Of a stretch of 64,000 nt of DNA, positions 1 through 64,000 are shown piece by piece. How positions within the stretch are numbered: the stretch's first letter is position 1; each line of letters begins with the position of its first letter. A program made the position numbers and the translations under genes. The notes beneath the pieces are model-generated. The model searched no databases. It was not told the origin of the DNA and was given only the letters and a program-made list of their open reading frames with translations. This DNA comes from Haliea alexandrii (GTDB lineage Bacteria; Pseudomonadota; Gammaproteobacteria; Pseudomonadales; Halieaceae), in the NCBI RefSeq assembly GCF_003719295.1, contig NZ_RFLW01000001.1, positions 558,001 through 622,000 of the forward strand, given 5' to 3'.

Positions 1-2
1 CC

Positions 3-410
3 GAGGCGGAGTACATCGACGCCGCCGGGCGCCAGTGGTTGCGCTCCGGGGATATCGGCTACGTGGACGAAGAGGGTTTTCTGTATATCGTCGACCGCAA
101 GAAGGACATGATTCTGTCCGGCGGCCAGAACGTCTATCCTCAGGATATCGAAGCCGTCCTGGTGCAGCATGCGCAGGTAAGCGATGTGGCTGTTATCGGC
201 ATACCCAGTGCGCGTTGGGGGGAGTCCCCGCTCGCGCTGGTGGTGCCGGCACCCCATGCGACAATAGCCGCGGACGAGCTGCTGGCCTGGGCCAATGCGC
301 GCCTGGGAAAACAGCAGCGGCTTGCCGACCTGAAATTCATCGACGCCCTGCCGCGCAACCCCAACGGCAAGATTTTGAAACGGGAACTGCGGCTGCAGTT
401 CGGGGAGTAA
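3..410 (+). CDS. Acyl-CoA synthetase (AMP-binding), C-terminal fragment
   Basis: The gene is cut by the left edge of the window; 135 codons remain, open from base 3. It is the C-terminal lid domain of an ANL-superfamily ligase, which activates a carboxylic acid as acyl-AMP and transfers it to CoA. Visible motifs are the hinge region GDIGYVDEEG, the DRKKDMI block and SGGQNVYPQDIE, followed near the end by RNPNGKILKREL, whose first lysine is the usual adenylation lysine. The stop lies 4 bases before the start of the alpha/beta hydrolase, so the two are probably co-transcribed. The family is certain; the acyl substrate cannot be told from this fragment. Confidence 0.93.
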   Translation, partial: EAEYIDAAGRQWLRSGDIGYVDEEGFLYIVDRKKDMILSGGQNVYPQDIEAVLVQHAQVSDVAVIGIPSARWGESPLALVVPAPHATIAADELLAWANARLGKQQRLADLKFIDALPRNPNGKILKRELRLQFGE

Positions 411-414
411 GCCC

Positions 415-1281
415 ATGAGTGGATTTACCGACCTCTGGTATCGCAGCAGCGATGGCCTGAACTTGTACGCCCGCGATTACGCCGGGCCGGATGTCGATGC
501 CCCGGTTGCCCTGTGCATGCATGGCCTCACGCGCAACTCAGCCGACTTTGCCGGCTTGGCGCCGCATCTCGCCCAGCGCTATCGCGTAGTGGTTGCCGAC
601 CAGCGCGGCCGCGGCCGTTCCGCGTACGATCCGGAGCCCGCGCACTACCAGCCTCTTACCTATGTTCAGGACATGTTCCGCCTGCTGGATGAGCAGGGTG
701 TGCAACAGGTGTTACTGGTCGGCACATCCATGGGCGGCCTGATGGCGATGATGATGGCGGCAATGCAGCCGGCGCGGACCAGCGCCATTGTGCTCAACGA
801 CATCGGCCCCGAGGTCGAGCCGGCGGGGCTGGCGCGCATCAAGGCCTATGTGGGGAAAGCGGAGCCGGTGGCTGATTGGGCGGCCGCCGTGGCACAAACC
901 CGGGCCATCAACGGCGATGCGTTTCCCACCTTCTCAGCCGATGACTGGCTGCACTTCGCCCGGGCGCTCTATCGGCCGCAGGCGCAGGGTAAAGGCCTGG
1001 AGCTGGCCTATGATCCCGCCATCGCCACGCCGTTGGCTGCGGCAGAAGGTGCCGCTGTCCCGCCGGATCTCTGGCCGGTGTTCGACGCCATTGCCACGTT
1101 GCCAATACTGGTGTTGCGCGGCGCGCATTCCGACATTCTCTCCAGTGCCGGGCTGCAGGCCATGCAGCAGCGCAAGGCCGACCTGGCTGTGGCCGTCGTC
1201 AATGACCGCGGCCACGCGCCCACCCTGGATGAACCTGAAGCGCGCACAGCAATCGATGCCTTCCTGACGCTATCCGCCTGA
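415..1281 (+). CDS. Alpha/beta-fold hydrolase
   Basis: A 288-residue cytoplasmic alpha/beta hydrolase with no signal peptide. The nucleophile elbow is GTSMGG (Ser105), the oxyanion-hole HG pair lies at residues 36-37 (MHGLTRN), and the catalytic His is probably H267 in DRGHAPTLDEPE. The DQRGRGRS segment near residue 63 is typical of the epoxide hydrolase/haloperoxidase-like branch. It follows the acyl-CoA ligase after 4 bases and precedes an NTF2-like gene, which suggests a catabolic operon. The physiological ester or C-C bond substrate is unknown. Confidence 0.9.
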   Translation: MSGFTDLWYRSSDGLNLYARDYAGPDVDAPVALCMHGLTRNSADFAGLAPHLAQRYRVVVADQRGRGRSAYDPEPAHYQPLTYVQDMFRLLDEQGVQQVLLVGTSMGGLMAMMMAAMQPARTSAIVLNDIGPEVEPAGLARIKAYVGKAEPVADWAAAVAQTRAINGDAFPTFSADDWLHFARALYRPQAQGKGLELAYDPAIATPLAAAEGAAVPPDLWPVFDAIATLPILVLRGAHSDILSSAGLQAMQQRKADLAVAVVNDRGHAPTLDEPEARTAIDAFLTLSA

Positions 1282-1350
1282 TCACGGTCATGGACAGCGC
1301 GCCCGCCCGGTGGCATCGTTGTCGCGATGGATGAGTATGAAGGATCGAGT

Positions 1351-1734
1351 ATGCAGGTATTGGCGCGTTGGCACGAGATTGTGCGCAGTGGAGATCCGGG
1401 TGGACTGGACGCCATTCTGGCCGACGATTGCGTGTTCTGGTCGCCCGTGGTGCACCGCCCCCAGGCAGGTCGCGATCTCACACGGCTTTACCTGACCGGA
1501 GCCCTCGCGGTATTCAATGACAGTTTTCACTACGTGAAAGAGGTGGTGGCAGCGCCTCATGCCGTGCTCGAGTTCAGTTGTGACATCGACGGCATTACGG
1601 TCAATGGGGTCGATATCATCACCGTGAATGACGCAGGCCTGATCACCGAGTTCAAGGTGATGGTGCGCCCGCTCAAGGGCGTCAACCTGTTGCATGCCAA
1701 AATGGCCGCAATGCTGGAGCAATTGTCTGCATGA
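1351..1734 (+). CDS. NTF2-like/SnoaL-type small protein
   Basis: A 127-residue protein of the NTF2-like (SnoaL) cone fold. The evidence is the pattern RWHEIVRSGDPGGLDAILADDCVFWSP and the C-terminal ITEFKVMVRP strand, where such proteins close the pocket. Start chosen at ATG 1351 because a GAAGGA ribosome-binding site sits 6 bases upstream; an in-frame ATG at 1327 has none. Its stop overlaps the next gene's ATG by 4 bases (ATGA). Members range from isomerases and dehydratases to non-catalytic binding proteins, so no reaction is assigned. Confidence 0.8.
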   Translation: MQVLARWHEIVRSGDPGGLDAILADDCVFWSPVVHRPQAGRDLTRLYLTGALAVFNDSFHYVKEVVAAPHAVLEFSCDIDGITVNGVDIITVNDAGLITEFKVMVRPLKGVNLLHAKMAAMLEQLSA

Positions 1735-2186
1735 GGAAGAGAGCGATGTGGGGCGAACAGGCGGGAAAAGGTCTGGCAGCATTTCTGGTCGCCGGGATGC
1801 TGAGCGCCTGCGGGCAGACCGCGGAGGATACGACGATAGAGCAGGGGGCGGGGGTGATCGAAGGCACCGTCATGTATCGGGAGCGCATGATGTTGCCGCC
1901 TGATGCACAGCTGGAGATCAACTTCGAGGATGTGTCGCGGGCGGATGCACCCGCCACGGTGCTGGCTACCGTGACGCAGTCCACCGCAACGGCGCCGCCC
2001 TGGCCTTTCCGTATCAGCTACGACCCGGCAACGCTGGATTCCCGGCATCGCTACGGGTTGCGTGCCACGGTGCGTCACAAGGACCGTTTGCTATTTACCT
2101 CTGACACGTTCGTCGATGCCTTCGCCGAGCAGGCACCGGAGATCGTGCTGGTGCGGGTGCCTGGCAAGCCGGACCCGCAGTCGTAG
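1731..2186 (+). CDS. YbaY-family lipoprotein
   Basis: A 151-residue predicted lipoprotein. The N-terminus has a basic n-region, a hydrophobic stretch and the lipobox MLSAC (lipidated Cys27). The mature part starts with GVIEGTVMYRERMMLPPDAQLEI, split around residues 41-62, and contains a PWPFRISYDP-type segment, which are hallmarks of the YbaY/YscW beta-sandwich family. It overlaps the preceding gene by 4 bases. ATG 1746 is an alternative start with a GGAAGAG site but would lose the positive n-region. The family has no firmly established biochemical role. A 12-bp inverted repeat spans its stop codon. Confidence 0.8.
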   Translation: MRKRAMWGEQAGKGLAAFLVAGMLSACGQTAEDTTIEQGAGVIEGTVMYRERMMLPPDAQLEINFEDVSRADAPATVLATVTQSTATAPPWPFRISYDPATLDSRHRYGLRATVRHKDRLLFTSDTFVDAFAEQAPEIVLVRVPGKPDPQS

Positions 2187-2198
2187 CCGGCTTGCCAG
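2161..2198 (+). terminator. Perfect 12-bp inverted repeat over the lipoprotein stop
   Basis: CTGGCAAGCCGG (2161-2172) pairs perfectly with CCGGCTTGCCAG (2187-2198); the 14-base loop contains the TAG stop. There is no long T-run after it (only TTGT), so it may be a weak intrinsic terminator or an mRNA-end stabiliser rather than a classical terminator. Confidence 0.5.
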
Positions 2199-2269
2199 TT
2201 GTGCAGTAAAGATGGCCTGTATTCGCCGCTGCGTTTATACTCGCGGCTCCTGTGGTATGTAATGTCGCC

Positions 2270-2569
2270 ATGTCGTCTCAGTTAACACTGACAGCAAGAG
2301 CCCGTCGCGCCGCCCGTCTGGTAGCGGTGCTCGCGCTGTTGTGCGTCAGTGGTCTGCAGGTTCTCGAGGCCAGTCATACCCACGGGTTGTCCGATGCGCA
2401 GGCCGAGTGCCTGCTGTGCAAGTCATCGGCCCCTGCAGCAGTGTCTGCGGTGCCCGCGCTGGCGCTGTTCCTGCTGCTGGTGGCGTGCTTTACGGCCGCG
2501 CCACGTGCCGCGCAGGTCGCTCCGCGTTACCTTCCACTACAGGCCCGAGGCCCCCCGCATTACTTCTGA
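2270..2569 (+). CDS. Small metal-associated membrane protein (DUF2946-like)
   Basis: A 99-residue protein with an N-terminal hydrophobic segment, a short exported loop carrying SHTHG and AECLLCKSS (potential metal ligands His/His/Cys/Cys), a second hydrophobic segment (ALALFLLLVACF) and the tail ARGPPHYF. The HxH..CxxC layout and RGPP tail resemble small DUF2946-type proteins often found beside metal or TonB receptors. Start set at ATG 2270; a GTG at 2252 is also in frame. It ends 35 bases before the TonB receptor, implying one transcript and a shared metal-related job. Function is inferred from layout only. Confidence 0.6.
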   Translation: MSSQLTLTARARRAARLVAVLALLCVSGLQVLEASHTHGLSDAQAECLLCKSSAPAAVSAVPALALFLLLVACFTAAPRAAQVAPRYLPLQARGPPHYF

Positions 2570-2604
2570 CTAAAGAACCCCATTGTCTTTTTCAGGAGTA
2601 GATC

Positions 2605-4725
2605 ATGAAACGTTTTATGCCTATTGCACTGGCTGTGGCCAGTGCAAACGCGGCGGCGCAGTCGCTGCCAATCGAACACGTGCTGGTAACGGCACCTTTA
2701 AGCAAGCAGGAAGCCGAAACCGCCTTGCCGGTGACTGTATTGACGGGCGATGACTTGCGCCGCAGCGCGCGGTCGACGATTGGCGATACCCTCGGTGACA
2801 TGCCCGGGTTGGCCAATGCATCTTTTGGCCCCGGTGTCGGCCAGCCCGTGATTCGTGGGCAGCAGGGACCGCGGGTGACCGTGTTACAGAATGGCACCAG
2901 CAGTGCCGATGCCTCGGCGGTGAGTGCCGATCACGCGGTGTCTGTCGAGCCCCTGCTGGCAAACAGCATTGAGGTGCTGCGGGGGCCCGCGACCCTGCTG
3001 TATGGCGCGGGGGCCATTGGTGGTGTGGTCAATGTGATCGACAACCGTGTGCCGCGCACCCGTATTGACGGTGTGGAAGGCGGTGTGGAGCTGCGCCATG
3101 ACGGCGCCTCCGACATGGACACGTCGGTGCTGCGCCTGGACGGTGGCAGCGGCGATATCGCCTTCCACCTGGATGCCCTTTACCGCGACTGGAACGATCT
3201 GAGCATTCCCGGCCTCGCGGCGCGGGAAGGCGATCACGACCATGACGAGGAACACGACGGCGACGAACACGACGGCGAGGAGCACGGTGAGGAAGAGACA
3301 ACCGATGGTTACGTTGGCAATACGGGCGGCCGCACACGCAATGTGACTGCCGGCGCCAGCTACCACTTCGACCGCGGCCTGGTAGGGCTGGCAGTGGCCC
3401 GGCTGGAGAACCGCTACGGTATTCCAGCCGGCGCCCACGAGCACCATGAGGACGAGCACGGCGAGGAGGATCATGAGGAGCACGAAGAGCACGAAGAGCA
3501 CGAAGAGCATGAGGAAGAAGAGGGCGGCATAACCCTGGACGTGGAGCAGACGCGCTACGATCTCGTGCTGGAACTTGCGGAACCGCTGCCCGGCTTTGAA
3601 TCGCTGCGCGGCACGGTCACCTATACCGATTACCAGCATGCGGAAATCGAAGGCAATGGCGAAGTAGGCACGCTGTACAACAATGAAACCTGGGAGACCC
3701 GGGTCGAGATGGTGCACGGTGAGATCGGTGGCCTGCGTGGTGCGCTGGGATTGCAGGCACGCAGTGGAGAGTTCAGCGCTATTGGTGAAGAGGCCTTTAT
3801 CCCGGTAACCGACAGCACCGACTTCGGCGTTTTTCTGGTGGAGGACTATCGCACCGGTGACTGGCTGTTCGAGGCCGGCCTGCGTGTGGACCGGGATGAA
3901 CGTGACCCCGCGGCGCAATCCTCCGGTGCGCGCGATTTCACCGCGTTCAGCGCTTCGGGTTCAGCGATATTCAATGCCTCCCCGGACTGGCAGTTGCGCT
4001 TGTACCTCGCCCGTTCCGAGCGCGCGCCCTCCATTGAAGAGCTGTTCTCCAATGTCGATGGTACCGGGCCGGAGAACTGGGTTGCGCACGCGGCCACAGC
4101 GGCCATCGAATTGGGTGATCCGGACCTCGACACGGAAGTCTCGAACAACGTGGACCTCTCCCTCCACTGGCACAACGGCAACAAGGATCTCGAAGTTACC
4201 GTGTTCCACAACGACTTCAGTGACTACATTACCCTGATGAACACCGGTGCCGAGGTGGATGAACTGCCGGTGCTGGCTTACGTGCAGGATGACGCCACGT
4301 TCTACGGCGTGGAAGTGAACGCCCAGTTCGGTCTGGGAACCTTTGTCGGTGGCGAGGTGGGGTTGGCCCTGTTCGGCGACATGATTCGCGGCGAGCTGGA
4401 CAATGGTGACGATGTGCCGCGACTGCCGCCGCACCGTATTGGCGGCCGCCTGAGCTGGTCGACGGATGTGCTGGAGGTGTGGACACGGGTGCAGGACGCC
4501 GCCAGCCAGAATCGCCCCGGCGTCAATGAGGAAGCCACGGCAGGCTACACGCGCTGGGATCTGGGCGCCGACTACCGGCTGGCGCTGGGTGACTCCGAGC
4601 TGACGCTGTTTCTGGCCGCGCGCAATTTGGGAGACGAGGAAATCCGCCTGAGCACCTCGTTCCTGCGCGATGTGTCGCCGGAGGCAGGCCGCTCGGTGGA
4701 AGCGGGTGTGCGTTACCGCTTCTGA
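2605..4725 (+). CDS. TonB-dependent outer-membrane receptor, His/Glu-rich, ZnuD-like
   Basis: A 706-residue TonB-dependent receptor. It has a short signal peptide (MKRFMPIALAVASANAAAQS), a plug domain (VTVLTGDDLRRS; PVIRGQQGPRVTVLQNG; VEVLRGPATLLYG-like segment at about residues 120-135) and a beta-barrel ending in the aromatic signal VRYRF. Two extracellular-loop-like segments are extremely rich in His, Asp and Glu, at about residues 211-232 and 278-307, which is typical of zinc receptors such as ZnuD. GGAGTAG provides the ribosome-binding site. It follows a small HxH/CxxC protein. Zinc as substrate is an inference; copper or nickel are possible. Its 3' end overlaps the convergent GNAT gene by 13 bases. 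Confidence 0.9.
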   Translation: MKRFMPIALAVASANAAAQSLPIEHVLVTAPLSKQEAETALPVTVLTGDDLRRSARSTIGDTLGDMPGLANASFGPGVGQPVIRGQQGPRVTVLQNGTSSADASAVSADHAVSVEPLLANSIEVLRGPATLLYGAGAIGGVVNVIDNRVPRTRIDGVEGGVELRHDGASDMDTSVLRLDGGSGDIAFHLDALYRDWNDLSIPGLAAREGDHDHDEEHDGDEHDGEEHGEEETTDGYVGNTGGRTRNVTAGASYHFDRGLVGLAVARLENRYGIPAGAHEHHEDEHGEEDHEEHEEHEEHEEHEEEEGGITLDVEQTRYDLVLELAEPLPGFESLRGTVTYTDYQHAEIEGNGEVGTLYNNETWETRVEMVHGEIGGLRGALGLQARSGEFSAIGEEAFIPVTDSTDFGVFLVEDYRTGDWLFEAGLRVDRDERDPAAQSSGARDFTAFSASGSAIFNASPDWQLRLYLARSERAPSIEELFSNVDGTGPENWVAHAATAAIELGDPDLDTEVSNNVDLSLHWHNGNKDLEVTVFHNDFSDYITLMNTGAEVDELPVLAYVQDDATFYGVEVNAQFGLGTFVGGEVGLALFGDMIRGELDNGDDVPRLPPHRIGGRLSWSTDVLEVWTRVQDAASQNRPGVNEEATAGYTRWDLGADYRLALGDSELTLFLAARNLGDEEIRLSTSFLRDVSPEAGRSVEAGVRYRF
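3472..3516 (+). repeat. Five 9-bp tandem units encoding (His-Glu-Glu)n
   Basis: Five consecutive 9-base units, three of them identical (CACGAAGAG), encode His-Glu-Glu at residues 290-304 of the TonB receptor. Because the unit is a multiple of three, slippage would change the loop length without breaking the frame. Confidence 0.9.
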
Positions 4726-5228
4726 GCGTCCTCCCATCCATAGAGGCACAGGGCCTCGGCCTCGGGTGTGAGTTGAATCATCGATTCATACGCGAAGCCG
4801 AGGTGATCCAGCAGGCTGCGCGAGGCGTGGTTCCCCGGCGTGACAATGGCGACCAGCCGTTGCAGGCCAAGGGGCCCCCTGGCATAGTCCAGCACTGCCT
4901 GTGCCGCTTCCAGCGCCAGCCCGCGGCCACGGGCTGCGGGTAGAAATCCGTAGCCGATATCCACATCGGTGAGCGTGGGGCGCTGCACCAGGCCGCAGAT
5001 CCCCAGCGGTTCGCCTCCCTCACACGGCCTTACCGCCCACAGTCCAAAGCCGTTCTCCCGGTAGCTCGCCAGCGGACCGTCTCGCAGGTACTGTCTTGCC
5101 TGATCCAGGGAGCGCACACCGCGATCGGCAATGTGCTCAATGAAATCGGGATCGTTCAGCAGTGCCAGCACGAAGGGCGCATCGTCTTCGCTGAGCGGGT
5201 CTATCAGGAGTCGCGGTGTGTGCAGCAT
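4713..5228 (-). CDS. GNAT-family N-acetyltransferase (RimJ/RimL type)
   Basis: A 171-residue acetyltransferase starting MLHTPRLLIDPLSEDDAPFV, the standard RimJ-like opening. The acetyl-CoA loop is PAARGRGLALEA, and the C-terminal motif is PGNHASRSLLDHLGF. A TTG at 5261 would extend it by 11 residues, but ATG 5228 matches family length. It probably transfers acetyl from acetyl-CoA to an N-terminal or small-molecule amine; the acceptor is unknown. It is convergent with, and overlaps, the TonB receptor by 13 bases. Confidence 0.88.
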   Translation of the reverse strand: MLHTPRLLIDPLSEDDAPFVLALLNDPDFIEHIADRGVRSLDQARQYLRDGPLASYRENGFGLWAVRPCEGGEPLGICGLVQRPTLTDVDIGYGFLPAARGRGLALEAAQAVLDYARGPLGLQRLVAIVTPGNHASRSLLDHLGFAYESMIQLTPEAEALCLYGWEDAQKR

Positions 5229-5356
5229 GGCCTGTTCATCCGTTGAGAAGAGATACGACAAGGGTACTACAGCGTCCTCGTGGGCAGTGCCCGGACAGTG
5301 AAATCAAACCGGGGTGCTGGTAAAGTGCGGGGTCTTTCGGCGCGGCAGGGCAGAGC

Positions 5357-5920
5357 ATGGCACAGCGGATCATCGTCGGCATCAGCGGCGCCTCGGGGAT
5401 CGTCTACGGAGTGCGAGCGCTGGAATTGTTGCGTGATTGCGGGGTGGAAACCCACCTGGTCATCACCAAGTCAGCGGAGCTCACCCTGCATCATGAGTTG
5501 GACATGTCGCTCGATGCGCTCAAGGCGCTGGCGAGCGAGGTACATCCCATACGCAATGTCGGCGCCTCCATCGCCAGCGGCTCCTTTCGCACGGCGGGTA
5601 TGCTGGTTGCACCCTGCTCGGTGCGCACCATGGCGGAAATTGCCACCGGAGTGACGTCCAGCCTGCTCACCCGGGCGGCGGATGTTGTGCTCAAGGAGCG
5701 TCGGAGGCTGGTGTTGATGGTGCGCGAAACGCCCTTGCACACGGGGCATTTACGTACGCTGACCCAACTCTCGGAGATGGGTGCGGTGATCGCGCCCCCC
5801 GTGCCCGCGTTCTACGCTCAGCCGGAATCCCTTGATGCCATGGTTACCCAGACCGTGGGCCGGCTGCTGGATCTGTTTGCGATCGATTCAGAACAGGTCA
5901 GGCGCTGGCAGGGCGGGTGA
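5357..5920 (+). CDS. ubiX: Flavin prenyltransferase UbiX
   Basis: A 187-residue enzyme that joins dimethylallyl phosphate to FMN to make prenylated FMN, the cofactor for UbiD-type decarboxylases in ubiquinone synthesis. Diagnostic motifs are VGISGASGIVYG (FMN phosphate loop), GSFRTAGM, APCSVRTMAEIATG and RRRLVLMVRETPLH. Length is standard. It stands alone upstream of an MFS gene that starts 43 bases later. No ubiD is present in the window. Confidence 0.96.
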   Translation: MAQRIIVGISGASGIVYGVRALELLRDCGVETHLVITKSAELTLHHELDMSLDALKALASEVHPIRNVGASIASGSFRTAGMLVAPCSVRTMAEIATGVTSSLLTRAADVVLKERRRLVLMVRETPLHTGHLRTLTQLSEMGAVIAPPVPAFYAQPESLDAMVTQTVGRLLDLFAIDSEQVRRWQGG

Positions 5921-5963
5921 GGGCCGTGCGCACCTCCATTGTGCCCCGGCTCAAGGCGGCCTG

Positions 5964-7178
5964 ATGCCGATTCTGTTTGGTGTGGTACTGCTCGACCTGA
6001 TCGGCTTCGGTATCGTCATCCCCATCCTGCCGTTTCTATCGCCACAGCTCGGCGCATCGAAAATCGACATTGCCCTGATCATTGTCAGCTATGCCGTGTG
6101 CGCTGGTATCTCCGGCCCCTTCTGGGGGCGCCTCTCGGACCGTCGCGGGCGCAAGCCGGTGATCATGATCTGCCTCGCCGGGGCTGCCGTGTCCTACGTC
6201 ATGCTGGCGCTGGCAACTGAGCTCTGGATGATTTTTGCCGCGCGCGCCTTCGCCGGCATCATGGCGGGCAACCTGGGTGTAGCCTCGGCCATGATGAGCG
6301 ATATCACAACACCCGAAAAACGGGCGAAAGGCATGGGGCTGATTGGTGCCGCCTTTGGCCTGGGGCTGGTGCTCGGGCCACTGCTCGGTGGGCTGCTGGC
6401 GGGCGACAGCGGCAGTTTCATGCTGCCTTGCCTGGTGGCCGGTTGCATGTCGATGCTGGCCATTCTGGCGGCGGGGCTCTTCTTGCCGGAGTCGGTCACG
6501 GCCCAGCGCCGCGCCGCCCACCGTCAGGCGCATCGCGATGGCTCGCGCCAGTCCACGCTGGCCATGCTGCGTGCCACCGGCAATCGCTTGCTGGTGCTGC
6601 AATATGTGCTGCATGCCGCCGCCATCAGCTCGGTGACTTACCTGGTGCCCCTGTGGCTGGGGGATGTGCTCGGCTGGGGCGCACGCGAGGTGGGGCTGGT
6701 GTTTGGCGTACAGGGGGCGATCATGGTGGTGCTGCAGGGCGGCTTGCTCGGTGCGCTGGTGCGCTGGCTGGGTGAGTGGCGCCTGTTGCGCCTGTCGGTT
6801 GCGGCCTTCATGGCCGGCCTGTGTCTCGCTGTGGTGGCGGCTGGCATGCCGTTGATGCTGGCCGCGGTGTACATCGCCATGTCGGGCTCCACGCTGTGCA
6901 TGCCGTTGCTGAATACCATCACCAGCCACCGCACCCCCGCGGACCTGCGCGGCCAGATGCTTGGCACCACGGCGTCGGCAGCCTCCTGGGGCCGCGTTGT
7001 CGGCCCCTTGTCGGCGGGCGCCAACCTCTCCCTGTTCGGCTATACCGGTGCCTGGTTGGGCTGTATCGTTGTGGTCAGTCTTTACCTGGCCTGGGCGCTG
7101 GGGCCGCATCCGGCCTCTGCCGCATCAGAGGATTCATCACTGGAGGAGAACCCCCCGCATGACTACCCAACTGTTTGA
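5964..7178 (+). CDS. MFS transporter, TetA/multidrug-efflux type
   Basis: A 404-residue 12-TM major facilitator. It opens MPILFGVVLLDLIGFGIVIP and carries motif A (GRLSDRRGRKPV) after TM2, plus a TM5 antiporter-like GAAFGLGLVLGPLLGG motif typical of proton-driven drug efflux. ATG 5964 was chosen because AAGGCGG lies 4 bases upstream; the longer open frame back to 5832 runs inside ubiX. Its last 20 bases overlap the following SDR gene, so translation is probably coupled. Substrate unknown. Confidence 0.9.
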   Translation: MPILFGVVLLDLIGFGIVIPILPFLSPQLGASKIDIALIIVSYAVCAGISGPFWGRLSDRRGRKPVIMICLAGAAVSYVMLALATELWMIFAARAFAGIMAGNLGVASAMMSDITTPEKRAKGMGLIGAAFGLGLVLGPLLGGLLAGDSGSFMLPCLVAGCMSMLAILAAGLFLPESVTAQRRAAHRQAHRDGSRQSTLAMLRATGNRLLVLQYVLHAAAISSVTYLVPLWLGDVLGWGAREVGLVFGVQGAIMVVLQGGLLGALVRWLGEWRLLRLSVAAFMAGLCLAVVAAGMPLMLAAVYIAMSGSTLCMPLLNTITSHRTPADLRGQMLGTTASAASWGRVVGPLSAGANLSLFGYTGAWLGCIVVVSLYLAWALGPHPASAASEDSSLEENPPHDYPTV

Positions 7179-7923
7179 TCTGAGCGGGCGCATTGCCCTG
7201 GTGAGCGGCGCCAGCCGCGGCATTGGCGAGGCCATTGCCCGCCTGCTGGCGGAGCAGGGCGCGCACGTTATTGTCTCCAGCCGCAAGCTGGAGGGTTGCC
7301 AGCCGGTGGCCGACTCGATCGGCGCCGCCGGTGGCAGCGCAGAAGCCCACGCCTGTAACGTCGGGAGTATGGATGACATTCAGGCCCTGTTCGCGCACAT
7401 CCGCACGGCGCACGGACGACTCGATATCTGCATCAACAATGGTGCCACCAATCCGTATTTCGGCCATGTACTGGACACGGATCTGGGTGCTTTCCAGAAA
7501 ACGGTCGACGTGAATATTCGCGGCTACTTTTTCATGTCGATCGAAGCGGGCAAGTTGATGCGCGAGCAAGGCAAGGGTGCCATCGTCAACACCGCCTCGG
7601 TCAACGCCCTGCAGCCAGGGCCAATGCAGGGGATTTACTCGATTACCAAGGCGGCGGTGGTCAACATGACACAGGTGTTCGCCAAGGAGTGTGGCCCCCT
7701 GGGTATCCGCTGCAATGCGCTATTGCCGGGTTTGACGAAAACGAAGTTCGCGGGGGCCCTGTTCAGCAACGACGATATCTACCAGGCTGCGATCGAGAAC
7801 ATACCCCTGCAGCGTCACGCGGAGCCGGAGGAGATGGCCGGTGCTGTGCTGTACCTGGTGTCGGACGCCGCCAGCTACACCAACGGCGAATGCATCGTCG
7901 TGGACGGCGGGCTGACCATCTAG
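7159..7923 (+). CDS. Short-chain dehydrogenase/reductase
   Basis: A 254-residue classical SDR. The NAD(P)-binding motif is SGASRGIG (about residues 17-24), the NNGA motif replaces the usual NNAG, and the catalytic triad is Ser in TASVNAL with YSITK (Tyr/Lys). The C-terminus is VVDGGLTI as in FabG-like dehydrogenases. GGAGGAG lies upstream inside the MFS gene. It oxidises or reduces an alcohol/ketone; the FabG-like tail suggests a tetramer, and the substrate is unknown. Confidence 0.92.
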   Translation: MTTQLFDLSGRIALVSGASRGIGEAIARLLAEQGAHVIVSSRKLEGCQPVADSIGAAGGSAEAHACNVGSMDDIQALFAHIRTAHGRLDICINNGATNPYFGHVLDTDLGAFQKTVDVNIRGYFFMSIEAGKLMREQGKGAIVNTASVNALQPGPMQGIYSITKAAVVNMTQVFAKECGPLGIRCNALLPGLTKTKFAGALFSNDDIYQAAIENIPLQRHAEPEEMAGAVLYLVSDAASYTNGECIVVDGGLTI

Positions 7924-7929
7924 CCCGCC

Positions 7930-8622
7930 TCAGGCACTGCGCAGGTAGGTGAAACCGCCTTCCTTGACGTACAGCTCGCAGTAGTCGTCACTGATCGGGT
8001 TGACCGTGCCACCTGCGGGAATACGCAGCCAGCAATGCGTGCCGTAGTACCCGTGTTCATCGGCGAAGCTGCCGCGCAACACCAGGATCTCCGCACCCTG
8101 AGGGAAGTTGATCTGGCCGATCGCAGACGGCTCGTCCCAGCTCTCCAGGCGCATGAAGTCGGTGTAGGGTTCCTGGGCGTAGAGTTTCTTCCAGCTGGTG
8201 TTCTTGCGTATCGACGGCTGCCAGGGCGTATTGTGGGTCGCTATGGCAATGTGTTCACGGTCGTGCCCGGGATACTGCCGCAGTTTCACGAACAGCAGGC
8301 AGCCCTCGCGTGAGAAGGGTGCGTGCTGGAATCCTTCAGGATTCAGCAGGTAGCTGCCGGCGGGCCAGTCGCCGTGTTCATCGGAGAAAACACCCTCCAG
8401 CACCAGAATTTCCTCCCCCTGGGGGTGATCGTGAGCGGGGAAGATGGCCCCTGGCTCATAGCGCACCAGCGAGGTCACCTGCCCCGATTCTGACTGCCCC
8501 ACGCGGTGCAGGCGTTTGCGCAGCACGTGGCCGCCTGGACTGGGTGTCCAGTCCAGGGTTTGCGGGTCCACTGCGGTGCGCAGGGAGAGGTCGCCGTTGA
8601 GGGCAACGCGGTTGTCGGCCAT
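7930..8622 (-). CDS. Double-cupin protein, ChrR-cupin-like
   Basis: A 230-residue protein with two tandem cupin domains of the ChrR cupin-like type: FPAHDHPQGEEILVLEG with an EHGDWPAGSYLLNPEG continuation (about residues 56-100), then FPQGAEILVLRG and EHGYYGTHCWLRIPAG (about 165-205). The first repeat keeps the metal-binding H-x-H-x4-E pattern; the second has lost the histidines. ATG 8622 has a good AGGT site; upstream in-frame codons lack support. It is divergent from the D-2-hydroxyacid dehydrogenase with a dyad between them. No anti-sigma zinc domain is present, so it is not a ChrR regulator itself. Confidence 0.82.
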   Translation of the reverse strand: MADNRVALNGDLSLRTAVDPQTLDWTPSPGGHVLRKRLHRVGQSESGQVTSLVRYEPGAIFPAHDHPQGEEILVLEGVFSDEHGDWPAGSYLLNPEGFQHAPFSREGCLLFVKLRQYPGHDREHIAIATHNTPWQPSIRKNTSWKKLYAQEPYTDFMRLESWDEPSAIGQINFPQGAEILVLRGSFADEHGYYGTHCWLRIPAGGTVNPISDDYCELYVKEGGFTYLRSA

Positions 8623-8698
8623 GTTGATACCTGTGAGAAAGTGAGGGATGTGTGCCGGCAGGATTTTGGACTGCATCGAAAGGGCGTTGTTCCTGAAG

Positions 8699-8713
8699 CG
8701 ATTATCATAATCG
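8699..8713. promoter_or_regulatory. 15-bp dyad CGATTAT-C-ATAATCG (candidate operator)
   Basis: A perfect palindrome with 7-base arms and one central base lies in the 179-base divergent gap between the cupin and the D-2-hydroxyacid dehydrogenase. It is just upstream of a predicted forward promoter, a position suited to a dimeric regulator controlling both genes. Confidence 0.5.
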
Positions 8714-8715
8714 GA

Positions 8716-8745
8716 TTGGCGGCGGACACAAACTCTGTTTATACG
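8716..8745 (+). promoter_or_regulatory. Candidate sigma-70 promoter for the D-2-hydroxyacid dehydrogenase
   Basis: TTGGCG (8716-8721), an 18-base spacer and TATACG (8740-8745). Each box matches four of six consensus bases; the start codon lies 56 bases downstream. Confidence 0.4.
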
Positions 8746-8801
8746 GGCTTTAACGCCTGCTGTGCTGTTTTCTGTCATGGCCTTTACGGTATGCTCGGTG
8801 C

Positions 8802-9776
8802 ATGGAGAAAAAAGTATTCGTGACACATGAGCTGCCCGGCGAGGTTATTCACCAGCTGTCGGGTCTCTGTGACGTCAACGTCTGGTTGGGGCCGGGATTG
8901 TTGCCGGCAGAAGGGCTGCGCGAGGAGCTGGCGGGCTGTGAGGGTGTAGTCTGCCTGCTCACCGATCACATGGATCACGCGCTGATCGAGTCGCTCCCGG
9001 ATCTGCGTTTTGTTTCCTCGATGTCAGTGGGGGTGGACCATGTTGATGTGGCGGCGCTGACGGCGCGAGGCATCCCGCTCGGCCACACGCCGGGTGTGCT
9101 GGTGGAGACCACCGCAGACACCGCCTTTGCGCTGCTGCTGGCTGCGGCGCGGCGCGTGTCGGAAGCCGACCGCTTTGTGCGTCAGGGTGAGTGGCGTCGC
9201 GAGAATCGCTGGTCGCCGGATTTTTTCACCGGCAAGGACGTTGCCGGGGCAACCCTGGGGCTGATTGGCCTCGGCGCAATCGCCCAGGCGGTGGCCCGCC
9301 GCGCGCAGGCTTTTGGCATGCGTGTGGTGGCCTGGAATCGCACAGCGCGTGACGTTCCCGGCGTCAGCAACCTGCCCCTGGAAGCGGTGTTGGCAGAGAG
9401 TGACTTTCTTTCGGTCCACCTGGCGCTGACCGCGGAGACCCGCGGACTGCTCAATGCCGCGCGCATCGGCAGCATGAAACCCGGTGCCGTGCTGGTCAAC
9501 ACCTCCCGCGGTGGCATTGTCGATGAGGGGGCGCTGGCCACTGCGCTGTCCAGCGGGCGCCTGTATGCGGCAGGCATCGACGTGTTTGCTGAAGAGCCGG
9601 TGCCGGTCGACAACCCCCTGCTGTCTTTGCCCAATGTGGTGCTGACACCGCACATTGGCAGCGCGACTGCCCACACCCGGGTTCGCATGGCGGATATTGC
9701 CGCCACCAACGCCATCGCGGCGCTGCAGGGAAAACCCATGCCCCATTGTGTGAACCCCGAGGTGTACGCGCGCTGA
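8802..9776 (+). CDS. D-2-hydroxyacid dehydrogenase (glyoxylate/hydroxypyruvate reductase-like)
   Basis: A 324-residue NAD(P)-dependent dehydrogenase. The Rossmann motif is GLIGLGAIAQAVARR, the WNRT segment after beta-2 suggests NADPH preference, and the catalytic residues are in NTSRGGIVDE (Arg), FAEEPV (Glu) and TPHIGSAT (His). The N-terminal SMSVGVDHVD substrate loop matches the GRHPR/GhrB group, which reduces glyoxylate or hydroxypyruvate. Divergent from the cupin gene; its stop is 11 bases from the convergent araC-type gene. Confidence 0.9.
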   Translation: MEKKVFVTHELPGEVIHQLSGLCDVNVWLGPGLLPAEGLREELAGCEGVVCLLTDHMDHALIESLPDLRFVSSMSVGVDHVDVAALTARGIPLGHTPGVLVETTADTAFALLLAAARRVSEADRFVRQGEWRRENRWSPDFFTGKDVAGATLGLIGLGAIAQAVARRAQAFGMRVVAWNRTARDVPGVSNLPLEAVLAESDFLSVHLALTAETRGLLNAARIGSMKPGAVLVNTSRGGIVDEGALATALSSGRLYAAGIDVFAEEPVPVDNPLLSLPNVVLTPHIGSATAHTRVRMADIAATNAIAALQGKPMPHCVNPEVYAR

Positions 9777-9787
9777 CGGGTGCGACG

Positions 9788-10669
9788 CTATTTGCGTACT
9801 GAACTGCGGTAGGCCCGCGGCGACAGGCCCACGGTCTGTTTGAACAGGCGGGAAAAATACAGCGCGTCTTCGTAGCCCACAGCGGCAGCAATGGCCTTCA
9901 CACGCATTTCCGTGCTGTCCAGTAGCTGGCAGGCATATTCAATTTTCATGTGCAGGAAATGCTTGATCGGAGAGTACCCGGTCAGGGCCTTGTAGCGGCT
10001 GGCAAAATGGTACTTGGACAAGTGAGCGATGCCGGCCAGCTCCTCCAGCTCCAGGCTGGTGTGGATACTCTCCTGCATGGTCTGCTGGATGGCCTCGAGG
10101 TCCAGTCCGGCGGGGTGGCTGGCGCGCTGGCGCGCCGCCTCGAGTACGATCTGGGTAAACAGGTGGCGACACTGGTTGGCGGCATTGACGAACGCCGAGC
10201 TGCTGTAACCGGTGCGATTGACCGCCAGCAGGTTGTGGAAAGCGGCGATCAGGCTGGGCGCGATGCCCGCCTTTATCACGGGATGCCCCTCGCGATAGCC
10301 GAGGTATTCCATGAACAGTGCGCTGCTGATGCCCTGAAAGTGTATCCAGTAGATGCTCCAGGGGTGGTCGCGGCCGGCGCTGTAACTGTGTGGCAGACCC
10401 TGCGGTAGAAGAATCAGGTCTCCTGCACTAATCGTATGGCGCTGGTCCCCCAGGCGCAAGCTGCCGTTGCCGTCCACACAGTAGAGCAGCAGGTTGTCGT
10501 CGTGACGCAGGCGGCGCATGCGGTGGCCCCGAGCGTGCGGGTAGTAACCCATGGCCGTGGGATAGCAGTCGCGCGTCAGCGGGTGCCGGTGGAGCTTTTC
10601 CAGCATGAAGGCGGGGGTGAGAAAGCGCACCCCCTCCGATGGCAGAGGCCACTTGGACGTGCTGCTCAT
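9788..10669 (-). CDS. AraC-family transcriptional regulator
   Basis: A 293-residue regulator with an N-terminal cupin sensor (LLYCVDGNGSLRLGDQ; ISAGDLILLPQGLPHSY, about residues 60-105) and a C-terminal pair of helix-turn-helices (ELAGIAHLSKYHFASRYK; IAAAVGYEDALYFSRLFK) ending GLSPRAYR. Its ATG overlaps the stop of the DUF4340 gene (ATGA), so it is the last cistron of the ABC/GldG-like operon and may autoregulate it. The cupin suggests a small polar or sugar ligand; identity unknown. Confidence 0.92.
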   Translation of the reverse strand: MSSTSKWPLPSEGVRFLTPAFMLEKLHRHPLTRDCYPTAMGYYPHARGHRMRRLRHDDNLLLYCVDGNGSLRLGDQRHTISAGDLILLPQGLPHSYSAGRDHPWSIYWIHFQGISSALFMEYLGYREGHPVIKAGIAPSLIAAFHNLLAVNRTGYSSSAFVNAANQCRHLFTQIVLEAARQRASHPAGLDLEAIQQTMQESIHTSLELEELAGIAHLSKYHFASRYKALTGYSPIKHFLHMKIEYACQLLDSTEMRVKAIAAAVGYEDALYFSRLFKQTVGLSPRAYRSSVRK

Positions 10670-11550
10670 GGGCCGCCGTTGAGGCGTTGTGTATCCAGCG
10701 TGCGCAGCCGGTCGAAGCTGTAGGCGCTTACGGTGAAGAACCGGTCAAAGCGGGCATCGCGCACAAAATGCTGCTCGCCCAGGGCGTAAAATGCCAGTTC
10801 GCGGCTCGCTTCCGGTTGCTGCGCAACCAGGGTGAAGTCGGGTGCTCGGGCGACAAGCTGCCGGCGCTCGCGCTCACCGGCAACGCCATCAACCTGCAGG
10901 TTGGCCAGCCCCGACAGCAGCGCTTCCAGTTCGCGCGGCTCGGGTTGCGCCCCTGTTGCCGTCTCCCAGTCAGCGCCCCGGCGTATCAGCTCGAACCCCG
11001 CGCCGGTAATACGCTGCGGGGTAGGCACGTGCAGCAGGGTGGCGTCCAGCCAGCCCGCTGCCGAGGCCGGCGCATCAAAACGGCTCAACGGCAGGCTGTA
11101 AATGGCGTCGTCGCCATCGCGTCGGGCATGAACCTGCCGATACGCCGGCGCTGTGCCGAGGAACACGGTGCTCTCTGCGTTGTTCACGGTGGTCATATGG
11201 ATACGGCGCTGATAGCGGTAATCTGCCACCTCGAAACGCTGCCGGGCGGGAACTGTCGTGGCTACGGGAAAGCCGTGCCGCGCCTCGGTCAGTGCCACCA
11301 GCAGTTTCTCGACGCGGGCCGTATCGGCAGGCAGACCGCCCAGCGCCGGCAGCTGCCAGCTTCCGCCCTCGCGGCGCAGCGTCACCTGCATACCTTCAGC
11401 GTCGCCGATGGCTATCGTCGCGATTTGCTCCGGTTTGAAGGCGACCAGAACCGCCCCCGTCTGTGCTGGCGCAGACGTTTCCTGTGGCCAATAGACAGCG
11501 GCGGTAATGGCGCACTGAATCAGCAGTATCAACGCCAGCGTGCGGATCAC
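10666..11550 (-). CDS. DUF4340 domain protein
   Basis: A 294-residue single-pass membrane-anchored protein beginning at GTG 11550 with VIRTLALILLIQCAITAAVYW, followed by a beta-rich DUF4340-type region (KPEQIATIAIGD; GGSWQLPALGGLPAD; ARVEKLLVALTEARHGFPV). The GTG overlaps the upstream TGA (GTGA), and its own stop overlaps the AraC start. DUF4340 proteins are regularly encoded beside GldG-like ABC components and are thought to face the periplasm. Biochemical role not established. Confidence 0.85.
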   Translation of the reverse strand: MIRTLALILLIQCAITAAVYWPQETSAPAQTGAVLVAFKPEQIATIAIGDAEGMQVTLRREGGSWQLPALGGLPADTARVEKLLVALTEARHGFPVATTVPARQRFEVADYRYQRRIHMTTVNNAESTVFLGTAPAYRQVHARRDGDDAIYSLPLSRFDAPASAAGWLDATLLHVPTPQRITGAGFELIRRGADWETATGAQPEPRELEALLSGLANLQVDGVAGERERRQLVARAPDFTLVAQQPEASRELAFYALGEQHFVRDARFDRFFTVSAYSFDRLRTLDTQRLNGGP

Positions 11551-14381
11551 AGCCCTAGCCTCCGCCGATAGGCACGGCGTCGCAGCAGGGTGCGCAGCCG
11601 GTGCACAGCGGCCAGCGTCAGCAACCACGCCACGGCGCAGGCGTAATTCAGATATTCGATCCACTGCTGCGCCTCGCGGCTCATCGGAGGCAGTGTCCGG
11701 TTGAAGTGTGCCCGGTTGCGGATGGCCAGCAGTGAGGCATCCTGCAGCGACCACTCGAGGGTGTTCATGAACAGCGCCAGCGGGCTCAGGTACTGGGTGC
11801 CCGCCGCTGCGACCATCGCATTGAGCATTTGGTCATCCATGAAGTCGTTGGAACTGAACACCACCAGGCGCGCGGACTCCACCGATTGCTTGAGCAAGCC
11901 CCTGGGTCCGGATGCGTTGTCCGTCTCCCGCGGCGGTGCTCCCCGCGCAGCAAAGGCGGATGTGAAGCGGCCCTCCAGCACGGCGCCGAGAACGAAGCTG
12001 TCGCGCACGCCCTCCACGGGGAACTGCGGGACGCCCTGGCCGTCCTGCTGCGGCAGTATGTCGCGGTTTGCAGAGGCCCAGGCCTGCCCGGTGCTGCGCA
12101 ACAGGGTCGTGCTGCGCAGGCCCGGTACCGGCTGTACCTCCATCGGCACAGCCCAGCCGAAGGTCAGCTGCGGTAAGTTGGCGGTAATCGGGTGCCCGGG
12201 GTTCAGGGCGGGCGGCCTGATGTCGACAAAATACGGGTAATCGATCATCTGGACATCGCGAAATTCGTAGTCGCCAACCCGGCGCACTACGGGCGCGGGA
12301 AATGGCGCATTCTGCTCATCCAGCACCAGCTTGGGCGTGAGGTGTATGCCGTGTGTCGCCAGCCAGGCGTCCAGCCCGCTCGGGTAGTCCAACAAGCGCA
12401 TGTCACCGTTACTGAGCTCGACACTGAACGGCGAAGTCGCCAGCACCACGGTGCCGCCGCGCATCAGGAACTGGTCGATGGCGAACAGGCTGGCGGTATC
12501 CAGCTCCAGCGGCGCGACCACTGCGAGTATGTCTGCATCGGGGTCGACACTGCCATCCCTGAGCTGTTCGGCACGAATGCTGTAGTCCCGCGTGATGGCC
12601 TGTTCCAGATTGGCAAAGGTGGGTGCACCGAGGTGAAAGCGCGCCATCTGTTCGTTCAGTTCTGGCGCGGCCAACGCGACTGTTCGGGTCAGGCCGCCGG
12701 CGAAGCGGCGCAGTCCCGCTTCCAGTACGGTAACAAAGTCATCTGCCTCGAACGCATCGGTGGGCAGCTGCACCACCTGGCGCTCATCTTCCAGGGTCAG
12801 GTAGAACCAGAAACGCTGCTCGTCTCCCAGCCCGGCAATCATGGGCTGGAACCCCCAGGTGTCGGCGAGGTGCCGTGCCAGTGCACCGTCGTTGGCCTCG
12901 GGCTCCTCAAAGCGATAGCTGAACTTGCCCGCAGATTTTTCCACCTGTGCATCGAGCTGCACCTGAATGGCATCGCGATAGCGGCGCAGTCGCTCGGGCA
13001 GCAGCGCATGGGGTGAGACGTAGGCCACCAGCTCGATCGGTTGGTCGATGGTGCGGAACAGATCGTCGCCGAGCTGGTAATTCTGCAGCACATCACGAAT
13101 TGCCCGAGTCAGGTCAAACTCGGGATTGCGCAGGCGGACCTCGGCTTCGGTATTGCCCGCCGTGCGCACATCGATGAGGTCGGTAAATCCGAGGGTGGTG
13201 AACTCATCGCCGTATTGCACCAGTACGTGAAACCAGGCATTGACCAGGGTCGACTGATAGCGGTCTGCCACCTGCAGCGGGGTGGCGCTCATCTCGTAGC
13301 GATCCCGGGCTTCGCGTTCCAGTTCGGGCTGTCTGGCCGGGTCGATGAACTCCACTCGCACCCCGCCGTCACTGGCGCTGGCGTACTCCTCCATCAGGTC
13401 GCGCAGCTGCGGCACCAGCGGTGCCAGCAGAGGGTGCGTGCGTTCACTGAAATAGCCGCGTATCAACAGGGGTTCGTCCAGCCGTGCAAGGAGCTCCTTG
13501 GTGGTGCTGGAAAGTGAGTACAGCTTGCCTTCGGTGACATCCAGCCGCAGGCCGGACAGCGGCTGCAGCCACACATTGGCCAGCAGGAGGTTGATCAGGA
13601 GCAAAACCATGGCTGCCGTGGCACGGCGCTGTTTCGGGCTGCGTGCATCCGGGGCACGGCGCTCACGCTCCAGACTGAAGGCGTTGAGGGCGAGAAAGCC
13701 GATGACAAGGCTCAGGCCCCAGGTCAGATCGCGCAAGTCGAGCACGCCGCGAGTGACATTGTCGAAGCGCGCACCACTGCCCAGCAGGCGCAGCCACTGG
13801 GCAGCGCTGTCGGTCGCGAGGCCGGTGAGGGTGCTGCTGCCAATCAGGTAGAGCAGGCCGCACACCAGGCTACTGCCCATCAGGCTGACGATGGGATTGT
13901 CGGTGCGCGCCGACACAAACAGCCCGATGCTGATATACACCGCCCCCAGCAGAAGCGAGGCCAGATACCCGGCAACCACCGGCCCCCAGTCCAGGTCGGC
14001 CATGAGTGCCGCGCTGACAGGCAGAGGCAGGGTGGTCAGTAGTGCCAGCAGCAGCAGACCGCTGCAGGCAAAAAACTTGCCGAGCACGAATCGCCAGATA
14101 CCCACCGGCTGCACCAGCACATGCTCCAGTGTGCCGGTGCGGCGTTCCTCGCTCCACATGCGCATGGTCAGTGCAGCGCTGAGTGGAATCAGCAGCAGCG
14201 GCATCCAGTCAAACAGCGGGCGCACATCGGCGATATTGCGGGCAAACCAGGATTCGACCCAGAAGAAGATAAACAGGGTGAGCCCGGCAAACGCGGCGAG
14301 AAACAGCCAGGCCACCGGCGAACCAAAGAACAGCCGCACTTCCTTCTGTGCAACGCGACGGATGACGCTGTTTGTCGTCAC
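11547..14381 (-). CDS. ABC-2 permease fused to GldG-like auxiliary domain
   Basis: A 944-residue membrane protein. Residues about 1-245 are a GldF-like ABC-2 permease with six membrane segments (SPVAWLFLAAFAGLTLFIFF; EERRTGTLEHVLVQPV; final GLSLVIGFLALNAFSL). A further membrane segment (MVLLLINLLLANVWL) leads into a large GldG/ABC_transp_aux periplasmic region (LDVTEGKLYSLSSTTKELL onward) and a last membrane helix near the C-terminus (YACAVAWLLTLAAVHRL). GTG 14381 overlaps the ATPase stop (GTGA). In gliding bacteria GldF and GldG are separate; here they are one chain. The exported substrate is unknown. Confidence 0.88.
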   Translation of the reverse strand: MTTNSVIRRVAQKEVRLFFGSPVAWLFLAAFAGLTLFIFFWVESWFARNIADVRPLFDWMPLLLIPLSAALTMRMWSEERRTGTLEHVLVQPVGIWRFVLGKFFACSGLLLLALLTTLPLPVSAALMADLDWGPVVAGYLASLLLGAVYISIGLFVSARTDNPIVSLMGSSLVCGLLYLIGSSTLTGLATDSAAQWLRLLGSGARFDNVTRGVLDLRDLTWGLSLVIGFLALNAFSLERERRAPDARSPKQRRATAAMVLLLINLLLANVWLQPLSGLRLDVTEGKLYSLSSTTKELLARLDEPLLIRGYFSERTHPLLAPLVPQLRDLMEEYASASDGGVRVEFIDPARQPELEREARDRYEMSATPLQVADRYQSTLVNAWFHVLVQYGDEFTTLGFTDLIDVRTAGNTEAEVRLRNPEFDLTRAIRDVLQNYQLGDDLFRTIDQPIELVAYVSPHALLPERLRRYRDAIQVQLDAQVEKSAGKFSYRFEEPEANDGALARHLADTWGFQPMIAGLGDEQRFWFYLTLEDERQVVQLPTDAFEADDFVTVLEAGLRRFAGGLTRTVALAAPELNEQMARFHLGAPTFANLEQAITRDYSIRAEQLRDGSVDPDADILAVVAPLELDTASLFAIDQFLMRGGTVVLATSPFSVELSNGDMRLLDYPSGLDAWLATHGIHLTPKLVLDEQNAPFPAPVVRRVGDYEFRDVQMIDYPYFVDIRPPALNPGHPITANLPQLTFGWAVPMEVQPVPGLRSTTLLRSTGQAWASANRDILPQQDGQGVPQFPVEGVRDSFVLGAVLEGRFTSAFAARGAPPRETDNASGPRGLLKQSVESARLVVFSSNDFMDDQMLNAMVAAAGTQYLSPLALFMNTLEWSLQDASLLAIRNRAHFNRTLPPMSREAQQWIEYLNYACAVAWLLTLAAVHRLRTLLRRRAYRRRLGL

Positions 14382-15316
14382 GGTCCCGGCTTCCCCGACG
14401 TTGCTTCCCGGAAAATGCTGTCGAGGTCGCGCAGCTGTGGCTGCAGCTGAAACAGGCTGGCGCCCGCTCGCACCACACATTGCGCGATGTTGTTTGCCGC
14501 GGTGTCCGGGTCTGCATTCTCGCGCAGCGTGAGCACCCAGCTCTCCCCCTCGGCGATGTCTGCGCGTGGATGTACCGCGGCAATTTGCGGCAGTCGGCGC
14601 AGCCAGCGCTCCAGTTCGGGCTCTTCGGTGCCGGCGCGCAGCACCAGCGTGCGGCTCTCGCGCAGAGTGGCGAGGGGCGCATCCAGTACCAGGCGACCGG
14701 CGGCCATGACCAGCACCCGGTCGCACACCGCCTCAACCTCCTGCATGACGTGAGTGGACAGTATCACAGTGGCCCGTCGCGCCAGACGTCGCAGCAAGTC
14801 GCGCATTTGCGCCGTTTGCCCGGGGTCCAGGCCGTTGGTGGGCTCGTCGAGTATCAGCAGCTGCGGTTGCCCGAGAATGGCCTGTGCCACACCCACGCGC
14901 TGACGCAGGCCGCGGGAGAGCTGGCTGATCGGGTCCAGCGCGCGTTCCCCCAGTGACGTGGCGGCAATGGCCTCTTGCAGTGCGAGCGGGCGCTCACGCC
15001 GTGGTATACGTTTCAGGGTTGCGACGTAGTCCAGGTAATCCGCTACCAGCATTTCCGGGTAAACGGGCAGGTGCTCCGGCAGGTAGCCTAGGCTTGCCTG
15101 TATCGGGTGGGCGTTGTTCGCCATATTGATGCCGGCAATCGTGACAGTGCCGGCAGACGGTTCCAGGTAGCCGCTGAGCATGCGCATGATGGTGGTCTTG
15201 CCGGCGCCGTTGTGGCCCAGTAATCCAACCACTTCATTGGTGCCTATCGCGAACGAAACGTTGTCCACGGCCTGCGTGCTGCCGTAACGGCGGGACAACG
15301 ATTCGACGGCGATCAT
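14378..15316 (-). CDS. ABC transporter ATP-binding protein (GldA-like)
   Basis: A 312-residue ATPase partner of the ABC-2 permease downstream. Walker A is GHNGAGKTT, the signature is LSRGLRQRVG, Walker B is LLILDEPTNGLD and the switch His is in STHVMQE. A C-terminal ~80-residue extension follows the nucleotide-binding domain, as in GldA/drug-type ABC-2 ATPases. ATG 15316 lies 19 bases after the gor stop, so gor probably heads the operon; its own stop overlaps the permease start by 4 bases. Confidence 0.93.
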   Translation of the reverse strand: MIAVESLSRRYGSTQAVDNVSFAIGTNEVVGLLGHNGAGKTTIMRMLSGYLEPSAGTVTIAGINMANNAHPIQASLGYLPEHLPVYPEMLVADYLDYVATLKRIPRRERPLALQEAIAATSLGERALDPISQLSRGLRQRVGVAQAILGQPQLLILDEPTNGLDPGQTAQMRDLLRRLARRATVILSTHVMQEVEAVCDRVLVMAAGRLVLDAPLATLRESRTLVLRAGTEEPELERWLRRLPQIAAVHPRADIAEGESWVLTLRENADPDTAANNIAQCVVRAGASLFQLQPQLRDLDSIFREATSGKPGP

Positions 15317-15335
15317 GCGGGAACCGTTGCCTCGC

Positions 15336-16694
15336 TCAGTCTTCGTGCCAGGGCTCGCGCATGGTGACGAACTCTTCGGCGGCGGTGGGGTGAATGCCAA
15401 TCGTGGTGTCGAACAGGGCCTTGGTCGCACCGGCGCGGAGGGCGATAGCCATCCCCTGCACAATTTCCCCGGCGTCCGGGCCCATCATGTGCAGCCCCAC
15501 CACGCGGTCGCTGGCCTTGTCGACGATGAGCTTCATGAAGGTGTGTTCGTCGCGGCCGCTGATGGTGTGTTTCATCGGGCGGAACGTGGCTTTGAACAGG
15601 CGAATATGGCCGAATTTGGCGCGTGCCTGTTCTTCAGTGAAACCGACTGTGCCGATGTTGGGCTGGCAGAACACGGCGGTGGGAATGAAGTCATAGTCGA
15701 CCTGTTGGCCCGCTTCGCCAAACTGGCGGCGTGCGAACGCCATGCCTTCTGCCAGCGCTACCGGTGTCAGTTCCATGCCACCGGTCACATCACCCAGGGC
15801 GAAGATGCCGGGCTCATCTGTCTGGAAGTGCTCGTCCACGGCGATGGTACCGAACTCAGTCAGCTTGACGCCGACCTGTTCCAGGCCCAGGCCATCCAGG
15901 TGCGGTTTGCGCCCGGTCGCGTAAAGCACGGCATCGGCGGTGAGTCGCGTGCCGTCCGTCAGCTCCAGTTCCAGACCGTCCGCGCCGCGGGTAATGGACT
16001 CCACATTGACTTCAAAGCGCAGGTCGACACCGGTCTTGGCAATTTCCCGCGCCGCGTGAGCGCGAATGTCTGCATCGAATCCGCGCAGGAACAGTGGGCC
16101 GCGATACAGCTGCGTGACGCGGGAACCCAGCCCGTTGAAGATGCCGGCGAACTCCACGGCGATATAGCCGCCGCCCACGATGACCAGGCGCTCCGGAAAA
16201 TGCTCCAGATCGAACACTTCATTGGAGGTAATGGCCAGCTCGCTGCCCGGGAATTCTGGAATATGCGGCCAGCCGCCGGTGGCGATGAGAATCTTGCCGG
16301 CGCTGTACTCACGCTCGCCAACAGCCACAGTGTTGGCATTTACAATGCGTGCCCGACCGTCGATGACGTCGGCACTGGCCCCCTTGAGCATCTTGCGGTA
16401 GATCGCGTTCAGTCGGGAGATTTCGGTCTTCTTGTTGTCGCGCAGCGTCGCCCAGTCGAAGGCGGGCTTGCTGCTGTCCCAGCCGAACCCCTGTGCGTCT
16501 TCAAAGGCCTTGCCGAACTCGGAGGCGTAGACGTAGAGCTTCTTTGGTACGCAGCCGACGTTGACGCAGGTGCCGCCCATATAGCGGTCCTCGGCGATCG
16601 CTACACGCGCGCCGAAGCTTGCTGCGATGCGCGCCGCGCGCACGCCGCCGGACCCCGCGCCGATAATAAAAAGGTCGTAGTCTTTCTCGCTCAC
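15336..16694 (-). CDS. gor: Glutathione-disulfide reductase
   Basis: A 452-residue cytoplasmic flavoenzyme that reduces glutathione disulfide with NADPH. Visible are the FAD motif GAGSGG, the redox-active disulfide [13 protein letters not shown], the NADP motif [13 protein letters not shown] followed by arginines in [11 protein letters not shown] (NADPH-type), the ATGRKP and GDVTGG blocks, and the C-terminal HPTAAEEFV with the active-site His/Glu. The start is GTG 16694 with a GGAGAGAG site. It lies directly upstream of the ABC/GldG-like module. Confidence 0.97.
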
Positions 16695-16806
16695 AATTCT
16701 CTCTCCCGGTTAGAGCGGCCAGTTTATCAGCCCTTGAGCATACAGATAAGGTGAAGCAAATCCTGTATTATAGGCTGTTCATTGCGAATTCAAGGAACTG
16801 GGGAAC

Positions 16807-17847
16807 ATGAAGCGGATTTTTCACTCTCTGCGCCTGGGCGCCGTTGCCGTCGCGCTCGCTGCGGGCGTGCTCGCAGCGAGCGCACTCGCAGCTGACGAAA
16901 TCGTGTTGAAGAACGGTTCACGCATCCTCGGCACCGTGACCGGCGTGCGCGACGGCGTGGTAACCGTGGACACCGAGTTTGCCGGCACGCTAAAAGTGCA
17001 GCAGGATCAGGTCGAGAGCTTGCGCAGCAGCGAGTCGATTGTGCTCAAGCTCGCCGACGGTACGGTCGTTGAGGAGCCTTCGCTGCGCGTAGAAGAAGAA
17101 ACACTGCTGCTGGCGTCAGAGAGCGCGCCTGTGGCTACGGTCCCGCTGGCCGACCTTGCGATCAGTGACCCGCAGCCCTGGGAGCTGGGGCACGGCTACC
17201 GCTGGAAGGGCCAGGTCAGCCTCGCACTTGAGATGCAGCGCGGCAACACCGATACCGATGAATTGGACTACGGTATCGAGAGCGTCTGGCGTAGCCTGGA
17301 GGATCGCTACACCCTGCGCTTTGACGGCGAAGAAGACGAAGCGAATGGCGTCAAGAACGCGGAGAACTGGACGGCGCTGGGCAAGTATGACCGCTTCCTC
17401 GAGGGGCCGCTCTACTGGGGTGTGAACGCGTCGGCCGAACACGACAAGTTCTCTGATCTCGACCTGCGCTACTACGTGGGTCCCTATATCGGCCGCCAGT
17501 TCCACGAAAGGCCGTTGCTGACACTCTCTGCTGAAGTGGGTGGTGTGTATGTCGATGAGGACTACATCGTTGCTGAAGACCAGGATTATCTGGGTATGAA
17601 CTGGTCGGTGGATGCCACCAGCAACTACATCAGTGAGGATTCCCAGCTGTACCTGAAGCACACCGGCATCTGGAACCTCGACCAGACCGAAGATGTGATT
17701 CTCGACCTGACCCTGGGCCTGTCATTCCCGCTGCTGTTCAACATCGACGGGGCGGCCGAAATCCTGCTCGAGTACGACTCCGGCTTGCCCCCCGAGGTGG
17801 AGAGCCTGGACCAGACCTATCGTTTCCGCGTGGGTTACAGCTGGTAA
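16807..17847 (+). CDS. DUF481-family outer-membrane protein
   Basis: A 346-residue exported protein. A Sec signal peptide (to about ALA, residue 29) is followed by a small SH3-like region (IVLKNGSRILGTVTGVRDG), then a DUF481/YdiY-type beta-barrel (WKGQVSLALEMQRGNTDTDE; GKYDRFLEGPLYWG; LGLSFPLLFNID) ending in an aromatic residue (FRVGYSW), the outer-membrane assembly signal. An AAGGAACTGGGG site precedes the ATG. The family is not functionally characterised. The stop is one base from the convergent DAHP synthase stop. Confidence 0.85.
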   Translation: MKRIFHSLRLGAVAVALAAGVLAASALAADEIVLKNGSRILGTVTGVRDGVVTVDTEFAGTLKVQQDQVESLRSSESIVLKLADGTVVEEPSLRVEEETLLLASESAPVATVPLADLAISDPQPWELGHGYRWKGQVSLALEMQRGNTDTDELDYGIESVWRSLEDRYTLRFDGEEDEANGVKNAENWTALGKYDRFLEGPLYWGVNASAEHDKFSDLDLRYYVGPYIGRQFHERPLLTLSAEVGGVYVDEDYIVAEDQDYLGMNWSVDATSNYISEDSQLYLKHTGIWNLDQTEDVILDLTLGLSFPLLFNIDGAAEILLEYDSGLPPEVESLDQTYRFRVGYSW

Positions 17848-17848
17848 A

Positions 17849-18925
17849 TCAGTCGGGCTGGCTGCGTCGCACGGCTGCCGCCAGCTGTTCCAGCAGGGGT
17901 ACGGTGTGCGCCAGTGCCAGGCAGGCATCGGTGATGCTCTGGCCGTACGTGAGTTGCTCGCGGGCTGCGATGGGCTGGTTGCCCGCCACCAGGTGACTCT
18001 CCAGCATCACCCCGCGAATCGCCCGTTGCCCCTGTTCCATCTGGTCACACAGTGACGACACCACCACCGCCTGGCGCGCCGGGTCCTTGTCGCTGTTGCC
18101 GTGACTGCAATCCACAATCAGTGAGGCGGGCAGCTCGTGCCGGGCCAACGCGGTCGCCGCGGCGTGCACGGCTTCGGCGTGATAGTTGGCGCCAGTGGCA
18201 CTGCCGCCGCGCAGGATCAGGTAACCGTGTGGATTCCCCGTGGAGTGGAGAATGGCCGGCGTGCCCTCCTTGGTCAGCGAGGGAAACCAGTGGCTGTGGC
18301 GGGCGGAGCGAATGGCGTCGATGGCGACATCGATGCTGCCGTTGGTGCCATTCTTGAAGCCCACGGGCATGGACAGGCCCGAGGCCAGCTCACGGTGTAT
18401 CTGGCTTTCCACGGTGCGCGCGCCAATGGCGCCGAAGCTCACCAGGTCGGCGTAGTACTGGCCGAAAGTGGTATCGAGGAATTCGCTGGCCGCGGGCAGG
18501 CCGAGTGCAGCCACATCCAGCAGTACGCGCCGGGCCTGCCGCAGGCCCTTGTTGATACGGAAGCTGCCGTCCAGATCCGGGTCGTTGATCAGACCCTTCC
18601 AGCCCACGACCGTCCGTGGTTTCTCAAAATACACCCGCAGTACCGGCAGAATCGCGTCACTGAGCGGGGCGCAGGCGGTTTGCAGCTGGCTGGCAAATTC
18701 CAGCAGGGCCGCGGGGTCGTGTACCGAGCAGGGGCCTACGATCGCCAGCATCCGGCGATCTTCGCCGGCGAGAACGCTCTCGATGGCTCGCCGTGCGCCC
18801 GCGATCTCATGGCGCTGCGCGGAGGGTAGCGGCAGCTCCTCGGCCAGCACCCAGGGCGTGATAAGCGGTTGAGCGCCGTGGATGCGAACGTCGTCGGTGG
18901 GATCTGCCGCGCTGTGGTCTTTCAT
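17849..18925 (-). CDS. 3-deoxy-7-phosphoheptulonate synthase (class I, AroF/G/H type)
   Basis: A 358-residue DAHP synthase, which condenses phosphoenolpyruvate with erythrose-4-phosphate at the entry to the shikimate pathway. Motifs are IVGPCSVHDP, RVYFEKPRTVVGWKGLINDP, SFGAIGARTVESQIHRE, GFKNGTNGS and DCSHGNSDKDP (metal and PEP ligands). ATG 18925 gives the normal family length; an ATG at 18958 would add MHRSFFPNGIL. Which aromatic amino acid inhibits it cannot be told, so no letter is assigned. A GPH transporter gene ends 81 bases upstream on the same strand. Confidence 0.95.
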   Translation of the reverse strand: MKDHSAADPTDDVRIHGAQPLITPWVLAEELPLPSAQRHEIAGARRAIESVLAGEDRRMLAIVGPCSVHDPAALLEFASQLQTACAPLSDAILPVLRVYFEKPRTVVGWKGLINDPDLDGSFRINKGLRQARRVLLDVAALGLPAASEFLDTTFGQYYADLVSFGAIGARTVESQIHRELASGLSMPVGFKNGTNGSIDVAIDAIRSARHSHWFPSLTKEGTPAILHSTGNPHGYLILRGGSATGANYHAEAVHAAATALARHELPASLIVDCSHGNSDKDPARQAVVVSSLCDQMEQGQRAIRGVMLESHLVAGNQPIAAREQLTYGQSITDACLALAHTVPLLEQLAAAVRRSQPD

Positions 18926-19006
18926 CAGAATACCGTTCGGGAAAAAAGAGCGGTGCATTGTCACCCACGGCCGCAGGCCCGACAAGTTCGGGCGGGTGGG
19001 GGCACC

Positions 19007-20440
19007 TCAGCTTTCGGGTGCCTGCTCGCGTCGCGCCGCGATTTTTGCCTGTATGGCTTCCACGTGCGCCTGGCTGCTGCGCACCCGGGAAATGATCCAC
19101 AGGGCGACCAGCAGGGGCGGTATAACACCGAGGCCGAGCGCGTAGACCAGGCCGTGCTGTGTGGCGAGTGGCACATCTCCCGGGCGCATGCCGGTTTCCA
19201 GCCCGATGATATCCAGTGCCAGCCCGCCGTAGAGTGGCCCCGCGACCGTCGACAGCTTGCTGACAAAGTTGATGACCGAGAAGAATCCGGCTTCCTGGCG
19301 CACGCCATGGTCCAACTCGTGCTCGTCGGTCAGGTCGGCCACAATCGACGTGCTGTTGACCAGACGCACCATGAACAGATACATGAACAGCAGCATGAAG
19401 ACGAAGTTTAGCGCGAACACCAGATTCCCACTGTCGGCGGGTAACCAGCCGAAAAGCTGCAATGGGTACAGCCACAGGCAGTTGAGAATCAGGCCTGTGA
19501 GTGACAGCTGTACCAGGCGCTGTTTGGAAAACCGCCGGCCCAGCGGGCCCATCGTGAGTATCGCCAGTGCCACGCCCAGAAGTGTGGGCAGGGAGAGGAT
19601 GATGGAGATCTCGGCGGCGGAAAAGGCCCAGAAGAACGTCCACACCAGAATATTCAGTGTGCTGATGACGCCATAGGCGGTGGTGGCGGCAATATCATAG
19701 CCAATGAGCAGACGGAAATTGCGGTTGCCCAGCGTGCGGCGCAGATCTGAAAACAGCGTCCACAGCGTTGTGTGGTCCGCTGCCCCCGGTTGAGCCACTT
19801 CCGGTTGTATGTGGTGGCGCGTGCCGAGCGTACTGAGGGTGGCCATAACCCACACCACCGCGCAGGAAAGCATGCCGTAGAGTGGATAGCGCTCTGGATT
19901 AAAGCGGCCATCGACACCGCCCTGCTCCGGAAAAATGAAGGTTAGCGCCAGGGCGGGCAGCAGTACGGCACTGAGGAACATGAACCCCATACGCGCCCCC
20001 AGCACCTGGCTGCGCTCGTGATAATCACGGGTGATCTCGGCGGACAGTGCAAGGTGGGGGATGGCGAAGGTGGTGACGAAGGTGCGCACCCAGAGCGACC
20101 AGAAAAGCAGCCAGCCTGCGAGCCAGGCGCTGTTGTCCACGACGGCCTGTGGCGGAGCGAACAGGCCGACAAAACCCAGCCCCAGCGGCAGTATGCTGAG
20201 GGCCATGAACGGATGACGACGCCCATGGCGGCTGCGCAGGCGGTCGGACAGTGAACCCACCAGCGGGTCGGAGATGCCGTCCCACACCAGGCTCACCGCA
20301 ATAATCAGGCCGGTGACTGTTCCGCTCAGACCCAACACCTGGGTGTAGAACAGCAATATGAACATGGTGTACGCGGCTTCTTTGACCGCGCCCACGGCGC
20401 CGCCAGCACCGTACCAGACACGTGTGCGCAGGGATGTCAT
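19007..20440 (-). CDS. GPH-family (MelB-like) cation symporter / MFS transporter
   Basis: A 477-residue 12-TM protein of the glycoside-pentoside-hexuronide:cation family. It opens WYGAGGAVGAVKEAAYTMFILLFYTQVLG, split over residues 9-37, with the MelB-like VWDGISDPLVGSLSDR segment and AIPHLALSAEITRDYHERS after TM4. Such proteins move sugars, drugs or lipid-like anions with Na+ or H+. A zinc-ribbon gene ends 35 bases upstream on the same strand. Substrate unknown. Confidence 0.88.
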   Translation of the reverse strand: MTSLRTRVWYGAGGAVGAVKEAAYTMFILLFYTQVLGLSGTVTGLIIAVSLVWDGISDPLVGSLSDRLRSRHGRRHPFMALSILPLGLGFVGLFAPPQAVVDNSAWLAGWLLFWSLWVRTFVTTFAIPHLALSAEITRDYHERSQVLGARMGFMFLSAVLLPALALTFIFPEQGGVDGRFNPERYPLYGMLSCAVVWVMATLSTLGTRHHIQPEVAQPGAADHTTLWTLFSDLRRTLGNRNFRLLIGYDIAATTAYGVISTLNILVWTFFWAFSAAEISIILSLPTLLGVALAILTMGPLGRRFSKQRLVQLSLTGLILNCLWLYPLQLFGWLPADSGNLVFALNFVFMLLFMYLFMVRLVNSTSIVADLTDEHELDHGVRQEAGFFSVINFVSKLSTVAGPLYGGLALDIIGLETGMRPGDVPLATQHGLVYALGLGVIPPLLVALWIISRVRSSQAHVEAIQAKIAARREQAPES

Positions 20441-20475
20441 GCCGTTGCTCTCGCTGTGCTCGTTGCCGCCTGGTC

Positions 20476-20871
20476 CTAGCGCGCCCCCCTGATCATGCTG
20501 CGAAAGCGGTCCATCAGTGTTTCGTGTTTGTAGTCGGTAAATTCGCCCGCATCCATGAACAGGCCGTGCTCGCTACAGGTTTCATACCAGATGTGCGGCT
20601 GTTTCGGGTCGGAGGTCTTTTCCATGTCCCGGTGACAGCGGGGGCAGGCGATGTCTTCCACAGAATCCCATTTGCGCCCTTCATCGGCGAAGCCCGTATC
20701 CACGGCATCGCCCATCCAGCGGGCTTTCAGCTGGTCAGCCTCGCCCGTGTCGAACCACAGTCCCAGGCAGTGGCTACAGCGATCGACCGTGATGTCGCCG
20801 TAACTCACCTCGTTCATGCCATGGCCACACTTGGGGCATTTGAGGCTGTGTTGGTCCGGGTTGTACTCCAT
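20476..20871 (-). CDS. zf-TFIIB-type zinc-ribbon protein
   Basis: A 131-residue protein with two zinc ribbons: CPKCGHGM...DRCSHCLGLWFDTGE (residues about 12-45) and CPRCHRDM...YETCSEHGLFMDAGE (about 76-112). Each has two CxxC-type pairs and the aromatic WFD/FMD signature of the TFIIB-type zinc-finger family. A strong AGGAAGAG site precedes the start. It probably binds zinc structurally; the partner is unknown. It may be co-transcribed with the transporter downstream. Confidence 0.87.
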   Translation of the reverse strand: MEYNPDQHSLKCPKCGHGMNEVSYGDITVDRCSHCLGLWFDTGEADQLKARWMGDAVDTGFADEGRKWDSVEDIACPRCHRDMEKTSDPKQPHIWYETCSEHGLFMDAGEFTDYKHETLMDRFRSMIRGAR

Positions 20872-21068
20872 GTCTCTTCCTGCTCAATGCTGTAGATGCT
20901 TGTGCGCAGCGGCGGGAACCGCGTGGCCGAGTCTAGCGCAGCGTTTTGCATTTGTCCCCCTTCCGCTGGTCCGCCTTTTGTCGCGTCGCAGATGCCTCGC
21001 GCCGGATACTCGCGTGCAGGAAAAACTGGTAAATTCTTGCCTCTCACAGCGTTGATCAGGTAGCCCGC

Positions 21069-21698
21069 ATGCATTCTTTGTTCCCGCCGTTGTTAGGCCT
21101 TTTTCTCGCAATCATGGCTTTTGTAGCGCGCGCTGATGAATCTGACGGTGCCGCGCTGTATGCGCCTTGTGCCGCCTGCCACGGCGCCGCGGCCGAGGGC
21201 AACGTTGACCTGCGGGCGCCGCGCCTCAATCACCTGCGACCGGTCTATATCCTCGCCCAGCTGGACAAGTTCCAGCGCGGCCTGCGCGGTGGCAACGAAG
21301 CGAGCGTGGCGGCGCAGCAGATGGCGGAGTCGAGTGACCTGTTGCCGACGGTGGCGCGTTTGCCCGAGCTTGCCTTCCATATCAGCGAATTGACCAGCCC
21401 TGCGTCTTCGTCAACGTTGCAGGGCGGTGACCCGATTGCAGGTGGCAAGTCATTTATGCGCTTGTGTGGGGCCTGCCACGGCGCCAACGCGATGGGTAAC
21501 GTTGCGCTGAACGCACCGCGCCTTGCCGGTGCCGATGATTGGTACCTGCTGGCGCAGTTGCAGGCATTTCGCGAAGGCCAGCGCGGGCGACACCGCGAAG
21601 ATCGCACCGGTCGACAAATGCGCAACATGGCGGCGATGCTGAGTGACGAGCAAGCCCTGCAGGATGTCATCGCTTATATACGCAGTCAGCAGGAGTGA
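21069..21698 (+). CDS. Dihaem cytochrome c (c4-like)
   Basis: A 209-residue periplasmic cytochrome. A signal peptide (to about ARA, residue 22) is followed by two class I haem domains with CAACH (Cys34, Cys37, His38) and CGACH (Cys133, Cys136, His137). Likely axial methionines are in AAQQMAES and RQMRNMAAML. The LAQLDKFQRG and LAQLQAFREG helices are typical of cytochrome c4/c553 proteins that pass electrons to terminal oxidases or dehydrogenases. AGGTAGCCCGC precedes the start. No oxidase gene is adjacent. Confidence 0.92.
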   Translation: MHSLFPPLLGLFLAIMAFVARADESDGAALYAPCAACHGAAAEGNVDLRAPRLNHLRPVYILAQLDKFQRGLRGGNEASVAAQQMAESSDLLPTVARLPELAFHISELTSPASSSTLQGGDPIAGGKSFMRLCGACHGANAMGNVALNAPRLAGADDWYLLAQLQAFREGQRGRHREDRTGRQMRNMAAMLSDEQALQDVIAYIRSQQE

Positions 21699-21774
21699 CC
21701 CTCGCCGGGTGTGGCGCTCGATAGACAGCTGAAAGTTCTCACTTCAACGCCTGAGACAGATCAATAAATAGGCA

Positions 21775-21802
21775 TTGCTTACAGGATAATTACGCCTACA
21801 CT
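21775..21802 (+). promoter_or_regulatory. Sigma-70-type promoter of the AlgP-like gene
   Basis: TTGCTT (21775-21780), a 16-base spacer and TACACT (21797-21802) lie 40 bases upstream of the start codon at 21843, giving a short leader. The region is AT-rich compared with its surroundings. Confidence 0.55.
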
Positions 21803-21842
21803 GAAGGGGTGGTACCCGTTTATCCATTAGAGTGAATTGCCC

Positions 21843-22454
21843 ATGCTGGAAAAAGAAATGTCTCAAGCTGTGAAAATGGCTGAGCAGGCGAATAAGAAGG
21901 TCGAGCAGCTGCAAAAGAAACTGCTTTCCGAGACGGAGAAGGCGCACGCGAAGGTCAAATCTGATCTCACAGCGGCACGCAAGAAGCACACCGCTGCCAA
22001 TACGCGGCTGAAAAAGGCACGCAGTTCACTGCGTGGCAAATCGAGCACGGCCAATCAGAAGCGAGTGGAAGAGCTGGTCAAGCAAGTGCAGGATCTGGCG
22101 GAATCGGTAGCCAAAATGGCCAAAGCCGCCTACGCGTCTTTTGAAAAACTTGTGCCCATCCAGGCTGATCTTGCACTCGAGTCGCGCCGTGCCCAGGCTG
22201 CCGATAAAGCAGCGTCCATGGTGGAAAAGGCGGCGGCGCGGCGCAAGTCTGCGAGCAAGCCGGCAGCGAAAAAGAAGAAAGCTGCCAGCAGCAAAGCCAA
22301 GGCGCCAACCAAGCGCAAGACTGCGGCGAAGAAGGCAGCTGTGAAGAAGGCGCCCGCCGGGAAAAAGGCGGTGGCCAAGAAAGCGCCTGCCAAGAAGGCG
22401 GCGCCCAAGAAAACCAGAGCCAAACGCGCCCCGAAGAAAGCCAGCGCCAGCTGA
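21843..22454 (+). CDS. AlgP-like histone H1-like DNA-binding protein
   Basis: A 203-residue protein in two parts. Residues 1-125 are a Lys/Glu/Ala-rich coiled coil (VKMAEQANKKVEQLQKKL; VEELVKQVQDLAESVAKM). Residues about 130-203 are a very basic Lys/Ala/Pro tail built from short KKAAxKKAPA-like units, as in histone H1 tails and AlgP of Pseudomonas. Such proteins bind DNA non-specifically and affect nucleoid structure and gene expression. The start is ATG 21843; TTG 21837 is also in frame. The repetitive tail is prone to length change. Confidence 0.82.
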   Translation: MLEKEMSQAVKMAEQANKKVEQLQKKLLSETEKAHAKVKSDLTAARKKHTAANTRLKKARSSLRGKSSTANQKRVEELVKQVQDLAESVAKMAKAAYASFEKLVPIQADLALESRRAQAADKAASMVEKAAARRKSASKPAAKKKKAASSKAKAPTKRKTAAKKAAVKKAPAGKKAVAKKAPAKKAAPKKTRAKRAPKKASAS

Positions 22455-22469
22455 ATCGCGTAAGGCACT

Positions 22470-22501
22470 CCGCGCCTCTGTGCCAGGGCAGAGAGGTGCG
22501 G
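22470..22501. terminator. Inverted repeat between convergent genes
   Basis: CCGCGCCTCT (22470-22479) pairs with AGAGGTGCGG (22492-22501) over 10 bases including one G-T pair. It sits between the AlgP-like gene and the sugar dehydrogenase. There is no T-run, so termination is only probable. Confidence 0.35.
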
Positions 22502-22505
22502 CGTA

Positions 22506-23606
22506 TTAGCGCGCCGGTGTCACCCGAATCAGGGCGCCGTCCTCTGCGTCGGTGAGCAGATACACAAAGCCGTCAGAGCCCTCCCTTACATCCCTGATTC
22601 GCTCGCCGAGCTCCGAGAACAACGGTGCCTCATCCACAATCGCACCATCCTCCAGGCTGAGCAGGCGCACTTCTTTGTCTACCAGCGCGCCCACCAGCAG
22701 CTTGCCCTGCCAGGCCGGGAACTTGTCACCGCCATACCAGGCGAAGCCCGACGGCGCGATGCTCGGTACCCAGTAGTGCAGGGGCGGTGCCATGCCCGGT
22801 AGTTGTGTGAAAGGCGACACATAGGCGCCACTGTAGTCCACACCATGGGTGGCTGCAGGCCAGCCATAGTTGCTGGCGGCCTGCAGTACATTCACTTCGT
22901 CACCGCCTTTCGGACCGTGTTCGTGCAAGTACACGGTGCCGGTGCTGCGATCCAGCGTGAGGCCCTGCGGGTTGCGATGGCCGAGCGTCCAGACGCGCTC
23001 GCTGCCAGTGGTGCGAAACGGATTGTCCGCGGGCACGCTGCCATCGTCGAGGATGCGCAATACCTTGCCCAGCTCGTTGCTGCCGTTCTGCGCCTGCTCG
23101 CGGAAATCAAAACCGTCGCCTGTGGCCAGCAACAGGCTGTTGTCGGGCAGGAACAACAGTCGCCCACCGTAGTGCTGTGCCGTGTTCTTCTTGTCGCTTA
23201 CCCACAGGATATCCGCACCCGCGACGAGCGTGTCGCCCTCCAGCCGGGCGCGGTAGATGGCCGTGCCATTGGCCGCGCTGTCCCCCTTGGCGTAGCTGAG
23301 GTACACCAGCTGATTGGTAGCAAACTGCGGGTGTAGCAGGATGTCGAAAAAGCCGCCCTGGCCTGCCACAAACGTTTGTGGCACGCCGCCAATGGCCGTT
23401 TGCTTGCTGCCGTCGGCGCTGATATGCAGAAGTGCGCCCCCGCGCTCAGTGACCAGGAAGCTGGCGTCGGGCAATTGTGCAACGGACCAGGGGTGCTGCA
23501 GACCCTCTGCGAGAGGCTCAAGCTGATAGTCTGCGGCGGTGGCACGCAGGCTCAACCAAAGTGCGGTAAGAGCGAGAAAGCGAAAGGTGACAGAGAAAAC
23601 AGGCAT
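22506..23606 (-). CDS. PQQ-dependent sugar (aldose) dehydrogenase, Yli-type
   Basis: A 366-residue exported six-bladed beta-propeller dehydrogenase that oxidises aldoses with PQQ in the periplasm. A signal peptide (to about ATA, residue 24) is followed by LEPLAEGLQHPWSVAQLPD, RGGALLHI, GQGGFFDILLHPQF, QHYGGRLLFLPD, GHRNPQGLTLD (catalytic His/PQQ ligands), HGPKGGDEVN and YGWPAATHG, the standard Asd/GdhB motif order. ATG 23606 has an AAAGGAAAA site. PQQ biosynthesis genes are not in the window. The sugar is not predictable. Confidence 0.93.
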   Translation of the reverse strand: MPVFSVTFRFLALTALWLSLRATAADYQLEPLAEGLQHPWSVAQLPDASFLVTERGGALLHISADGSKQTAIGGVPQTFVAGQGGFFDILLHPQFATNQLVYLSYAKGDSAANGTAIYRARLEGDTLVAGADILWVSDKKNTAQHYGGRLLFLPDNSLLLATGDGFDFREQAQNGSNELGKVLRILDDGSVPADNPFRTTGSERVWTLGHRNPQGLTLDRSTGTVYLHEHGPKGGDEVNVLQAASNYGWPAATHGVDYSGAYVSPFTQLPGMAPPLHYWVPSIAPSGFAWYGGDKFPAWQGKLLVGALVDKEVRLLSLEDGAIVDEAPLFSELGERIRDVREGSDGFVYLLTDAEDGALIRVTPAR

Positions 23607-23669
23607 GGGCTTTTCCTTTGCGGGGCGCCGGGTCATTATAAACACTCCCTGCACTACCGGTAGTCGCCC

Positions 23670-24113
23670 ATGATTCGTGTCCTGAAAGCTTTTTTCCCCG
23701 CGGTGTTGCTTGCCTACGTAACCGCCAGCCTGCTCGCCACGCAGACAGTGCTCGCCAATCTCGGCGATATGGGGGTGGTCGTGCCCCTGGCGGTGCGGCT
23801 GGAGGCCAGCCTGCACGACTTGCTCGGCATGATCGCCTATTTGCTGCTTATCCTGCTTGCCTTCGTGCTGGCGATGCCCGTGGCGGCGGGCCTGGTGCGC
23901 GCGCACCGAGTGCCTGGGCCGAGGGTTTTCTGGTTTACCCTCGCCGGGTTTGTCGGCGTGCTGATGTTGCATCTGATCATGCGGGAGGTGCTGGGCATCT
24001 GGGTTATCGCTGCGGCGCGGGAGTGGCCCGGTCTGCTGCTACAATGCAGTGCGGGCGCGCTGGGAGGGTGGCTGTTCAGCATCATGAGTCAAGCACATCC
24101 TGCGCAAGCCTGA
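23670..24113 (+). CDS. Small four-TM membrane protein of unknown function
   Basis: A 147-residue protein with four predicted membrane segments (residues about 7-28, 48-72, 88-108 and 120-140) and no recognised motif. It is divergent from the sugar dehydrogenase (63 bases between starts, containing TTATAAA) and convergent with hemN. I do not recognise the family. Confidence 0.65.
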   Translation: MIRVLKAFFPAVLLAYVTASLLATQTVLANLGDMGVVVPLAVRLEASLHDLLGMIAYLLLILLAFVLAMPVAAGLVRAHRVPGPRVFWFTLAGFVGVLMLHLIMREVLGIWVIAAAREWPGLLLQCSAGALGGWLFSIMSQAHPAQA

Positions 24114-24132
24114 GCGCAACGAGTGTGCTGCC

Positions 24133-25551
24133 CTAGATGATGCGCGAGAACCGGCTCCCGGTGAGCTGTGTGTGGTCGATATAGGCGTCAAACTCCATGC
24201 ACAGGCGGCGCACCAGCAGTCGCCCGGCGGGTAGTACGCGGATACCACCCGGGTGCAGATCGATCAGGCCGTCGCGCGCCAATGCGGGCAGCCGTTCCAG
24301 CTCTTGTGCAAAATAGTCCACAAAACGTATGCCGAACGGTTCTTCGATGACGGCGTAGTCCAGGGCAAAGTTGCAGATGAGCTCATTGATCACTGCCTTG
24401 CGCAGCCGGTCGTCGTCGGTGAGAGTGATACGCTTCGCCAGTGGCAGCTGGCCCGCCTCGATCGCGCGGGTATAGGATGCCACATCCTTGTGGTTCTGGA
24501 AGTGATTGTTGCCGAGCGCATTGATGGCAGACACGCCAAAGGCCAGCAGATCGCAGTCCTTGTGTGTGGAGTAGCCCTGGAAGTTGCGGTGCAGCGTGCC
24601 CTGCATCTGGGCGAGAGCCAGTTCGTCTCCGGGGAGAGCGAAATGGTCCATGCCGATGTATTCGTAGCCGGCTGCCAACAACTGCTCGATGCTCTGGTGC
24701 AGGATGGCCATTTTCACGGCCGGCTCGGGAAGTTGCCGTTCGTCAATCTGGCGCTGCGTTTTGAACATCTGTGGCATGTGCGCATAGTTGAACAGTGAGA
24801 GGCGGTCCGGCCGCAGGGCGATGACCTGTTCAAGGGTGCGGGCAAAGGAGTTTTCGCTCTGGCGCGGCAGCCCGTAAATCAGGTCCATGCTCAGCGACTT
24901 GAAGTGCTCGGCACGAATGGCGGCTACCAGCGCTGTGACTTCATCCACGCTGTTGAAGCGATTGACGGCCTGCTGCACGTCCGCATCAAAATCCTGTACG
25001 CCCATGCTCACGCGGTTGAAACCGAGGCGGCGCAAATGCGCGATACGGGTGGTAGCCATACCGCCCGGGTGGATTTCGATGGAGAACTCGCCGCTGTCGT
25101 CATCTGCCAAGTGGAAGTGGCGCCGGGTCTGTGCCATCAGTTCCTGCATCTCGGCGTCCGAGATATAGGTGGGGGTGCCGCCACCCCAGTGCAGCTGGCG
25201 CACCGTGCGATCCGGGTTCACATGCTCTGCCTGCAGCGCGATTTCGCGGTATAGCACCTGCAGGTAGTCGGTTGCCCGTTGCCGGTTCGCAGTGATGATC
25301 TTGTTGCAGGCGCAGTAGTAGCAGACGGTGTTGCAGAACGGGATATGAAAATACAGCGACAGCGGTGCACTCGACACGTTGCTGGCCTGTATCGCTTCGC
25401 GCCACAGCGAGTCGCTGACATCCTCCTGAAACTGGGCGGCGGTCGGGTACGAGGTATAGCGCGGCCCCGCGAGGTTGTAGCGCGCGATCAGCGCGGGGTC
25501 CCACAGGGAGTCGCCGGTCAATTGGGCTTGAGCCACGTGTAGCGCGGTCAT
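24133..25551 (-). CDS. hemN: Oxygen-independent coproporphyrinogen III dehydrogenase HemN
   Basis: A 472-residue radical SAM enzyme that decarboxylates coproporphyrinogen III to protoporphyrinogen IX without oxygen. The 4Fe-4S cluster ligands are C73, C77 and C80 (CNTVCYYC), followed by C82, as in true HemN. Further motifs are LHWGGGTPTY, SIEIHPGG, RVSMGVQDF, DLIYGLPRQ, and the YIGMDHFALP and FQGYSTHKDCDLLAFGVSAI blocks (split 300-345). The ribosome site is AGGTACC. A near-perfect FNR/Anr promoter precedes it, so it should be induced when oxygen is low. Confidence 0.97.
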   Translation of the reverse strand: MTALHVAQAQLTGDSLWDPALIARYNLAGPRYTSYPTAAQFQEDVSDSLWREAIQASNVSSAPLSLYFHIPFCNTVCYYCACNKIITANRQRATDYLQVLYREIALQAEHVNPDRTVRQLHWGGGTPTYISDAEMQELMAQTRRHFHLADDDSGEFSIEIHPGGMATTRIAHLRRLGFNRVSMGVQDFDADVQQAVNRFNSVDEVTALVAAIRAEHFKSLSMDLIYGLPRQSENSFARTLEQVIALRPDRLSLFNYAHMPQMFKTQRQIDERQLPEPAVKMAILHQSIEQLLAAGYEYIGMDHFALPGDELALAQMQGTLHRNFQGYSTHKDCDLLAFGVSAINALGNNHFQNHKDVASYTRAIEAGQLPLAKRITLTDDDRLRKAVINELICNFALDYAVIEEPFGIRFVDYFAQELERLPALARDGLIDLHPGGIRVLPAGRLLVRRLCMEFDAYIDHTQLTGSRFSRII

Positions 25552-25581
25552 GGTACCTGGCCTGTTGCAGAATCAGCGCGC

Positions 25582-25623
25582 AGTGTAATGCGCGCGCGCC
25601 CGCAACCGGTTGACCTGCATCAA
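25582..25623 (-). promoter_or_regulatory. FNR/Anr-dependent promoter of hemN
   Basis: On the minus strand, TTGATGCAGGTCAA (25610-25623) matches the FNR/Anr consensus TTGAT-N4-ATCAA at 9 of 10 bases. A -10 box TACACT (25582-25587) follows after 22 bases, which places the box centre at -41.5, the class II activator position. The start codon lies about 30 bases after the -10 box. Confidence 0.82.
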
Positions 25624-25636
25624 ACCATCGCGTGGC

Positions 25637-28498
25637 TCAACGCTCCCTGGGCACGCCGCGAAACTCGGAGACCACGTTGGCGTTGGCATCAGGGCCACTC
25701 GGCAGGCGGATGAAATGCTCAACTGGAAAGTCGAGCGCATCGCGGTCGCGGTCGAGCACGATCAACCCGGGTTCGTCGGTGGTCAGCCAGGCGCCACAGG
25801 CCTCGCCCGCATCGCAAATGAACAGGTCGTTGTCGGCGTCAGTGCCGGCAAATACCTGATAGGTGCCGTCCGGCAGGTCCTGGAAGCGGAAGGCATAGCG
25901 ACCCGCTTCCGCGCGTGCCACGCTTTGTGCAATCGCGGCGTCCGTGGCGGGGTCGTAGACGATTATGTAGAGCACCCCGACGTCCGCCACCGCGGCATCG
26001 CCCACGGAGAGCAGTGCGCGAATCTGCAGGCTGTTGGCACTGGAGCGCGCGCTCACCGTCGCTGAGTAAAGGCCGTCAGCCAGGCCGCTGCGGTCAACCT
26101 GCAGCCGGTAGCGGCCCAGGCCAGCGGTATCGACCTCCAGCGCGCTGACGCTGAGCCAGCTGGCGTCGCTGTCGAGACCCAGCACCTGCAGATTGCCGCT
26201 ACCGCCGTTGCTGAGGGTGATGTCCAGTTGCTCCCTGGTACCGCCAAAGTTGAGCGACTGGCTGGACGCGCGCAAGGTGGCAGGCGGCGTGAACGTTTCG
26301 CCGATACTGGCCAGCGCGGCTTCCACCGCCTTGCGTGCGTTCACCAGTCCGTGCCCGTAAAGATCGTCGCGGCCAGCGCTGCCAAGGTCATCGGTGAGGT
26401 TGCCGCTCTGCAGCAGGGATTCCAGCTGCGGGCCATCCAGCTGCGGATTGATACTCTTCATCAGCGCGATAACGCCTGACACATGCGGTGCCGCCATCGA
26501 GGTGCCGTTGAGGAAGGTGTAGGCGAACTCCACGCCGCCGGCGTCGGCGGAGCCGCCCGTACTGAGGATACCGTCTGGGTAGCCATCGCCGTTGAAATCG
26601 GTACTGCCATCACCACCGGGCGCGCTAATGTCGATGGAGCTACCGCGGTTGCTGTAGCTGGCAATCTCGCGCTGTAAATCTACCGCCGCAACGGAAATAA
26701 CCCCGTCGTATGCCGCTGGATAGGCCGGTGCACGGGTGGCCTCGTTGCCGGCCGAGGCCACCACGATGGTGCCGCGTTCGCGCAACTCGCGGTACAGGGC
26801 CTGATTCATCTGGCTGAAACCCTCACCGCTCAGGCTAAGGTTGATGATAGCTGCCGTGGCTGGGGGGAAGGTGCCGGAGTCGTTGGCGAGACCGGCGGCG
26901 AAGCGCACGGCTTGTGCCACGTCGTAGGACGTGCCGCCGCCGTCATCGAGTGCCCGCAGGGGCATCACGCGAGCGCCCCAGGCGACGCCGCTGACGCCAA
27001 TGCGGTTGTTGCCCCGCGCCGCTACAGTGCCGGCAACGTGTGTGCCGTGAAAGCGGCTATTGCCCGGGTTGGCGCGGTTACCCGGGTCCTCGGGGTCGGG
27101 GTCGATACCGTCGCCATCGGCTGCGGGGTCGCGCACGAAGTCGTAGCCTGCCACCAACTGGCCCGCCAGATCGGGGTGATTGGACAGGATGCCGGTATCA
27201 ATGACCGCGACGACGACGCCCGGATCGCCAATGGTCACATCCCAGGCTGCGGGAAGACCAATCAGCGGGTAGTGCCATTGCAGATCGTAGGCGCTGTCGT
27301 TCGGCTCCAGCGCGGTGTGCAGACGGTAATTGGGTTCAACGTGGCGCACGTCAGGCTGCTGGCGCAGTTGCTTGACGCTGATGAGCGTCTCCCAGCGCTC
27401 GCGGCGGGCGCTGTTCTGGAAGTCGTCTATGCGGCGCGCAGCCGTGCCCAGCCGCTGTCGTTCTGCCTGGCCGGCCAGAATTTCCAGCAGACGCGCGCGG
27501 CCGGGGCCGCCAGCACGTTCCTGCATACCCATCTGGTAGGCCAGATCGGCGTGAAAGAAGCCCGGCGCGAGGATCTCGCTTTCCGCGAATTCCACGATGA
27601 TTTCGCCGGGCACCAGCTCGGCATCCGTGCGTGGTGCGCTGTCGAGTGCCGGGCTGCCGACCGCCAGAATATAGTTGGTTGCACCGAGAAACGCCGTCAC
27701 ATTCACCAGGTAAGTGCCGTTTTCCGGCGCTGTAACCGTTTCGATTTCGCCGGTTTCCACCGAGAAATCGATCACTTCTCCCGCCTCGTTGTAGAGATAC
27801 AGATCCGCATCCGCGTCTTCAAAGCCCGCGACCAGCAGGGTCACCGATTGGGCCGCCAGTAGTTCCAGGCGGAAGTAGTCGTCGATGTCACCCCTGAGTT
27901 GCGAGCGTCCCTCGGCCCCTGTTCCCGGTTGGTTGATATAGCCGCCCAGGGTGACCGGGTTGGCGAGCGCTTGTGCGCTGCCCGGCGTATCGTTTGGCGT
28001 GTAGAGGCTGGCGGTGTCGTTGGTGTCGCCGTCAACGGCCTGGTTGCTGGAGGCGAGCACGGTGCCGCTCAGGTCCCAGCGGCTGACTGCCTCCCCGGTG
28101 ACCGTAATACTGGCGGATGCACTGGCGCTCGCCCCCTGGTTGTCGGTCACGCTCAGCGAGAAAGCGAGGACGGTGTCGGCGCCAACGGTGGGCGCTGTGA
28201 AGCGGGCGGTGGCCGTTTCCTCGCCGACAATGGCCACGGTCGGGCCTTGTGTCTGGCGCCATTGATAGCGGCTGATACTTCCATCGATGTCACGTGAGCC
28301 GCCGCCGTCGAGCGTAACCTCGCTGCCACTTGCCACGGAAGACGGGCCCAATACCTGTGCAATGGGTGGTTGATTGGCGGCTGGCTGGGTTTCACCGTTG
28401 CCCCCACCGCCGCCGCAAGCCGCGAGCAATGCGGCCAGCCAGAGCCCGCAGAAGAGTCTGGTGCTCAATCGGCTGGCGCTGTAGATGTGCTGTGGCAT
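25637..28498 (-). CDS. S8 (subtilisin-like) serine protease lipoprotein
   Basis: A 953-residue surface or periplasmic lipoprotein protease. The lipobox is LLAAC (Cys28) followed by a poly-Gly linker. Then come a PKD/REJ-like Ig domain (about 45-135), a pre-peptidase beta domain (about 165-283), an inhibitor-like propeptide region (about 295-395) and the S8 catalytic domain: Asp434 (AVIDTG), His484 (HGTHVAG), oxyanion Asn585 (ASAGNE) and Ser667 (NGTSMAAP). Two C-terminal beta domains follow (about 735-830 and 845-940). ATG 28498 is chosen as it gives a normal lipoprotein signal. It probably digests external protein. Confidence 0.92.
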   Translation of the reverse strand: MPQHIYSASRLSTRLFCGLWLAALLAACGGGGGNGETQPAANQPPIAQVLGPSSVASGSEVTLDGGGSRDIDGSISRYQWRQTQGPTVAIVGEETATARFTAPTVGADTVLAFSLSVTDNQGASASASASITVTGEAVSRWDLSGTVLASSNQAVDGDTNDTASLYTPNDTPGSAQALANPVTLGGYINQPGTGAEGRSQLRGDIDDYFRLELLAAQSVTLLVAGFEDADADLYLYNEAGEVIDFSVETGEIETVTAPENGTYLVNVTAFLGATNYILAVGSPALDSAPRTDAELVPGEIIVEFAESEILAPGFFHADLAYQMGMQERAGGPGRARLLEILAGQAERQRLGTAARRIDDFQNSARRERWETLISVKQLRQQPDVRHVEPNYRLHTALEPNDSAYDLQWHYPLIGLPAAWDVTIGDPGVVVAVIDTGILSNHPDLAGQLVAGYDFVRDPAADGDGIDPDPEDPGNRANPGNSRFHGTHVAGTVAARGNNRIGVSGVAWGARVMPLRALDDGGGTSYDVAQAVRFAAGLANDSGTFPPATAAIINLSLSGEGFSQMNQALYRELRERGTIVVASAGNEATRAPAYPAAYDGVISVAAVDLQREIASYSNRGSSIDISAPGGDGSTDFNGDGYPDGILSTGGSADAGGVEFAYTFLNGTSMAAPHVSGVIALMKSINPQLDGPQLESLLQSGNLTDDLGSAGRDDLYGHGLVNARKAVEAALASIGETFTPPATLRASSQSLNFGGTREQLDITLSNGGSGNLQVLGLDSDASWLSVSALEVDTAGLGRYRLQVDRSGLADGLYSATVSARSSANSLQIRALLSVGDAAVADVGVLYIIVYDPATDAAIAQSVARAEAGRYAFRFQDLPDGTYQVFAGTDADNDLFICDAGEACGAWLTTDEPGLIVLDRDRDALDFPVEHFIRLPSGPDANANVVSEFRGVPRER

Positions 28499-28655
28499 GG
28501 TAATGATTTCCGCGAACGTCCCCGGCAGTATAGCGACAAATTCCGGCCTGCAACCCTGCGGGTTGCCGTGTCGCTTGCGCCGTCTGATTCCGTCCAGCCA
28601 CTGCCCAGGAAAAGCCGTGGATTTGTTGCTTTTGGAAAGGCATTGCTCTAATTTG

Positions 28656-28669
28656 TACACACGTGTGCA
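28656..28669. promoter_or_regulatory. Palindrome TACACACGTGTGCA (candidate operator)
   Basis: The core CACACGTGTG (28658-28667) is a perfect 10-base palindrome, extended by one more pair beyond a mismatch. It lies in the divergent gap before the amidohydrolase operon, immediately upstream of a predicted -35 box, where a TetR-type or activator dimer could bind. Confidence 0.45.
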
Positions 28670-28673
28670 ATTT

Positions 28674-28702
28674 TTGTGCAGCGCCCATTCATCAACAATA
28701 AT
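28674..28702 (+). promoter_or_regulatory. Candidate promoter of the amidohydrolase/Rieske operon
   Basis: TTGTGC (28674-28679), a 17-base spacer and AATAAT (28697-28702), 30 bases before the ATG at 28732. The -35 match is weak, consistent with dependence on an activator. Confidence 0.4.
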
Positions 28703-28731
28703 GCAATGGTTATTTGCAGAGAGAGAAGGTC

Positions 28732-29964
28732 ATGTCCGATAAATTGATAGTGGTGTCGTCCGACTGCCACGCCGGCCTCCATATCGCCGACTACAAGCCC
28801 TATGTTGAGTCCAAGTATCACGACATCATGGACACCGCCGTGCCGGTGCAGATCGAGATCACGGACAAGGCGGAGCAAAGCTTCCTGATCAAGGAAATCA
28901 ACGATGCCTGGCGCGAGCCCATCAAGAAGCAGCTCACCGGCGCATGGGACTACGACGAGCGTATTGCCATGCTGGCGCAGGATGGCATTGCGGCTGAGGT
29001 GATTTTCCCCGACGGTATTACCGAGATGAACACGCCACCTTTTGGTGCGGGGCTGGGGCTTTCGCCGCGCAATGCGGTGCCGGAACTGCAGTGGGCGGGC
29101 GCGATGGCTCACAACCGCTGGTTGGCCGAGTTTTGTGCCAACGACCCGGCCCGGCATATCGGCGTCGCTTCCATTCCCTTGTTGTGGGATGTCCAGCAGG
29201 CGGTGGATGCCGTGCGCTGGTGCGTCGACAACGGTCTGAAGTCCGTCATGATCCCGACACTCTGGGGTGACAATGACCCCTACCACCATGTGAAGTACGA
29301 CCCGTTCTGGGAAGCGTGCCAGGAGCTGGGCGTGATTGTTCACTTTCACTCGGGCCCGGCACCGCAGCCTGAGTACTTTGGCGAGCAGTGGCCAATGGAA
29401 GACCTGAGCGACAAGCTGCCGGGTGCCATGGGCATTTACGTGTCCGAAGTCATGTGGTGGTTGTACCGCCCACTCACGTTCATGATCTGGGGCGGCGTTT
29501 TTGAGCGTTTCCCGCGGTTGAAGGTCGTGCTCACGGAGGGGGGTACGGTGTTCATGCTGCCACCCTGGTTGCGTTTGCTGGACCACAATTATTTTGATGT
29601 ACAGTTCTCGGCCAAGCTGGGCGACTTCCGCAGCCACCTGTCGATGTCCCCGGGTGAATATTTCCAGCGCAACGTCGCCGTCGGCGCCTCCTGTGTGCCG
29701 CGCGCAGACATCGAGCTACGCAATATCATCGGCATCGACAAGATGATGTGGGGCAGCGACTATCCGCACCCCGAAGGAACCTGGCCGCACACGCAGGACT
29801 ATTACCTCAATACATTCGCCGGTGTCCCAGAGGCGGACGGACGCAAGATTCTCGGCGAGAACGCGATTGCCTGGTACGGACTCGATCGCGCTCGCTTGCA
29901 GGCAGTGGCCGACAGAATCGGCCCCAGCAGCGCTATTTTCCACGCCACGGGGGAAGCCGCATGA
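28732..29964 (+). CDS. Amidohydrolase family protein (Amidohydrolase_2 type)
   Basis: A 410-residue TIM-barrel metal hydrolase/decarboxylase of the amidohydrolase-2 family. Ligand motifs are SSDCHAG near the N-terminus (a DxH version of the usual HxH), VHFHSGP in mid-chain (His) and WGSDYPHPEG near the end (Asp). Relatives hydrolyse ring or ester bonds, or decarboxylate ring acids such as ACMSD and OMA substrates. An AGAAGG site precedes ATG 28732. It is the first gene of a four-gene operon, and its stop overlaps the Rieske gene start (ATGA). Substrate unknown; probably an alicyclic or aromatic acid. Confidence 0.88.
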   Translation: MSDKLIVVSSDCHAGLHIADYKPYVESKYHDIMDTAVPVQIEITDKAEQSFLIKEINDAWREPIKKQLTGAWDYDERIAMLAQDGIAAEVIFPDGITEMNTPPFGAGLGLSPRNAVPELQWAGAMAHNRWLAEFCANDPARHIGVASIPLLWDVQQAVDAVRWCVDNGLKSVMIPTLWGDNDPYHHVKYDPFWEACQELGVIVHFHSGPAPQPEYFGEQWPMEDLSDKLPGAMGIYVSEVMWWLYRPLTFMIWGGVFERFPRLKVVLTEGGTVFMLPPWLRLLDHNYFDVQFSAKLGDFRSHLSMSPGEYFQRNVAVGASCVPRADIELRNIIGIDKMMWGSDYPHPEGTWPHTQDYYLNTFAGVPEADGRKILGENAIAWYGLDRARLQAVADRIGPSSAIFHATGEAA

Positions 29965-30926
29965 CAAAAATCGTCGAGGCCTGCGAGGCAAAAACCAATA
30001 CCACGCCGGAGTTTCCGATGGGGTGGTACTCTGTGGCGCGCAGCCACGAGCTGCAAGTCGGGGAAGTGACGCGTGTGCACGCTTTCGATCGCGAGTTTGC
30101 GCTGTATCGCACGCGGTCGGGCCAGGCTGTGTTGCAGGATGCGTTCTGCCCGCACCTGGGTGCCCACCTGGGCGTCGAGGGGCGTGTCGTCGGTGAGTCC
30201 CTGCGCTGCCCGTTCCACGGCTGGCGTTTCGATACGCAGGGCCAGTGCGTGGAAATCCCTTACTGTGACGAGATTCCGGAGCGTGCGCGTGTTCGCACCT
30301 GGCACACGGAAGAGGGCAACGGTGAGGTCTACATCTGGTTTCATCCACAAAACCTGGCGCCCAAGTGGCCCCTGCCGCAGTTGGTGGAGCTCAGCGATGA
30401 ACACTGGACCGCACCGCGCTACGCGGAGTTTGAGGTTCCCGCCCATATCCAGGATATTGCGGAAAACTCCTGCGACCCGGTGCATTTTCGCTACGTGCAC
30501 AAACAGCCCGATGTGCCGCCCTCGGAGGTCACCATTGATGAAGACGGACGCACGCTGCACCTGCGTTCGGATTCCAGCCAGTCGCAGTTCCCCAACCAGT
30601 TGCACGCCATGGTGCTGAACCCGGGCCTGGCGGTGGTGCGCACCAGCTACGGGCCTAACGCCGAAATGGTGGTGTACAACAGTGCGCAGCCGATCGATCG
30701 GCACACCACGCTGCTGCGCTGGACCCTGACTGTGCGCCGTGAGATTGAAGACCTGGCAGGCGATGATGTGATGAAGGGCATTATTGCCGGCATCCAGGAC
30801 GACTACCCGATCTGGGCCAACAAGGTGCACAAACACAAGCCGGTGTTCTGCCGGGAAGACAAAACGCTGGTGATGTACCGCAAGTGGGTGCGCCAGTTCT
30901 ATATCAACGCTGAGGATGTAAGCTGA
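29961..30926 (+). CDS. Rieske non-haem iron oxygenase, KshA-like
   Basis: A 321-residue oxygenase subunit. The Rieske 2Fe-2S ligands are Cys63/His65 (CPHLGAH) and Cys83/His86 (CPFHGW). The mononuclear iron site is N169-x2-D172-x2-H175-x4-H180 (NSCDPVHFRYVH), a pattern shared with 3-ketosteroid 9-alpha-hydroxylase (KshA) and Nvd/DAF-36-type enzymes. It hydroxylates a hydrophobic substrate using O2 and electrons from a separate ferredoxin reductase; none is encoded nearby. It overlaps the amidohydrolase by 4 bases and ends 1 base before the SDR. A steroid- or terpenoid-like substrate is an inference. Confidence 0.9.
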   Translation: MTKIVEACEAKTNTTPEFPMGWYSVARSHELQVGEVTRVHAFDREFALYRTRSGQAVLQDAFCPHLGAHLGVEGRVVGESLRCPFHGWRFDTQGQCVEIPYCDEIPERARVRTWHTEEGNGEVYIWFHPQNLAPKWPLPQLVELSDEHWTAPRYAEFEVPAHIQDIAENSCDPVHFRYVHKQPDVPPSEVTIDEDGRTLHLRSDSSQSQFPNQLHAMVLNPGLAVVRTSYGPNAEMVVYNSAQPIDRHTTLLRWTLTVRREIEDLAGDDVMKGIIAGIQDDYPIWANKVHKHKPVFCREDKTLVMYRKWVRQFYINAEDVS

Positions 30927-30927
30927 T

Positions 30928-31809
30928 ATGCGCGATTTTACAGGCAAGGTGGCCGTGATTACCGGTGGTGCGAGCGGGGTGGGCCGGTCACTGGCGTTTG
31001 CCCTCGGCCGTCGAGGAGCCCGCATAGTGGTGGGCGACGTCGATGAAACGGCCATGGCCGATATCGATCAGGCATTGGCTGCGGAGGGTATCGAGGCACG
31101 GGTGGCGCATTGTGACGTCACCAGCGCGGCCAGCCTCGAGAGTCTCGCGAATGTGGCCACTGAACATTTCGGTGGCATTCAGCTGGTATTTGCCAACGCG
31201 GGCATTGGTGCGGGGGAGTCCGGCGCCATGTGGGACTACTCCGAGAAGGACTGGCAGTGGTGCTTCAACGTTAATATCTGGGGTGTTATCAATTCTATCC
31301 GCGTGTTCATGCCGCGCCTGATAGCTGCCAATGAGCCCGCTCACTTCGTGGTCACTGGTTCGGGCAACGGCGCGCTGTTGGTGTTCCCGGATGCCCCTAT
31401 CTACACTGCGAGCAAGGCTGCGGTGCACGCCATTACCGAAAACCTGCACTATCAGGTGCAGGCGGCACAGAGCCCGGTGAAGGTGAGCGCTTTGTTCCCT
31501 GGCCCACACGTGGTGGAGACGGGCCTCTTCAACTCCGGCCGTGTGCGCCCGGAGGCGTTGAAGAAAGAGGTCGAAGGCAATGCATCCGGTATCAGTTCCG
31601 TTGATGACATGAAGCGTATGGCCGCGGAGTACGGTATCGAATTGCAGACCACGCATCCCGATGAGGTGGCGGCAATGGCCGTGGCGGGGCTGGAGGAGGA
31701 CGCTTTCTGGCTGCTGGCGACAACGCCGGAAACTGACGAAAAAATTCGCGCCCGGGCGGACATGATCCTCAATCGCACAACGCCGGCGCCCAATATGGTG
31801 GGCGGCTGA
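30928..31809 (+). CDS. Short-chain dehydrogenase/reductase
   Basis: A 293-residue SDR with cofactor motif TGGASGVG (residues about 12-19), acidic residues after beta-2 (VGDVDE), which favours NAD, the ANAG motif (FANAGIG) and the catalytic YTASK (Tyr/Lys) with Ser in TGSGNG. It is longer than a FabG-like SDR, with a variable C-terminal lid (about 205-245) covering the substrate pocket. Only one base separates it from the Rieske gene, so it likely oxidises the hydroxylated product to a ketone. This order is inferred from context. Confidence 0.9.
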   Translation: MRDFTGKVAVITGGASGVGRSLAFALGRRGARIVVGDVDETAMADIDQALAAEGIEARVAHCDVTSAASLESLANVATEHFGGIQLVFANAGIGAGESGAMWDYSEKDWQWCFNVNIWGVINSIRVFMPRLIAANEPAHFVVTGSGNGALLVFPDAPIYTASKAAVHAITENLHYQVQAAQSPVKVSALFPGPHVVETGLFNSGRVRPEALKKEVEGNASGISSVDDMKRMAAEYGIELQTTHPDEVAAMAVAGLEEDAFWLLATTPETDEKIRARADMILNRTTPAPNMVGG

Positions 31810-31852
31810 ACGCTATCCCCGATCTTCATAAACAGAATAAGGAAGAGAGCCA

Positions 31853-32635
31853 ATGACCTCAGCAGAAGGTGCCCCCCAGGGCAATACGGGCGATATTGCC
31901 AACTGGCCGATGCTCAAGATTGTGTATCGCACCGACCCCGAAGCAGTCGCCGCGGTGTTGCCTCCGGGTATTACCCCGGGGGCCGACCCATACGTCAACC
32001 TCACCATTTACAACGTGCCGGTGCCGGACGAGCCTGAATACGGCATTTTGCAAACCGTGAATGCGGATTACGATGGCGTCGCGGGCGAGTACGCGCTCGG
32101 CTACGGTATCGACCAGGAGTCGGCCATCTTCATCAGCCGCGACCACAATGGCCAGCCCAAATACCCCTGCGAGACAGATTATTACCGGTTGGGGTCTGCA
32201 GTGCGCGCGCGCTGCACACACCAGGGCTACACGTTTGTCGAGTTTCGCGGTACCGCGAGTGGCGAGAACGAACCACAAGCGGAGTTTGATCTGAACGAGT
32301 GGTGGGTGAAGTTCTCTCTCGCAGTGGGCGCCATGCCCGATGCTGCCAACGGCTATGATTTTCCGCCCCATGTGGTGCATGTGTTGAGCCGCTATGGCTG
32401 TGCCTGGAAAGAGCGGGTCGATGGCGAGCTGGTGCTGCACGACAGCCCCTGGGACCCGCTGGCGAGCCGCCTACCCCTGCGTGAGCAGATCTCGGCGCAC
32501 CTCTGGTGGCCCACCTTTCTGGGGCGCGACATCAAGCTCGCCGGCAAGCTGGACCCGGAGGCGTTCAAGCCCTTTACAGATACGATTTCCGGCTCGCGCT
32601 GGAAGGGAAGCCAGGGCGGCCCTCTGCGTAGCTGA
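31853..32635 (+). CDS. Acetoacetate decarboxylase-family protein
   Basis: A 260-residue protein of the ADC fold. The probable Schiff-base lysine is K103 in HNGQPKYP, and the family features LPPGITPGADPYVNL and the EYALGYGI strand are present. Members decarboxylate beta-keto acids or act as aldolase-dehydratases through a lysine imine. It has an AAGGAAGAG site and is the last of the four-gene catabolic operon, 43 bases after the SDR. A role on the ketone formed upstream fits, but the true reaction is unproven. Confidence 0.85.
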   Translation: MTSAEGAPQGNTGDIANWPMLKIVYRTDPEAVAAVLPPGITPGADPYVNLTIYNVPVPDEPEYGILQTVNADYDGVAGEYALGYGIDQESAIFISRDHNGQPKYPCETDYYRLGSAVRARCTHQGYTFVEFRGTASGENEPQAEFDLNEWWVKFSLAVGAMPDAANGYDFPPHVVHVLSRYGCAWKERVDGELVLHDSPWDPLASRLPLREQISAHLWWPTFLGRDIKLAGKLDPEAFKPFTDTISGSRWKGSQGGPLRS

Positions 32636-32645
32636 AGGTAGCGCC

Positions 32646-32680
32646 AAAAAAAACGGCCTACCCCATGAGGGGCAGGCCGT
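32646..32680 (-). terminator. Intrinsic terminator of katG
   Basis: On the minus strand an 11-pair GC-rich hairpin with a single mismatch (stem from ACGGCCTGCCCC to GGGGTAGGCCGT, loop TCAT) is followed by eight Ts. It lies directly after the katG stop at 32702. For the plus strand the ADC-family gene could use the same stem but lacks the T-run. Confidence 0.9.
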
Positions 32681-32701
32681 TGTATGCGGTGGGCGTGAGC
32701 C

Positions 32702-35017
<2,316 letters not shown>

Positions 35018-35189
35018 CTAAAAAAAAACGCAAGAACCAATCGATATTTTCGATCTACCATTGCGTTCCCGCTTTGCCGCGCGGTATATCGGAGGGGCGC
35101 GGTGATCTGCCTTCGCCTTGGAAGCGGCTTGCGCCCTGATCGCGTACAGGTAATTATGCGGGTTCGATTTTGGGTGGGGAGCTGTCAGT

Positions 35190-36377
35190 TTGATCTTGAG
35201 TGCTGTGCAGGCGCTGCAATTGACTCTGGTCGTGGTGAGCCTGGTGTTTGCCGGAGCGTGTTTTCTCGGGTGGCGCCTGTTTGAGCACCCGCGACACGCG
35301 TTGATCTGGAGTGGCGCGTTTCTGCTCGCCGCACTGCAGTACGGCTTGAACCTGATGCGCGATGCGGCGCCGTCCTACGAGTGGTGGTGGGTCACCGTCA
35401 ATGTGGTGTCGTGCCTGCTGGTGCTGGGTGCCGTCCTCGGCCACAGGGTGAGGCTGGGCCTCGCATCGCCCGCCTGGGCGCTGCTTGCGATTGTTGCGGC
35501 AGTTGCTGTCATACAAGTGGTGTTCACGCTGATATTACCGCGTGATGATGTGCGCGTTGCCCTCGGCCCCGGGTTTGCCTGCATCGCCTTCCTGCACATC
35601 GCCTGGGTGCTGCATCGGCACGGGCCGGAGCCGCGGCTTGCCCAATACGTGGCCGCCGGTGTGCAGCTGTCGTTTGGTCTGGCCCAGGGGCTGGCGGCAA
35701 TCGTCGCCCTGCAGTTCGGGCAGGAGTCAACGGCGCAACAGCGGGACGCCTATAATCTGGTCAACTTCGCGTTGATGCCCACCTTCTTTGTGGCGATGGG
35801 AGTGACCGTGATTTTCCTGCTTGCCACCGACCTGTCCAACCGGCTGCGCCTGCAGGCCATCACCGATCAGTTGACCCAGGTTGGCAATCGGCGCGGTTTC
35901 CTGATCGCGGCGGACCTGCTGATGTCTGGCGCGCGTCGCCACCAGCGCCCCCTGGCCGCTGTCCTGGCGGACATCGACCACTTCAAGCAGATCAATGACC
36001 GGTACGGGCATGCAGTAGGCGACAGAACGCTGGCGCATTTCTCGCAAATATTGCGCGACTGTGTGCGCAGCGCGGATGCCATAGGCCGCGTGGGGGGTGA
36101 GGAATTCGCTATCATGATGGGCGACTCCAGTACCGAGGATGCCGGTCGCATGGTTGCCCGTGTGCAGCAGATGTTGCTGGAAAGGCCGCTACTGGAAAGC
36201 GGGCAGGTGATTGCGCTGACTGCAAGCTTCGGCATTGCCGAGCTGCACGGCGAAGACGACAAAGAGGACCTGCTATTGCGAGCGGACCAGGCCCTGTACG
36301 AAGCCAAGGCATCGGGCCGTGACGCCGTGCGTGTGGCCGGCAACCGGCATCTCGTGGGTATGGTATCTCATGGCTGA
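35190..36377 (+). CDS. Membrane diguanylate cyclase (GGDEF)
   Basis: A 395-residue protein with about seven N-terminal membrane segments (residues 8-215) and a C-terminal GGDEF domain. The substrate segment DQLTQVGNRRGF, metal site ADIDHFKQIND and active loop GGEEF are intact. An RSAD inhibitory site lies five residues before GGEEF. It should make cyclic-di-GMP and be product-inhibited. The start is a TTG at 35190 with a weak site, so the exact start is uncertain. The input signal is unknown. Confidence 0.93.
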   Translation: MILSAVQALQLTLVVVSLVFAGACFLGWRLFEHPRHALIWSGAFLLAALQYGLNLMRDAAPSYEWWWVTVNVVSCLLVLGAVLGHRVRLGLASPAWALLAIVAAVAVIQVVFTLILPRDDVRVALGPGFACIAFLHIAWVLHRHGPEPRLAQYVAAGVQLSFGLAQGLAAIVALQFGQESTAQQRDAYNLVNFALMPTFFVAMGVTVIFLLATDLSNRLRLQAITDQLTQVGNRRGFLIAADLLMSGARRHQRPLAAVLADIDHFKQINDRYGHAVGDRTLAHFSQILRDCVRSADAIGRVGGEEFAIMMGDSSTEDAGRMVARVQQMLLERPLLESGQVIALTASFGIAELHGEDDKEDLLLRADQALYEAKASGRDAVRVAGNRHLVGMVSHG

Positions 36378-36443
36378 GTTGACCATACTGACCGGCGCAA
36401 TCCTGTTCGCATAACCATAAAGCTCAATTATCCGGAGTTCAGA

Positions 36444-37643
36444 ATGTCGCTGCGCAAAGTCAAACACGCCCTCACCCTGTTCTTGATGAAGACCCTCGCG
36501 GGGCTCGCGCCCTCGCCAGCCTATATGGTGTATCTCGGTTCTGGCAGTGCCGCACAGCTCTGCCGGCATATTGTGCGCAGCGGGGCCGGCAAGCTGCTGG
36601 TAGTGACCGACAAACCCCTGCGTGAGCTTGGTATTGTCGATCAGGCCACGGCAGCTCTGGCCGATGCAGGCTTGTCCATGGTGGTGTATGACGGCGTGGA
36701 GCCAAACCCGACCTATGCCCAGGTTGCCGCTGGCCGCGCCCTGATGCGCGAACACGGCTGCGATGCGGTATTGGCAATTGGCGGTGGCTCCTCCATTGAT
36801 GCCGCCAAGATCATCGCCGCCTCGGCTACCAGCGAGGAGGACCCGAAAACCTGGGTGGGCTTTGGTAAGGTCAAGCACGACGTGCCGACGTTGTACGCTA
36901 TCCCCACGACGTCTGGCACCGGCTCCGAAGCGACCATGGGTGCCGTGATTTCCGACTCCGTGAGCCATGAAAAAGGTGTGATATCCGGATCCCCGCTGTT
37001 GCCGGCGGCGGTTGCCCTTGATTCTGATCTCATGCTCGGCATGCCGGCGCCGATTACCGCCGCCACGGGCATGGACGCGCTGACGCACGCGATTGAGGCG
37101 TTCATCTGCGTGTGGGACCGGGGCACACGCAAAGCCCATGCGAGCATGGCGGTGCGGTTGATCTTCGCCCATCTGCGGGACGCCGTGGCCGATGGCAGCA
37201 ACCGCGAAGCACGTGATGCCATGGCGCTTGCGGCCTACTACGCGGGTATCGCCATCAATCAGGTGAACGTGGGCAATGTGCACGCGATCGCACATCAGAT
37301 CGGCGGCAAGTACGGTATTCCCCACGGTCTTGCCAATTCCCTGGTACTGCCGCACGTATTGAATTTCTGCCGCACAGAATCCGAGCAGGACCTGGCAGAG
37401 CTTGCCGTGCTCGCCGGTGTTGGTGAGTCCGGTCAGGATGCCGCGCGACTGGCAGGCCAGTTTATTGATGCGGTCGTGCAGTTGCGCGCCGACGTGGGTA
37501 TGCCGGATACCTCGGACCGTATCCGCCCGCAGGACTACGGCTACCTCACCGACCTGGCGCTGAAGGAATGTGAGAGCTATCCGGTGCCCAAGTTGCTGGA
37601 GCGCGATCCTACCCTGGCGATTCTGCGCGCAATTACGGCCTGA
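36444..37643 (+). CDS. Iron-containing alcohol dehydrogenase
   Basis: A 399-residue group III alcohol dehydrogenase. The nucleotide-binding motif is GGGSSIDAAK, followed by PTTSGTGSEAT. The iron ligands are Asp and His in DALTHAIEAF and the HAIAHQIGGKYGIPHG region (His residues). It oxidises an alcohol or reduces an aldehyde with NAD(P). CCGGAG precedes the start. The 67-base gap from the diguanylate cyclase suggests a separate unit. Substrate unknown. Confidence 0.93.
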   Translation: MSLRKVKHALTLFLMKTLAGLAPSPAYMVYLGSGSAAQLCRHIVRSGAGKLLVVTDKPLRELGIVDQATAALADAGLSMVVYDGVEPNPTYAQVAAGRALMREHGCDAVLAIGGGSSIDAAKIIAASATSEEDPKTWVGFGKVKHDVPTLYAIPTTSGTGSEATMGAVISDSVSHEKGVISGSPLLPAAVALDSDLMLGMPAPITAATGMDALTHAIEAFICVWDRGTRKAHASMAVRLIFAHLRDAVADGSNREARDAMALAAYYAGIAINQVNVGNVHAIAHQIGGKYGIPHGLANSLVLPHVLNFCRTESEQDLAELAVLAGVGESGQDAARLAGQFIDAVVQLRADVGMPDTSDRIRPQDYGYLTDLALKECESYPVPKLLERDPTLAILRAITA

Positions 37644-37650
37644 AGCCAAA

Positions 37651-37693
37651 GTAACGTCGCCCTGCAGCGGCGCTTGTGCACGCCGCCCGTTAC
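37651..37693. terminator. Nested inverted repeats between convergent genes
   Basis: GCGGCG (37667-37672) pairs with CGCCGC (37681-37686) around an 8-base loop, inside an outer GTAACG/CGTTAC pair (37651-37656, 37688-37693). It lies between the Fe-ADH and the HSL-type esterase stops. No T-run is present. Confidence 0.35.
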
Positions 37694-37708
37694 GGTGTAG
37701 CGGCAGGC

Positions 37709-38602
37709 TTAGCGTCGCCCTGTCGGGTGCAGGGTGTCCAACCACTGACGGGTCAACGCCATAAGGTGCTGAAAATCCTTGCCGGGCCCCTGTGAACAGG
37801 CGAAACCGTGCTCGGCGTCTGCATAGTGCTGCAGGGTCAGCGGCACACCCGCATCTTTCAGGGCGGACCCCAGTGCCCGCCCCTCGTCACGCAGTGGATC
37901 GCGCTCGGCGGTGACCAGCAGGCAGTTTGGCAGGGTGTGCAGGTCGTCGCGCCCTGCCAGCAGGGCACCGGCGGCCGCTGCATCTTCGGCTCCCTGCCCC
38001 GCCAGCCAGGTATCCCAGAACCAGCGCATGATGCCGGTGGTGAGGGTCTGTCCACGTGCACGCTCGATATACGACGGGTAGGGGCGGCTGTAGTGGTCCA
38101 CGACCGGGTAGATCAACAGTGCGCCCGCCAGCTGCGCGAGCATGTCGGGGCCGAGTGCCAGCCCGGTGCAGGCGGCAAGGTGGCCGCCCGCGCTGTCGCC
38201 GGCGAGTACGAAGCTGCCATTGCTGGGGCCGATGCTCTCGACATGACGCGCCAGCCAGTGGGTAGCTGCCAGGCAGTCCTGCAGGGCAGCCGGGCAGGGG
38301 TGTTCAGGCGCCAGCCGGTAATCCACGGCGACCACGGTGCAGCCGGTGTGTTCACGTAGCTGCTGACAGAAGGGGTGGTGGCTGATGAGGTCGCCAATGA
38401 CCCAGCCTCCGCCATGGAAATAGATAATCAGGGGTTTGCTGGCGCCGACTTTGCTGCTGTACATCCGCGCCTGCAGTTGCCCGTGTGGCCCCGGCAGCTG
38501 CAGGGTACTGCAGGCGGCGTCGGTGAACTTCCCGCGCCAGGCCTGCGCGTTGGTGTGCCGGTAGTAGCGGCGCGTGGCCCAGACTCTCAGTGCTTGCAAC
38601 AT
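37709..38602 (-). CDS. HSL-type alpha/beta hydrolase (esterase)
   Basis: A 297-residue carboxylesterase of the hormone-sensitive-lipase branch. The oxyanion motif is HGGGWVIGD, the nucleophile is GDSAGG, the acid lies in TAERDPLRDEG and the His is in ADAEHGF. It starts 24 bases after the MBL-hydrolase stop, so the two are probably co-transcribed. It likely hydrolyses short- to medium-chain esters in the cytoplasm. Confidence 0.92.
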   Translation of the reverse strand: MLQALRVWATRRYYRHTNAQAWRGKFTDAACSTLQLPGPHGQLQARMYSSKVGASKPLIIYFHGGGWVIGDLISHHPFCQQLREHTGCTVVAVDYRLAPEHPCPAALQDCLAATHWLARHVESIGPSNGSFVLAGDSAGGHLAACTGLALGPDMLAQLAGALLIYPVVDHYSRPYPSYIERARGQTLTTGIMRWFWDTWLAGQGAEDAAAAGALLAGRDDLHTLPNCLLVTAERDPLRDEGRALGSALKDAGVPLTLQHYADAEHGFACSQGPGKDFQHLMALTRQWLDTLHPTGRR

Positions 38603-38626
38603 GGTGCGAAGGCGTGCTCCAGCGGA

Positions 38627-39703
38627 TCAGTCGAAGGCGATGGATTCAGGGAGCTGGAAGTACCAGCGCACGCCCGCGTCGTCGGTGTTGAAATCGATCT
38701 GGCGCCGGCGCCGCAGGCAGTTCAGGTGGGCGATGGTTTCCCCCGTGGCCAGGCTCAGGTGGTGCTCGGTGATCTCGCGTTTGAACAGGGCGGGAAAGCA
38801 ATCGACGACCCGCTTCGGCGCGGACAGGTGATCGTAGAGCTGGTTGAGCTCCTTCTTGTGCGTTTCTATCAGCTGGGTCAGGCGCACATGCAGGCCGTAA
38901 AACGGTGCTTCGTGGGCGGGCAGGACCAGCAGGTCTTCAGGCAGCAATTCGCGAATGCGGGCGCAGGACTGCAACCACTCCTGTAGCGGGTCACTGTCCG
39001 GCTCAGTCGGGAATACGCTGACGTTCGGCGTGATCCGCGGCAGCACCTGGTCGCCTGAAATCAGCAGCTTCAGCGCCGGGCAATACAGGCAGGCGTGCTC
39101 CGGTGAGTGCCCGCTGCCCACAATCACCTGCCAGTAGCGCCCGCCAATGGTCAGCGTTTCGCGGTCCTTGAGGCGGTGGAAGCTGTCCGGCAGGCGATAC
39201 ACGGCGCGACCGAAGCCGCCAAACGCGCGGCGATAGTTATCGATCTGTTCCTCGCTGTAGCCCGCAGCCTTGAAGTAGCGAATCGCCACCTCGGGAGCCG
39301 GCTTGCCGGTGTCACTCACCAGGGAGCGACACATCAGATACTCCTCCCGTGTCATCAGCAATTGGCAATCGAAGCGCTCGGTCAGCCAGCCGGCCAGACC
39401 CACGTGATCGGGGTGCATGTGCGTGCAGATCACCCGTGTGATGCGCTTGCCGCTGAGGAAGCCGCTGAACAGGGTCTCCCAGATTTCCCGTGAGCGCGGC
39501 AGGTCGAGGCAGGTGTCGACCACAACCCAGCCATCGCCATCCTCGAGCAGCCAGATGTTGATGTGATCCAGGCCCATGGGCATAGGGAAGCGCACCCAGT
39601 AGACGCCCTCGGCAACCTGCTGCGGCACACCCGGTTCCGGATTGATGGCGCGCGTCCAGGGGTAGGTCAGGCCGGCGTAGTTTTCGGGGTTGGCGACGAG
39701 CAT
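38627..39703 (-). CDS. MBL-fold metallo-hydrolase
   Basis: A 358-residue metallo-beta-lactamase-fold protein. The metal motif is HMHPDH (in ICTHMHPDHVGLAG), with further ligands in GSGHSPEHACLY and SGDQVL, and the family opening GLDHINIWLLEDGDGW. ATG 39703 is chosen because homology-like sequence begins there (NYAGLTYPWTRAINPEPG); ATG 39826 is possible and would extend it by 41 residues. Relatives cleave thioesters, lactones or glyoxalase-like substrates. It is operonic with the downstream esterase. Confidence 0.87.
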   Translation of the reverse strand: MLVANPENYAGLTYPWTRAINPEPGVPQQVAEGVYWVRFPMPMGLDHINIWLLEDGDGWVVVDTCLDLPRSREIWETLFSGFLSGKRITRVICTHMHPDHVGLAGWLTERFDCQLLMTREEYLMCRSLVSDTGKPAPEVAIRYFKAAGYSEEQIDNYRRAFGGFGRAVYRLPDSFHRLKDRETLTIGGRYWQVIVGSGHSPEHACLYCPALKLLISGDQVLPRITPNVSVFPTEPDSDPLQEWLQSCARIRELLPEDLLVLPAHEAPFYGLHVRLTQLIETHKKELNQLYDHLSAPKRVVDCFPALFKREITEHHLSLATGETIAHLNCLRRRRQIDFNTDDAGVRWYFQLPESIAFD

Positions 39704-39872
39704 TGAGGGTTCCAGGCTGAAAGAGGCGAGTCGGCTATGTTCGGCGTTGGTGGCGGGAAAGTCCAGCATGCGGCGTTGGGGCAGCGCGGCATACAAACGC
39801 GCAAGGTGCGACAGCGTGCTTTTCATCCCCGCACTTCTACCGTATTCTGCGCGTTTTTCCGGCGGACCTGTC

Positions 39873-40757
39873 ATGTCAACGACCGACACGCTGCGCCTGC
39901 TGTTGCTCTCCTCGCTGTGGGGCTTTTCTTTTATTTTCATGCGTGTGGCCGTGCCCGAATTCGGTGCCCTGCCGCTGATTCTGGTACGCATGCTGCTGGC
40001 CACGCTGTTGCTGCTGCCGCTGCTCTGGCGCCGCGATTATCTGCGGCTTGTGCGCGCCCATGCCTGGCCCCTGTTTCTGGTGGGGTTGACCAACACAGCA
40101 CTGCCGTATTCCTTCCTCGCCCTGGCCACGCTGCGCCTTGAGGCCGGTGTCACCTCCCTGATCAATGCGGCCACGCCCATCTGCACCGCGTTGTTGGGCG
40201 CGGCGTTCTTCGCCACGCCCATCGTGCGCAGGCAGGTACTCGGGCTGGCACTGGCCTTTGCCGGCGTCGCCGTGTTGTCTGCCGGACGGCTGGACTTCAG
40301 TGCCGGCGGCGATGGTTGGTTTATTGTGTCTGCCTTGGCGGCAACGCTCTGCTATGGGTTCGCGGGCAATTATTCACGCACACGGCTGGCCCACCTGCCG
40401 ACCCGGGTGCTGGCTGCGGGCAGCTGCGCTGCGAGCGGCGTGATCCTGTTAGTGCCCGGGGTATTGTTGTGGCCTGCGGAGCCGGTGAGCGGTATGGCCT
40501 GGAGCGCCGCCGTGGGCCTCGGTGCCGTGAGCACAGCGGCAGCGCTGCTGCTTTACTTCGCCCTGCTCTCCAGTGCGGGCGCCACGGCGACCTCCACCGT
40601 GACCATGCTGGTGCCGGTGAGTGCGCTGGTCTGGGGCTTTGTGCTGCTGCAGGAACCGATCACCCTGCAGGTGTTGACCGGCATGGCGATCACCCTGCTG
40701 GGTACCGGTATTGCCACCGGCGTGCTCCGGTCATGGCGACGCAGCGCCCCGACGTGA
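39873..40757 (+). CDS. EamA-family (DMT) transporter
   Basis: A 294-residue ten-TM drug/metabolite transporter made of two EamA repeats (LLLSSLWGFSFIFMRVAVPE at the start; TSTVTMLVPVSALVWGFVLL and EPITLQVLTGMAITLLG in the second repeat). Such proteins export amino acids, metabolites or drugs across the inner membrane. It is divergent from the MBL gene; start at ATG 39873. Substrate unknown. Confidence 0.9.
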   Translation: MSTTDTLRLLLLSSLWGFSFIFMRVAVPEFGALPLILVRMLLATLLLLPLLWRRDYLRLVRAHAWPLFLVGLTNTALPYSFLALATLRLEAGVTSLINAATPICTALLGAAFFATPIVRRQVLGLALAFAGVAVLSAGRLDFSAGGDGWFIVSALAATLCYGFAGNYSRTRLAHLPTRVLAAGSCAASGVILLVPGVLLWPAEPVSGMAWSAAVGLGAVSTAAALLLYFALLSSAGATATSTVTMLVPVSALVWGFVLLQEPITLQVLTGMAITLLGTGIATGVLRSWRRSAPT

Positions 40758-40772
40758 GCACGCCCTGGGGGG

Positions 40773-42353
40773 CTAGCTGACGCTGCGTTGCTGATCGCTC
40801 CAGTAGCGGGCGCGTACGGCTTTCTTGTCGGGTTTGCCCACCGGCGTCAGGGGAATGCCATCCACGTAATCGACACTCTTGGGTGCCTGCACCGAGCCTT
40901 TGGTGTCCTTTACCAGCTGTTTCAGCTCGGCAGTCAGTCCTTCGTCAGCGGCAATGCCCTGCTTCAGTACCACCACCGCCTTGACCGCCTCACCCCACTG
41001 CGCGTCGGGTACGCCAATGACCGCCACCTGCTGCACTGATGCATGGCGACTGAGCACATCCTCCACTTCTCTGGGATAGACGTTGAAGCCGCCGGTGACA
41101 ATCATGTCTTTGGTGCGGTCGACGATGTGCAGGAAGCCATCTTCGTCCAGGCGCCCGACATCTCCGGTGTGCAGCCAGCCGCCGGCAAAGGCTTGAGCGG
41201 TGGCGTCGGGCATGTCCTTGTAGCCAGTCATGATCAGCGGGCCGCGCACACAGATCTCACCAGGCTCGCCGTTTACCACCGGGTTGCCTTCGGGATCCAG
41301 CAGGGCCAGCGGCACCCACGGGGACGGCCGACCACAGGCACCGAGACGCTCGGGTTTGCTCAGGTCGTGCTCTTGCCGGCGCATATTGGCCACCACCATC
41401 GGTGCCTCCGACTGGCCGAAGAACTGGTAGAACACCTGTCCCCACAGCTCGATGGCCTGGCGCAGGCGCGCAGGGCTCATCGGTGAGGCGCCATAGAAAA
41501 TGGACTGCATGCTGGACATGTCGGCGCTCTGCGCGCGCGGCGAGTCGAGCAGAAAGTACAGCATGACTGGCACCAGCATGGTGGCGGTGATGCGATGCTG
41601 TTCCACCATGTCAAAGAATGCATCCGGGCTGAATCCCTGCATGACGTAGAACGCGCCGCCCTTCTGCAGCACGGGAATGAAGAATGCCGCGGCAGCGTGG
41701 GAGAGCGGGGTCGCAATCAGCATGCGCAGGTCGTCCGGGAACTCCCATTCGGCCAGTTGAATCTGGGTCATGTAACTGGTGACGCGAAAGCTGCTCATCA
41801 CGCCTTTGGGTCGCCCCGTGGTGCCCCCGGTGAAATTGATGGAAGAGATATCCTCCGGGCTGACGTCGGGGGCCACCAGGGGCTGTGGCGCGAAGCTGTC
41901 GGCCAGCGCCAGGTAGTCGGTGCCCTGTGCGCTGGGGCCAAAAGCCAGCAGGTGTTTTACCCCCGGTACCCGCTGCTGCAGTGCGCTGGCGTGCTCTTCG
42001 AATGTGGTGGGGTCGTAGATCAGTGCGTCAATCTCCGCGGCCTCGAGCACATAGGCGTGGTCATCCAGTGATCCCAACGGGTGCAGCGGCGTGCCGATAC
42101 AGCCGTTGAGCTGCATCGCCGCGATATTGGCCAGTACCTCCGGGCGGTTGCCGGAAATAACGGCGACACGGCTGCCTTTGCCCAGGCCGGTGGCCTGCAG
42201 TGCCTGCACCAGCTGGCTGGTGCGTTCACGCACTTCGCGGTAGGTCGCCACTTTGTCGCCAAGGAACAGGCAGGGCTGGTCGTGATAACGGTTCAGACCC
42301 TCTATCAGCAGCTGCGGCATCAGTGGAGGCTGGTAGAGTTTCTTATTATCCAT
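40773..42353 (-). CDS. Acyl-CoA synthetase (AMP-dependent)
   Basis: A complete 526-residue ANL-family ligase. The P-loop-like motif is INFTGGTTGRPKG, with FYGASPMS, the GWLHTGDVGRLDEDGFLHI hinge block (split about 395-415), DRTKDMIVTGGFNVYPREVE, and PVGKPDKKAV near the C-terminus, which keeps the adenylation lysine. It forms a CoA thioester from an organic acid with ATP. It lies 18 bases after the second HSL-type esterase, suggesting ester hydrolysis followed by CoA activation. Confidence 0.94.
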   Translation of the reverse strand: MDNKKLYQPPLMPQLLIEGLNRYHDQPCLFLGDKVATYREVRERTSQLVQALQATGLGKGSRVAVISGNRPEVLANIAAMQLNGCIGTPLHPLGSLDDHAYVLEAAEIDALIYDPTTFEEHASALQQRVPGVKHLLAFGPSAQGTDYLALADSFAPQPLVAPDVSPEDISSINFTGGTTGRPKGVMSSFRVTSYMTQIQLAEWEFPDDLRMLIATPLSHAAAAFFIPVLQKGGAFYVMQGFSPDAFFDMVEQHRITATMLVPVMLYFLLDSPRAQSADMSSMQSIFYGASPMSPARLRQAIELWGQVFYQFFGQSEAPMVVANMRRQEHDLSKPERLGACGRPSPWVPLALLDPEGNPVVNGEPGEICVRGPLIMTGYKDMPDATAQAFAGGWLHTGDVGRLDEDGFLHIVDRTKDMIVTGGFNVYPREVEDVLSRHASVQQVAVIGVPDAQWGEAVKAVVVLKQGIAADEGLTAELKQLVKDTKGSVQAPKSVDYVDGIPLTPVGKPDKKAVRARYWSDQQRSVS

Positions 42354-42371
42354 GGCTGACCCCCGAGCTTG

Positions 42372-43331
42372 CTAGTGTTGTGCGTCGACGCAAAGCCCGC
42401 GGGCCAGTGCGGTGAACATGTCTGCTACGCCCCGCTTGCTGAGGGCGGCATCGACCACCATGCTGGAGCCGTGAAAAGTGCCCGGATAACAGTGGATCTC
42501 GGTGGACACACCCGCCGCGAGCAAGCGCTGGCCATACACGAGTGCTTCATCGCGGAGAGGATCGAATTCCATGACGGTGATGCAGGCCGGGGGCAGGCCC
42601 GTCAGATTGTCTGCGCGCGCCGGGGCGGCCAGTGCGGGAACGTTGTCCGCGCCACGCCGCAGTGCATCGCCCAGGTAGTAATCCCAGCTTTGCTCGGCGT
42701 TGGGTCGGTGCCAGATAGGTGTGTCGGTAAAGGCCTGCATGCTGGGGGTGTCCAGCCGATCGTCCAGAACCGGTATGGAGAGGAACTGGTAGCATAGCGC
42801 CGGCCCGTTCTCGTCGCGCGCGCGCAGGGCGCAGGCAGCCGCCAGGCAACCACCGGCGCTCTGCCCGATGATCCCGAGGCGCTTGACGTCGATGCCGAGT
42901 GTGTCCGCATTGCCGCGCGTCCAGGTCAGTGCCGCGTAGCAGTCATCAAGCGGCCCGGGGAAGGCGGTCTCGGGAGACAGCCGGTAGTCAACCGAGACGA
43001 CCACAATACGCAGGTTCTGGCTTATGGCGAGACAGGTGGCATGTTCGCTTTCCAGGTTGCCGAACACAAAGCCGCCACCGTGCAGGTAGAGCAACCCAGG
43101 CAGGGCGCCCTCGACACCTTCCGGGCGATAGACCCGCACGGTAACATCGGGGGCGCCGTTCTCACCCGGTACGGGGTGGTCGTTGATACTCGTGCCGCTG
43201 GTGTCCAGCGCTTCGTTGGCAGGCCCCACTATGGCGTCCATGGTGGCGCGCATCGTGGCCGGGTCTTTCAGGTCGAAGGGTGGCAGTAGTTCCAGAATCG
43301 GACGCAGCTCGGGATCGATATTGTATTTCAT
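42372..43331 (-). CDS. HSL-type alpha/beta hydrolase (esterase/lipase)
   Basis: A 319-residue HSL-family esterase. Motifs: HGGGFVFGNLESEH (oxyanion hole), GQSAGGC (nucleophile, with Gln in place of the usual Asp), MEFDPLRDEA (acid) and YPGTFHGS (His). A strong AAGGAGGT site lies about 13 bases before the start. It is followed by the acyl-CoA ligase on the same strand (18 bases), implying a joint catabolic role. Confidence 0.92.
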   Translation of the reverse strand: MKYNIDPELRPILELLPPFDLKDPATMRATMDAIVGPANEALDTSGTSINDHPVPGENGAPDVTVRVYRPEGVEGALPGLLYLHGGGFVFGNLESEHATCLAISQNLRIVVVSVDYRLSPETAFPGPLDDCYAALTWTRGNADTLGIDVKRLGIIGQSAGGCLAAACALRARDENGPALCYQFLSIPVLDDRLDTPSMQAFTDTPIWHRPNAEQSWDYYLGDALRRGADNVPALAAPARADNLTGLPPACITVMEFDPLRDEALVYGQRLLAAGVSTEIHCYPGTFHGSSMVVDAALSKRGVADMFTALARGLCVDAQH

Positions 43332-43482
43332 GGTGGTTGGTGACCTCCTTTTATAGTGGGGTTATTGTGTGACGTGCCGCCAGTGCTGTCACCTGCCTGG
43401 CAGCGTCTCGAGTGCAAGTATGGAAACCCCAGAGCAGCTTTCTTGCATGGCACAGTGCCCATCCGGGTTGCCGTGAGGGCAC

Positions 43483-44517
43483 TCACCCCTGGCAGTCCAG
43501 CACGATCTTGCCGGCCACCGCGCCGGCATCGATCAGCCGGTGCACTTCGGCGGCATCGCGCAACGGGCGGACTTCAGCAACGGCAGGGTGCAGACGATCA
43601 TCGCCCAGCCACTGCATGAGGGTGGCGACGTCAGAGCGGAATTCTTCAGGCAACTTTTTTCGCCGGCTGAGAATATTGTAGAAACTTGAGCTGCGCCCAT
43701 CCGGCAGCAGGCGCCACAGCCCAAGCAGCTTGGCAAATCCCCATAGCAGGCTGGGTACACTTTCGTCCCCCGTGGTGACCTGCAACGCCCCGAACCCCAC
43801 CAGGCGGCCGCCTTTTGCGACACACCGGTAGGAGCGCGACCAGGACTTGCCGCCGATGGTGTCGAATACGGCCTGTACGCCTTTGCCCTGGGTGAGGCGC
43901 TGAATTTCAGCGACGAAGTCGGTGTTGCGATAATCGATGGGGATGGCACCGAAACTGCGCACGAGGTCGTGCTTGCTCTGCGATGCCGTGCCGTACACCG
44001 TTAACTTCAGTTCGCGTGCCAGCTCCAGCAGCGCCGTGCCCACTGCGCCACCGGCGGCGTGGACCAGGATAGTATCGCCCGGTTGCAGCGTGCATTCGCG
44101 GGTCAGCATCTGCCAGGCTGTGGTGTAGGAAAGCATCATGCACACGGCCTTTACCGGGTCCAGGCCGGCAGGGCAGGGCACTACCTGGTCTGCATTCACG
44201 CACAGGTACTGGGTATAGCCGCCAATGGCTGGCATATCCGCTACCGTGTCGCCCACCTGGAATGTGCTCACACCGCTGCCCAGCGCGTCGACGACACCCA
44301 CCCAGTCGTAGCCTGGGGTAAAGGGCGGCTTTTCTTTCACATCCACATACTGTCCCTGGCGCACGATGGTGTCTGTAAACCCGGTTCCGGCCGCCAGAAC
44401 TTTCACCCGCACCTGCCCTGGGCCGGGCTCAGGGAGTGTGTGCTCCGTCACCAGGCGCAGATTTTCCGGCCCGCCAAATGCGGTGAGCTCTATGCGTTGC
44501 CATTCTGTTGCGGTCAT
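43483..44517 (-). CDS. MDR-superfamily NADPH:quinone oxidoreductase-like protein
   Basis: A 344-residue medium-chain dehydrogenase/reductase without zinc sites. The cofactor motif is HAAGGAVGTALLELA, and the N-terminal groES-like fold shows PGYDWVGVVDALGSGV and GDTVADMPAIGGY. This layout matches quinone oxidoreductase and enoyl-thioester reductase-like enzymes. It reduces an alpha,beta-unsaturated carbonyl or quinone with NADPH. It is on the same strand as the esterase/ligase pair but 152 bases upstream of it. Confidence 0.9.
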   Translation of the reverse strand: MTATEWQRIELTAFGGPENLRLVTEHTLPEPGPGQVRVKVLAAGTGFTDTIVRQGQYVDVKEKPPFTPGYDWVGVVDALGSGVSTFQVGDTVADMPAIGGYTQYLCVNADQVVPCPAGLDPVKAVCMMLSYTTAWQMLTRECTLQPGDTILVHAAGGAVGTALLELARELKLTVYGTASQSKHDLVRSFGAIPIDYRNTDFVAEIQRLTQGKGVQAVFDTIGGKSWSRSYRCVAKGGRLVGFGALQVTTGDESVPSLLWGFAKLLGLWRLLPDGRSSSFYNILSRRKKLPEEFRSDVATLMQWLGDDRLHPAVAEVRPLRDAAEVHRLIDAGAVAGKIVLDCQG

Positions 44518-44707
44518 GCCTGTTTGTCCTTGATCGAGTGAGCAAGCGAGTATGTCGCCGCAGGAGGCCTCTGTCTAATCTGCTTGCGCAGGCGATGCTT
44601 GGTCTGGTGGCCGCAGCTGACGTATGCTGGTGGCGGAGGTGCTTCCGGTTTCTCCCCCGGGAAGACTGTACAGCGCTGCCATCCCAAAGGTCCAAGGAGG
44701 TTATGGA

Positions 44708-46321
44708 GTGACCACTTCGCTGCGCCAGACGAACCTTGCGAAGCTCGCCGGCCAGGAGTTTGATGTGCTGGTGGTAGGCGGCGGCATCAATGGTGCTGTA
44801 TCTGCCGCCGCGCTGGCGGGCCGTGGTGTCAACGTGGCGCTGATTGAGCGCGAGGATTTTGCCAGCGGCGTCAGCTCGCAGTCATCCAACCTGGCCTGGG
44901 GCGGGATCAAGTATCTGGAAAGCTACGAGTTCCTGCTGGTCAACAAGCTGTGCCGCTCACGCAACGAACTCATGCGCGCTTACCCCTCCACGGTAAAGGA
45001 AATCCGTTTTTTCACCACCATTCAGAAAGGCTTCCGTTGGCCGCCGCTGGTGATTTTTCTGGGGAGTCTCCTGTACTGGGTCATGGGGCGTTTCAAGACG
45101 GCCCCGCCACGCTATGTGAGCGCTCGCAAGCTGGAGGCGACTGAGCCCGTTATCAACACCCGGCAAGCTGCTGGTGGCCTGGAATACTCCGACTGCTACC
45201 TCTACGACAATGATGCCCGCTTTGTATTCGGCTTTGTGCGCAAGGCACTGGACTATGGCTGTGTGGCGGCCAACTACGTTGCGGCGACATCGCTGCGGCG
45301 CGAGCAGGGGCGTTGGCTGGTGGAGGCGCGGGACACGGTTAGCGGTGAGGTGTTCACGATTGCCGCCAAAGCGCTGGTGAACGCAGCGGGTCCCTGGCTG
45401 GACACCTTCAATCAAGCGGCGGACATCCAGACCGGGCACCACCATGTGTTCTCCAAAGGTATTCACCTGATTGTTGACAGGGTCACCGACAACAAACGGG
45501 TGCTGACGTTCTTTGCCAGCGACGGCCGCCTGTTCTTTCTCATTCCAATGGGCTCCCGTACTTGCGTGGGCACCACCGATACGCGGGTTGACTCGCCGGA
45601 AGTGGGTGTCACCGATGAGGACCGCGATTTCGTTCTCTCGAATATCAACGCCCTGCTGGACATGGATCCACCCCTGACCCGTGACAGCATTATTTCAGAG
45701 CGCTGCGGGGTGCGCCCACTCGCCGTGGGCGGCGACGATGGCAGCGCCGACTGGGTACAGCTTTCCCGCAAGCATGTACTGGAAGTGGACCGGGAGCGGC
45801 AGCACATCAGTATTCTCGGCGGCAAGCTCACGGACTGTCTGAACGTGGGCAATGAAGTGGTTGCCGAGCTGGTCAAGCTGGGCATCAACGTGCCGGACCC
45901 CGAGGCCTGCTGGTACGGGGAACCTCCTGCCGAGGTGCACGCAGAATACTTGCGCCAGGCACGGCTGATGCAGCTGGATGCACTCACCGCTCCCACATCG
46001 TCGGAACCCTTGAGCGAACGCTTCTGGCGCCGCTATGGCCAGGCGGCCTTCCACCTGCTGGAGCGAATCCGTGCCGATCGCAGCTGTGCCCGCCTGCTGA
46101 TTGGCCGTGCCGAATACACCCGTTGTGAAATGGAGATGACGGCACAGCGCGAGATGGTGGTGAAACTCGAGGATTTCATGCGTCGGCGGTCCAAGATCGA
46201 ACTGGTACTGCGGCGGAACGAGATTGTCGAGGCACCGGGTTTGCGTCGCGCAGCAGAAATCCTGTTCGGGGAAGAGGCCGAGCAGCGCCTGACGGAATAC
46301 GTTGCCGGGGATTTGGACTAA
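44708..46321 (+). CDS. GlpD-like FAD-dependent dehydrogenase
   Basis: A 537-residue flavoprotein of the aerobic glycerol-3-phosphate dehydrogenase family. The FAD motif is VVGGGINGAVSAA, with SSQSSNLAWGGIKYLE, NAAGPWLDTF, GTTDTR and SILGGKLTDCLNVGNEV, and an extra C-terminal helical domain. It passes electrons to quinone at the membrane; an internal hydrophobic stretch (VIFLGSLLYWVMG) may aid binding. GTG 44708 has an AAGGAGG site 7 bases upstream. No glpK or glpF is nearby, so glycerol-3-phosphate as substrate is not certain. Confidence 0.9.
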   Translation: MTTSLRQTNLAKLAGQEFDVLVVGGGINGAVSAAALAGRGVNVALIEREDFASGVSSQSSNLAWGGIKYLESYEFLLVNKLCRSRNELMRAYPSTVKEIRFFTTIQKGFRWPPLVIFLGSLLYWVMGRFKTAPPRYVSARKLEATEPVINTRQAAGGLEYSDCYLYDNDARFVFGFVRKALDYGCVAANYVAATSLRREQGRWLVEARDTVSGEVFTIAAKALVNAAGPWLDTFNQAADIQTGHHHVFSKGIHLIVDRVTDNKRVLTFFASDGRLFFLIPMGSRTCVGTTDTRVDSPEVGVTDEDRDFVLSNINALLDMDPPLTRDSIISERCGVRPLAVGGDDGSADWVQLSRKHVLEVDRERQHISILGGKLTDCLNVGNEVVAELVKLGINVPDPEACWYGEPPAEVHAEYLRQARLMQLDALTAPTSSEPLSERFWRRYGQAAFHLLERIRADRSCARLLIGRAEYTRCEMEMTAQREMVVKLEDFMRRRSKIELVLRRNEIVEAPGLRRAAEILFGEEAEQRLTEYVAGDLD

Positions 46322-46371
46322 ACTGTTCGGCGGGAAACGATACGCATCACGATGATAAGAAGGGGAAGGGA

Positions 46372-46743
46372 ATGGATTGGTATCTCGACATACTGAAGAA
46401 CAAGTACGCACAGTTCACGGGGCGCGCGCGGCGCAAGGAATACTGGTACTTCGTGCTGTTCAACCTGTTGGCGAGTATTGCGCTGGGCGTCATTGACGGC
46501 ATCACCGGCACCTACAGTGATGATGCCGGCCTTGGGCTTCTGGGGGGCATCTATGCGTTGGCGGTGTTCATTCCTTCAATCGCAGTGGCCATGCGTCGTT
46601 TGCACGATACCGGTCGCTCTGGGTGGTGGTTGCTGCTGGCCCTGATTCCCATTCTGGGATTCCTTGTGCTACTGGTATTCATGCTGCTGGACAGTGAGCC
46701 GGGTGACAACCAGTACGGTCCGAATCCGAAGGTGGGGGTGTAG
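46372..46743 (+). CDS. DUF805 inner-membrane protein
   Basis: A 123-residue protein with three to four membrane helices. It shows the DUF805 signature: an N-terminal amphipathic start (MDWYLDILKNKYAQFTGRAR), RRKEYWYF, AVAMRRLHDTGRSGWWLL and a C-terminal PGDNQYGPNP. AAGGGGAAGGG precedes the ATG. These proteins (YhaH/YhaI type) are widespread in bacteria with no assigned function. Confidence 0.92.
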   Translation: MDWYLDILKNKYAQFTGRARRKEYWYFVLFNLLASIALGVIDGITGTYSDDAGLGLLGGIYALAVFIPSIAVAMRRLHDTGRSGWWLLLALIPILGFLVLLVFMLLDSEPGDNQYGPNPKVGV

Positions 46744-46770
46744 GACACTCAAGGTGTGGTGGGAAGCGTA

Positions 46771-47613
46771 TTGATCACGCCCTTCAACGATCTGATATGC
46801 CCGCTGGACGGCTTGCCGCTCACTGTCAGCCACGCGAGCTGGCGCTGCCCCAGCGGGCACAGTTTCGATATCGCGCGGCGCGGCTACGTCAACCTGCTCG
46901 CCGTGCAGAACAAGCGCTCGCGCGACCCGGGTGACAGTCAGGCAATGGTCGCGGCGCGCTCGCGTTTCCTCAACGCGGGACATTATCAGCCGCTGGCTGC
47001 CGCGGTGGCACATCAGGTACTGGAATCCGCGTCCCCTGCCGCGCCTCTGAGCTGCATTGATGCCGGTTGCGGTGAGGGCTACTACCTGCGTGAGCTGGCC
47101 CGGGCAGCCGGTGGGGCGCGGCCGCTGACACTGGGTGGCGTGGATATTTCCAAGTGGGCCGTGCAGGAGGCAGCACGGCAGGACAAGCGCATGGCATGGA
47201 TGGTGGCCAGCAACGCCGGCCTGCCCGTCGCGACCAGCAGTGTGGACAGGCTGCTTTGTTTGTTCGGGTTTCCCGTTTATGCGGAATTTGCACGTGTGTT
47301 GAAGCCAGCAGGAGAACTCCTGCTGGCGGAGGCGGGGCCCGCGCATCTGAAGGCGCTACGAGAAATTATTTACCCCGCGCTGAAACGGAAGCCTTTTTCC
47401 CCTCGGGCTTGCCTTGACGGGTTCCGCTTGCAGGCAGAACAGGCTGTACAGTTCAGGGTGGAGCTTGAGGGTGCGCAGTCAATTGCAGACTTACTGGCCA
47501 TGACGCCACACATGCATCGTGCGCCTTCCGAGGGGCGCGCAGCGGCCCTGGCACTGAATTCTTTACAGGTGGTCGTGGATGTACGCTTAAAGCGTTTGGT
47601 CCGCGAAAACTAG
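46771..47613 (+). CDS. rlmA: 23S rRNA (guanine-N1)-methyltransferase RlmA-like
   Basis: A roughly 280-residue SAM-dependent methyltransferase expected to modify G745 (RlmA(I)) of 23S rRNA. The N-terminal zinc module reads CPLDG...CPSGHSFD, followed by the signature RRGYVNLLAVQNKRSRDPGD and the SAM motif IDAGCGEGYYLRELA. The second zinc cysteine (CPxC in E. coli) is Asp here. The start is uncertain: TTG 46771 (GGGAAG site) is favoured, with GTG 46756 or 46759 possible. It ends 34 bases from a convergent gene. Confidence 0.9.
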   Translation: MITPFNDLICPLDGLPLTVSHASWRCPSGHSFDIARRGYVNLLAVQNKRSRDPGDSQAMVAARSRFLNAGHYQPLAAAVAHQVLESASPAAPLSCIDAGCGEGYYLRELARAAGGARPLTLGGVDISKWAVQEAARQDKRMAWMVASNAGLPVATSSVDRLLCLFGFPVYAEFARVLKPAGELLLAEAGPAHLKALREIIYPALKRKPFSPRACLDGFRLQAEQAVQFRVELEGAQSIADLLAMTPHMHRAPSEGRAAALALNSLQVVVDVRLKRLVREN

Positions 47614-47646
47614 TTTCGGGCGCACTGCAGATCGCTGACGGCTCGC

Positions 47647-48513
47647 CTATCTGTCCAGAGTTGAGAGCTGCCCGCGCCGCGTTCGCAAGGCAAGGATTAG
47701 CAACAAGGCAGCAAGCAGTGCGAGCATTGCCGCCGACATCATCGGCACGGCTACGGGGCTGGCGCCCTCGCCTCTGAAGGTAGCGACGTTGCGCAGGATC
47801 TGCAGCAACTGCGGTGTTGCGTCGACGTCGTCTTCATGGCCGAGGTCAGAGTTCAGGTGAATGCTGACGCCCTGGCCGATGTTCAGGTAGGCCAGTGCAT
47901 AAGCGGTGAGGCAATCCCCCGTGGGGTCGTCGTCCATGCTGCGCGAAATCACGGTGATTGCGCCTGGTTTCAGATCGGTGCAACTGCCGCCGTCAGCGTC
48001 TTCAGCAGCGTCCCAGGTTGTCGGCAACCCGGCTGCGAGCGGGTGGTCACCTTGTAATACAGTGTATGTGCCGGAATAGTTGTAATCGACGTAGCTGGTG
48101 TAGTCTGCAGGCAGGATAGGGTCCAAACCCAACTTGATGTCATCGTCCATGTCGTAGATCACCCATTCGGTGCTCGCGAATGTGCCACCACTGCGGATAA
48201 ATTCTTCGAGTGCCGCGTAGGCGGGGCTGTTTTCGTCATCCCCCAGTTCGTAACCATATTCATAGCCATTCAGCAGGATCACGACATCAAACGCACTGAG
48301 ATTCGGATTGTCGCCTTCCCAGTCATAGTAGGACAGTGACGTCACAGTATGGCCCGCACTCGTCAAGTCATCCTCGACCTCTGTTCCGTAATCGTCATCG
48401 AGTATGAGGATGTCGGCAGCTTGCGCGTAATTAATGGTGAGCGGGGCAATCAGAACCAATATAAGCAGTAGTGGACGTTGTATTCCAAACTTCACAGCGC
48501 AAGTTTCCTTCAT
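47647..48513 (-). CDS. Asp-rich secreted protein with C-terminal sorting-like helix
   Basis: A 288-residue acidic exported protein not assigned to a characterised family. A signal peptide (to about AQA, residue 32) precedes ILILDDDYGTEVEDDLTSAG, an Asp-rich start resembling Trx/GATase-like glutamine-amidotransferase folds (FDVVILLNGYEYGYEL; EFIRSGGTFASTEW). The end is SPVAVPMMSAAMLALLAALLL followed by RTRRG, which recalls IPTL/PEP-CTERM surface-sorting tails (proline motif, hydrophobic helix, arginine cluster). Only a cysteine pair is seen (SC..DC). Function unknown. Confidence 0.7.
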   Translation of the reverse strand: MKETCAVKFGIQRPLLLILVLIAPLTINYAQAADILILDDDYGTEVEDDLTSAGHTVTSLSYYDWEGDNPNLSAFDVVILLNGYEYGYELGDDENSPAYAALEEFIRSGGTFASTEWVIYDMDDDIKLGLDPILPADYTSYVDYNYSGTYTVLQGDHPLAAGLPTTWDAAEDADGGSCTDLKPGAITVISRSMDDDPTGDCLTAYALAYLNIGQGVSIHLNSDLGHEDDVDATPQLLQILRNVATFRGEGASPVAVPMMSAAMLALLAALLLILALRTRRGQLSTLDR

Positions 48514-48695
48514 CTTTTGCAGTGAGAATACAGGGCCGCAGGAGTGACGACAAGCGAGACAGCCGACTGAGACAACGCGTTGGGCGGTTACGCTGCTGCC
48601 CCCGGGGGGTGGCAGCGCCGGTCGGTTGGCATAGAATACGGACCTTGAGCATCGCCTCTCGCGATGCGCCTGTTCTCCGGCAAGCGAGTGTTCAC

Positions 48696-49094
48696 ATGAC
48701 TGATGTAATTACCGTCCCCGTCTCCTTCGGTGAAGTGCTGGACAAGATCACGATTCTGGAAATCAAGTCCGAGCGCATCAGCGATCCCGCCAAGAACGCC
48801 AACGTCGTCACCGAGCTGGAAGCCCTGAATGGTATCTGGTCGGCCGCTGTGGCGGATGAGTCGCATATTGCTGAACTGCGGGCACAACTGAAGGCGGTCA
48901 ACGAATCGCTCTGGGTGATTGAGGACGATATCCGTGATTGTGAGCGTGCACAGGAATTTGGTGCCACGTTCATCGAGCTGGCGCGCTCGGTTTACTTTAC
49001 CAACGACAAACGTGCAGCTCTGAAAAAGTCGATCAACCTGGCACTGGGTTCACGCTTTGTGGAAGAGAAGTCCTATCAGGATTATACGCAGTAG
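48696..49094 (+). CDS. DUF6165 family protein
   Basis: A 132-residue soluble, mostly alpha-helical protein opening VITVPVSFGEVLDKITILEIK, which fits the DUF6165 family. Such genes recur in LPS core loci. It begins the LPS island here and ends 68 bases from the convergent GT9 gene. No catalytic motif is visible and the role is unknown; it may be a structural partner of glycosyltransferases. Confidence 0.78.
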   Translation: MTDVITVPVSFGEVLDKITILEIKSERISDPAKNANVVTELEALNGIWSAAVADESHIAELRAQLKAVNESLWVIEDDIRDCERAQEFGATFIELARSVYFTNDKRAALKKSINLALGSRFVEEKSYQDYTQ

Positions 49095-49162
49095 CGCGGG
49101 CAATCGAGTGGTAGGTGCGTAGCTGCCAGCGGTGCTCTGGCGCGCAACCTGATAGCCAACCG

Positions 49163-50218
49163 CTAGACCGCTGGCGCGGAATGGGCCTGCACCCATTGGT
49201 CCAGTTTCGCCGTCGCATCCGCGACAGTCACCAGTTCCATCGCCCCGGCCACCTCCACTTTGCTGCCCCAGCGGGCCTCATCAACATCGCTGCTGCGGAA
49301 TTGCCGCAGTGCCTGGGGGTAGCGGTTTACACACCAGTGCAGGGAGTTGTAGGGACCTGAGCGCAGGGGGTTGCTGGCGGCGAACAGGCCCAGCACGTCG
49401 GTCCCCATGCTACTGGCAATATGTGCGGGACCAGTATCGGGCGCCACCAGCAGGTCGGCCTCCGCCAGCAGGGCCGTGAGCTGTTTCAGTGTGTCCTGGC
49501 CACAGATGTTGTGTGCGGTGTTGCGCATGGCGGCGGTAATGGCGGCACAGGTTTCGCGCTCGAAGGGTGCGGGGCTGCCCACCAGAATGACGTGCATGCC
49601 GTGCGTGTCCATGGCGTGATCGGCGAGTGCGGCGTAGTGTGCCACCGGCCAGTTGCGCAGAGGGTGGCTGGAGCAGGGGCTGATGACCAGGTTGCGCCGG
49701 TCCTGTGCCAGGTGCTGCCGGGCAAATGCGCGGTCTTGTTCGCTCAGCGGAATCTCCCAGCGCGGCGCCGCCGGCTGCAGGCCCAGGGGTTGCAGAAAAC
49801 TCGCCAGGCAGTCGCGCACGTGTTGGCTGCGCGCGGGTGGGATACGCCGGTTAATGCACAGTCCGTGGCCATCCTTGCTGCGTGCGCGGTCGTAGCCAAC
49901 CCGCAGGCGGGCTTTCACCAGCAGGGAGGCGAGATTGGCGCGCGCTGCCACCTGCATGTGCAGCAGCGCATCAAAGCGCCGACCGCGCAGGCTGCGCCAG
50001 AGCTCGCGGTAACCGCGCCAGCCGGCGCGCTTGTCGAACACGATGAACTCCACGCCGGGCAGGTCGCCGAGCAAACGCGCCTCGAGTTTGCCGATGATCC
50101 AGGTCAGGCGCACGCCCGGCAGCTGTTGTTGCAGGCTCAACACAACGGGCACTACGTGGGTGACGTCGCCCAGCGCCGACAGGCGCAGCAGACAAATGGA
50201 TTGTGGTGTTGGCGACAT
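49163..50218 (-). CDS. Glycosyltransferase family 9 (heptosyltransferase-like)
   Basis: A 351-residue GT-B enzyme of family 9. It opens ICLLRLSALGDVTHVVPV, with LVISPCSSHPLRNWPVAHYA at mid-chain and the nucleotide-sugar block VAPDTGPAHIASSMGTDVLGLFA (split about 270-292). These are WaaC/WaaF/WaaQ features for adding ADP-heptose or a related sugar to Kdo or heptose in the LPS core. ATG 50218 is preferred; ATG 50257 is also in frame. It is divergent from the kinase gene. Confidence 0.92.
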   Translation of the reverse strand: MSPTPQSICLLRLSALGDVTHVVPVVLSLQQQLPGVRLTWIIGKLEARLLGDLPGVEFIVFDKRAGWRGYRELWRSLRGRRFDALLHMQVAARANLASLLVKARLRVGYDRARSKDGHGLCINRRIPPARSQHVRDCLASFLQPLGLQPAAPRWEIPLSEQDRAFARQHLAQDRRNLVISPCSSHPLRNWPVAHYAALADHAMDTHGMHVILVGSPAPFERETCAAITAAMRNTAHNICGQDTLKQLTALLAEADLLVAPDTGPAHIASSMGTDVLGLFAASNPLRSGPYNSLHWCVNRYPQALRQFRSSDVDEARWGSKVEVAGAMELVTVADATAKLDQWVQAHSAPAV

Positions 50219-50349
50219 GGCGGAGTCCAGACGCAGTAGAGCTCTGTGCGTCATCATTGCTACACTGCGCGCATTCTATCCGAGTCGCCCGCTGCGGTCT
50301 GCACCACTGCCGTTGGCTACGGTGGCGGGTACCGAGGACGTTGACGGCC

Positions 50350-51066
50350 GTGAGCGGCGTGACAGAGCACATTGTTTCCGGAGATGGGTCCCTGCTGCTG
50401 TGCAATCCGGCGATCGACGGTGTACACGCGGCCTGGCTGGACCCGCAGTTCTGGGGTGAGCGCGCACGTCCGGTAGTGGTCGGTGGGCGTGGTGGTGCCA
50501 GTTTTGTGGATGCCGATATGGGTGAACTGGTGCTACGGCAGTATCTGCGTGGCGGCTTCATGGCGCGTATAGCGCACCGCAGCTACGTATTTACCGGTTT
50601 CCGTCGCTGTCGCTCGCTGCGGGAATTCCGTTTGCTGCAGCGCCTGCGGGAGCTTGGCTTGCCGGTGCCCGAACCGGTGGCAGCGCTGGCGGAACGCAGC
50701 GGCCTGTTCACCTGCCGCGCGGCCATTCTGCTGCGGCGCATCCCCGAGGCAGTGCCGTTACCGGCATCTCCGGCACTGCAGGAGCCGCAACTCTGGCAGC
50801 GCGTGGGTGCGCAGCTGGCGGCGTTTCACGCGGCGGGCCTGGACCATGTGGACCTGAACTGTGACAACGTGCTGCACACGCCAGAGGGCATCTGGCTGAT
50901 TGATTTCGACCGCTGCCGCCTGCGCCCCCCGGCACGCCGCTGGCAGCAGGCCAATCTCGACCGTTTGCAGCGCTCGGTTGTGAAGCGCTGTGTGCAGTTG
51001 TCAGAGCGGCAGCGCGAGTCACTCTGGGCAGACCTCTTGCGCGGGTATCAGGCGGCCTGCGAGTGA
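50350..51066 (+). CDS. kdkA: Kdo kinase (KdkA/WaaP-like)
   Basis: A 238-residue kinase-fold protein that likely phosphorylates Kdo on the inner core, as KdkA does in Haemophilus. The catalytic loop is HVDLNCDNVL and the Mg-binding motif is LIDFDRCRLR, with VDADMGELVLRQYLRGG upstream. A GTG at 50350 is taken as start; TTG 50341 lies only 3 bases after GAGG. It leads into the epimerase gene 22 bases later. The assignment rests on motifs and the neighbouring Kdo transferase. Confidence 0.88.
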   Translation: MSGVTEHIVSGDGSLLLCNPAIDGVHAAWLDPQFWGERARPVVVGGRGGASFVDADMGELVLRQYLRGGFMARIAHRSYVFTGFRRCRSLREFRLLQRLRELGLPVPEPVAALAERSGLFTCRAAILLRRIPEAVPLPASPALQEPQLWQRVGAQLAAFHAAGLDHVDLNCDNVLHTPEGIWLIDFDRCRLRPPARRWQQANLDRLQRSVVKRCVQLSERQRESLWADLLRGYQAACE

Positions 51067-51088
51067 TGAAAAGGCGTCAGGAGAGACG

Positions 51089-52111
51089 ATGAAAGTATTG
51101 GTGACCGGCGCCGCCGGGTTCATTGGGTGTGAAACGGCACTGCAGTTGTTGGCACAGGGCCACGAAGTGGCCGGCATCGACAATCTCAATGATTACTACG
51201 ATGTCACGCTGAAACAGGCCCGTCTCGCGCGCTTGCGCAGTCAGCCCGGTTTCAGTGAAGCGCTGTTTTGTCTTTCGGATGCGACCCGCCTCCGGGAGTG
51301 GTTCAGCCACTTTCGCCCGGATGCCGTGATTCACTTGGCGGCACAGGCCGGGGTGCGCTATTCGTTGTCACACCCACAGGCCTACCTGACCTCCAATCTG
51401 GTGGCCTTTGGCAACATGCTGGAATGTTGCCGGCACTTTCCGGTAGAGCACCTGGTTTACGCCAGCAGCAGCTCGGTGTATGGCAGCAATACCCGCCAGC
51501 CCTTCAGCGTCAGCCACAGCGTGGATCATCCGGTGTCGCTCTATGCCGCAACCAAGAAAGCCAATGAGTTGATGGCCCACTCTTACAGCCACCTCTACCA
51601 GCTGCCGACAACCGGTTTGCGTTTCTTTACCGTCTACGGGCCCTGGGGCAGACCAGATATGGCCCCGATGATTTTTTGCCGCAAGATTCTGGCGGGGGAG
51701 CCACTGGACGTGTTCAACCACGGACAGCACCGCCGTGACTTTACCTTTATCGACGACATCGTCGACGGAATTCTCGGCGTGCTGGCAAAGCCCCCGGAGC
51801 CGAATCCGGCGTGGGATGCCATGGCGGCTGATCCTGCAACCTCCAGCGCACCCTACCGTATCTTCAATATCGGCTGTGAGAGTCCGGTGCACCTACTGGA
51901 GTTTATCGAGCTGCTTGAGCAGCGTCTGGGGCGCAGCGCAGAGAAGAACATGCTGCCGATGCAGCCGGGGGATGTGGCGGAGACGTATGCCGATGTCAGT
52001 GCCCTGCGTGAGCTTACCGGCTACGCCCCGCGTACCGGCGTCGCCGAAGGCGTAGCGCGGTTTGTCGACTGGTATCTGGAGTATTACGGGGCTGCAGCCA
52101 GCCGCTCCTGA
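51089..52111 (+). CDS. UDP-glucuronate 4-epimerase-like NAD-dependent epimerase
   Basis: A 340-residue extended SDR. The NAD motif is GAAGFIG, with DNLNDYYDVTLKQARL, HLAAQAGVRYS, SSSSVYG and catalytic YAATKKA (Tyr/Lys). The DYYDVTLKQARL and HLAAQAGVR blocks fit the UDP-glucuronate 4-epimerase/Cap1J group, which makes UDP-galacturonate from UDP-glucuronate. CAGGAGAG lies before the ATG. Its last 28 bases overlap the convergent GT4 gene. Confidence 0.92.
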   Translation: MKVLVTGAAGFIGCETALQLLAQGHEVAGIDNLNDYYDVTLKQARLARLRSQPGFSEALFCLSDATRLREWFSHFRPDAVIHLAAQAGVRYSLSHPQAYLTSNLVAFGNMLECCRHFPVEHLVYASSSSVYGSNTRQPFSVSHSVDHPVSLYAATKKANELMAHSYSHLYQLPTTGLRFFTVYGPWGRPDMAPMIFCRKILAGEPLDVFNHGQHRRDFTFIDDIVDGILGVLAKPPEPNPAWDAMAADPATSSAPYRIFNIGCESPVHLLEFIELLEQRLGRSAEKNMLPMQPGDVAETYADVSALRELTGYAPRTGVAEGVARFVDWYLEYYGAAASRS

Positions 52112-53175
52112 TACCAGGCATAGGTATTTACCGCCGTCTGCTCGGCGTTGAATTCGCGCTCGATACGCCGGCGCGCGTTGTCAGCGCGCTGCGCCGCCGC
52201 CGCGGAATCCTCCAGCGCGTTGCGCATAGCGGTTGCCAGTGCAGGGGCGTTGCGCTGCGGCACCAGCAAACCGGTTTCTCCGTCTGCCACCAGCTCCCGG
52301 GTGCCACCGGCATCGGTGGCGACGACGGGCGTTCCCACGGCCATGGCTTCAATGACGACCCGCGGCAGGCCCTCACCGCTTTCCGAGGCCGATACCAGCA
52401 GGTCGGCGGCGCTGAGGATCCGGGTGACGTCATTGCGGTAGCCGGTGAAATGTATGCGCTCGGGGTGCTGGCAGCGTGCGGCCCGCTCGCGAACCGCGGC
52501 ATTGCTGTCTACGGAGCCAATCAGCAACAGATGGCTGTGCAGCGCGGATGGCAGGGCGTCAAACGCCTCCAGCAGCGTGAGTGCCCCTTTCTTGGCGCTG
52601 TTGCGGCTGATGCAGCACAGTGTTTTCGCCCCCGGCGGTATGCCCAGGTCAGCCAGCATCGCCGGCTCCACGTTGTACCAGGCAAGCTCGTGCCCCTTGT
52701 GGATTGCCTTGAGTTTCTCGGGTGGCAGTCGCAGCCAGAGGAAGCGCACGTCAAGCAGTGCGTCGCGAATGGCGTGAGCAACACACATGATGCCGTCAAG
52801 GCGCGGGTTGAGGAAGGTCATCCAGGCTTCCGGCTTGCCATATCCGACACCGGTTGTGACGCCGCGATAGGCGAGCAGGCGCGCACGATGGCGACGCGCA
52901 GCGCGCAGCATGCAGGTCACGGCGCGCGAGTTGAACGCCTGCACGATATCGTAGTCGCCCTGGTAGACCGTCTCGCGGATCAGCGCGGTTGCCGCGCGGT
53001 CGAATCGGCCGCTGATTTTGAGGGGAATCACCTCCAGCCCCGCCTCGAGGAGCAGGCCGTGGTAGCGCCCCGCCGGGTTACTCATGACCGCGAACTGCTC
53101 CATGCGCTGGGCGAGGCGAATGAACAACTCCGTCTCCGGGCGATCGGCACAATCGGTAATGCAAAGTGCTTTCAT
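52084..53175 (-). CDS. Glycosyltransferase family 4-like protein
   Basis: A 363-residue GT-B enzyme of the GT4/GT1 group. The donor-binding block is SASESGEGLPRVVIEAMAVG with TPVVATDAGGTRELV, and CISRNSAKKGALTLLEAF marks the start of the C-domain. It probably adds a sugar to the LPS core or O-chain. It overlaps the epimerase gene by 28 bases in convergent orientation and is divergent from the WaaL-like fusion. Confidence 0.92.
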   Translation of the reverse strand: MKALCITDCADRPETELFIRLAQRMEQFAVMSNPAGRYHGLLLEAGLEVIPLKISGRFDRAATALIRETVYQGDYDIVQAFNSRAVTCMLRAARRHRARLLAYRGVTTGVGYGKPEAWMTFLNPRLDGIMCVAHAIRDALLDVRFLWLRLPPEKLKAIHKGHELAWYNVEPAMLADLGIPPGAKTLCCISRNSAKKGALTLLEAFDALPSALHSHLLLIGSVDSNAAVRERAARCQHPERIHFTGYRNDVTRILSAADLLVSASESGEGLPRVVIEAMAVGTPVVATDAGGTRELVADGETGLLVPQRNAPALATAMRNALEDSAAAAQRADNARRRIEREFNAEQTAVNTYAWYQERLAAAP

Positions 53176-53300
53176 GGGCCGGGTCCTGTGTCGACGTTGG
53201 AATCCGCGGGAGCACCTGCGCTATAGTAATGGCGCGGTTGGCGGCCCCGGTGGGTCGGCGTTTACCACAATGGCCACGCAGATCGACGAGAGTATACACA

Positions 53301-55316
53301 ATGATTTCATCGGCACGAGGCCAACAGCTGCTGGCGGGCCTGGCGGTCGCCGGGTTTGCCGGGTCCCTGCTCTACTCCAGCCTGTTGTCCGCCGCCGTTT
53401 TTCTGCTCGCACTGGCCGCTGCACTGCCCGCGCTGCGCCGGCGGCTCCACGCCAGCGGGTGGGAGCGCCCGCGGGAACTGCGCCTGCTGCATTTCGCCTG
53501 CTGGTTTCCCGTAGCGGTTTTTCTGTGCTTCTGGCTCGCCAGCGGGTTTGATTACCGCGCGTTGAAGGAACTCGACGGGCCGGCCCGCCTGTTGCTGTTC
53601 TGGCCCCTGGTGCTGGCGCTGTGCTGGTCGACTCTGGGGGCCCGTCACCTGTTTGCAGGTTTTGCGCTGATGGCCCTGGGTGCGGCTGTGCATGCCGCGG
53701 CGAGCATGTGGCTCGGAGGGCCACCTTCGCCGGGTGAGCCGTTGCGGGCGGGTCTCTGGTTGAACCCCATTACGCTCGGCAACCTGTCGCTGTTCGCCGC
53801 CGCCGTGTTGTTGTCCGCCGCACTGTACTGGCAGCGTTTGCAGCAGCCACGCTATACCGGTCTGGCGCTCGCCTTGGCGGCAGCCGCACTGGTTGCCGCG
53901 CTGCTCACCCAAACCCGCAGCAACCTGCTGGCACTGCCCCTGTTGCTGGCCGTGTTACTGCCGTTGATGGGCTCGCGTCAGCGCGTGCTTGCCGTACTCG
54001 CGGGGCTGGTCTTCCTGGCGCTGACCGTCGCCGGCAATGACCGCTTTCTGGAAACCGTTGCCAGCCTGCAGGCGGGCGACTTCGATGTGCAGACCGCCTC
54101 GCGGCTGGCTATCTGGCAGATTGCCTGGGGTGAGTTTGTCGGCCACCCGTGGCTCGGTGGAGGGCTCAATGCTTACCACGATGCGGTACAGGCGGCGGCT
54201 GTGGCGGGCACGTTGCCGCAACCCGATTTCGTGCTGGACTGCTGCACCAGTCATGCGCACAACGATCTGCTGCAAAGTCTTGCCACCCGCGGCCTGCTCG
54301 GGGGATTGAGCTGGTTGCTGTTGCTGGTGATACCGGCAACGGTATTTGCACGCCACCTCCGCGCATCGGAGCCGGCGGTCGCCTTTGTCGCCTCGGTGGG
54401 TGTGTTGCTGCCAGTTGGCTACGCGGCGTTTGGTCTGACCGAGGCGGTGTTTTCCCGCAGCCTGTTTATCACGTTCTATCTGCTGACGCTGGCTGCCTGT
54501 GGTGCGGCGCTGGTGACCGAGCTGCGCCGTGCCTGCCAGCGGCAGCGCAGCGTGCGTGTGTCGGTGATCGTTATCACCAAGAATGAGGAAGAACATATCG
54601 GCGCCTGCCTTGCATCGGTGGCGGGTGTGGCAGATGAGATTATCGTGGTTGATAGTGGCAGCGACGACGCCACCGTGGCGATTGCGCGTGAGCATACAAG
54701 CCACGTTATTGAGACCGACTGGCCCGGCTTCGGCATACAGAAACAACGTGCGCTGGAGCGTGCCAGCGGCGACTGGGTGTTGTCGATTGATGCTGACGAG
54801 CGTCTGACCCCCGGGCTGGTGGCCGAAATCAATCATGTGCTGGCGGCGCCAGCTGCTGATGCCTACTGCCTGCCCTGGGCGGTGACCATCTACGGTACCC
54901 GGCTGGATTTTGGCCGCAGTGGTCGCGCGCCGCTGCGGCTGTTCCGGCGCGCCGGGGTACGCTTTTCCGACGCCCTGGTGCACGAGAAGATCCTGCTGCC
55001 GGAGGGTCGCCGTGTGCGCACCCTGCGTGGACGGCTGTTGCACTTTACACACCGGGATTTCGGCCACGCCCTGCAGAAGGGTGCGCAGTACGCCTGGCTA
55101 GGTGCGCAGGAGAAACACCGTCAGGGCAAGCGCGTGCGCTCGCTGCTGTACCCATCGGCTCGGGGGGTGCTGACCTTTGTCCACGTGTATCTGTTGCGGC
55201 TGGGCGTTCTCGATGGGCAGGTGGGCTTTCTGTCTGCGGTGCTCTACGCCCAGGTGAGCTTTAACAAATATGCCGGTCTCTGGACGCGGGATCGCCCGCG
55301 CTACGGCGCTGACTGA
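53301..55316 (+). CDS. Fusion: O-antigen ligase (WaaL-like) + GT2 (WaaE-like)
   Basis: A 671-residue two-domain protein with one uninterrupted frame. Residues about 1-410 are an O-antigen ligase/polymerase-type membrane domain with about ten helices, a TRSNLLALPLLLAV segment and a periplasmic loop with SRLAIWQ and SHAHNDLLQ (conserved His). Residues 419-671 are a cytoplasmic GT2 like WaaE/LPS core glucosyltransferase (SVIVITKNEEEHIGACL; DSGSDD; SIDADERL; VTIYGTRLDFGRS). It should join polymer to the lipid A core and add a core sugar. Start ATG 53301. Confidence 0.9.
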   Translation: MISSARGQQLLAGLAVAGFAGSLLYSSLLSAAVFLLALAAALPALRRRLHASGWERPRELRLLHFACWFPVAVFLCFWLASGFDYRALKELDGPARLLLFWPLVLALCWSTLGARHLFAGFALMALGAAVHAAASMWLGGPPSPGEPLRAGLWLNPITLGNLSLFAAAVLLSAALYWQRLQQPRYTGLALALAAAALVAALLTQTRSNLLALPLLLAVLLPLMGSRQRVLAVLAGLVFLALTVAGNDRFLETVASLQAGDFDVQTASRLAIWQIAWGEFVGHPWLGGGLNAYHDAVQAAAVAGTLPQPDFVLDCCTSHAHNDLLQSLATRGLLGGLSWLLLLVIPATVFARHLRASEPAVAFVASVGVLLPVGYAAFGLTEAVFSRSLFITFYLLTLAACGAALVTELRRACQRQRSVRVSVIVITKNEEEHIGACLASVAGVADEIIVVDSGSDDATVAIAREHTSHVIETDWPGFGIQKQRALERASGDWVLSIDADERLTPGLVAEINHVLAAPAADAYCLPWAVTIYGTRLDFGRSGRAPLRLFRRAGVRFSDALVHEKILLPEGRRVRTLRGRLLHFTHRDFGHALQKGAQYAWLGAQEKHRQGKRVRSLLYPSARGVLTFVHVYLLRLGVLDGQVGFLSAVLYAQVSFNKYAGLWTRDRPRYGAD

Positions 55317-56377
55317 GCGGTCACCGCCAGGGCTTTGCGCAAGCGACGCCGCATCTTCAATTTCCGCCACAGGTTCAGGGGTTTCGCTCTGGGGGTGGGC
55401 CCGGCGGCCAGCACTTCGTCCACGGCGTCCAATACCCGCGCGCTGGAATGTCCGTCGCGGAAGGGGTGTAGTTCCTCGCACAGCGCACGTGCAGATTGCA
55501 GTAGTGCAGGCGGCCTTTCCAGCGCCTGTGCCAGCGCCGGTTCCACCGCTTCCACGTCCTGTACATCCAACAGGTAGGGCCCCGCCATGCGGCTGCGGTA
55601 GGTGACCACAGGCCGGTCGAGGAACATGAACTCGAACATGATGGAAGAGGTGTCGCAGAGCATGACGTCGGCCTCGGGCAGCAGCGGCAGCAAATCTGCA
55701 TTGCTTTCCACGAAGCGCAGGTTGGGCCCGCTCATGTCGCGGTAGCGTTGGACGATCTCTGCGTCCATTTTTGGGTGCAGGGTGACGATGAAACGCCATT
55801 TACCGGTTGTTGCCAACCTTCCGATAACCCCCGCCAGTGCCGGTGCGGAGGTGATGTTGCGACTGAACGTGGAGGCGAAGAACACCACCGGCGGCTCACC
55901 CGTGGCGCGCAGGCGCGGTCCGGCGGGTGCGGCCGCGCTGAACAGGGGGTCCAGCTTGGGCCAGCCGGTGCGGCTCACTCGGAAGTGACCGTGCTCGGCG
56001 GCCAGCGCGGAGAACTTCGCGGTGTCGGTGCCGGCGTGGGTGCAGTAGAGGTCAAACCAGCCGCGGATCGTGTAGTGATCGCTGGCGTCTTCCGTGGCGT
56101 GCCCACGCTTGTTGCGCGCCAGGCCGTGAAAAACCTCCACCTTGATGCCAGGGAGAAAGTGCGGCACCCAGTCGCCCGGCACAAAGGTGGCCACCGCAGG
56201 ATAGGCGCGCGCCTCATCGACTGTGCACAGCAGGTGTTCATCGGGTTGCAGCGGCGCGTGACTGCACCCGGCAACGAACCAGGCAACCTGGCCTCCACGG
56301 CGGCGAATTTCGGCTTGCAGCGGGCGCAGGATGGAGTAGGCGTAGGGCTGGTTGACGAAGAACAGGTAGTGGCGCAT
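55301..56377 (-). CDS. CDP-glycerol glycerophosphotransferase-family (TagF-like) protein
   Basis: A 358-residue GT-B-like protein of the CDP-glycerol glycerophosphotransferase family. Motifs: VFHGLARNKRG (HG loop), FFASTFSRNITSAP, FIVTLHPKMD, and ADVMLCDTSSIMFEFMFLDRPVV (the DxSS/E donor site). In Gram-negatives such proteins add polyol or sugar phosphates to surface polysaccharides. It overlaps the fusion gene by 16 bases in convergent orientation. ATG 56377 is preferred over 56419. Substrate unknown. Confidence 0.85.
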   Translation of the reverse strand: MRHYLFFVNQPYAYSILRPLQAEIRRRGGQVAWFVAGCSHAPLQPDEHLLCTVDEARAYPAVATFVPGDWVPHFLPGIKVEVFHGLARNKRGHATEDASDHYTIRGWFDLYCTHAGTDTAKFSALAAEHGHFRVSRTGWPKLDPLFSAAAPAGPRLRATGEPPVVFFASTFSRNITSAPALAGVIGRLATTGKWRFIVTLHPKMDAEIVQRYRDMSGPNLRFVESNADLLPLLPEADVMLCDTSSIMFEFMFLDRPVVTYRSRMAGPYLLDVQDVEAVEPALAQALERPPALLQSARALCEELHPFRDGHSSARVLDAVDEVLAAGPTPRAKPLNLWRKLKMRRRLRKALAVTAQSAP

Positions 56378-56425
56378 GCGGCCCCGGGGCTCCGGCTGGT
56401 GGAGCGAAGAGTTTAACACAGGGCC

Positions 56426-57325
56426 TCAGGGTGATTGGCGATAGGGGTCCGGCTGGCCGGGGGGGCGGTGGCGGAAGCGTTTGTATTCCCACTGGTACTG
56501 TGCGGGTGCCTCACGTACACAGGCCTCCACGGAGCGGTTCAGCGCCCCGGTCGCTACAACGGGGTCCGGGTCGGCAATGTCGTCTTCGCAGCGTCGCACC
56601 ACCAACCGGAAACCGCGGCTGTCGGGCAGGCGTTGGCACCAGGTCATCAGTGGCACAGCAGCAGACTTCTGCAGCAGTTTGCTCACCAGCGTCATGGTGC
56701 GTACCTCCATGCCGAAGAAGGGGGCATAGGCACTGCCGGCAGCGCGCGGACTCTGGTCGGGCAGAATGCCCGAGACCTCTCCCTCGCGCAGCAGGCTGAT
56801 CAGGCGCGTCAGGCCGCGTCGGTCTCCCGGTACCAGCTCCGAGCCGTGTCGGCTGCGGCTCGCTGTCATGTAGGCTTCAAATCCGGGCAGTGACGGGGGG
56901 CTGTAGAGCGCAGCCATCCGGTAGCGCGAAGAAAAATACAGGCCGCAAAGCTCCCAGTTGCCCAGGTGCGGCGCGAGCAGGAGCAAGCCCTTGCCGCTCG
57001 CTCGTGCCTCTGTGAGCAGCTCTTCGCCTTCGATTTCCTGCACCAGGCCCAGGCAGCGCTCTACCGGCCACTCCCAGATCAACGGAATTTCCATCGCCAC
57101 GCGGCCCGTGTGCTCCAGGCTTTCACGCGCCAGCAGCTTGCGCTCGCGCTCGCCAAGCTCCGGGTAGGCAATGGCGAGGTTGATCTGCGTCACCCGGTTG
57201 GAGCGGTTGGGAATACGCCCCATCAGGCCACCCAGCAGGGCGCCAATACGCTGCGCCGTGGCCAGGTTCAGTTTGCCCACCAGCCGGATCAGGCCAATCA
57301 GTAGACGTGCGCGTGTCAATGCCAT
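56426..57325 (-). CDS. Lipid A late acyltransferase (LpxL/HtrB family)
   Basis: A 299-residue membrane-associated acyltransferase. The N-terminal membrane anchor (RARLLIGLIRLVGKL) is followed by VTQINLAIAYPEL, the catalytic HLGNWE (H-x4-E), ILPDQSPRAAGSAYAPFFG, and the typical end QYQWEYKRFRHRP. It transfers a fatty acyl chain from acyl-ACP to Kdo-lipid A. It is the second of two tandem family members on this strand. ATG 57325 chosen; 57340 possible. Confidence 0.92.
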   Translation of the reverse strand: MALTRARLLIGLIRLVGKLNLATAQRIGALLGGLMGRIPNRSNRVTQINLAIAYPELGERERKLLARESLEHTGRVAMEIPLIWEWPVERCLGLVQEIEGEELLTEARASGKGLLLLAPHLGNWELCGLYFSSRYRMAALYSPPSLPGFEAYMTASRSRHGSELVPGDRRGLTRLISLLREGEVSGILPDQSPRAAGSAYAPFFGMEVRTMTLVSKLLQKSAAVPLMTWCQRLPDSRGFRLVVRRCEDDIADPDPVVATGALNRSVEACVREAPAQYQWEYKRFRHRPPGQPDPYRQSP

Positions 57326-57385
57326 GTGTCGAGTGCCCAAACGGTGCCTGCGAGGGTAAACGCTATCACCCTGGACGCAGGCATG

Positions 57386-58333
57386 CTATGCATCCCCTCG
57401 GTAGAGGTCGGGGTCCTGAGGGCCGGGGCGTGTCTTGAAGCGCCGGTGCATCCACAGGTATTGCTCGGGGTGGCGGCGTACTTGCTCTTCGATCGTGGCA
57501 TTGATCAGCGCAGCATCGGCGAGGTCATCCCCGGTTGGAAAGTTCTCCAGTGGTGGGTGAAAGTAGATATCGTAGCCTACGGCATCCGTGCGACGAAAGT
57601 GACTGAAGGGCAGCACCGCACAGCCGCTGCGCTCGGCGATACGCGAGGTCGCCGTGATCGATGCTGCTTCAACGCCGAAGAAGGGCGCAAATACGATGCC
57701 CTTGCGGCCGTAGTCCTGATCAGTGGCATACCAGATCGTGCGATTCTCGCGCAGCCGGCGAAGCAGGCCGCGCAGGTCCTTCGCCGAAAGGGCCACACCA
57801 TAGTGCCGCTCCCGCGCCCGCGTCATCACCGCATTGAGCAGTGCGTTGTTGTGGTCGCGCTGCATGACATCGGCCTCGACAAACCGGGTGGCCAGCGTGC
57901 CGCATAAATCCAGCGAACTGTAGTGCCCCCCAAGCGCCAGGATACCCTTCCCCTTCTCCAACGCGCGGGTCACATGCTCAAGGCCGTGCACACGCGTGGT
58001 GGCCAGGAAGGCTGCAGGGTTGCGGAACCAGGCGAGGCCGATTTCCAGAATTCCTATTCCGTTCGAGTGGAACGCACGCCGCGCGAGGTGCACCTGTTCT
58101 TCGCGGCTGAGCTCGGGAAAACACAGCGCGATGTTGACCTCGGCAATGTGCCGGCGCCGGGGCAGAGTGCGGTAGGCCAACTCGCCGACGCCTTTGCCCA
58201 GCCACCATTGCACGCGCAGGGGGAAGCGCGCCAGCAGCCACATCAGACCGATCAGCAGCCAGGTGGGCCACCACGTCGGGTGCAGATAACTGCGATATTG
58301 CGTATCGCGGGTGCGTTGCCGTGTCGTGCTCAC
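57386..58333 (-). CDS. Lipid A biosynthesis lauroyl acyltransferase (LpxL-like)
   Basis: A 315-residue acyltransferase. A membrane anchor (WPTWLLIGLMWLLARFPL) is followed by HIAEVNIALCFPELS, the catalytic GGHYSSLD (H-x4-D), ATDQDYGRKGIVFAPFFG and the C-terminal YLWMHRRFKTRP. These match LpxL/LpxM/LpxP. The start is probably GTG 58333; the frame stays open further up without a good site. It is divergent from waaA, the enzyme that makes its substrate. Confidence 0.92.
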   Translation of the reverse strand: MSTTRQRTRDTQYRSYLHPTWWPTWLLIGLMWLLARFPLRVQWWLGKGVGELAYRTLPRRRHIAEVNIALCFPELSREEQVHLARRAFHSNGIGILEIGLAWFRNPAAFLATTRVHGLEHVTRALEKGKGILALGGHYSSLDLCGTLATRFVEADVMQRDHNNALLNAVMTRARERHYGVALSAKDLRGLLRRLRENRTIWYATDQDYGRKGIVFAPFFGVEAASITATSRIAERSGCAVLPFSHFRRTDAVGYDIYFHPPLENFPTGDDLADAALINATIEEQVRRHPEQYLWMHRRFKTRPGPQDPDLYRGDA

Positions 58334-58464
58334 GTGGCGGCATACTCTCGCTGCTGAATCGGGGCCCAAGTTTAGCAGCCCCGCGGGGGCAGGCGGGAAT
58401 AGTTCCACAGCAGGTGGCCCGGGCTTTGGGTAGAATGTGCGCAGAGTTTGTTATCGGAATCGCC

Positions 58465-59754
58465 ATGCTGCGTGCGTTGTACTCTTTCGTGTTCCGCCTC
58501 GCACTGCCTTTTGTGCTACTGCAGCTGTGGTGGAGCAGTCGCGGCAGTGCCGGCCCTCATGACAACTGGCGCGAGCGCCTCGGTTGGGTGTCGCCAGCTC
58601 CGGCACCTGTGGTCTGGGTGCACGCCGTGTCGGTGGGTGAGACCATCGCCGCGGCGCCGTTGGTGAACGCGTTGCTGCAGCGTCACCCCGGCTGCCGGAT
58701 TTTGATGACAGCGATGACCGCCACCGGTTCCGCGCGCGCGCGCGCCCTGTTTGGCGACCGCGTGTTATACGCCTACTCCCCCTACGATACACCCGGTGCC
58801 GTGTCGCGCTTCCTCGACCGGGTGCGTCCCGCGGCATTGGTGATCATGGAAACGGAGCTGTGGCCGAACATGGTCGGGCTCACTGAAGAGCGTGGTATTC
58901 CCGTGGTGCTGGTGAATGCGAGGCTGTCGGAGCGCTCGGCGCGGGGCTACCGGCGTATCGCCGGGCTGGTGCACCCGATGGTGGCGCAGCTGGCCTGGAT
59001 TGCCGCACAGGGCGCTGATGACGCGCGCCGTTTCCGCGCCATTGGCGCCTCGCCCGAGCGTGTGTCGGTCACCGGCAGTATCAAGTTTGATGTTGTTGTC
59101 GACCAGCATTTGCGAGCAGCGGCACTGCGATTGCGCGCGCAGCTGGGAGAGTCGCGGCCGGTGTGGATTGCCGCGAGCACTCACGATGGAGAAGACGAAC
59201 AGATTCTTGTCGCCCATCGGCAGGTGCTGCAACACCAGCCGGATGCGCTGTTGATGCTGGTGCCGCGTCATCCGGAGCGTTTCGATGCCGTGGCGCAGCG
59301 TGTGCAGTCGCAGGGTTTTACCCTTACGCGCCGGTCTGCCGCCTCGTTAGCCGCCGCTCAGGTGTACCTCGGCGACACCATGGGGGAGCTGCTACTACTC
59401 TACGGCGCCGCGGACATCGCCTTCGTCGCGGGCTCGCTGATTCAGCGCGGTGGACACAATCCGTTGGAGCCGGCGGCCTGGGGGCTGCCGGTGCTGGCGG
59501 GCCCGCACGTTTTCAACTTCGAGGCAATTTACGCGGCATTGGACGAAGCCGGTGGACTGGTGGCGGTACAGGGGGCTGAAAGCCTCGCCAACGCGGTGCT
59601 CGCGCTGTTTGCCAACGCGGAGCAGCGGCGGCTCACGGGGACATCTGCATCGGCCTTGATCGAGGCGAACCGTGGGCCTTTGCAAGCGGTGCTGGAAGGT
59701 CTGGCGCAACATCTGCCCGTGCTCAGTGACAATCCCAACACCGGCGGAGGCTAG
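58465..59754 (+). CDS. waaA: 3-deoxy-D-manno-octulosonic acid transferase WaaA
   Basis: A 429-residue inner-membrane-anchored enzyme that adds Kdo from CMP-Kdo to lipid IVA. An N-terminal anchor (MLRALYSFVFRLALPFVLLQ) is followed by RERLG, VWVHAVSVGET (catalytic Glu), METELWPN, VTGSIKFD, VWIAASTHDGEDE, VPRHPERFD, LGDTMGEL and FVAGSLIQRGGHNPLEPAAW. All standard WaaA motifs are present. It is divergent from an LpxL-like gene and touches the next gene's stop by 4 bases. Confidence 0.97.
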   Translation: MLRALYSFVFRLALPFVLLQLWWSSRGSAGPHDNWRERLGWVSPAPAPVVWVHAVSVGETIAAAPLVNALLQRHPGCRILMTAMTATGSARARALFGDRVLYAYSPYDTPGAVSRFLDRVRPAALVIMETELWPNMVGLTEERGIPVVLVNARLSERSARGYRRIAGLVHPMVAQLAWIAAQGADDARRFRAIGASPERVSVTGSIKFDVVVDQHLRAAALRLRAQLGESRPVWIAASTHDGEDEQILVAHRQVLQHQPDALLMLVPRHPERFDAVAQRVQSQGFTLTRRSAASLAAAQVYLGDTMGELLLLYGAADIAFVAGSLIQRGGHNPLEPAAWGLPVLAGPHVFNFEAIYAALDEAGGLVAVQGAESLANAVLALFANAEQRRLTGTSASALIEANRGPLQAVLEGLAQHLPVLSDNPNTGGG

Positions 59755-60284
59755 AGGCTGCCGATCAACGCTTCGCGGAGGGCGGGACGGCTGGTGTCCG
59801 GTGAGAGCCAGATGGCGACGAACTGCTCACCAAAATCAGCATCGTCGATAACGCCCAGTTTCTCGCCGTTGAAGTAGAAGGTGCTGCGGTTGGCGGTGTC
59901 GATTTCCAGGGCAATCACGTCGTTTTTGCCCACGTCCGGCCACAGGGTGGTGAGCTGCTTCAGCCACTGGTCGCGGCGTTCATGGGACAGCTGCAAGTGG
60001 TCCCATTCCTCACCAGTCTGCTCGACCAGCGCCTGTGCGGCGAAATCCCGCAGGTACTGGATTTCCAGCCGCAACGGACGCTGGGCGTTCTCGTAGCGCC
60101 CGTTTTCGGTATACAGCCGTGAATTGTACACCGACCAGAACATCACGTTGAGACGCGCCTCGCCGACCAGTTGCAGGTTTTCCACCGGCGACGTTGCGGT
60201 TGCCACAGGCGTATTGCTGGCGGCCGTCGACACGGTAAGTGTGCAGGCAAGACTGAGTAAGAGGCTCGTACACAGGCGTTTCAT
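59751..60284 (-). CDS. Chalcone-isomerase-like periplasmic protein
   Basis: A 177-residue exported protein. A signal peptide (to about STA, residue 22) is followed by LVGEARLNVMFWSVYNSRLY, the opening of bacterial chalcone-isomerase-like domains, with LEIQYLRDFAA and IALEID...FYFNGEKLG later. These bacterial proteins bind fatty-acid-like ligands or have unknown roles; flavonoid chemistry is not expected. It starts 7 bases after the DUF2878 stop, so the two form an operon. ATG 60284. Confidence 0.82.
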   Translation of the reverse strand: MKRLCTSLLLSLACTLTVSTAASNTPVATATSPVENLQLVGEARLNVMFWSVYNSRLYTENGRYENAQRPLRLEIQYLRDFAAQALVEQTGEEWDHLQLSHERRDQWLKQLTTLWPDVGKNDVIALEIDTANRSTFYFNGEKLGVIDDADFGEQFVAIWLSPDTSRPALREALIGSL

Positions 60285-60291
60285 GTTGCAG

Positions 60292-60843
60292 TCACTCCTT
60301 GGCCTGAAAGAGACGTTGCTGCAGGTAGTATAGCGTGGGCAGTGCGAGCGACCAGATGGCAGCCATGAGCAACAGGCTCTGCCAGAGCGGCCAGCCAAAT
60401 TCCACCGCACCCAGGCGGCTACCGGCGTAGTAGTTGAATGGGAGCACCAGCGCGCCGGCGGCGGCTGTGAGCCAGGGGCGCGTGGCGAAGAACACCAGGC
60501 TGCGCCCCAGGGTGGTGGCAAACGCCAGCCACAGGCAGCAAAGCCATAAAGGAAGGAAGACCCCACCGGGGAACTGGAAGACACCTACGGCACTGAGGCC
60601 GGCATCGACGCTCATGCCAATGCCGCCCAAGAGGCCCAGTTGCCGGAGCTCGCGCAGACGCTGTGGCACGAGCGCAAAATGCAGGCCGATCATCCCGAGG
60701 GTGACGGCCAGCAGCGCGTCCTGACCCAGCACAGCGCAGAACCAGGTGGTCTGGAACCAGAGGGCGTTGAACCACGCCTTTTCCGTCAATTGGCGGGCAA
60801 AAGGCAGTGGAACGGGTGGATTGTCGGCGAGGGGGTTGCTCAT
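60292..60843 (-). CDS. DUF2878 membrane protein
   Basis: A 183-residue protein with about five membrane helices. It opens with the DUF2878 pattern NALWFQTTWFCAVLGQDALL and contains PLWLCCLWLAFATTLGRSL. It is coupled to the chalcone-isomerase-like gene 7 bases downstream. The family is of unknown function and often sits with chalcone-isomerase-like and short oxidoreductase genes. Confidence 0.82.
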   Translation of the reverse strand: MSNPLADNPPVPLPFARQLTEKAWFNALWFQTTWFCAVLGQDALLAVTLGMIGLHFALVPQRLRELRQLGLLGGIGMSVDAGLSAVGVFQFPGGVFLPLWLCCLWLAFATTLGRSLVFFATRPWLTAAAGALVLPFNYYAGSRLGAVEFGWPLWQSLLLMAAIWSLALPTLYYLQQRLFQAKE

Positions 60844-60908
60844 GCGGGTGATCCCACGTGATCGGTGTGTTGTTACGCCGCCCCCCGGCCGCCGGATCAG
60901 CCTGTCGG

Positions 60909-61493
60909 TCAGTGGCCTGGTTTGGTGCCGTGCACGCCCAGATAGTGCGAACTCAGGCTAGGCACGGCGTCCAGCGGCTCATTGATCTCGTAGAGGCGCT
61001 CGTAGCGGGTCTCACGGATGAGCCAGCGACCATCTTCTTTCACGTAGCGGTCCCAATAGAGCGCCGTGCCGGTGGTGAGCGACTTGTAGTCCAGCTGCCA
61101 CATGTGGTCTGCCAGGTACCAGATGCCGGTGGCTTCGGTGGCGCTGAGAATCTGGATCTCCGGTTGGTGGCCGTTGTGATGGCCAATGGTGCCGGCATTG
61201 AAGGCGCCGCCGATGTTGGCCAGATAGTCATCACGACCGTCGACCTTCCATTCGTAGGTGCCACCCTTGAAGTGTACCTCAACATCCCGATGGAACAGTG
61301 GGGCCAGTTCTTCCAGGTTGGCAGTGTCGATGCAGCGAAAATAGGTGTGCTTGAGCTGTTTGATGGCTTCGAGGTCCATCAACTGTTGAATATTGCGGCG
61401 CAGCCCCTCGAGGTCGGTGCCGGTGGCTTCCAGCGGCAACCCTTCCTTGATGCCCATGGTGGTCTTGTTCAGTTTCTGGCGTTCTGTGCTCAT
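60909..61493 (-). CDS. NTF2-like (SnoaL-type) protein
   Basis: A 194-residue SnoaL_4-type protein: MDLEAIKQLKHTYFRCIDTA, split at residues about 41-60, then LFHRDVEVHFKGG, GTIGHHNGHQPEI and DGRWLIRETRYERLYE. The His-rich GHHNGHQPEI segment lines the expected pocket. An excellent GGAGGG site precedes ATG 61493. It is divergent from a TetR regulator 229 bases away, which may control it. Such proteins act as hydroxylase/dehydratase partners in lipid or steroid catabolism. Confidence 0.85.
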   Translation of the reverse strand: MSTERQKLNKTTMGIKEGLPLEATGTDLEGLRRNIQQLMDLEAIKQLKHTYFRCIDTANLEELAPLFHRDVEVHFKGGTYEWKVDGRDDYLANIGGAFNAGTIGHHNGHQPEIQILSATEATGIWYLADHMWQLDYKSLTTGTALYWDRYVKEDGRWLIRETRYERLYEINEPLDAVPSLSSHYLGVHGTKPGH

Positions 61494-61722
61494 GGTTCCC
61501 TCCCCGGGTTTATTGTCGTCACGCCGCAGTCTAAGCGGCGCACCGACGGGGGTCACCACGGCGGAGGCTGAATAGTTAAGCCCTGCGCGGGGTTGTCGTG
61601 AACTTCGCATCCAAACGGGTTCAGGCAGCGGCGTATATCCCCGGAAGGCGAGACTTGTCGCCGGCGGCCTCGTTATACTGGTGGCCACGGCCGATCCGAA
61701 GCAGCGGTATGACAACAGCCCG

Positions 61723-62385
61723 ATGACAGCAAGCGCCGGCAACAAACAGCACAAGCGATCCTCGCAGACCCGCGACACACTGATTGCCACGGCGGAATTG
61801 CTCTATGCCAGCCGTGGGATTGATAGCGTGTCACTGAACGAGATTCTGGCCGCCTCCGGGCACAAGAATCGCAGTGCCATGCAGTACCATTTCGGCAACC
61901 GCGAGGGCTTGCTGCAGGCGATCATTGATCGTCACTCGCAGCAGGTGTACGCGCTGCGCGCCGCCTTCATGGACAGCGTCGATATCACGACCTGTTCCGG
62001 CCCGGCACTCGCTGCCCGCGTGTTTGTGCAGCCCATCGCCGATTACATGGATGCCGAAACGGCCGGCATTCACTATGTCAAGATACTGTCACAAATGACC
62101 GTGCAGAACACGGCATTGATCTATGGTCTCAAGAAAGCACCAGTCACCTTGACCATGGACCCGAGGCACCGTCGTATTGCCGCGGAGGCGCTTTCCCATC
62201 TGGGAAAAACGGAAGCGAACCGCCGCACTTTTCTATCCGTGGGCATGGTGTTTCACTCGCTGGCGGATATCTATCGCCTGAAGGATATCGCTGATAAGCC
62301 GGATGAGTTGTCTGATCGGCGCCGGATGGTCGAACAGGTTGTCTGTGCCCTGCAGGCTTACTACGCAGCCCCCGCCTGGCATTAG
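61723..62385 (+). CDS. TetR-family transcriptional regulator
   Basis: A 220-residue one-domain TetR repressor. The N-terminal helix-turn-helix reads RDTLIATAELLYASRGIDSVSLNEILAASG...AMQYHFGNREGLLQAI. The C-terminal ligand domain is hydrophobic-helix rich, with YVKILSQMT and TFLSVGMVFHSLADIYRL. A TTATACT -10-like box at 61673-61679 favours ATG 61723 over GTG 61681. It lies between an NTF2-like gene and the alcohol dehydrogenase, whose promoter has a palindrome. Confidence 0.92.
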   Translation: MTASAGNKQHKRSSQTRDTLIATAELLYASRGIDSVSLNEILAASGHKNRSAMQYHFGNREGLLQAIIDRHSQQVYALRAAFMDSVDITTCSGPALAARVFVQPIADYMDAETAGIHYVKILSQMTVQNTALIYGLKKAPVTLTMDPRHRRIAAEALSHLGKTEANRRTFLSVGMVFHSLADIYRLKDIADKPDELSDRRRMVEQVVCALQAYYAAPAWH

Positions 62386-62441
62386 GTGGGGGTGATGCAG
62401 TGCCCGGTCGGCGGTTCAATAATCCACGATACCGTTGCGCC

Positions 62442-62465
62442 ATATTAATGCGTCTGCATTAATAT
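62442..62465. promoter_or_regulatory. 24-bp palindrome ATATTAATGC-GTCT-GCATTAATAT (candidate operator)
   Basis: Ten-base perfect arms around a 4-base centre. It sits 61 bases before the alcohol dehydrogenase ATG and directly abuts a predicted -35 box, a position from which a bound dimer would block or recruit polymerase. Outer CGCCAT/ATGGCG triplets extend the symmetry partly. It may be the target of the TetR gene just upstream. Confidence 0.62.
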
Positions 62466-62495
62466 TTGCATGGCGGGGCGGTTGGGCGATATTGT
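62466..62495 (+). promoter_or_regulatory. Candidate sigma-70 promoter of the MDR dehydrogenase
   Basis: TTGCAT (62466-62471), an 18-base spacer and TATTGT (62490-62495), 31 bases before the start codon. It lies immediately beside the 24-bp palindrome. Confidence 0.45.
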
Positions 62496-62526
62496 TTTCC
62501 CACTGTGACCAATCGGGTGAGCCGCC

Positions 62527-63552
62527 ATGACAACCATTCCACTGGCACGCATACATGCCCCCAATGACGTCAGGCTCGATACCGTCGAGATGCCGCGAGC
62601 GGGGCCGGACGATGTCCTGATCCGCGTGGAGCGCTGCGGTATCTGCGGCTCCGACATCACTTATGCAAAGTTGGGTGGCATTCCGGGCACGGTCAGCCCG
62701 TTTGCGCTGGGTCACGAATTTGCCGGGGAGATCGTTGAGACCGGGGCGAATGTGGCGCACCTGGCGGTGGGTGACCGGGTGGTGGTCAACCCTGAGGCCG
62801 CGGCAAACCGTATCGGCAGCTCCGGTTTGCGGGGCGCCTTCTCGCCCTATATCGTGTTCGAAAATGCCGCCGCCGATCCACAGGGCATTCTGCCCCTGCC
62901 CGCAGGTCTCGACTACGACCTCGGGGCGCTGGTGGAGCCATTGTCAGTTGGCATGCATGGCGCCAATCAGGGCAAGGTGACGCGTGGCGACAAGGTCGTG
63001 ATCTTCGGCGCTGGCCCGGTGGGGCTGGCGGCCGGTGTAGCGGCTAAATATTTCGGGGCCGAGAGTGTGGTGATTGCCGACCTCTCCGAGCGCCGCCTGG
63101 CGGTGGCGCGCGAGTTGGGGCTGCAGACTTTCAGTGCGGGCAGCGAGTCTCTGACTGCGTTTCTGCGCCGGACGCATGGCACGGTGACCAACGACCCCCT
63201 GCTCGGCGAACAACCGGCCACCGATGTGTTTATCGAAGCAACGGGGGTTGGCGCGGTCTTCACGGAACTTTGCGAGAGCGCGCGCAAAGGCGCCCGTATC
63301 GTCGTGGTGGGTGTGCATTTCCAGCCTGTTGAACTCAACATGATCAATCTGTTGATGAAGGAGCTGGTGATCACGGCGGCCACGCAATATCCCGTGGAAT
63401 TCCCCGATGTGCTGGACATGCTCCAGTCGGGCGCCGTGGATGTGCGCCCGATGATCAGCCATCACTTTCCCCTGTCGCAGTTTGTCAGCGCCTTTTCCCA
63501 GGCGCAGAAACCGGGTGAAGCGGTCAAGGTCATTGTGGACTGCCAGGCATAA
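62527..63552 (+). CDS. Zinc-type alcohol/polyol dehydrogenase (MDR superfamily)
   Basis: A 341-residue medium-chain dehydrogenase. The catalytic zinc region shows RCGICGSD and LGHEFAGEI with the downstream Glu (EP in LVEPLSVG), and the NAD motif is GAGPVGLAA. The four-cysteine structural zinc loop is missing: the corresponding region reads PEAAANRIGSSG. It resembles the sorbitol/threonine dehydrogenase branch and oxidises an alcohol. It follows the TetR gene and precedes an MBL gene 37 bases later. Confidence 0.9.
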   Translation: MTTIPLARIHAPNDVRLDTVEMPRAGPDDVLIRVERCGICGSDITYAKLGGIPGTVSPFALGHEFAGEIVETGANVAHLAVGDRVVVNPEAAANRIGSSGLRGAFSPYIVFENAAADPQGILPLPAGLDYDLGALVEPLSVGMHGANQGKVTRGDKVVIFGAGPVGLAAGVAAKYFGAESVVIADLSERRLAVARELGLQTFSAGSESLTAFLRRTHGTVTNDPLLGEQPATDVFIEATGVGAVFTELCESARKGARIVVVGVHFQPVELNMINLLMKELVITAATQYPVEFPDVLDMLQSGAVDVRPMISHHFPLSQFVSAFSQAQKPGEAVKVIVDCQA

Positions 63553-63589
63553 TGACAAGCAGGGTTAGCTGCCCGACGAGGTTACCAGC

Positions 63590-64000
63590 ATGCGTACACC
63601 CATCTACAAAACACGCCGCGTAGCGCCTGCCGCGGCAGAGTTCGACCAGAACCACCGGCGGGTCAACGACTTTATCGTCATGTCCGAAGGGGCGTCGAAC
63701 GTTTACCTGATTGAAACCCCCGACGGTGCCATTCTGATCAACAGCGGCATGGGCTTCGAAGCGCCCGTACACCTGCACAACCTGCAGTCGCTATCGAACT
63801 TCACCGATGTGAAATACCTGATAACAACCCAGGGCCACGTGGACCATGTGGGGGGCGTGCAGTTCTTTCGCGACCGCCATCCCGGATTGAAATACATTGC
63901 GCACGCGGGCAACGAGGAGCACCAGCAGTACGACCAGCGCCTGGGTGCCTTCCGCAATGCGCGCTCTGCGTTCCGCTTCCAGGACGACTTCATGGGCGTG
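63590..64000 (+). CDS. MBL-fold hydrolase, N-terminal part (truncated by window end)
   Basis: 137 codons are visible from ATG 63590 (GAGG site 8 bases upstream), open to the window edge. The N-terminus reads NDFIVMSEGASNVYLIETPD and INSGMGFEAP. The metal motif is TTQGHVDHVGG, where the first His of HxHxDH is Gln. Such an MBL protein may be alkyl-sulfatase-like or thioesterase/glyoxalase-like. It is probably co-transcribed with the dehydrogenase. The missing C-terminal half prevents a firmer call. Confidence 0.8.
   Translation, partial: MRTPIYKTRRVAPAAAEFDQNHRRVNDFIVMSEGASNVYLIETPDGAILINSGMGFEAPVHLHNLQSLSNFTDVKYLITTQGHVDHVGGVQFFRDRHPGLKYIAHAGNEEHQQYDQRLGAFRNARSAFRFQDDFMGV

Follow-up and report, generated by a model that had tools for sequence, protein, structure and literature searches.

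A conserved four-gene operon of Halieaceae probably encoding an ARO-type and a Rieske-type oxygenase together with a dehydrogenase and a Schiff-base-type enzyme

The window, i.e. the whole 64-kb stretch of DNA that was analysed, contains four closely spaced genes preceded by a palindromic site and followed at some distance by a recurrent neighbour:

28653-28670, no strand assigned: palindromic operator-like site TTGTACACACGTGTGCAA, at the same position as the relatives' TTGTATACAAATGTGCAA
28732-29964, + strand: gene 1, Amidohydro_2 (PF04909) protein of 410 aa, a probable amidohydrolase-related dinuclear oxygenase (ARO)
29961-30926, + strand: gene 2, KshA-type Rieske oxygenase of 321 aa
30928-31809, + strand: gene 3, short-chain dehydrogenase/reductase (SDR) of 293 aa
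31853-32635, + strand: gene 4, acetoacetate-decarboxylase (ADC) superfamily enzyme of 260 aa
36444-37643, + strand: iron-containing alcohol dehydrogenase, downstream neighbour recurring in 38 of 80 loci

The gene boundaries and spacings reported in the initial annotation were all reproduced: genes 1 and 2 overlap by 4 bases (ATGA), gene 3 follows after 1 base and gene 4 after a further gap of 43 bases. The families had also been named correctly, as all Pfam matches exceed their cut-offs, namely Amidohydro_2 for gene 1 (E 1.6e-32, 113.9 bits versus a cut-off of 26.4), Rieske (2e-21) and KshA_C (6.4e-28) for gene 2, adh_short (2.6e-36) for gene 3 and ADC (2.9e-36) for gene 4. Their reading as a single catabolic operon is supported; the iron-containing alcohol dehydrogenase is a looser member of the neighbourhood.

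The palindrome described earlier is indeed present, upstream of gene 1. Within 3 mismatches, TTGTACACACGTGTGCAA occurs once in the window versus 0.08 times expected, and relatives with a divergent TetR gene carry TTGTATACAAATGTGCAA at its position; on this comparison it is best read as a diverged copy of a TetR operator. A TetR gene is missing at the operon locus of the window, and the best candidate for an orthologue in the own genome, at 31% identity, was rejected. The ancestral operon was probably controlled by the divergently encoded TetR regulator at the palindrome, and in the clade of the window this gene is absent from the locus, with no close copy in the genome. The weak promoter proposed earlier was not recovered, as a scan of 28450-32900 gave two promoter-like sites versus 1.5 expected from shuffles and none upstream of gene 1.

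The operon is conserved within Halieaceae; of 80 ADC loci, 48 have the complete set of four genes. Because the order Amidohydro_2-Rieske-SDR-ADC is kept in 45 of these 80, the genes are not scattered in related genomes, as had been considered at the outset, and by the conservation counts the arrangement is far from chance. The ADC gene as a chance neighbour was rejected, as 74 of the 75 genomes with an ARO also contain an ADC match when the loose cut-off of E 1e-3 is used; for the SDR, which is absent from 9 of 60 loci, the rejection is weaker. Loci devoid of the ARO gene retain Rieske and SDR (3/60) or Rieske alone (2/60), and in three paralogous clusters (L013, L063, L064) a P450 occupies its place. 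A further, third copy of ADC located on C6 shares just 22% identity and has a different gene context. A class-wide search for ADC relatives (E 1e-25) gave matches in just 2 of 369 genomes, one of them the own genome, so that the module seems almost restricted to the family. ADC matches beyond Halieaceae include those from Zhongshania (Spongiibacteraceae), Litorivivens (unplaced Gammaproteobacteria) and a Spongiibacteraceae MAG, and the 9-kb flanks of these loci (L144, L077, L079) contain no ARO gene. From the plasmid collection, the ADC protein retrieved only 3, distant records and gene 1 retrieved 194, all below 60% identity; in one of three plasmids examined, drawn from the 20 matches listed of these 194 records, HsaA lies beside the gene-1 relative (Rhodococcus gordoniae pDND3A). 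The earlier remark that this combination is not known as a described pathway agrees with the open literature, where no description was found (most subscription journals lie outside this coverage). The combination is new; the member families are already known.

Gene 1 had been termed an amidohydrolase, which is correct for its family but probably not for its chemistry, since the ligand set is that of an oxygenase. It unites a PF04909 TIM-barrel with the six ligands (D-x-H, H, E, D-x2-H) and the second-sphere acid characteristic of AROs. The predicted ligands D11, H13, H206, E269, D343 and H346 and the predicted second-sphere acid E348 do not vary among 18 aligned sequences; four actinobacterial homologues (25-38% identity) likewise retain the six ligands, which are also invariant in 7 more distant sequences, in which H204 varies. 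Their counterparts are D25/H27/H211/E265/D337/H340/D342 in AibH2 (accessible part of PMC7782822) and D11/H13/H197/E252/D320/H323/D325 in LynB7 (accessible part of PMC10127204), the second-sphere acid being E313 in PtmU3 and D342 in AibH2 (PMC7782822, same part). Among solved structures, PtmU3 (5e-26) and DitZ (4e-24) are the top two of 35 in the profile search, and Foldseek ranks DitZ first and PtmU3 second for the gene 1 model, both with just 23-25% of residues identical in the structural alignments. A point against the ARO assignment is that the same C-terminal residues as in gene 1 are seen in 4dzi, a solved structure labelled only 'hydrolase'.

Gene 1 might instead be a PF04909 decarboxylase or hydrolase of the mononuclear metal type, which would leave the Rieske enzyme as sole oxygenase. 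We consider this quite improbable, despite the compatible family name and fold, the profile matches of 5-carboxyvanillate and ACMS decarboxylases (4icm 6e-16) and the position of decarboxylases close behind in the Foldseek ranking, because E269 and H346, which the profile alignments pair with the same residues of PtmU3 and DitZ, correspond to H and Y/F, respectively, in 4icm and 2wm1, both decarboxylases. The invariance of all seven ARO residues and the P450 in place of gene 1 in the paralogous clusters also speak against it. Gene 1 is thus best regarded as probably an ARO-type metal-dependent oxygenase and not a hydrolase. Given the ARO residues of gene 1 and its nearest solved relatives PtmU3 and DitZ, the products of the operon probably include an ARO and a Rieske enzyme as two different oxygenases, next to an SDR and an ADC-superfamily enzyme of the Schiff-base type; the hydroxylation chemistry initially suggested would then, in view of the oxygenase ligand set, probably consist of two oxygenations rather than a hydrolysis and a single hydroxylation. 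If so, the 'hydrolase' label of gene 1 is wrong across dozens of genomes.

In gene 2, residues C63, H65, C83 and H86, presumably the [2Fe-2S] ligands, and D172, H175, H180 and D281, presumably the iron-site residues, are invariant in 22 aligned sequences. The designation KshA-like is justified by the KshA_C domain, the Rieske CxH...CxxH motif and the D, H, H, D iron-site residues shared with KshA (3-ketosteroid 9alpha-hydroxylase), but gene 2 is not the KshA of its own genome. Its similarity to KshA (E 5e-41) is weaker than that of the genome's other Rieske protein (L152:7171-8259; E 9e-87), which adjoins an HsaA-like gene; gene 2 as the KshA orthologue was rejected on these values, and the difference suggests that it likely acts at a different position or on a different substrate. 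The reported absence of a reductase partner was confirmed insofar as the window contains no PF00970 reductase. Unlinked PF00970 domains occur at three places of the genome, all outside the window; two of them, inspected by eye, resemble a phenol-hydroxylase-type reductase and NqrF, and a further reductase-like frame was spotted by eye on C9. None was convincing as a dedicated partner. In the SDR, T12-G17, G19, S145, Y159 and K163 are invariant in 19 aligned sequences.

K103 of gene 4, part of a GQPKY/F motif, is invariant in 22 aligned sequences and aligned with the PK-motif lysine of the solved ADCs 3c8w, 3bgt and 3bh2. In ADC, the lysine directly after the Schiff-base lysine lowers its pKa. 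Gene 4 has the Schiff-base lysine but lacks the second one, position 104 being Y, or F in L059 and L062, versus K in 3c8w. Its model is of moderate confidence (pLDDT 74.7, with residues 89-102 directly before K103 below 50) and matches three of four ADC-named entries with Z 17.8-18.1, the fourth with 16.4, and aldolase-dehydratases and Swit_4259 with Z 15.7-16.8. The latter, whose activities we take partly from entry titles, as well as Y/F at position 104 and the location of the ADC gene in L167 and L170, a few genes away from HsaC/HsaD-like genes, would suit a hydratase/aldolase for meta-cleavage products, which would be part of a lower pathway and not of the oxygenase module. This assignment is possible but doubtful: the own genome has no HsaA-like match near the operon, the G035 stretch carries hydratase-like, aldolase and aldehyde-dehydrogenase genes of its own, and the Z values of three among the four ADC-named entries are a little higher, although nearly tied with those of the aldolase-dehydratases.

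The substrate, originally left as unknown, can now be narrowed down, as co-occurrence and co-location of ARO and HsaA-like genes favour a steroid-like compound. Both genes are found in 72 genomes of a 120-genome family sample (ARO only 3, HsaA only 14, neither 31), in 56 of 78 high-quality genomes (0, 6 and 16) and in 20 of 28 genera (0, 2 and 6), with an odds ratio of 53 versus 3.5 for a KatG control; these counts are drawn from one family with phylogenetically non-independent genomes, the ARO cut-off of 1e-60 lets in G085 and G100 with matches of only 43-44%, and identity is just 38-54% for many of the HsaA-like matches. Among the 17 ARO loci of the 50-53% type, an HsaA-like gene lies no more than 8 kb away in at least 9; L170 carries HsaC- and HsaD-like genes too and L167 looks alike. 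These neighbours score best to the HsaA/C/D models but stay under the equivalog cut-offs, and the scores of the BphC/BphD models come close to those of HsaC/HsaD. On the single contig of G035, HsaACD-like, HOA aldolase and FadD3-family genes lie 22-36 kb downstream of the operon, the distance to the HsaACD-like and FadD3-type genes also being given as about 35-40 kb, with the FadD3-family ligase above its cut-off, and G012 has most of these genes. A search of the own genome for HsaA, KshA and KstD found genes like all three, the HsaA- and KstD-like proteins being below the NCBIfam equivalog cut-offs; the window contains no HsaA-like match, the nearest among the matches listed being ~310 kb away. 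Halieaceae (OM60/NOR5) occur widely in coastal seas. They are named among steroid degraders in the accessible parts of two reports (PMC5790920, PMC4810484) and include a cholesterol-degrading isolate (PMC5790920, same part). Based on the co-occurrence, the HsaA/C/D-like neighbours and the co-location in G035, the operon's substrate is most likely steroid-like.

The same four enzymes might alternatively process a diterpenoid, triterpenoid or other polycyclic/aromatic compound, the HsaA/C/D-like genes then serving a steroid-like, non-steroid meta-cleavage route. Such a route would agree with the sub-cut-off scores of these genes and the near-equal BphC/BphD scores, and DitZ bears what we take to be a diterpenoid-pathway type of name. 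PtmU3, the other nearest solved relative, hydroxylates diterpenoid-CoA (accessible part of PMC10127204). Nevertheless, we rate this alternative as unlikely, since the FadD3-family ligase above its cut-off in G035, the genome-wide pairing of ARO with HsaA-like genes and the KstD-, KshA- and HsaA-like genes of the own genome all favour steroids.

We thus propose, with moderate confidence, that this operon of Halieaceae serves the catabolism of a polycyclic substrate, most likely one derived from a steroid or sterol, and combines ARO, Rieske oxygenase, SDR and Schiff-base ADC. In the order of steps that we infer, gene 1 would act as a dinuclear monooxygenase of the ARO type, with Fe/Fe or Mn/Fe, and gene 2 as a second, Rieske-type oxygenase; the SDR would convert the resulting or an existing alcohol to a ketone, on which the Lys103 Schiff-base enzyme might catalyse decarboxylation, retro-aldol cleavage or (de)hydration. 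A more specific scenario, which we regard as a long shot, is a self-contained oxygenative carbon-removal module, in which ARO and Rieske enzyme oxidise an unactivated carbon one after the other, the SDR makes a neighbouring ketone and the ADC expels the carbon, for example the C-4 methyl of marine 4-methylsterols after conversion to an acid or aldehyde. Culturable strains carry the operon, among them Halioglobus japonicus BC5_1, whose locus L116 is complete.

To our knowledge, PtmU3 (PDB 6omp; platensimycin/platencin pathway) does not share an operon with a Rieske oxygenase. It has the PF04909 fold, is the best-scoring solved sequence for gene 1 and, in the profile alignment, carries identical residues opposite H206, E269, D343, H346 and E348, but it is only 25% identical in the structural alignment, biosynthetic and active on a diterpenoid-CoA (PMC10127204, accessible part). 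DitZ (PDB 8uyr, Rhodococcus), the function of which was not found in the open literature, ranks first in Foldseek and second by profile and conserves H206, E269, D343 and H346, but has D instead of E two residues past the H346 position. AibH2 and LynB7, with which SfbO is grouped as a further ARO, share the six ligands and the second-sphere acid at similar spacing. AibH2, however, has AibH1 and also a small Rieske ferredoxin as partners (accessible part of PMC7782822), whereas gene 1 adjoins a full-length Rieske oxygenase; if our assignment is true, AROs would acquire a catabolic branch, one that is coupled to a complete Rieske oxygenase and not to such a small ferredoxin. Gene 4 shares its fold with ADCs and aldolase-dehydratases (MppR, the Streptomyces bingchenggensis enzyme, Swit_4259; Z 15.7-18.1) and the PK-motif lysine with ADCs, but is only 15-19% identical to them in structural alignments and has Y/F where 3c8w has K. 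The best NCBIfam match of gene 2 is SdmA, the bacterial sterol C-4 demethylase (70.7 bits; 38.3 bits for the own genome's KshA-like protein), yet far under the SdmA cut-off of 600 bits. Like the operon, the SdmA/SdmB system combines a Rieske enzyme with a second redox enzyme (accessible part of PMC6385002), but it is biosynthetic and its two enzymes are enough, without ARO or ADC. The carbon-removal route, if true, would differ from both SdmA/B and the eukaryotic demethylases and be run by widespread marine bacteria.

The analysed stretch and the operon lie as follows:
C1:558001-622000 of the 3.96 Mb Haliea alexandrii genome: the window
window 28732-32635, + strand: genes 1-4 of the operon

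The four genes, their ATGA overlap and the gaps of 1 and 43 bases reported in the initial annotation were confirmed, and its named domains were borne out by scores above the Pfam cut-off for all four proteins. These are an Amidohydro_2 protein (PF04909, gene 1), a KshA-type Rieske oxygenase (gene 2), a short-chain dehydrogenase/reductase (SDR, gene 3) and an acetoacetate-decarboxylase-superfamily protein (ADC, gene 4). The scattering in relatives which that annotation had named as a refutation was not seen. Searching with the ADC protein matched 209 stretches from 163 relatives, and among the best 80 of these 163, used as named loci, 48 carry all four genes and 45 the order 1-2-3-4. Sixty loci include 4.5 kb or more of upstream sequence; of these, 43 are complete, 9 lack the SDR only, 3 lack gene 1 only, 2 have Rieske and ADC only and 3 have the ADC alone. 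All four genes are likewise found in 14 of 20 fetched family loci, the others being without SDR (3), without gene 1 (1) or carrying a P450-type cluster instead (2). By title, most of the best 80 of the 163 relatives belong to Halieaceae (Haliea, Parahaliea, Halioglobus, Luminiphilus, Seongchinamella, Kineobactrum and others) and the remainder are given as Gammaproteobacteria, Cellvibrionales and similar; outside these labels fall Litorivivens, Zhongshania and two MAGs, one of Alteromonadaceae and one of Spongiibacteraceae. Of 120 family genomes, 78 have an ADC match (E 1e-3), 75 have gene 1 (E 1e-60) and 74 have both; a class sample of 369 genomes including our own gave one further ADC match (E 1e-25). 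The operon is real and conserved, and is best read as a steroid-type catabolic operon with two oxygenases, an amidohydrolase-related dinuclear oxygenase (ARO) and a Rieske enzyme.

Several loci deserve separate mention. Litorivivens-type loci (L077:12737-15312, L079:12642-15283) contain a Rieske-ADC pair without the ARO; a luciferase-like monooxygenase, assigned by Pfam on L077 only, and a P450-like gene lie downstream. The ADC gene of a same-genus genome (G027:C10:128113-128890) seemingly consists of two overlapping frames of 95-99% identity, possibly owing to a frameshift or sequencing error. Immediately after the ADC gene follows katG (window 32702-34948), as in the same-genus genomes G027, G043, G063 and G077, while in G069 and G073 it lies on a different contig. 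The ADC and katG genes converge on a strong 13-pair hairpin (window 32652-32681), which has a T-run on the minus strand.

Members of PF04909 comprise carboxylases, hydratases, hydrolases and the small oxygenase class of AROs (PMC10811679). The metal ligands described for AibH2 are D25, H27, H211, E265, D337 and H340, with D342 close by (PMC7782822), and their LynB7 counterparts are D11, H13, H197, E252, D320, H323 and D325 (PMC10127204). In gene 1 the residues D11, H13, H206, E269, D343, H346 and E348 are invariant among 18 aligned sequences. H206 is preferred over H204 because it pairs with the histidine of PtmU3 and DitZ, and because four actinobacterial homologues (25-38% identity) keep H206, not H204; they likewise keep the other five ligands, and the acid at 348 is missing from one of them. 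In 4icm and 2wm1, both decarboxylases, H stands at the E269 position and Y or F at that of H346, and the residue test therefore discriminates; the pairing with solved structures covers the alignments of 5 of 35 profile matches, outside which the N-terminal D-x-H lies. The structure 4dzi, labelled hydrolase and without known function, likewise shows the ARO residues. PtmU3 ranks first and DitZ second in the profile search, and DitZ first and PtmU3 next in the fold search, with decarboxylases close behind (model pLDDT 74.2). Gene 1 probably encodes an oxygenase of the ARO type.

A second line for an oxygenase comes from a paralogous cluster of the same genome:
L013:7960-12694 (own genome, C7): TetR / P450-Rieske-ADC-SDR cluster, P450 and TetR-like gene named by eye
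A cytochrome P450 is here followed by Rieske, ADC (54% identical to that of the operon) and SDR genes, with the TetR-like gene adjoining. This version also occurs in two other genera (L063, L064), where a receptor-like gene, by eye of TonB type, stands between ADC and SDR. A P450 in place of gene 1 corresponds to a monooxygenase swap, as the ARO reading predicts.

The ARO gene and HsaA-like genes occur together in 72 of 120 family genomes, ARO alone in 3, HsaA alone in 14 and neither in 31 (Fisher p 1e-14), the HsaA cut-off of 1e-80 admitting matches of 38-54% identity. The respective numbers are 56, 0, 6 and 16 for 78 high-quality genomes and 20, 0, 2 and 6 for 28 genera (p 7e-5); the control gene KatG (105 of 120 genomes) gave an odds ratio of 3.5 (p 0.03) against HsaA-like genes, all p-values being inflated by shared ancestry.

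Like this co-occurrence, the neighbouring genes form a steroid-like context. In the 120-genome sample, 17 gene 1 relatives are of 50-53% identity, and for at least 9 of them an HsaA-like gene lies no more than 8 kb away. Read partly by eye, locus L170 has the order HsaA-, HsaD-, HsaC-like, SDR, ADC, ARO, Rieske, SDR, a TonB receptor lying close by, and L167 looks alike; L165/L166 and L168/L169 have HsaA- and HsaD-like genes and, in the stretch read, no HsaC-like one. The top NCBIfam models in L170 are HsaA (7e-105), HsaC (8e-92) and HsaD (3e-48), none of which reaches its equivalog cut-off. A distance of 28-38 kb separates the operon from an HsaA-like gene in six genomes of one genus. In the single-contig genome G035 this stretch comprises HsaC-, HsaA- and HsaD-like genes, one resembling 2-oxopent-4-enoate hydratase that scores below cut-off, and, above cut-off, 4-hydroxy-2-oxovalerate aldolase, acetaldehyde dehydrogenase and a FadD3-family ligase (691 vs 657 bits); three further genes there are tentatively read, other than by family match, as those of IpdA, IpdB and EchA20. 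In genome G012 the HsaA, C, D and FadD3-type genes have relatives, those of hydratase, aldolase and dehydrogenase being absent from the stretch read. Thiolase-like and OB_ChsH2_C proteins adjoin the ADC gene in both L096 and L109 (Pfam on L096 only). A gene 1 relative (33%) also lies directly 3' of an annotated HsaA on a Rhodococcus plasmid; two other plasmid relatives examined had no HsaA directly beside them:
L178:7836-11113 (Rhodococcus gordoniae pDND3A): ARO-like gene, six ligands kept, preceded by annotated HsaA and followed by a VOC protein

Growth on cholesterol is reported for the Halieaceae isolate BC51 (PMC5790920), and predicted steroid degraders include OM60 members (PMC4810484). 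Halioglobus japonicus BC5_1 (L116), by its name perhaps that isolate, has the complete operon. A steroid-induced cluster of Comamonas testosteroni JLU460ET includes an amidohydrolase gene near kshA (PMC10637631). DUF3604-type proteins recur near these clusters (L055:3570-5453 by Pfam; L166:863-2821, L167:316-2199 and L168:15856-17853 by sequence likeness), as do, by eye, sulfatase-like genes in L166 and L168; the substrates may possibly be sulfated.

The Rieske protein of the window keeps all cluster and iron-site residues. Its assignment as the KshA of the genome was rejected, its KshA match being 5e-41 compared to 9e-87 for another Rieske protein, whose gene adjoins an HsaA-like gene (1e-86) on the contig of the operon. 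A 3-ketosteroid-dehydrogenase-like gene (1e-133) is found on C5 with a further Rieske gene. The HsaA-like and KstD-like proteins of this genome reach 410 and 600 bits, below the NCBIfam equivalog cut-offs of 450 and 789. The SDR is, by residue alignment, an ordinary family member. The ADC-family protein matches the fold of ADCs and aldolase-dehydratases (Z 15.7-18.1); its K103 does not vary among the aligned sequences and pairs with the PK-motif lysine, and the position after it, a lysine in 3c8w, is occupied by Y or F. Thus, a Schiff-base enzyme is likely, and probably not a classical acetoacetate decarboxylase.

Upstream of the operon the palindrome was found again (window 28653-28670); the weak promoter placed beside it was not, as a promoter scan gave no promoter-like site just upstream. 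A divergent TetR-like gene is present in 38 of 56 upstream regions, and the consensus TTGTATACAAATGTGCAA occurs with at most one mismatch in 31 and at most four in 37 of these 38, counts which are partly circular because the consensus was derived from the same regions; shuffled sequences gave 4 of 1120 at up to four mismatches. Among the 18 TetR-less regions, the window and L065-L068 match at 3-4 mismatches, and 13 offer nothing better than 7. The degenerate pattern TTGTAYACANNTGTGCAA has one exact match in the own genome, the palindrome site. With no TetR gene at the locus, a closest genomic relative of 31% identity and a diverged consensus site, the simplest reading of the palindrome is a diverged operator that has lost its regulator or had it replaced, an orphan operator kept in this Haliea clade.

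Among curated families the window Rieske protein matches best the sterol C-4 demethylase SdmA (70.7 bits against a cut-off of 600), to which the KshA-like protein of the genome scores 38.3. SdmA performs three oxidations of one C-4 methyl group (PMC6385002). This top match weakly suggests, as a bold and not the main reading, that the operon might first oxidise a methyl group and then carry out ketone formation and decarboxylation. Searches of open papers found no description of the four-gene combination; compared with known systems, the component families are familiar, and the gene combination and the ARO-Rieske pairing are new.
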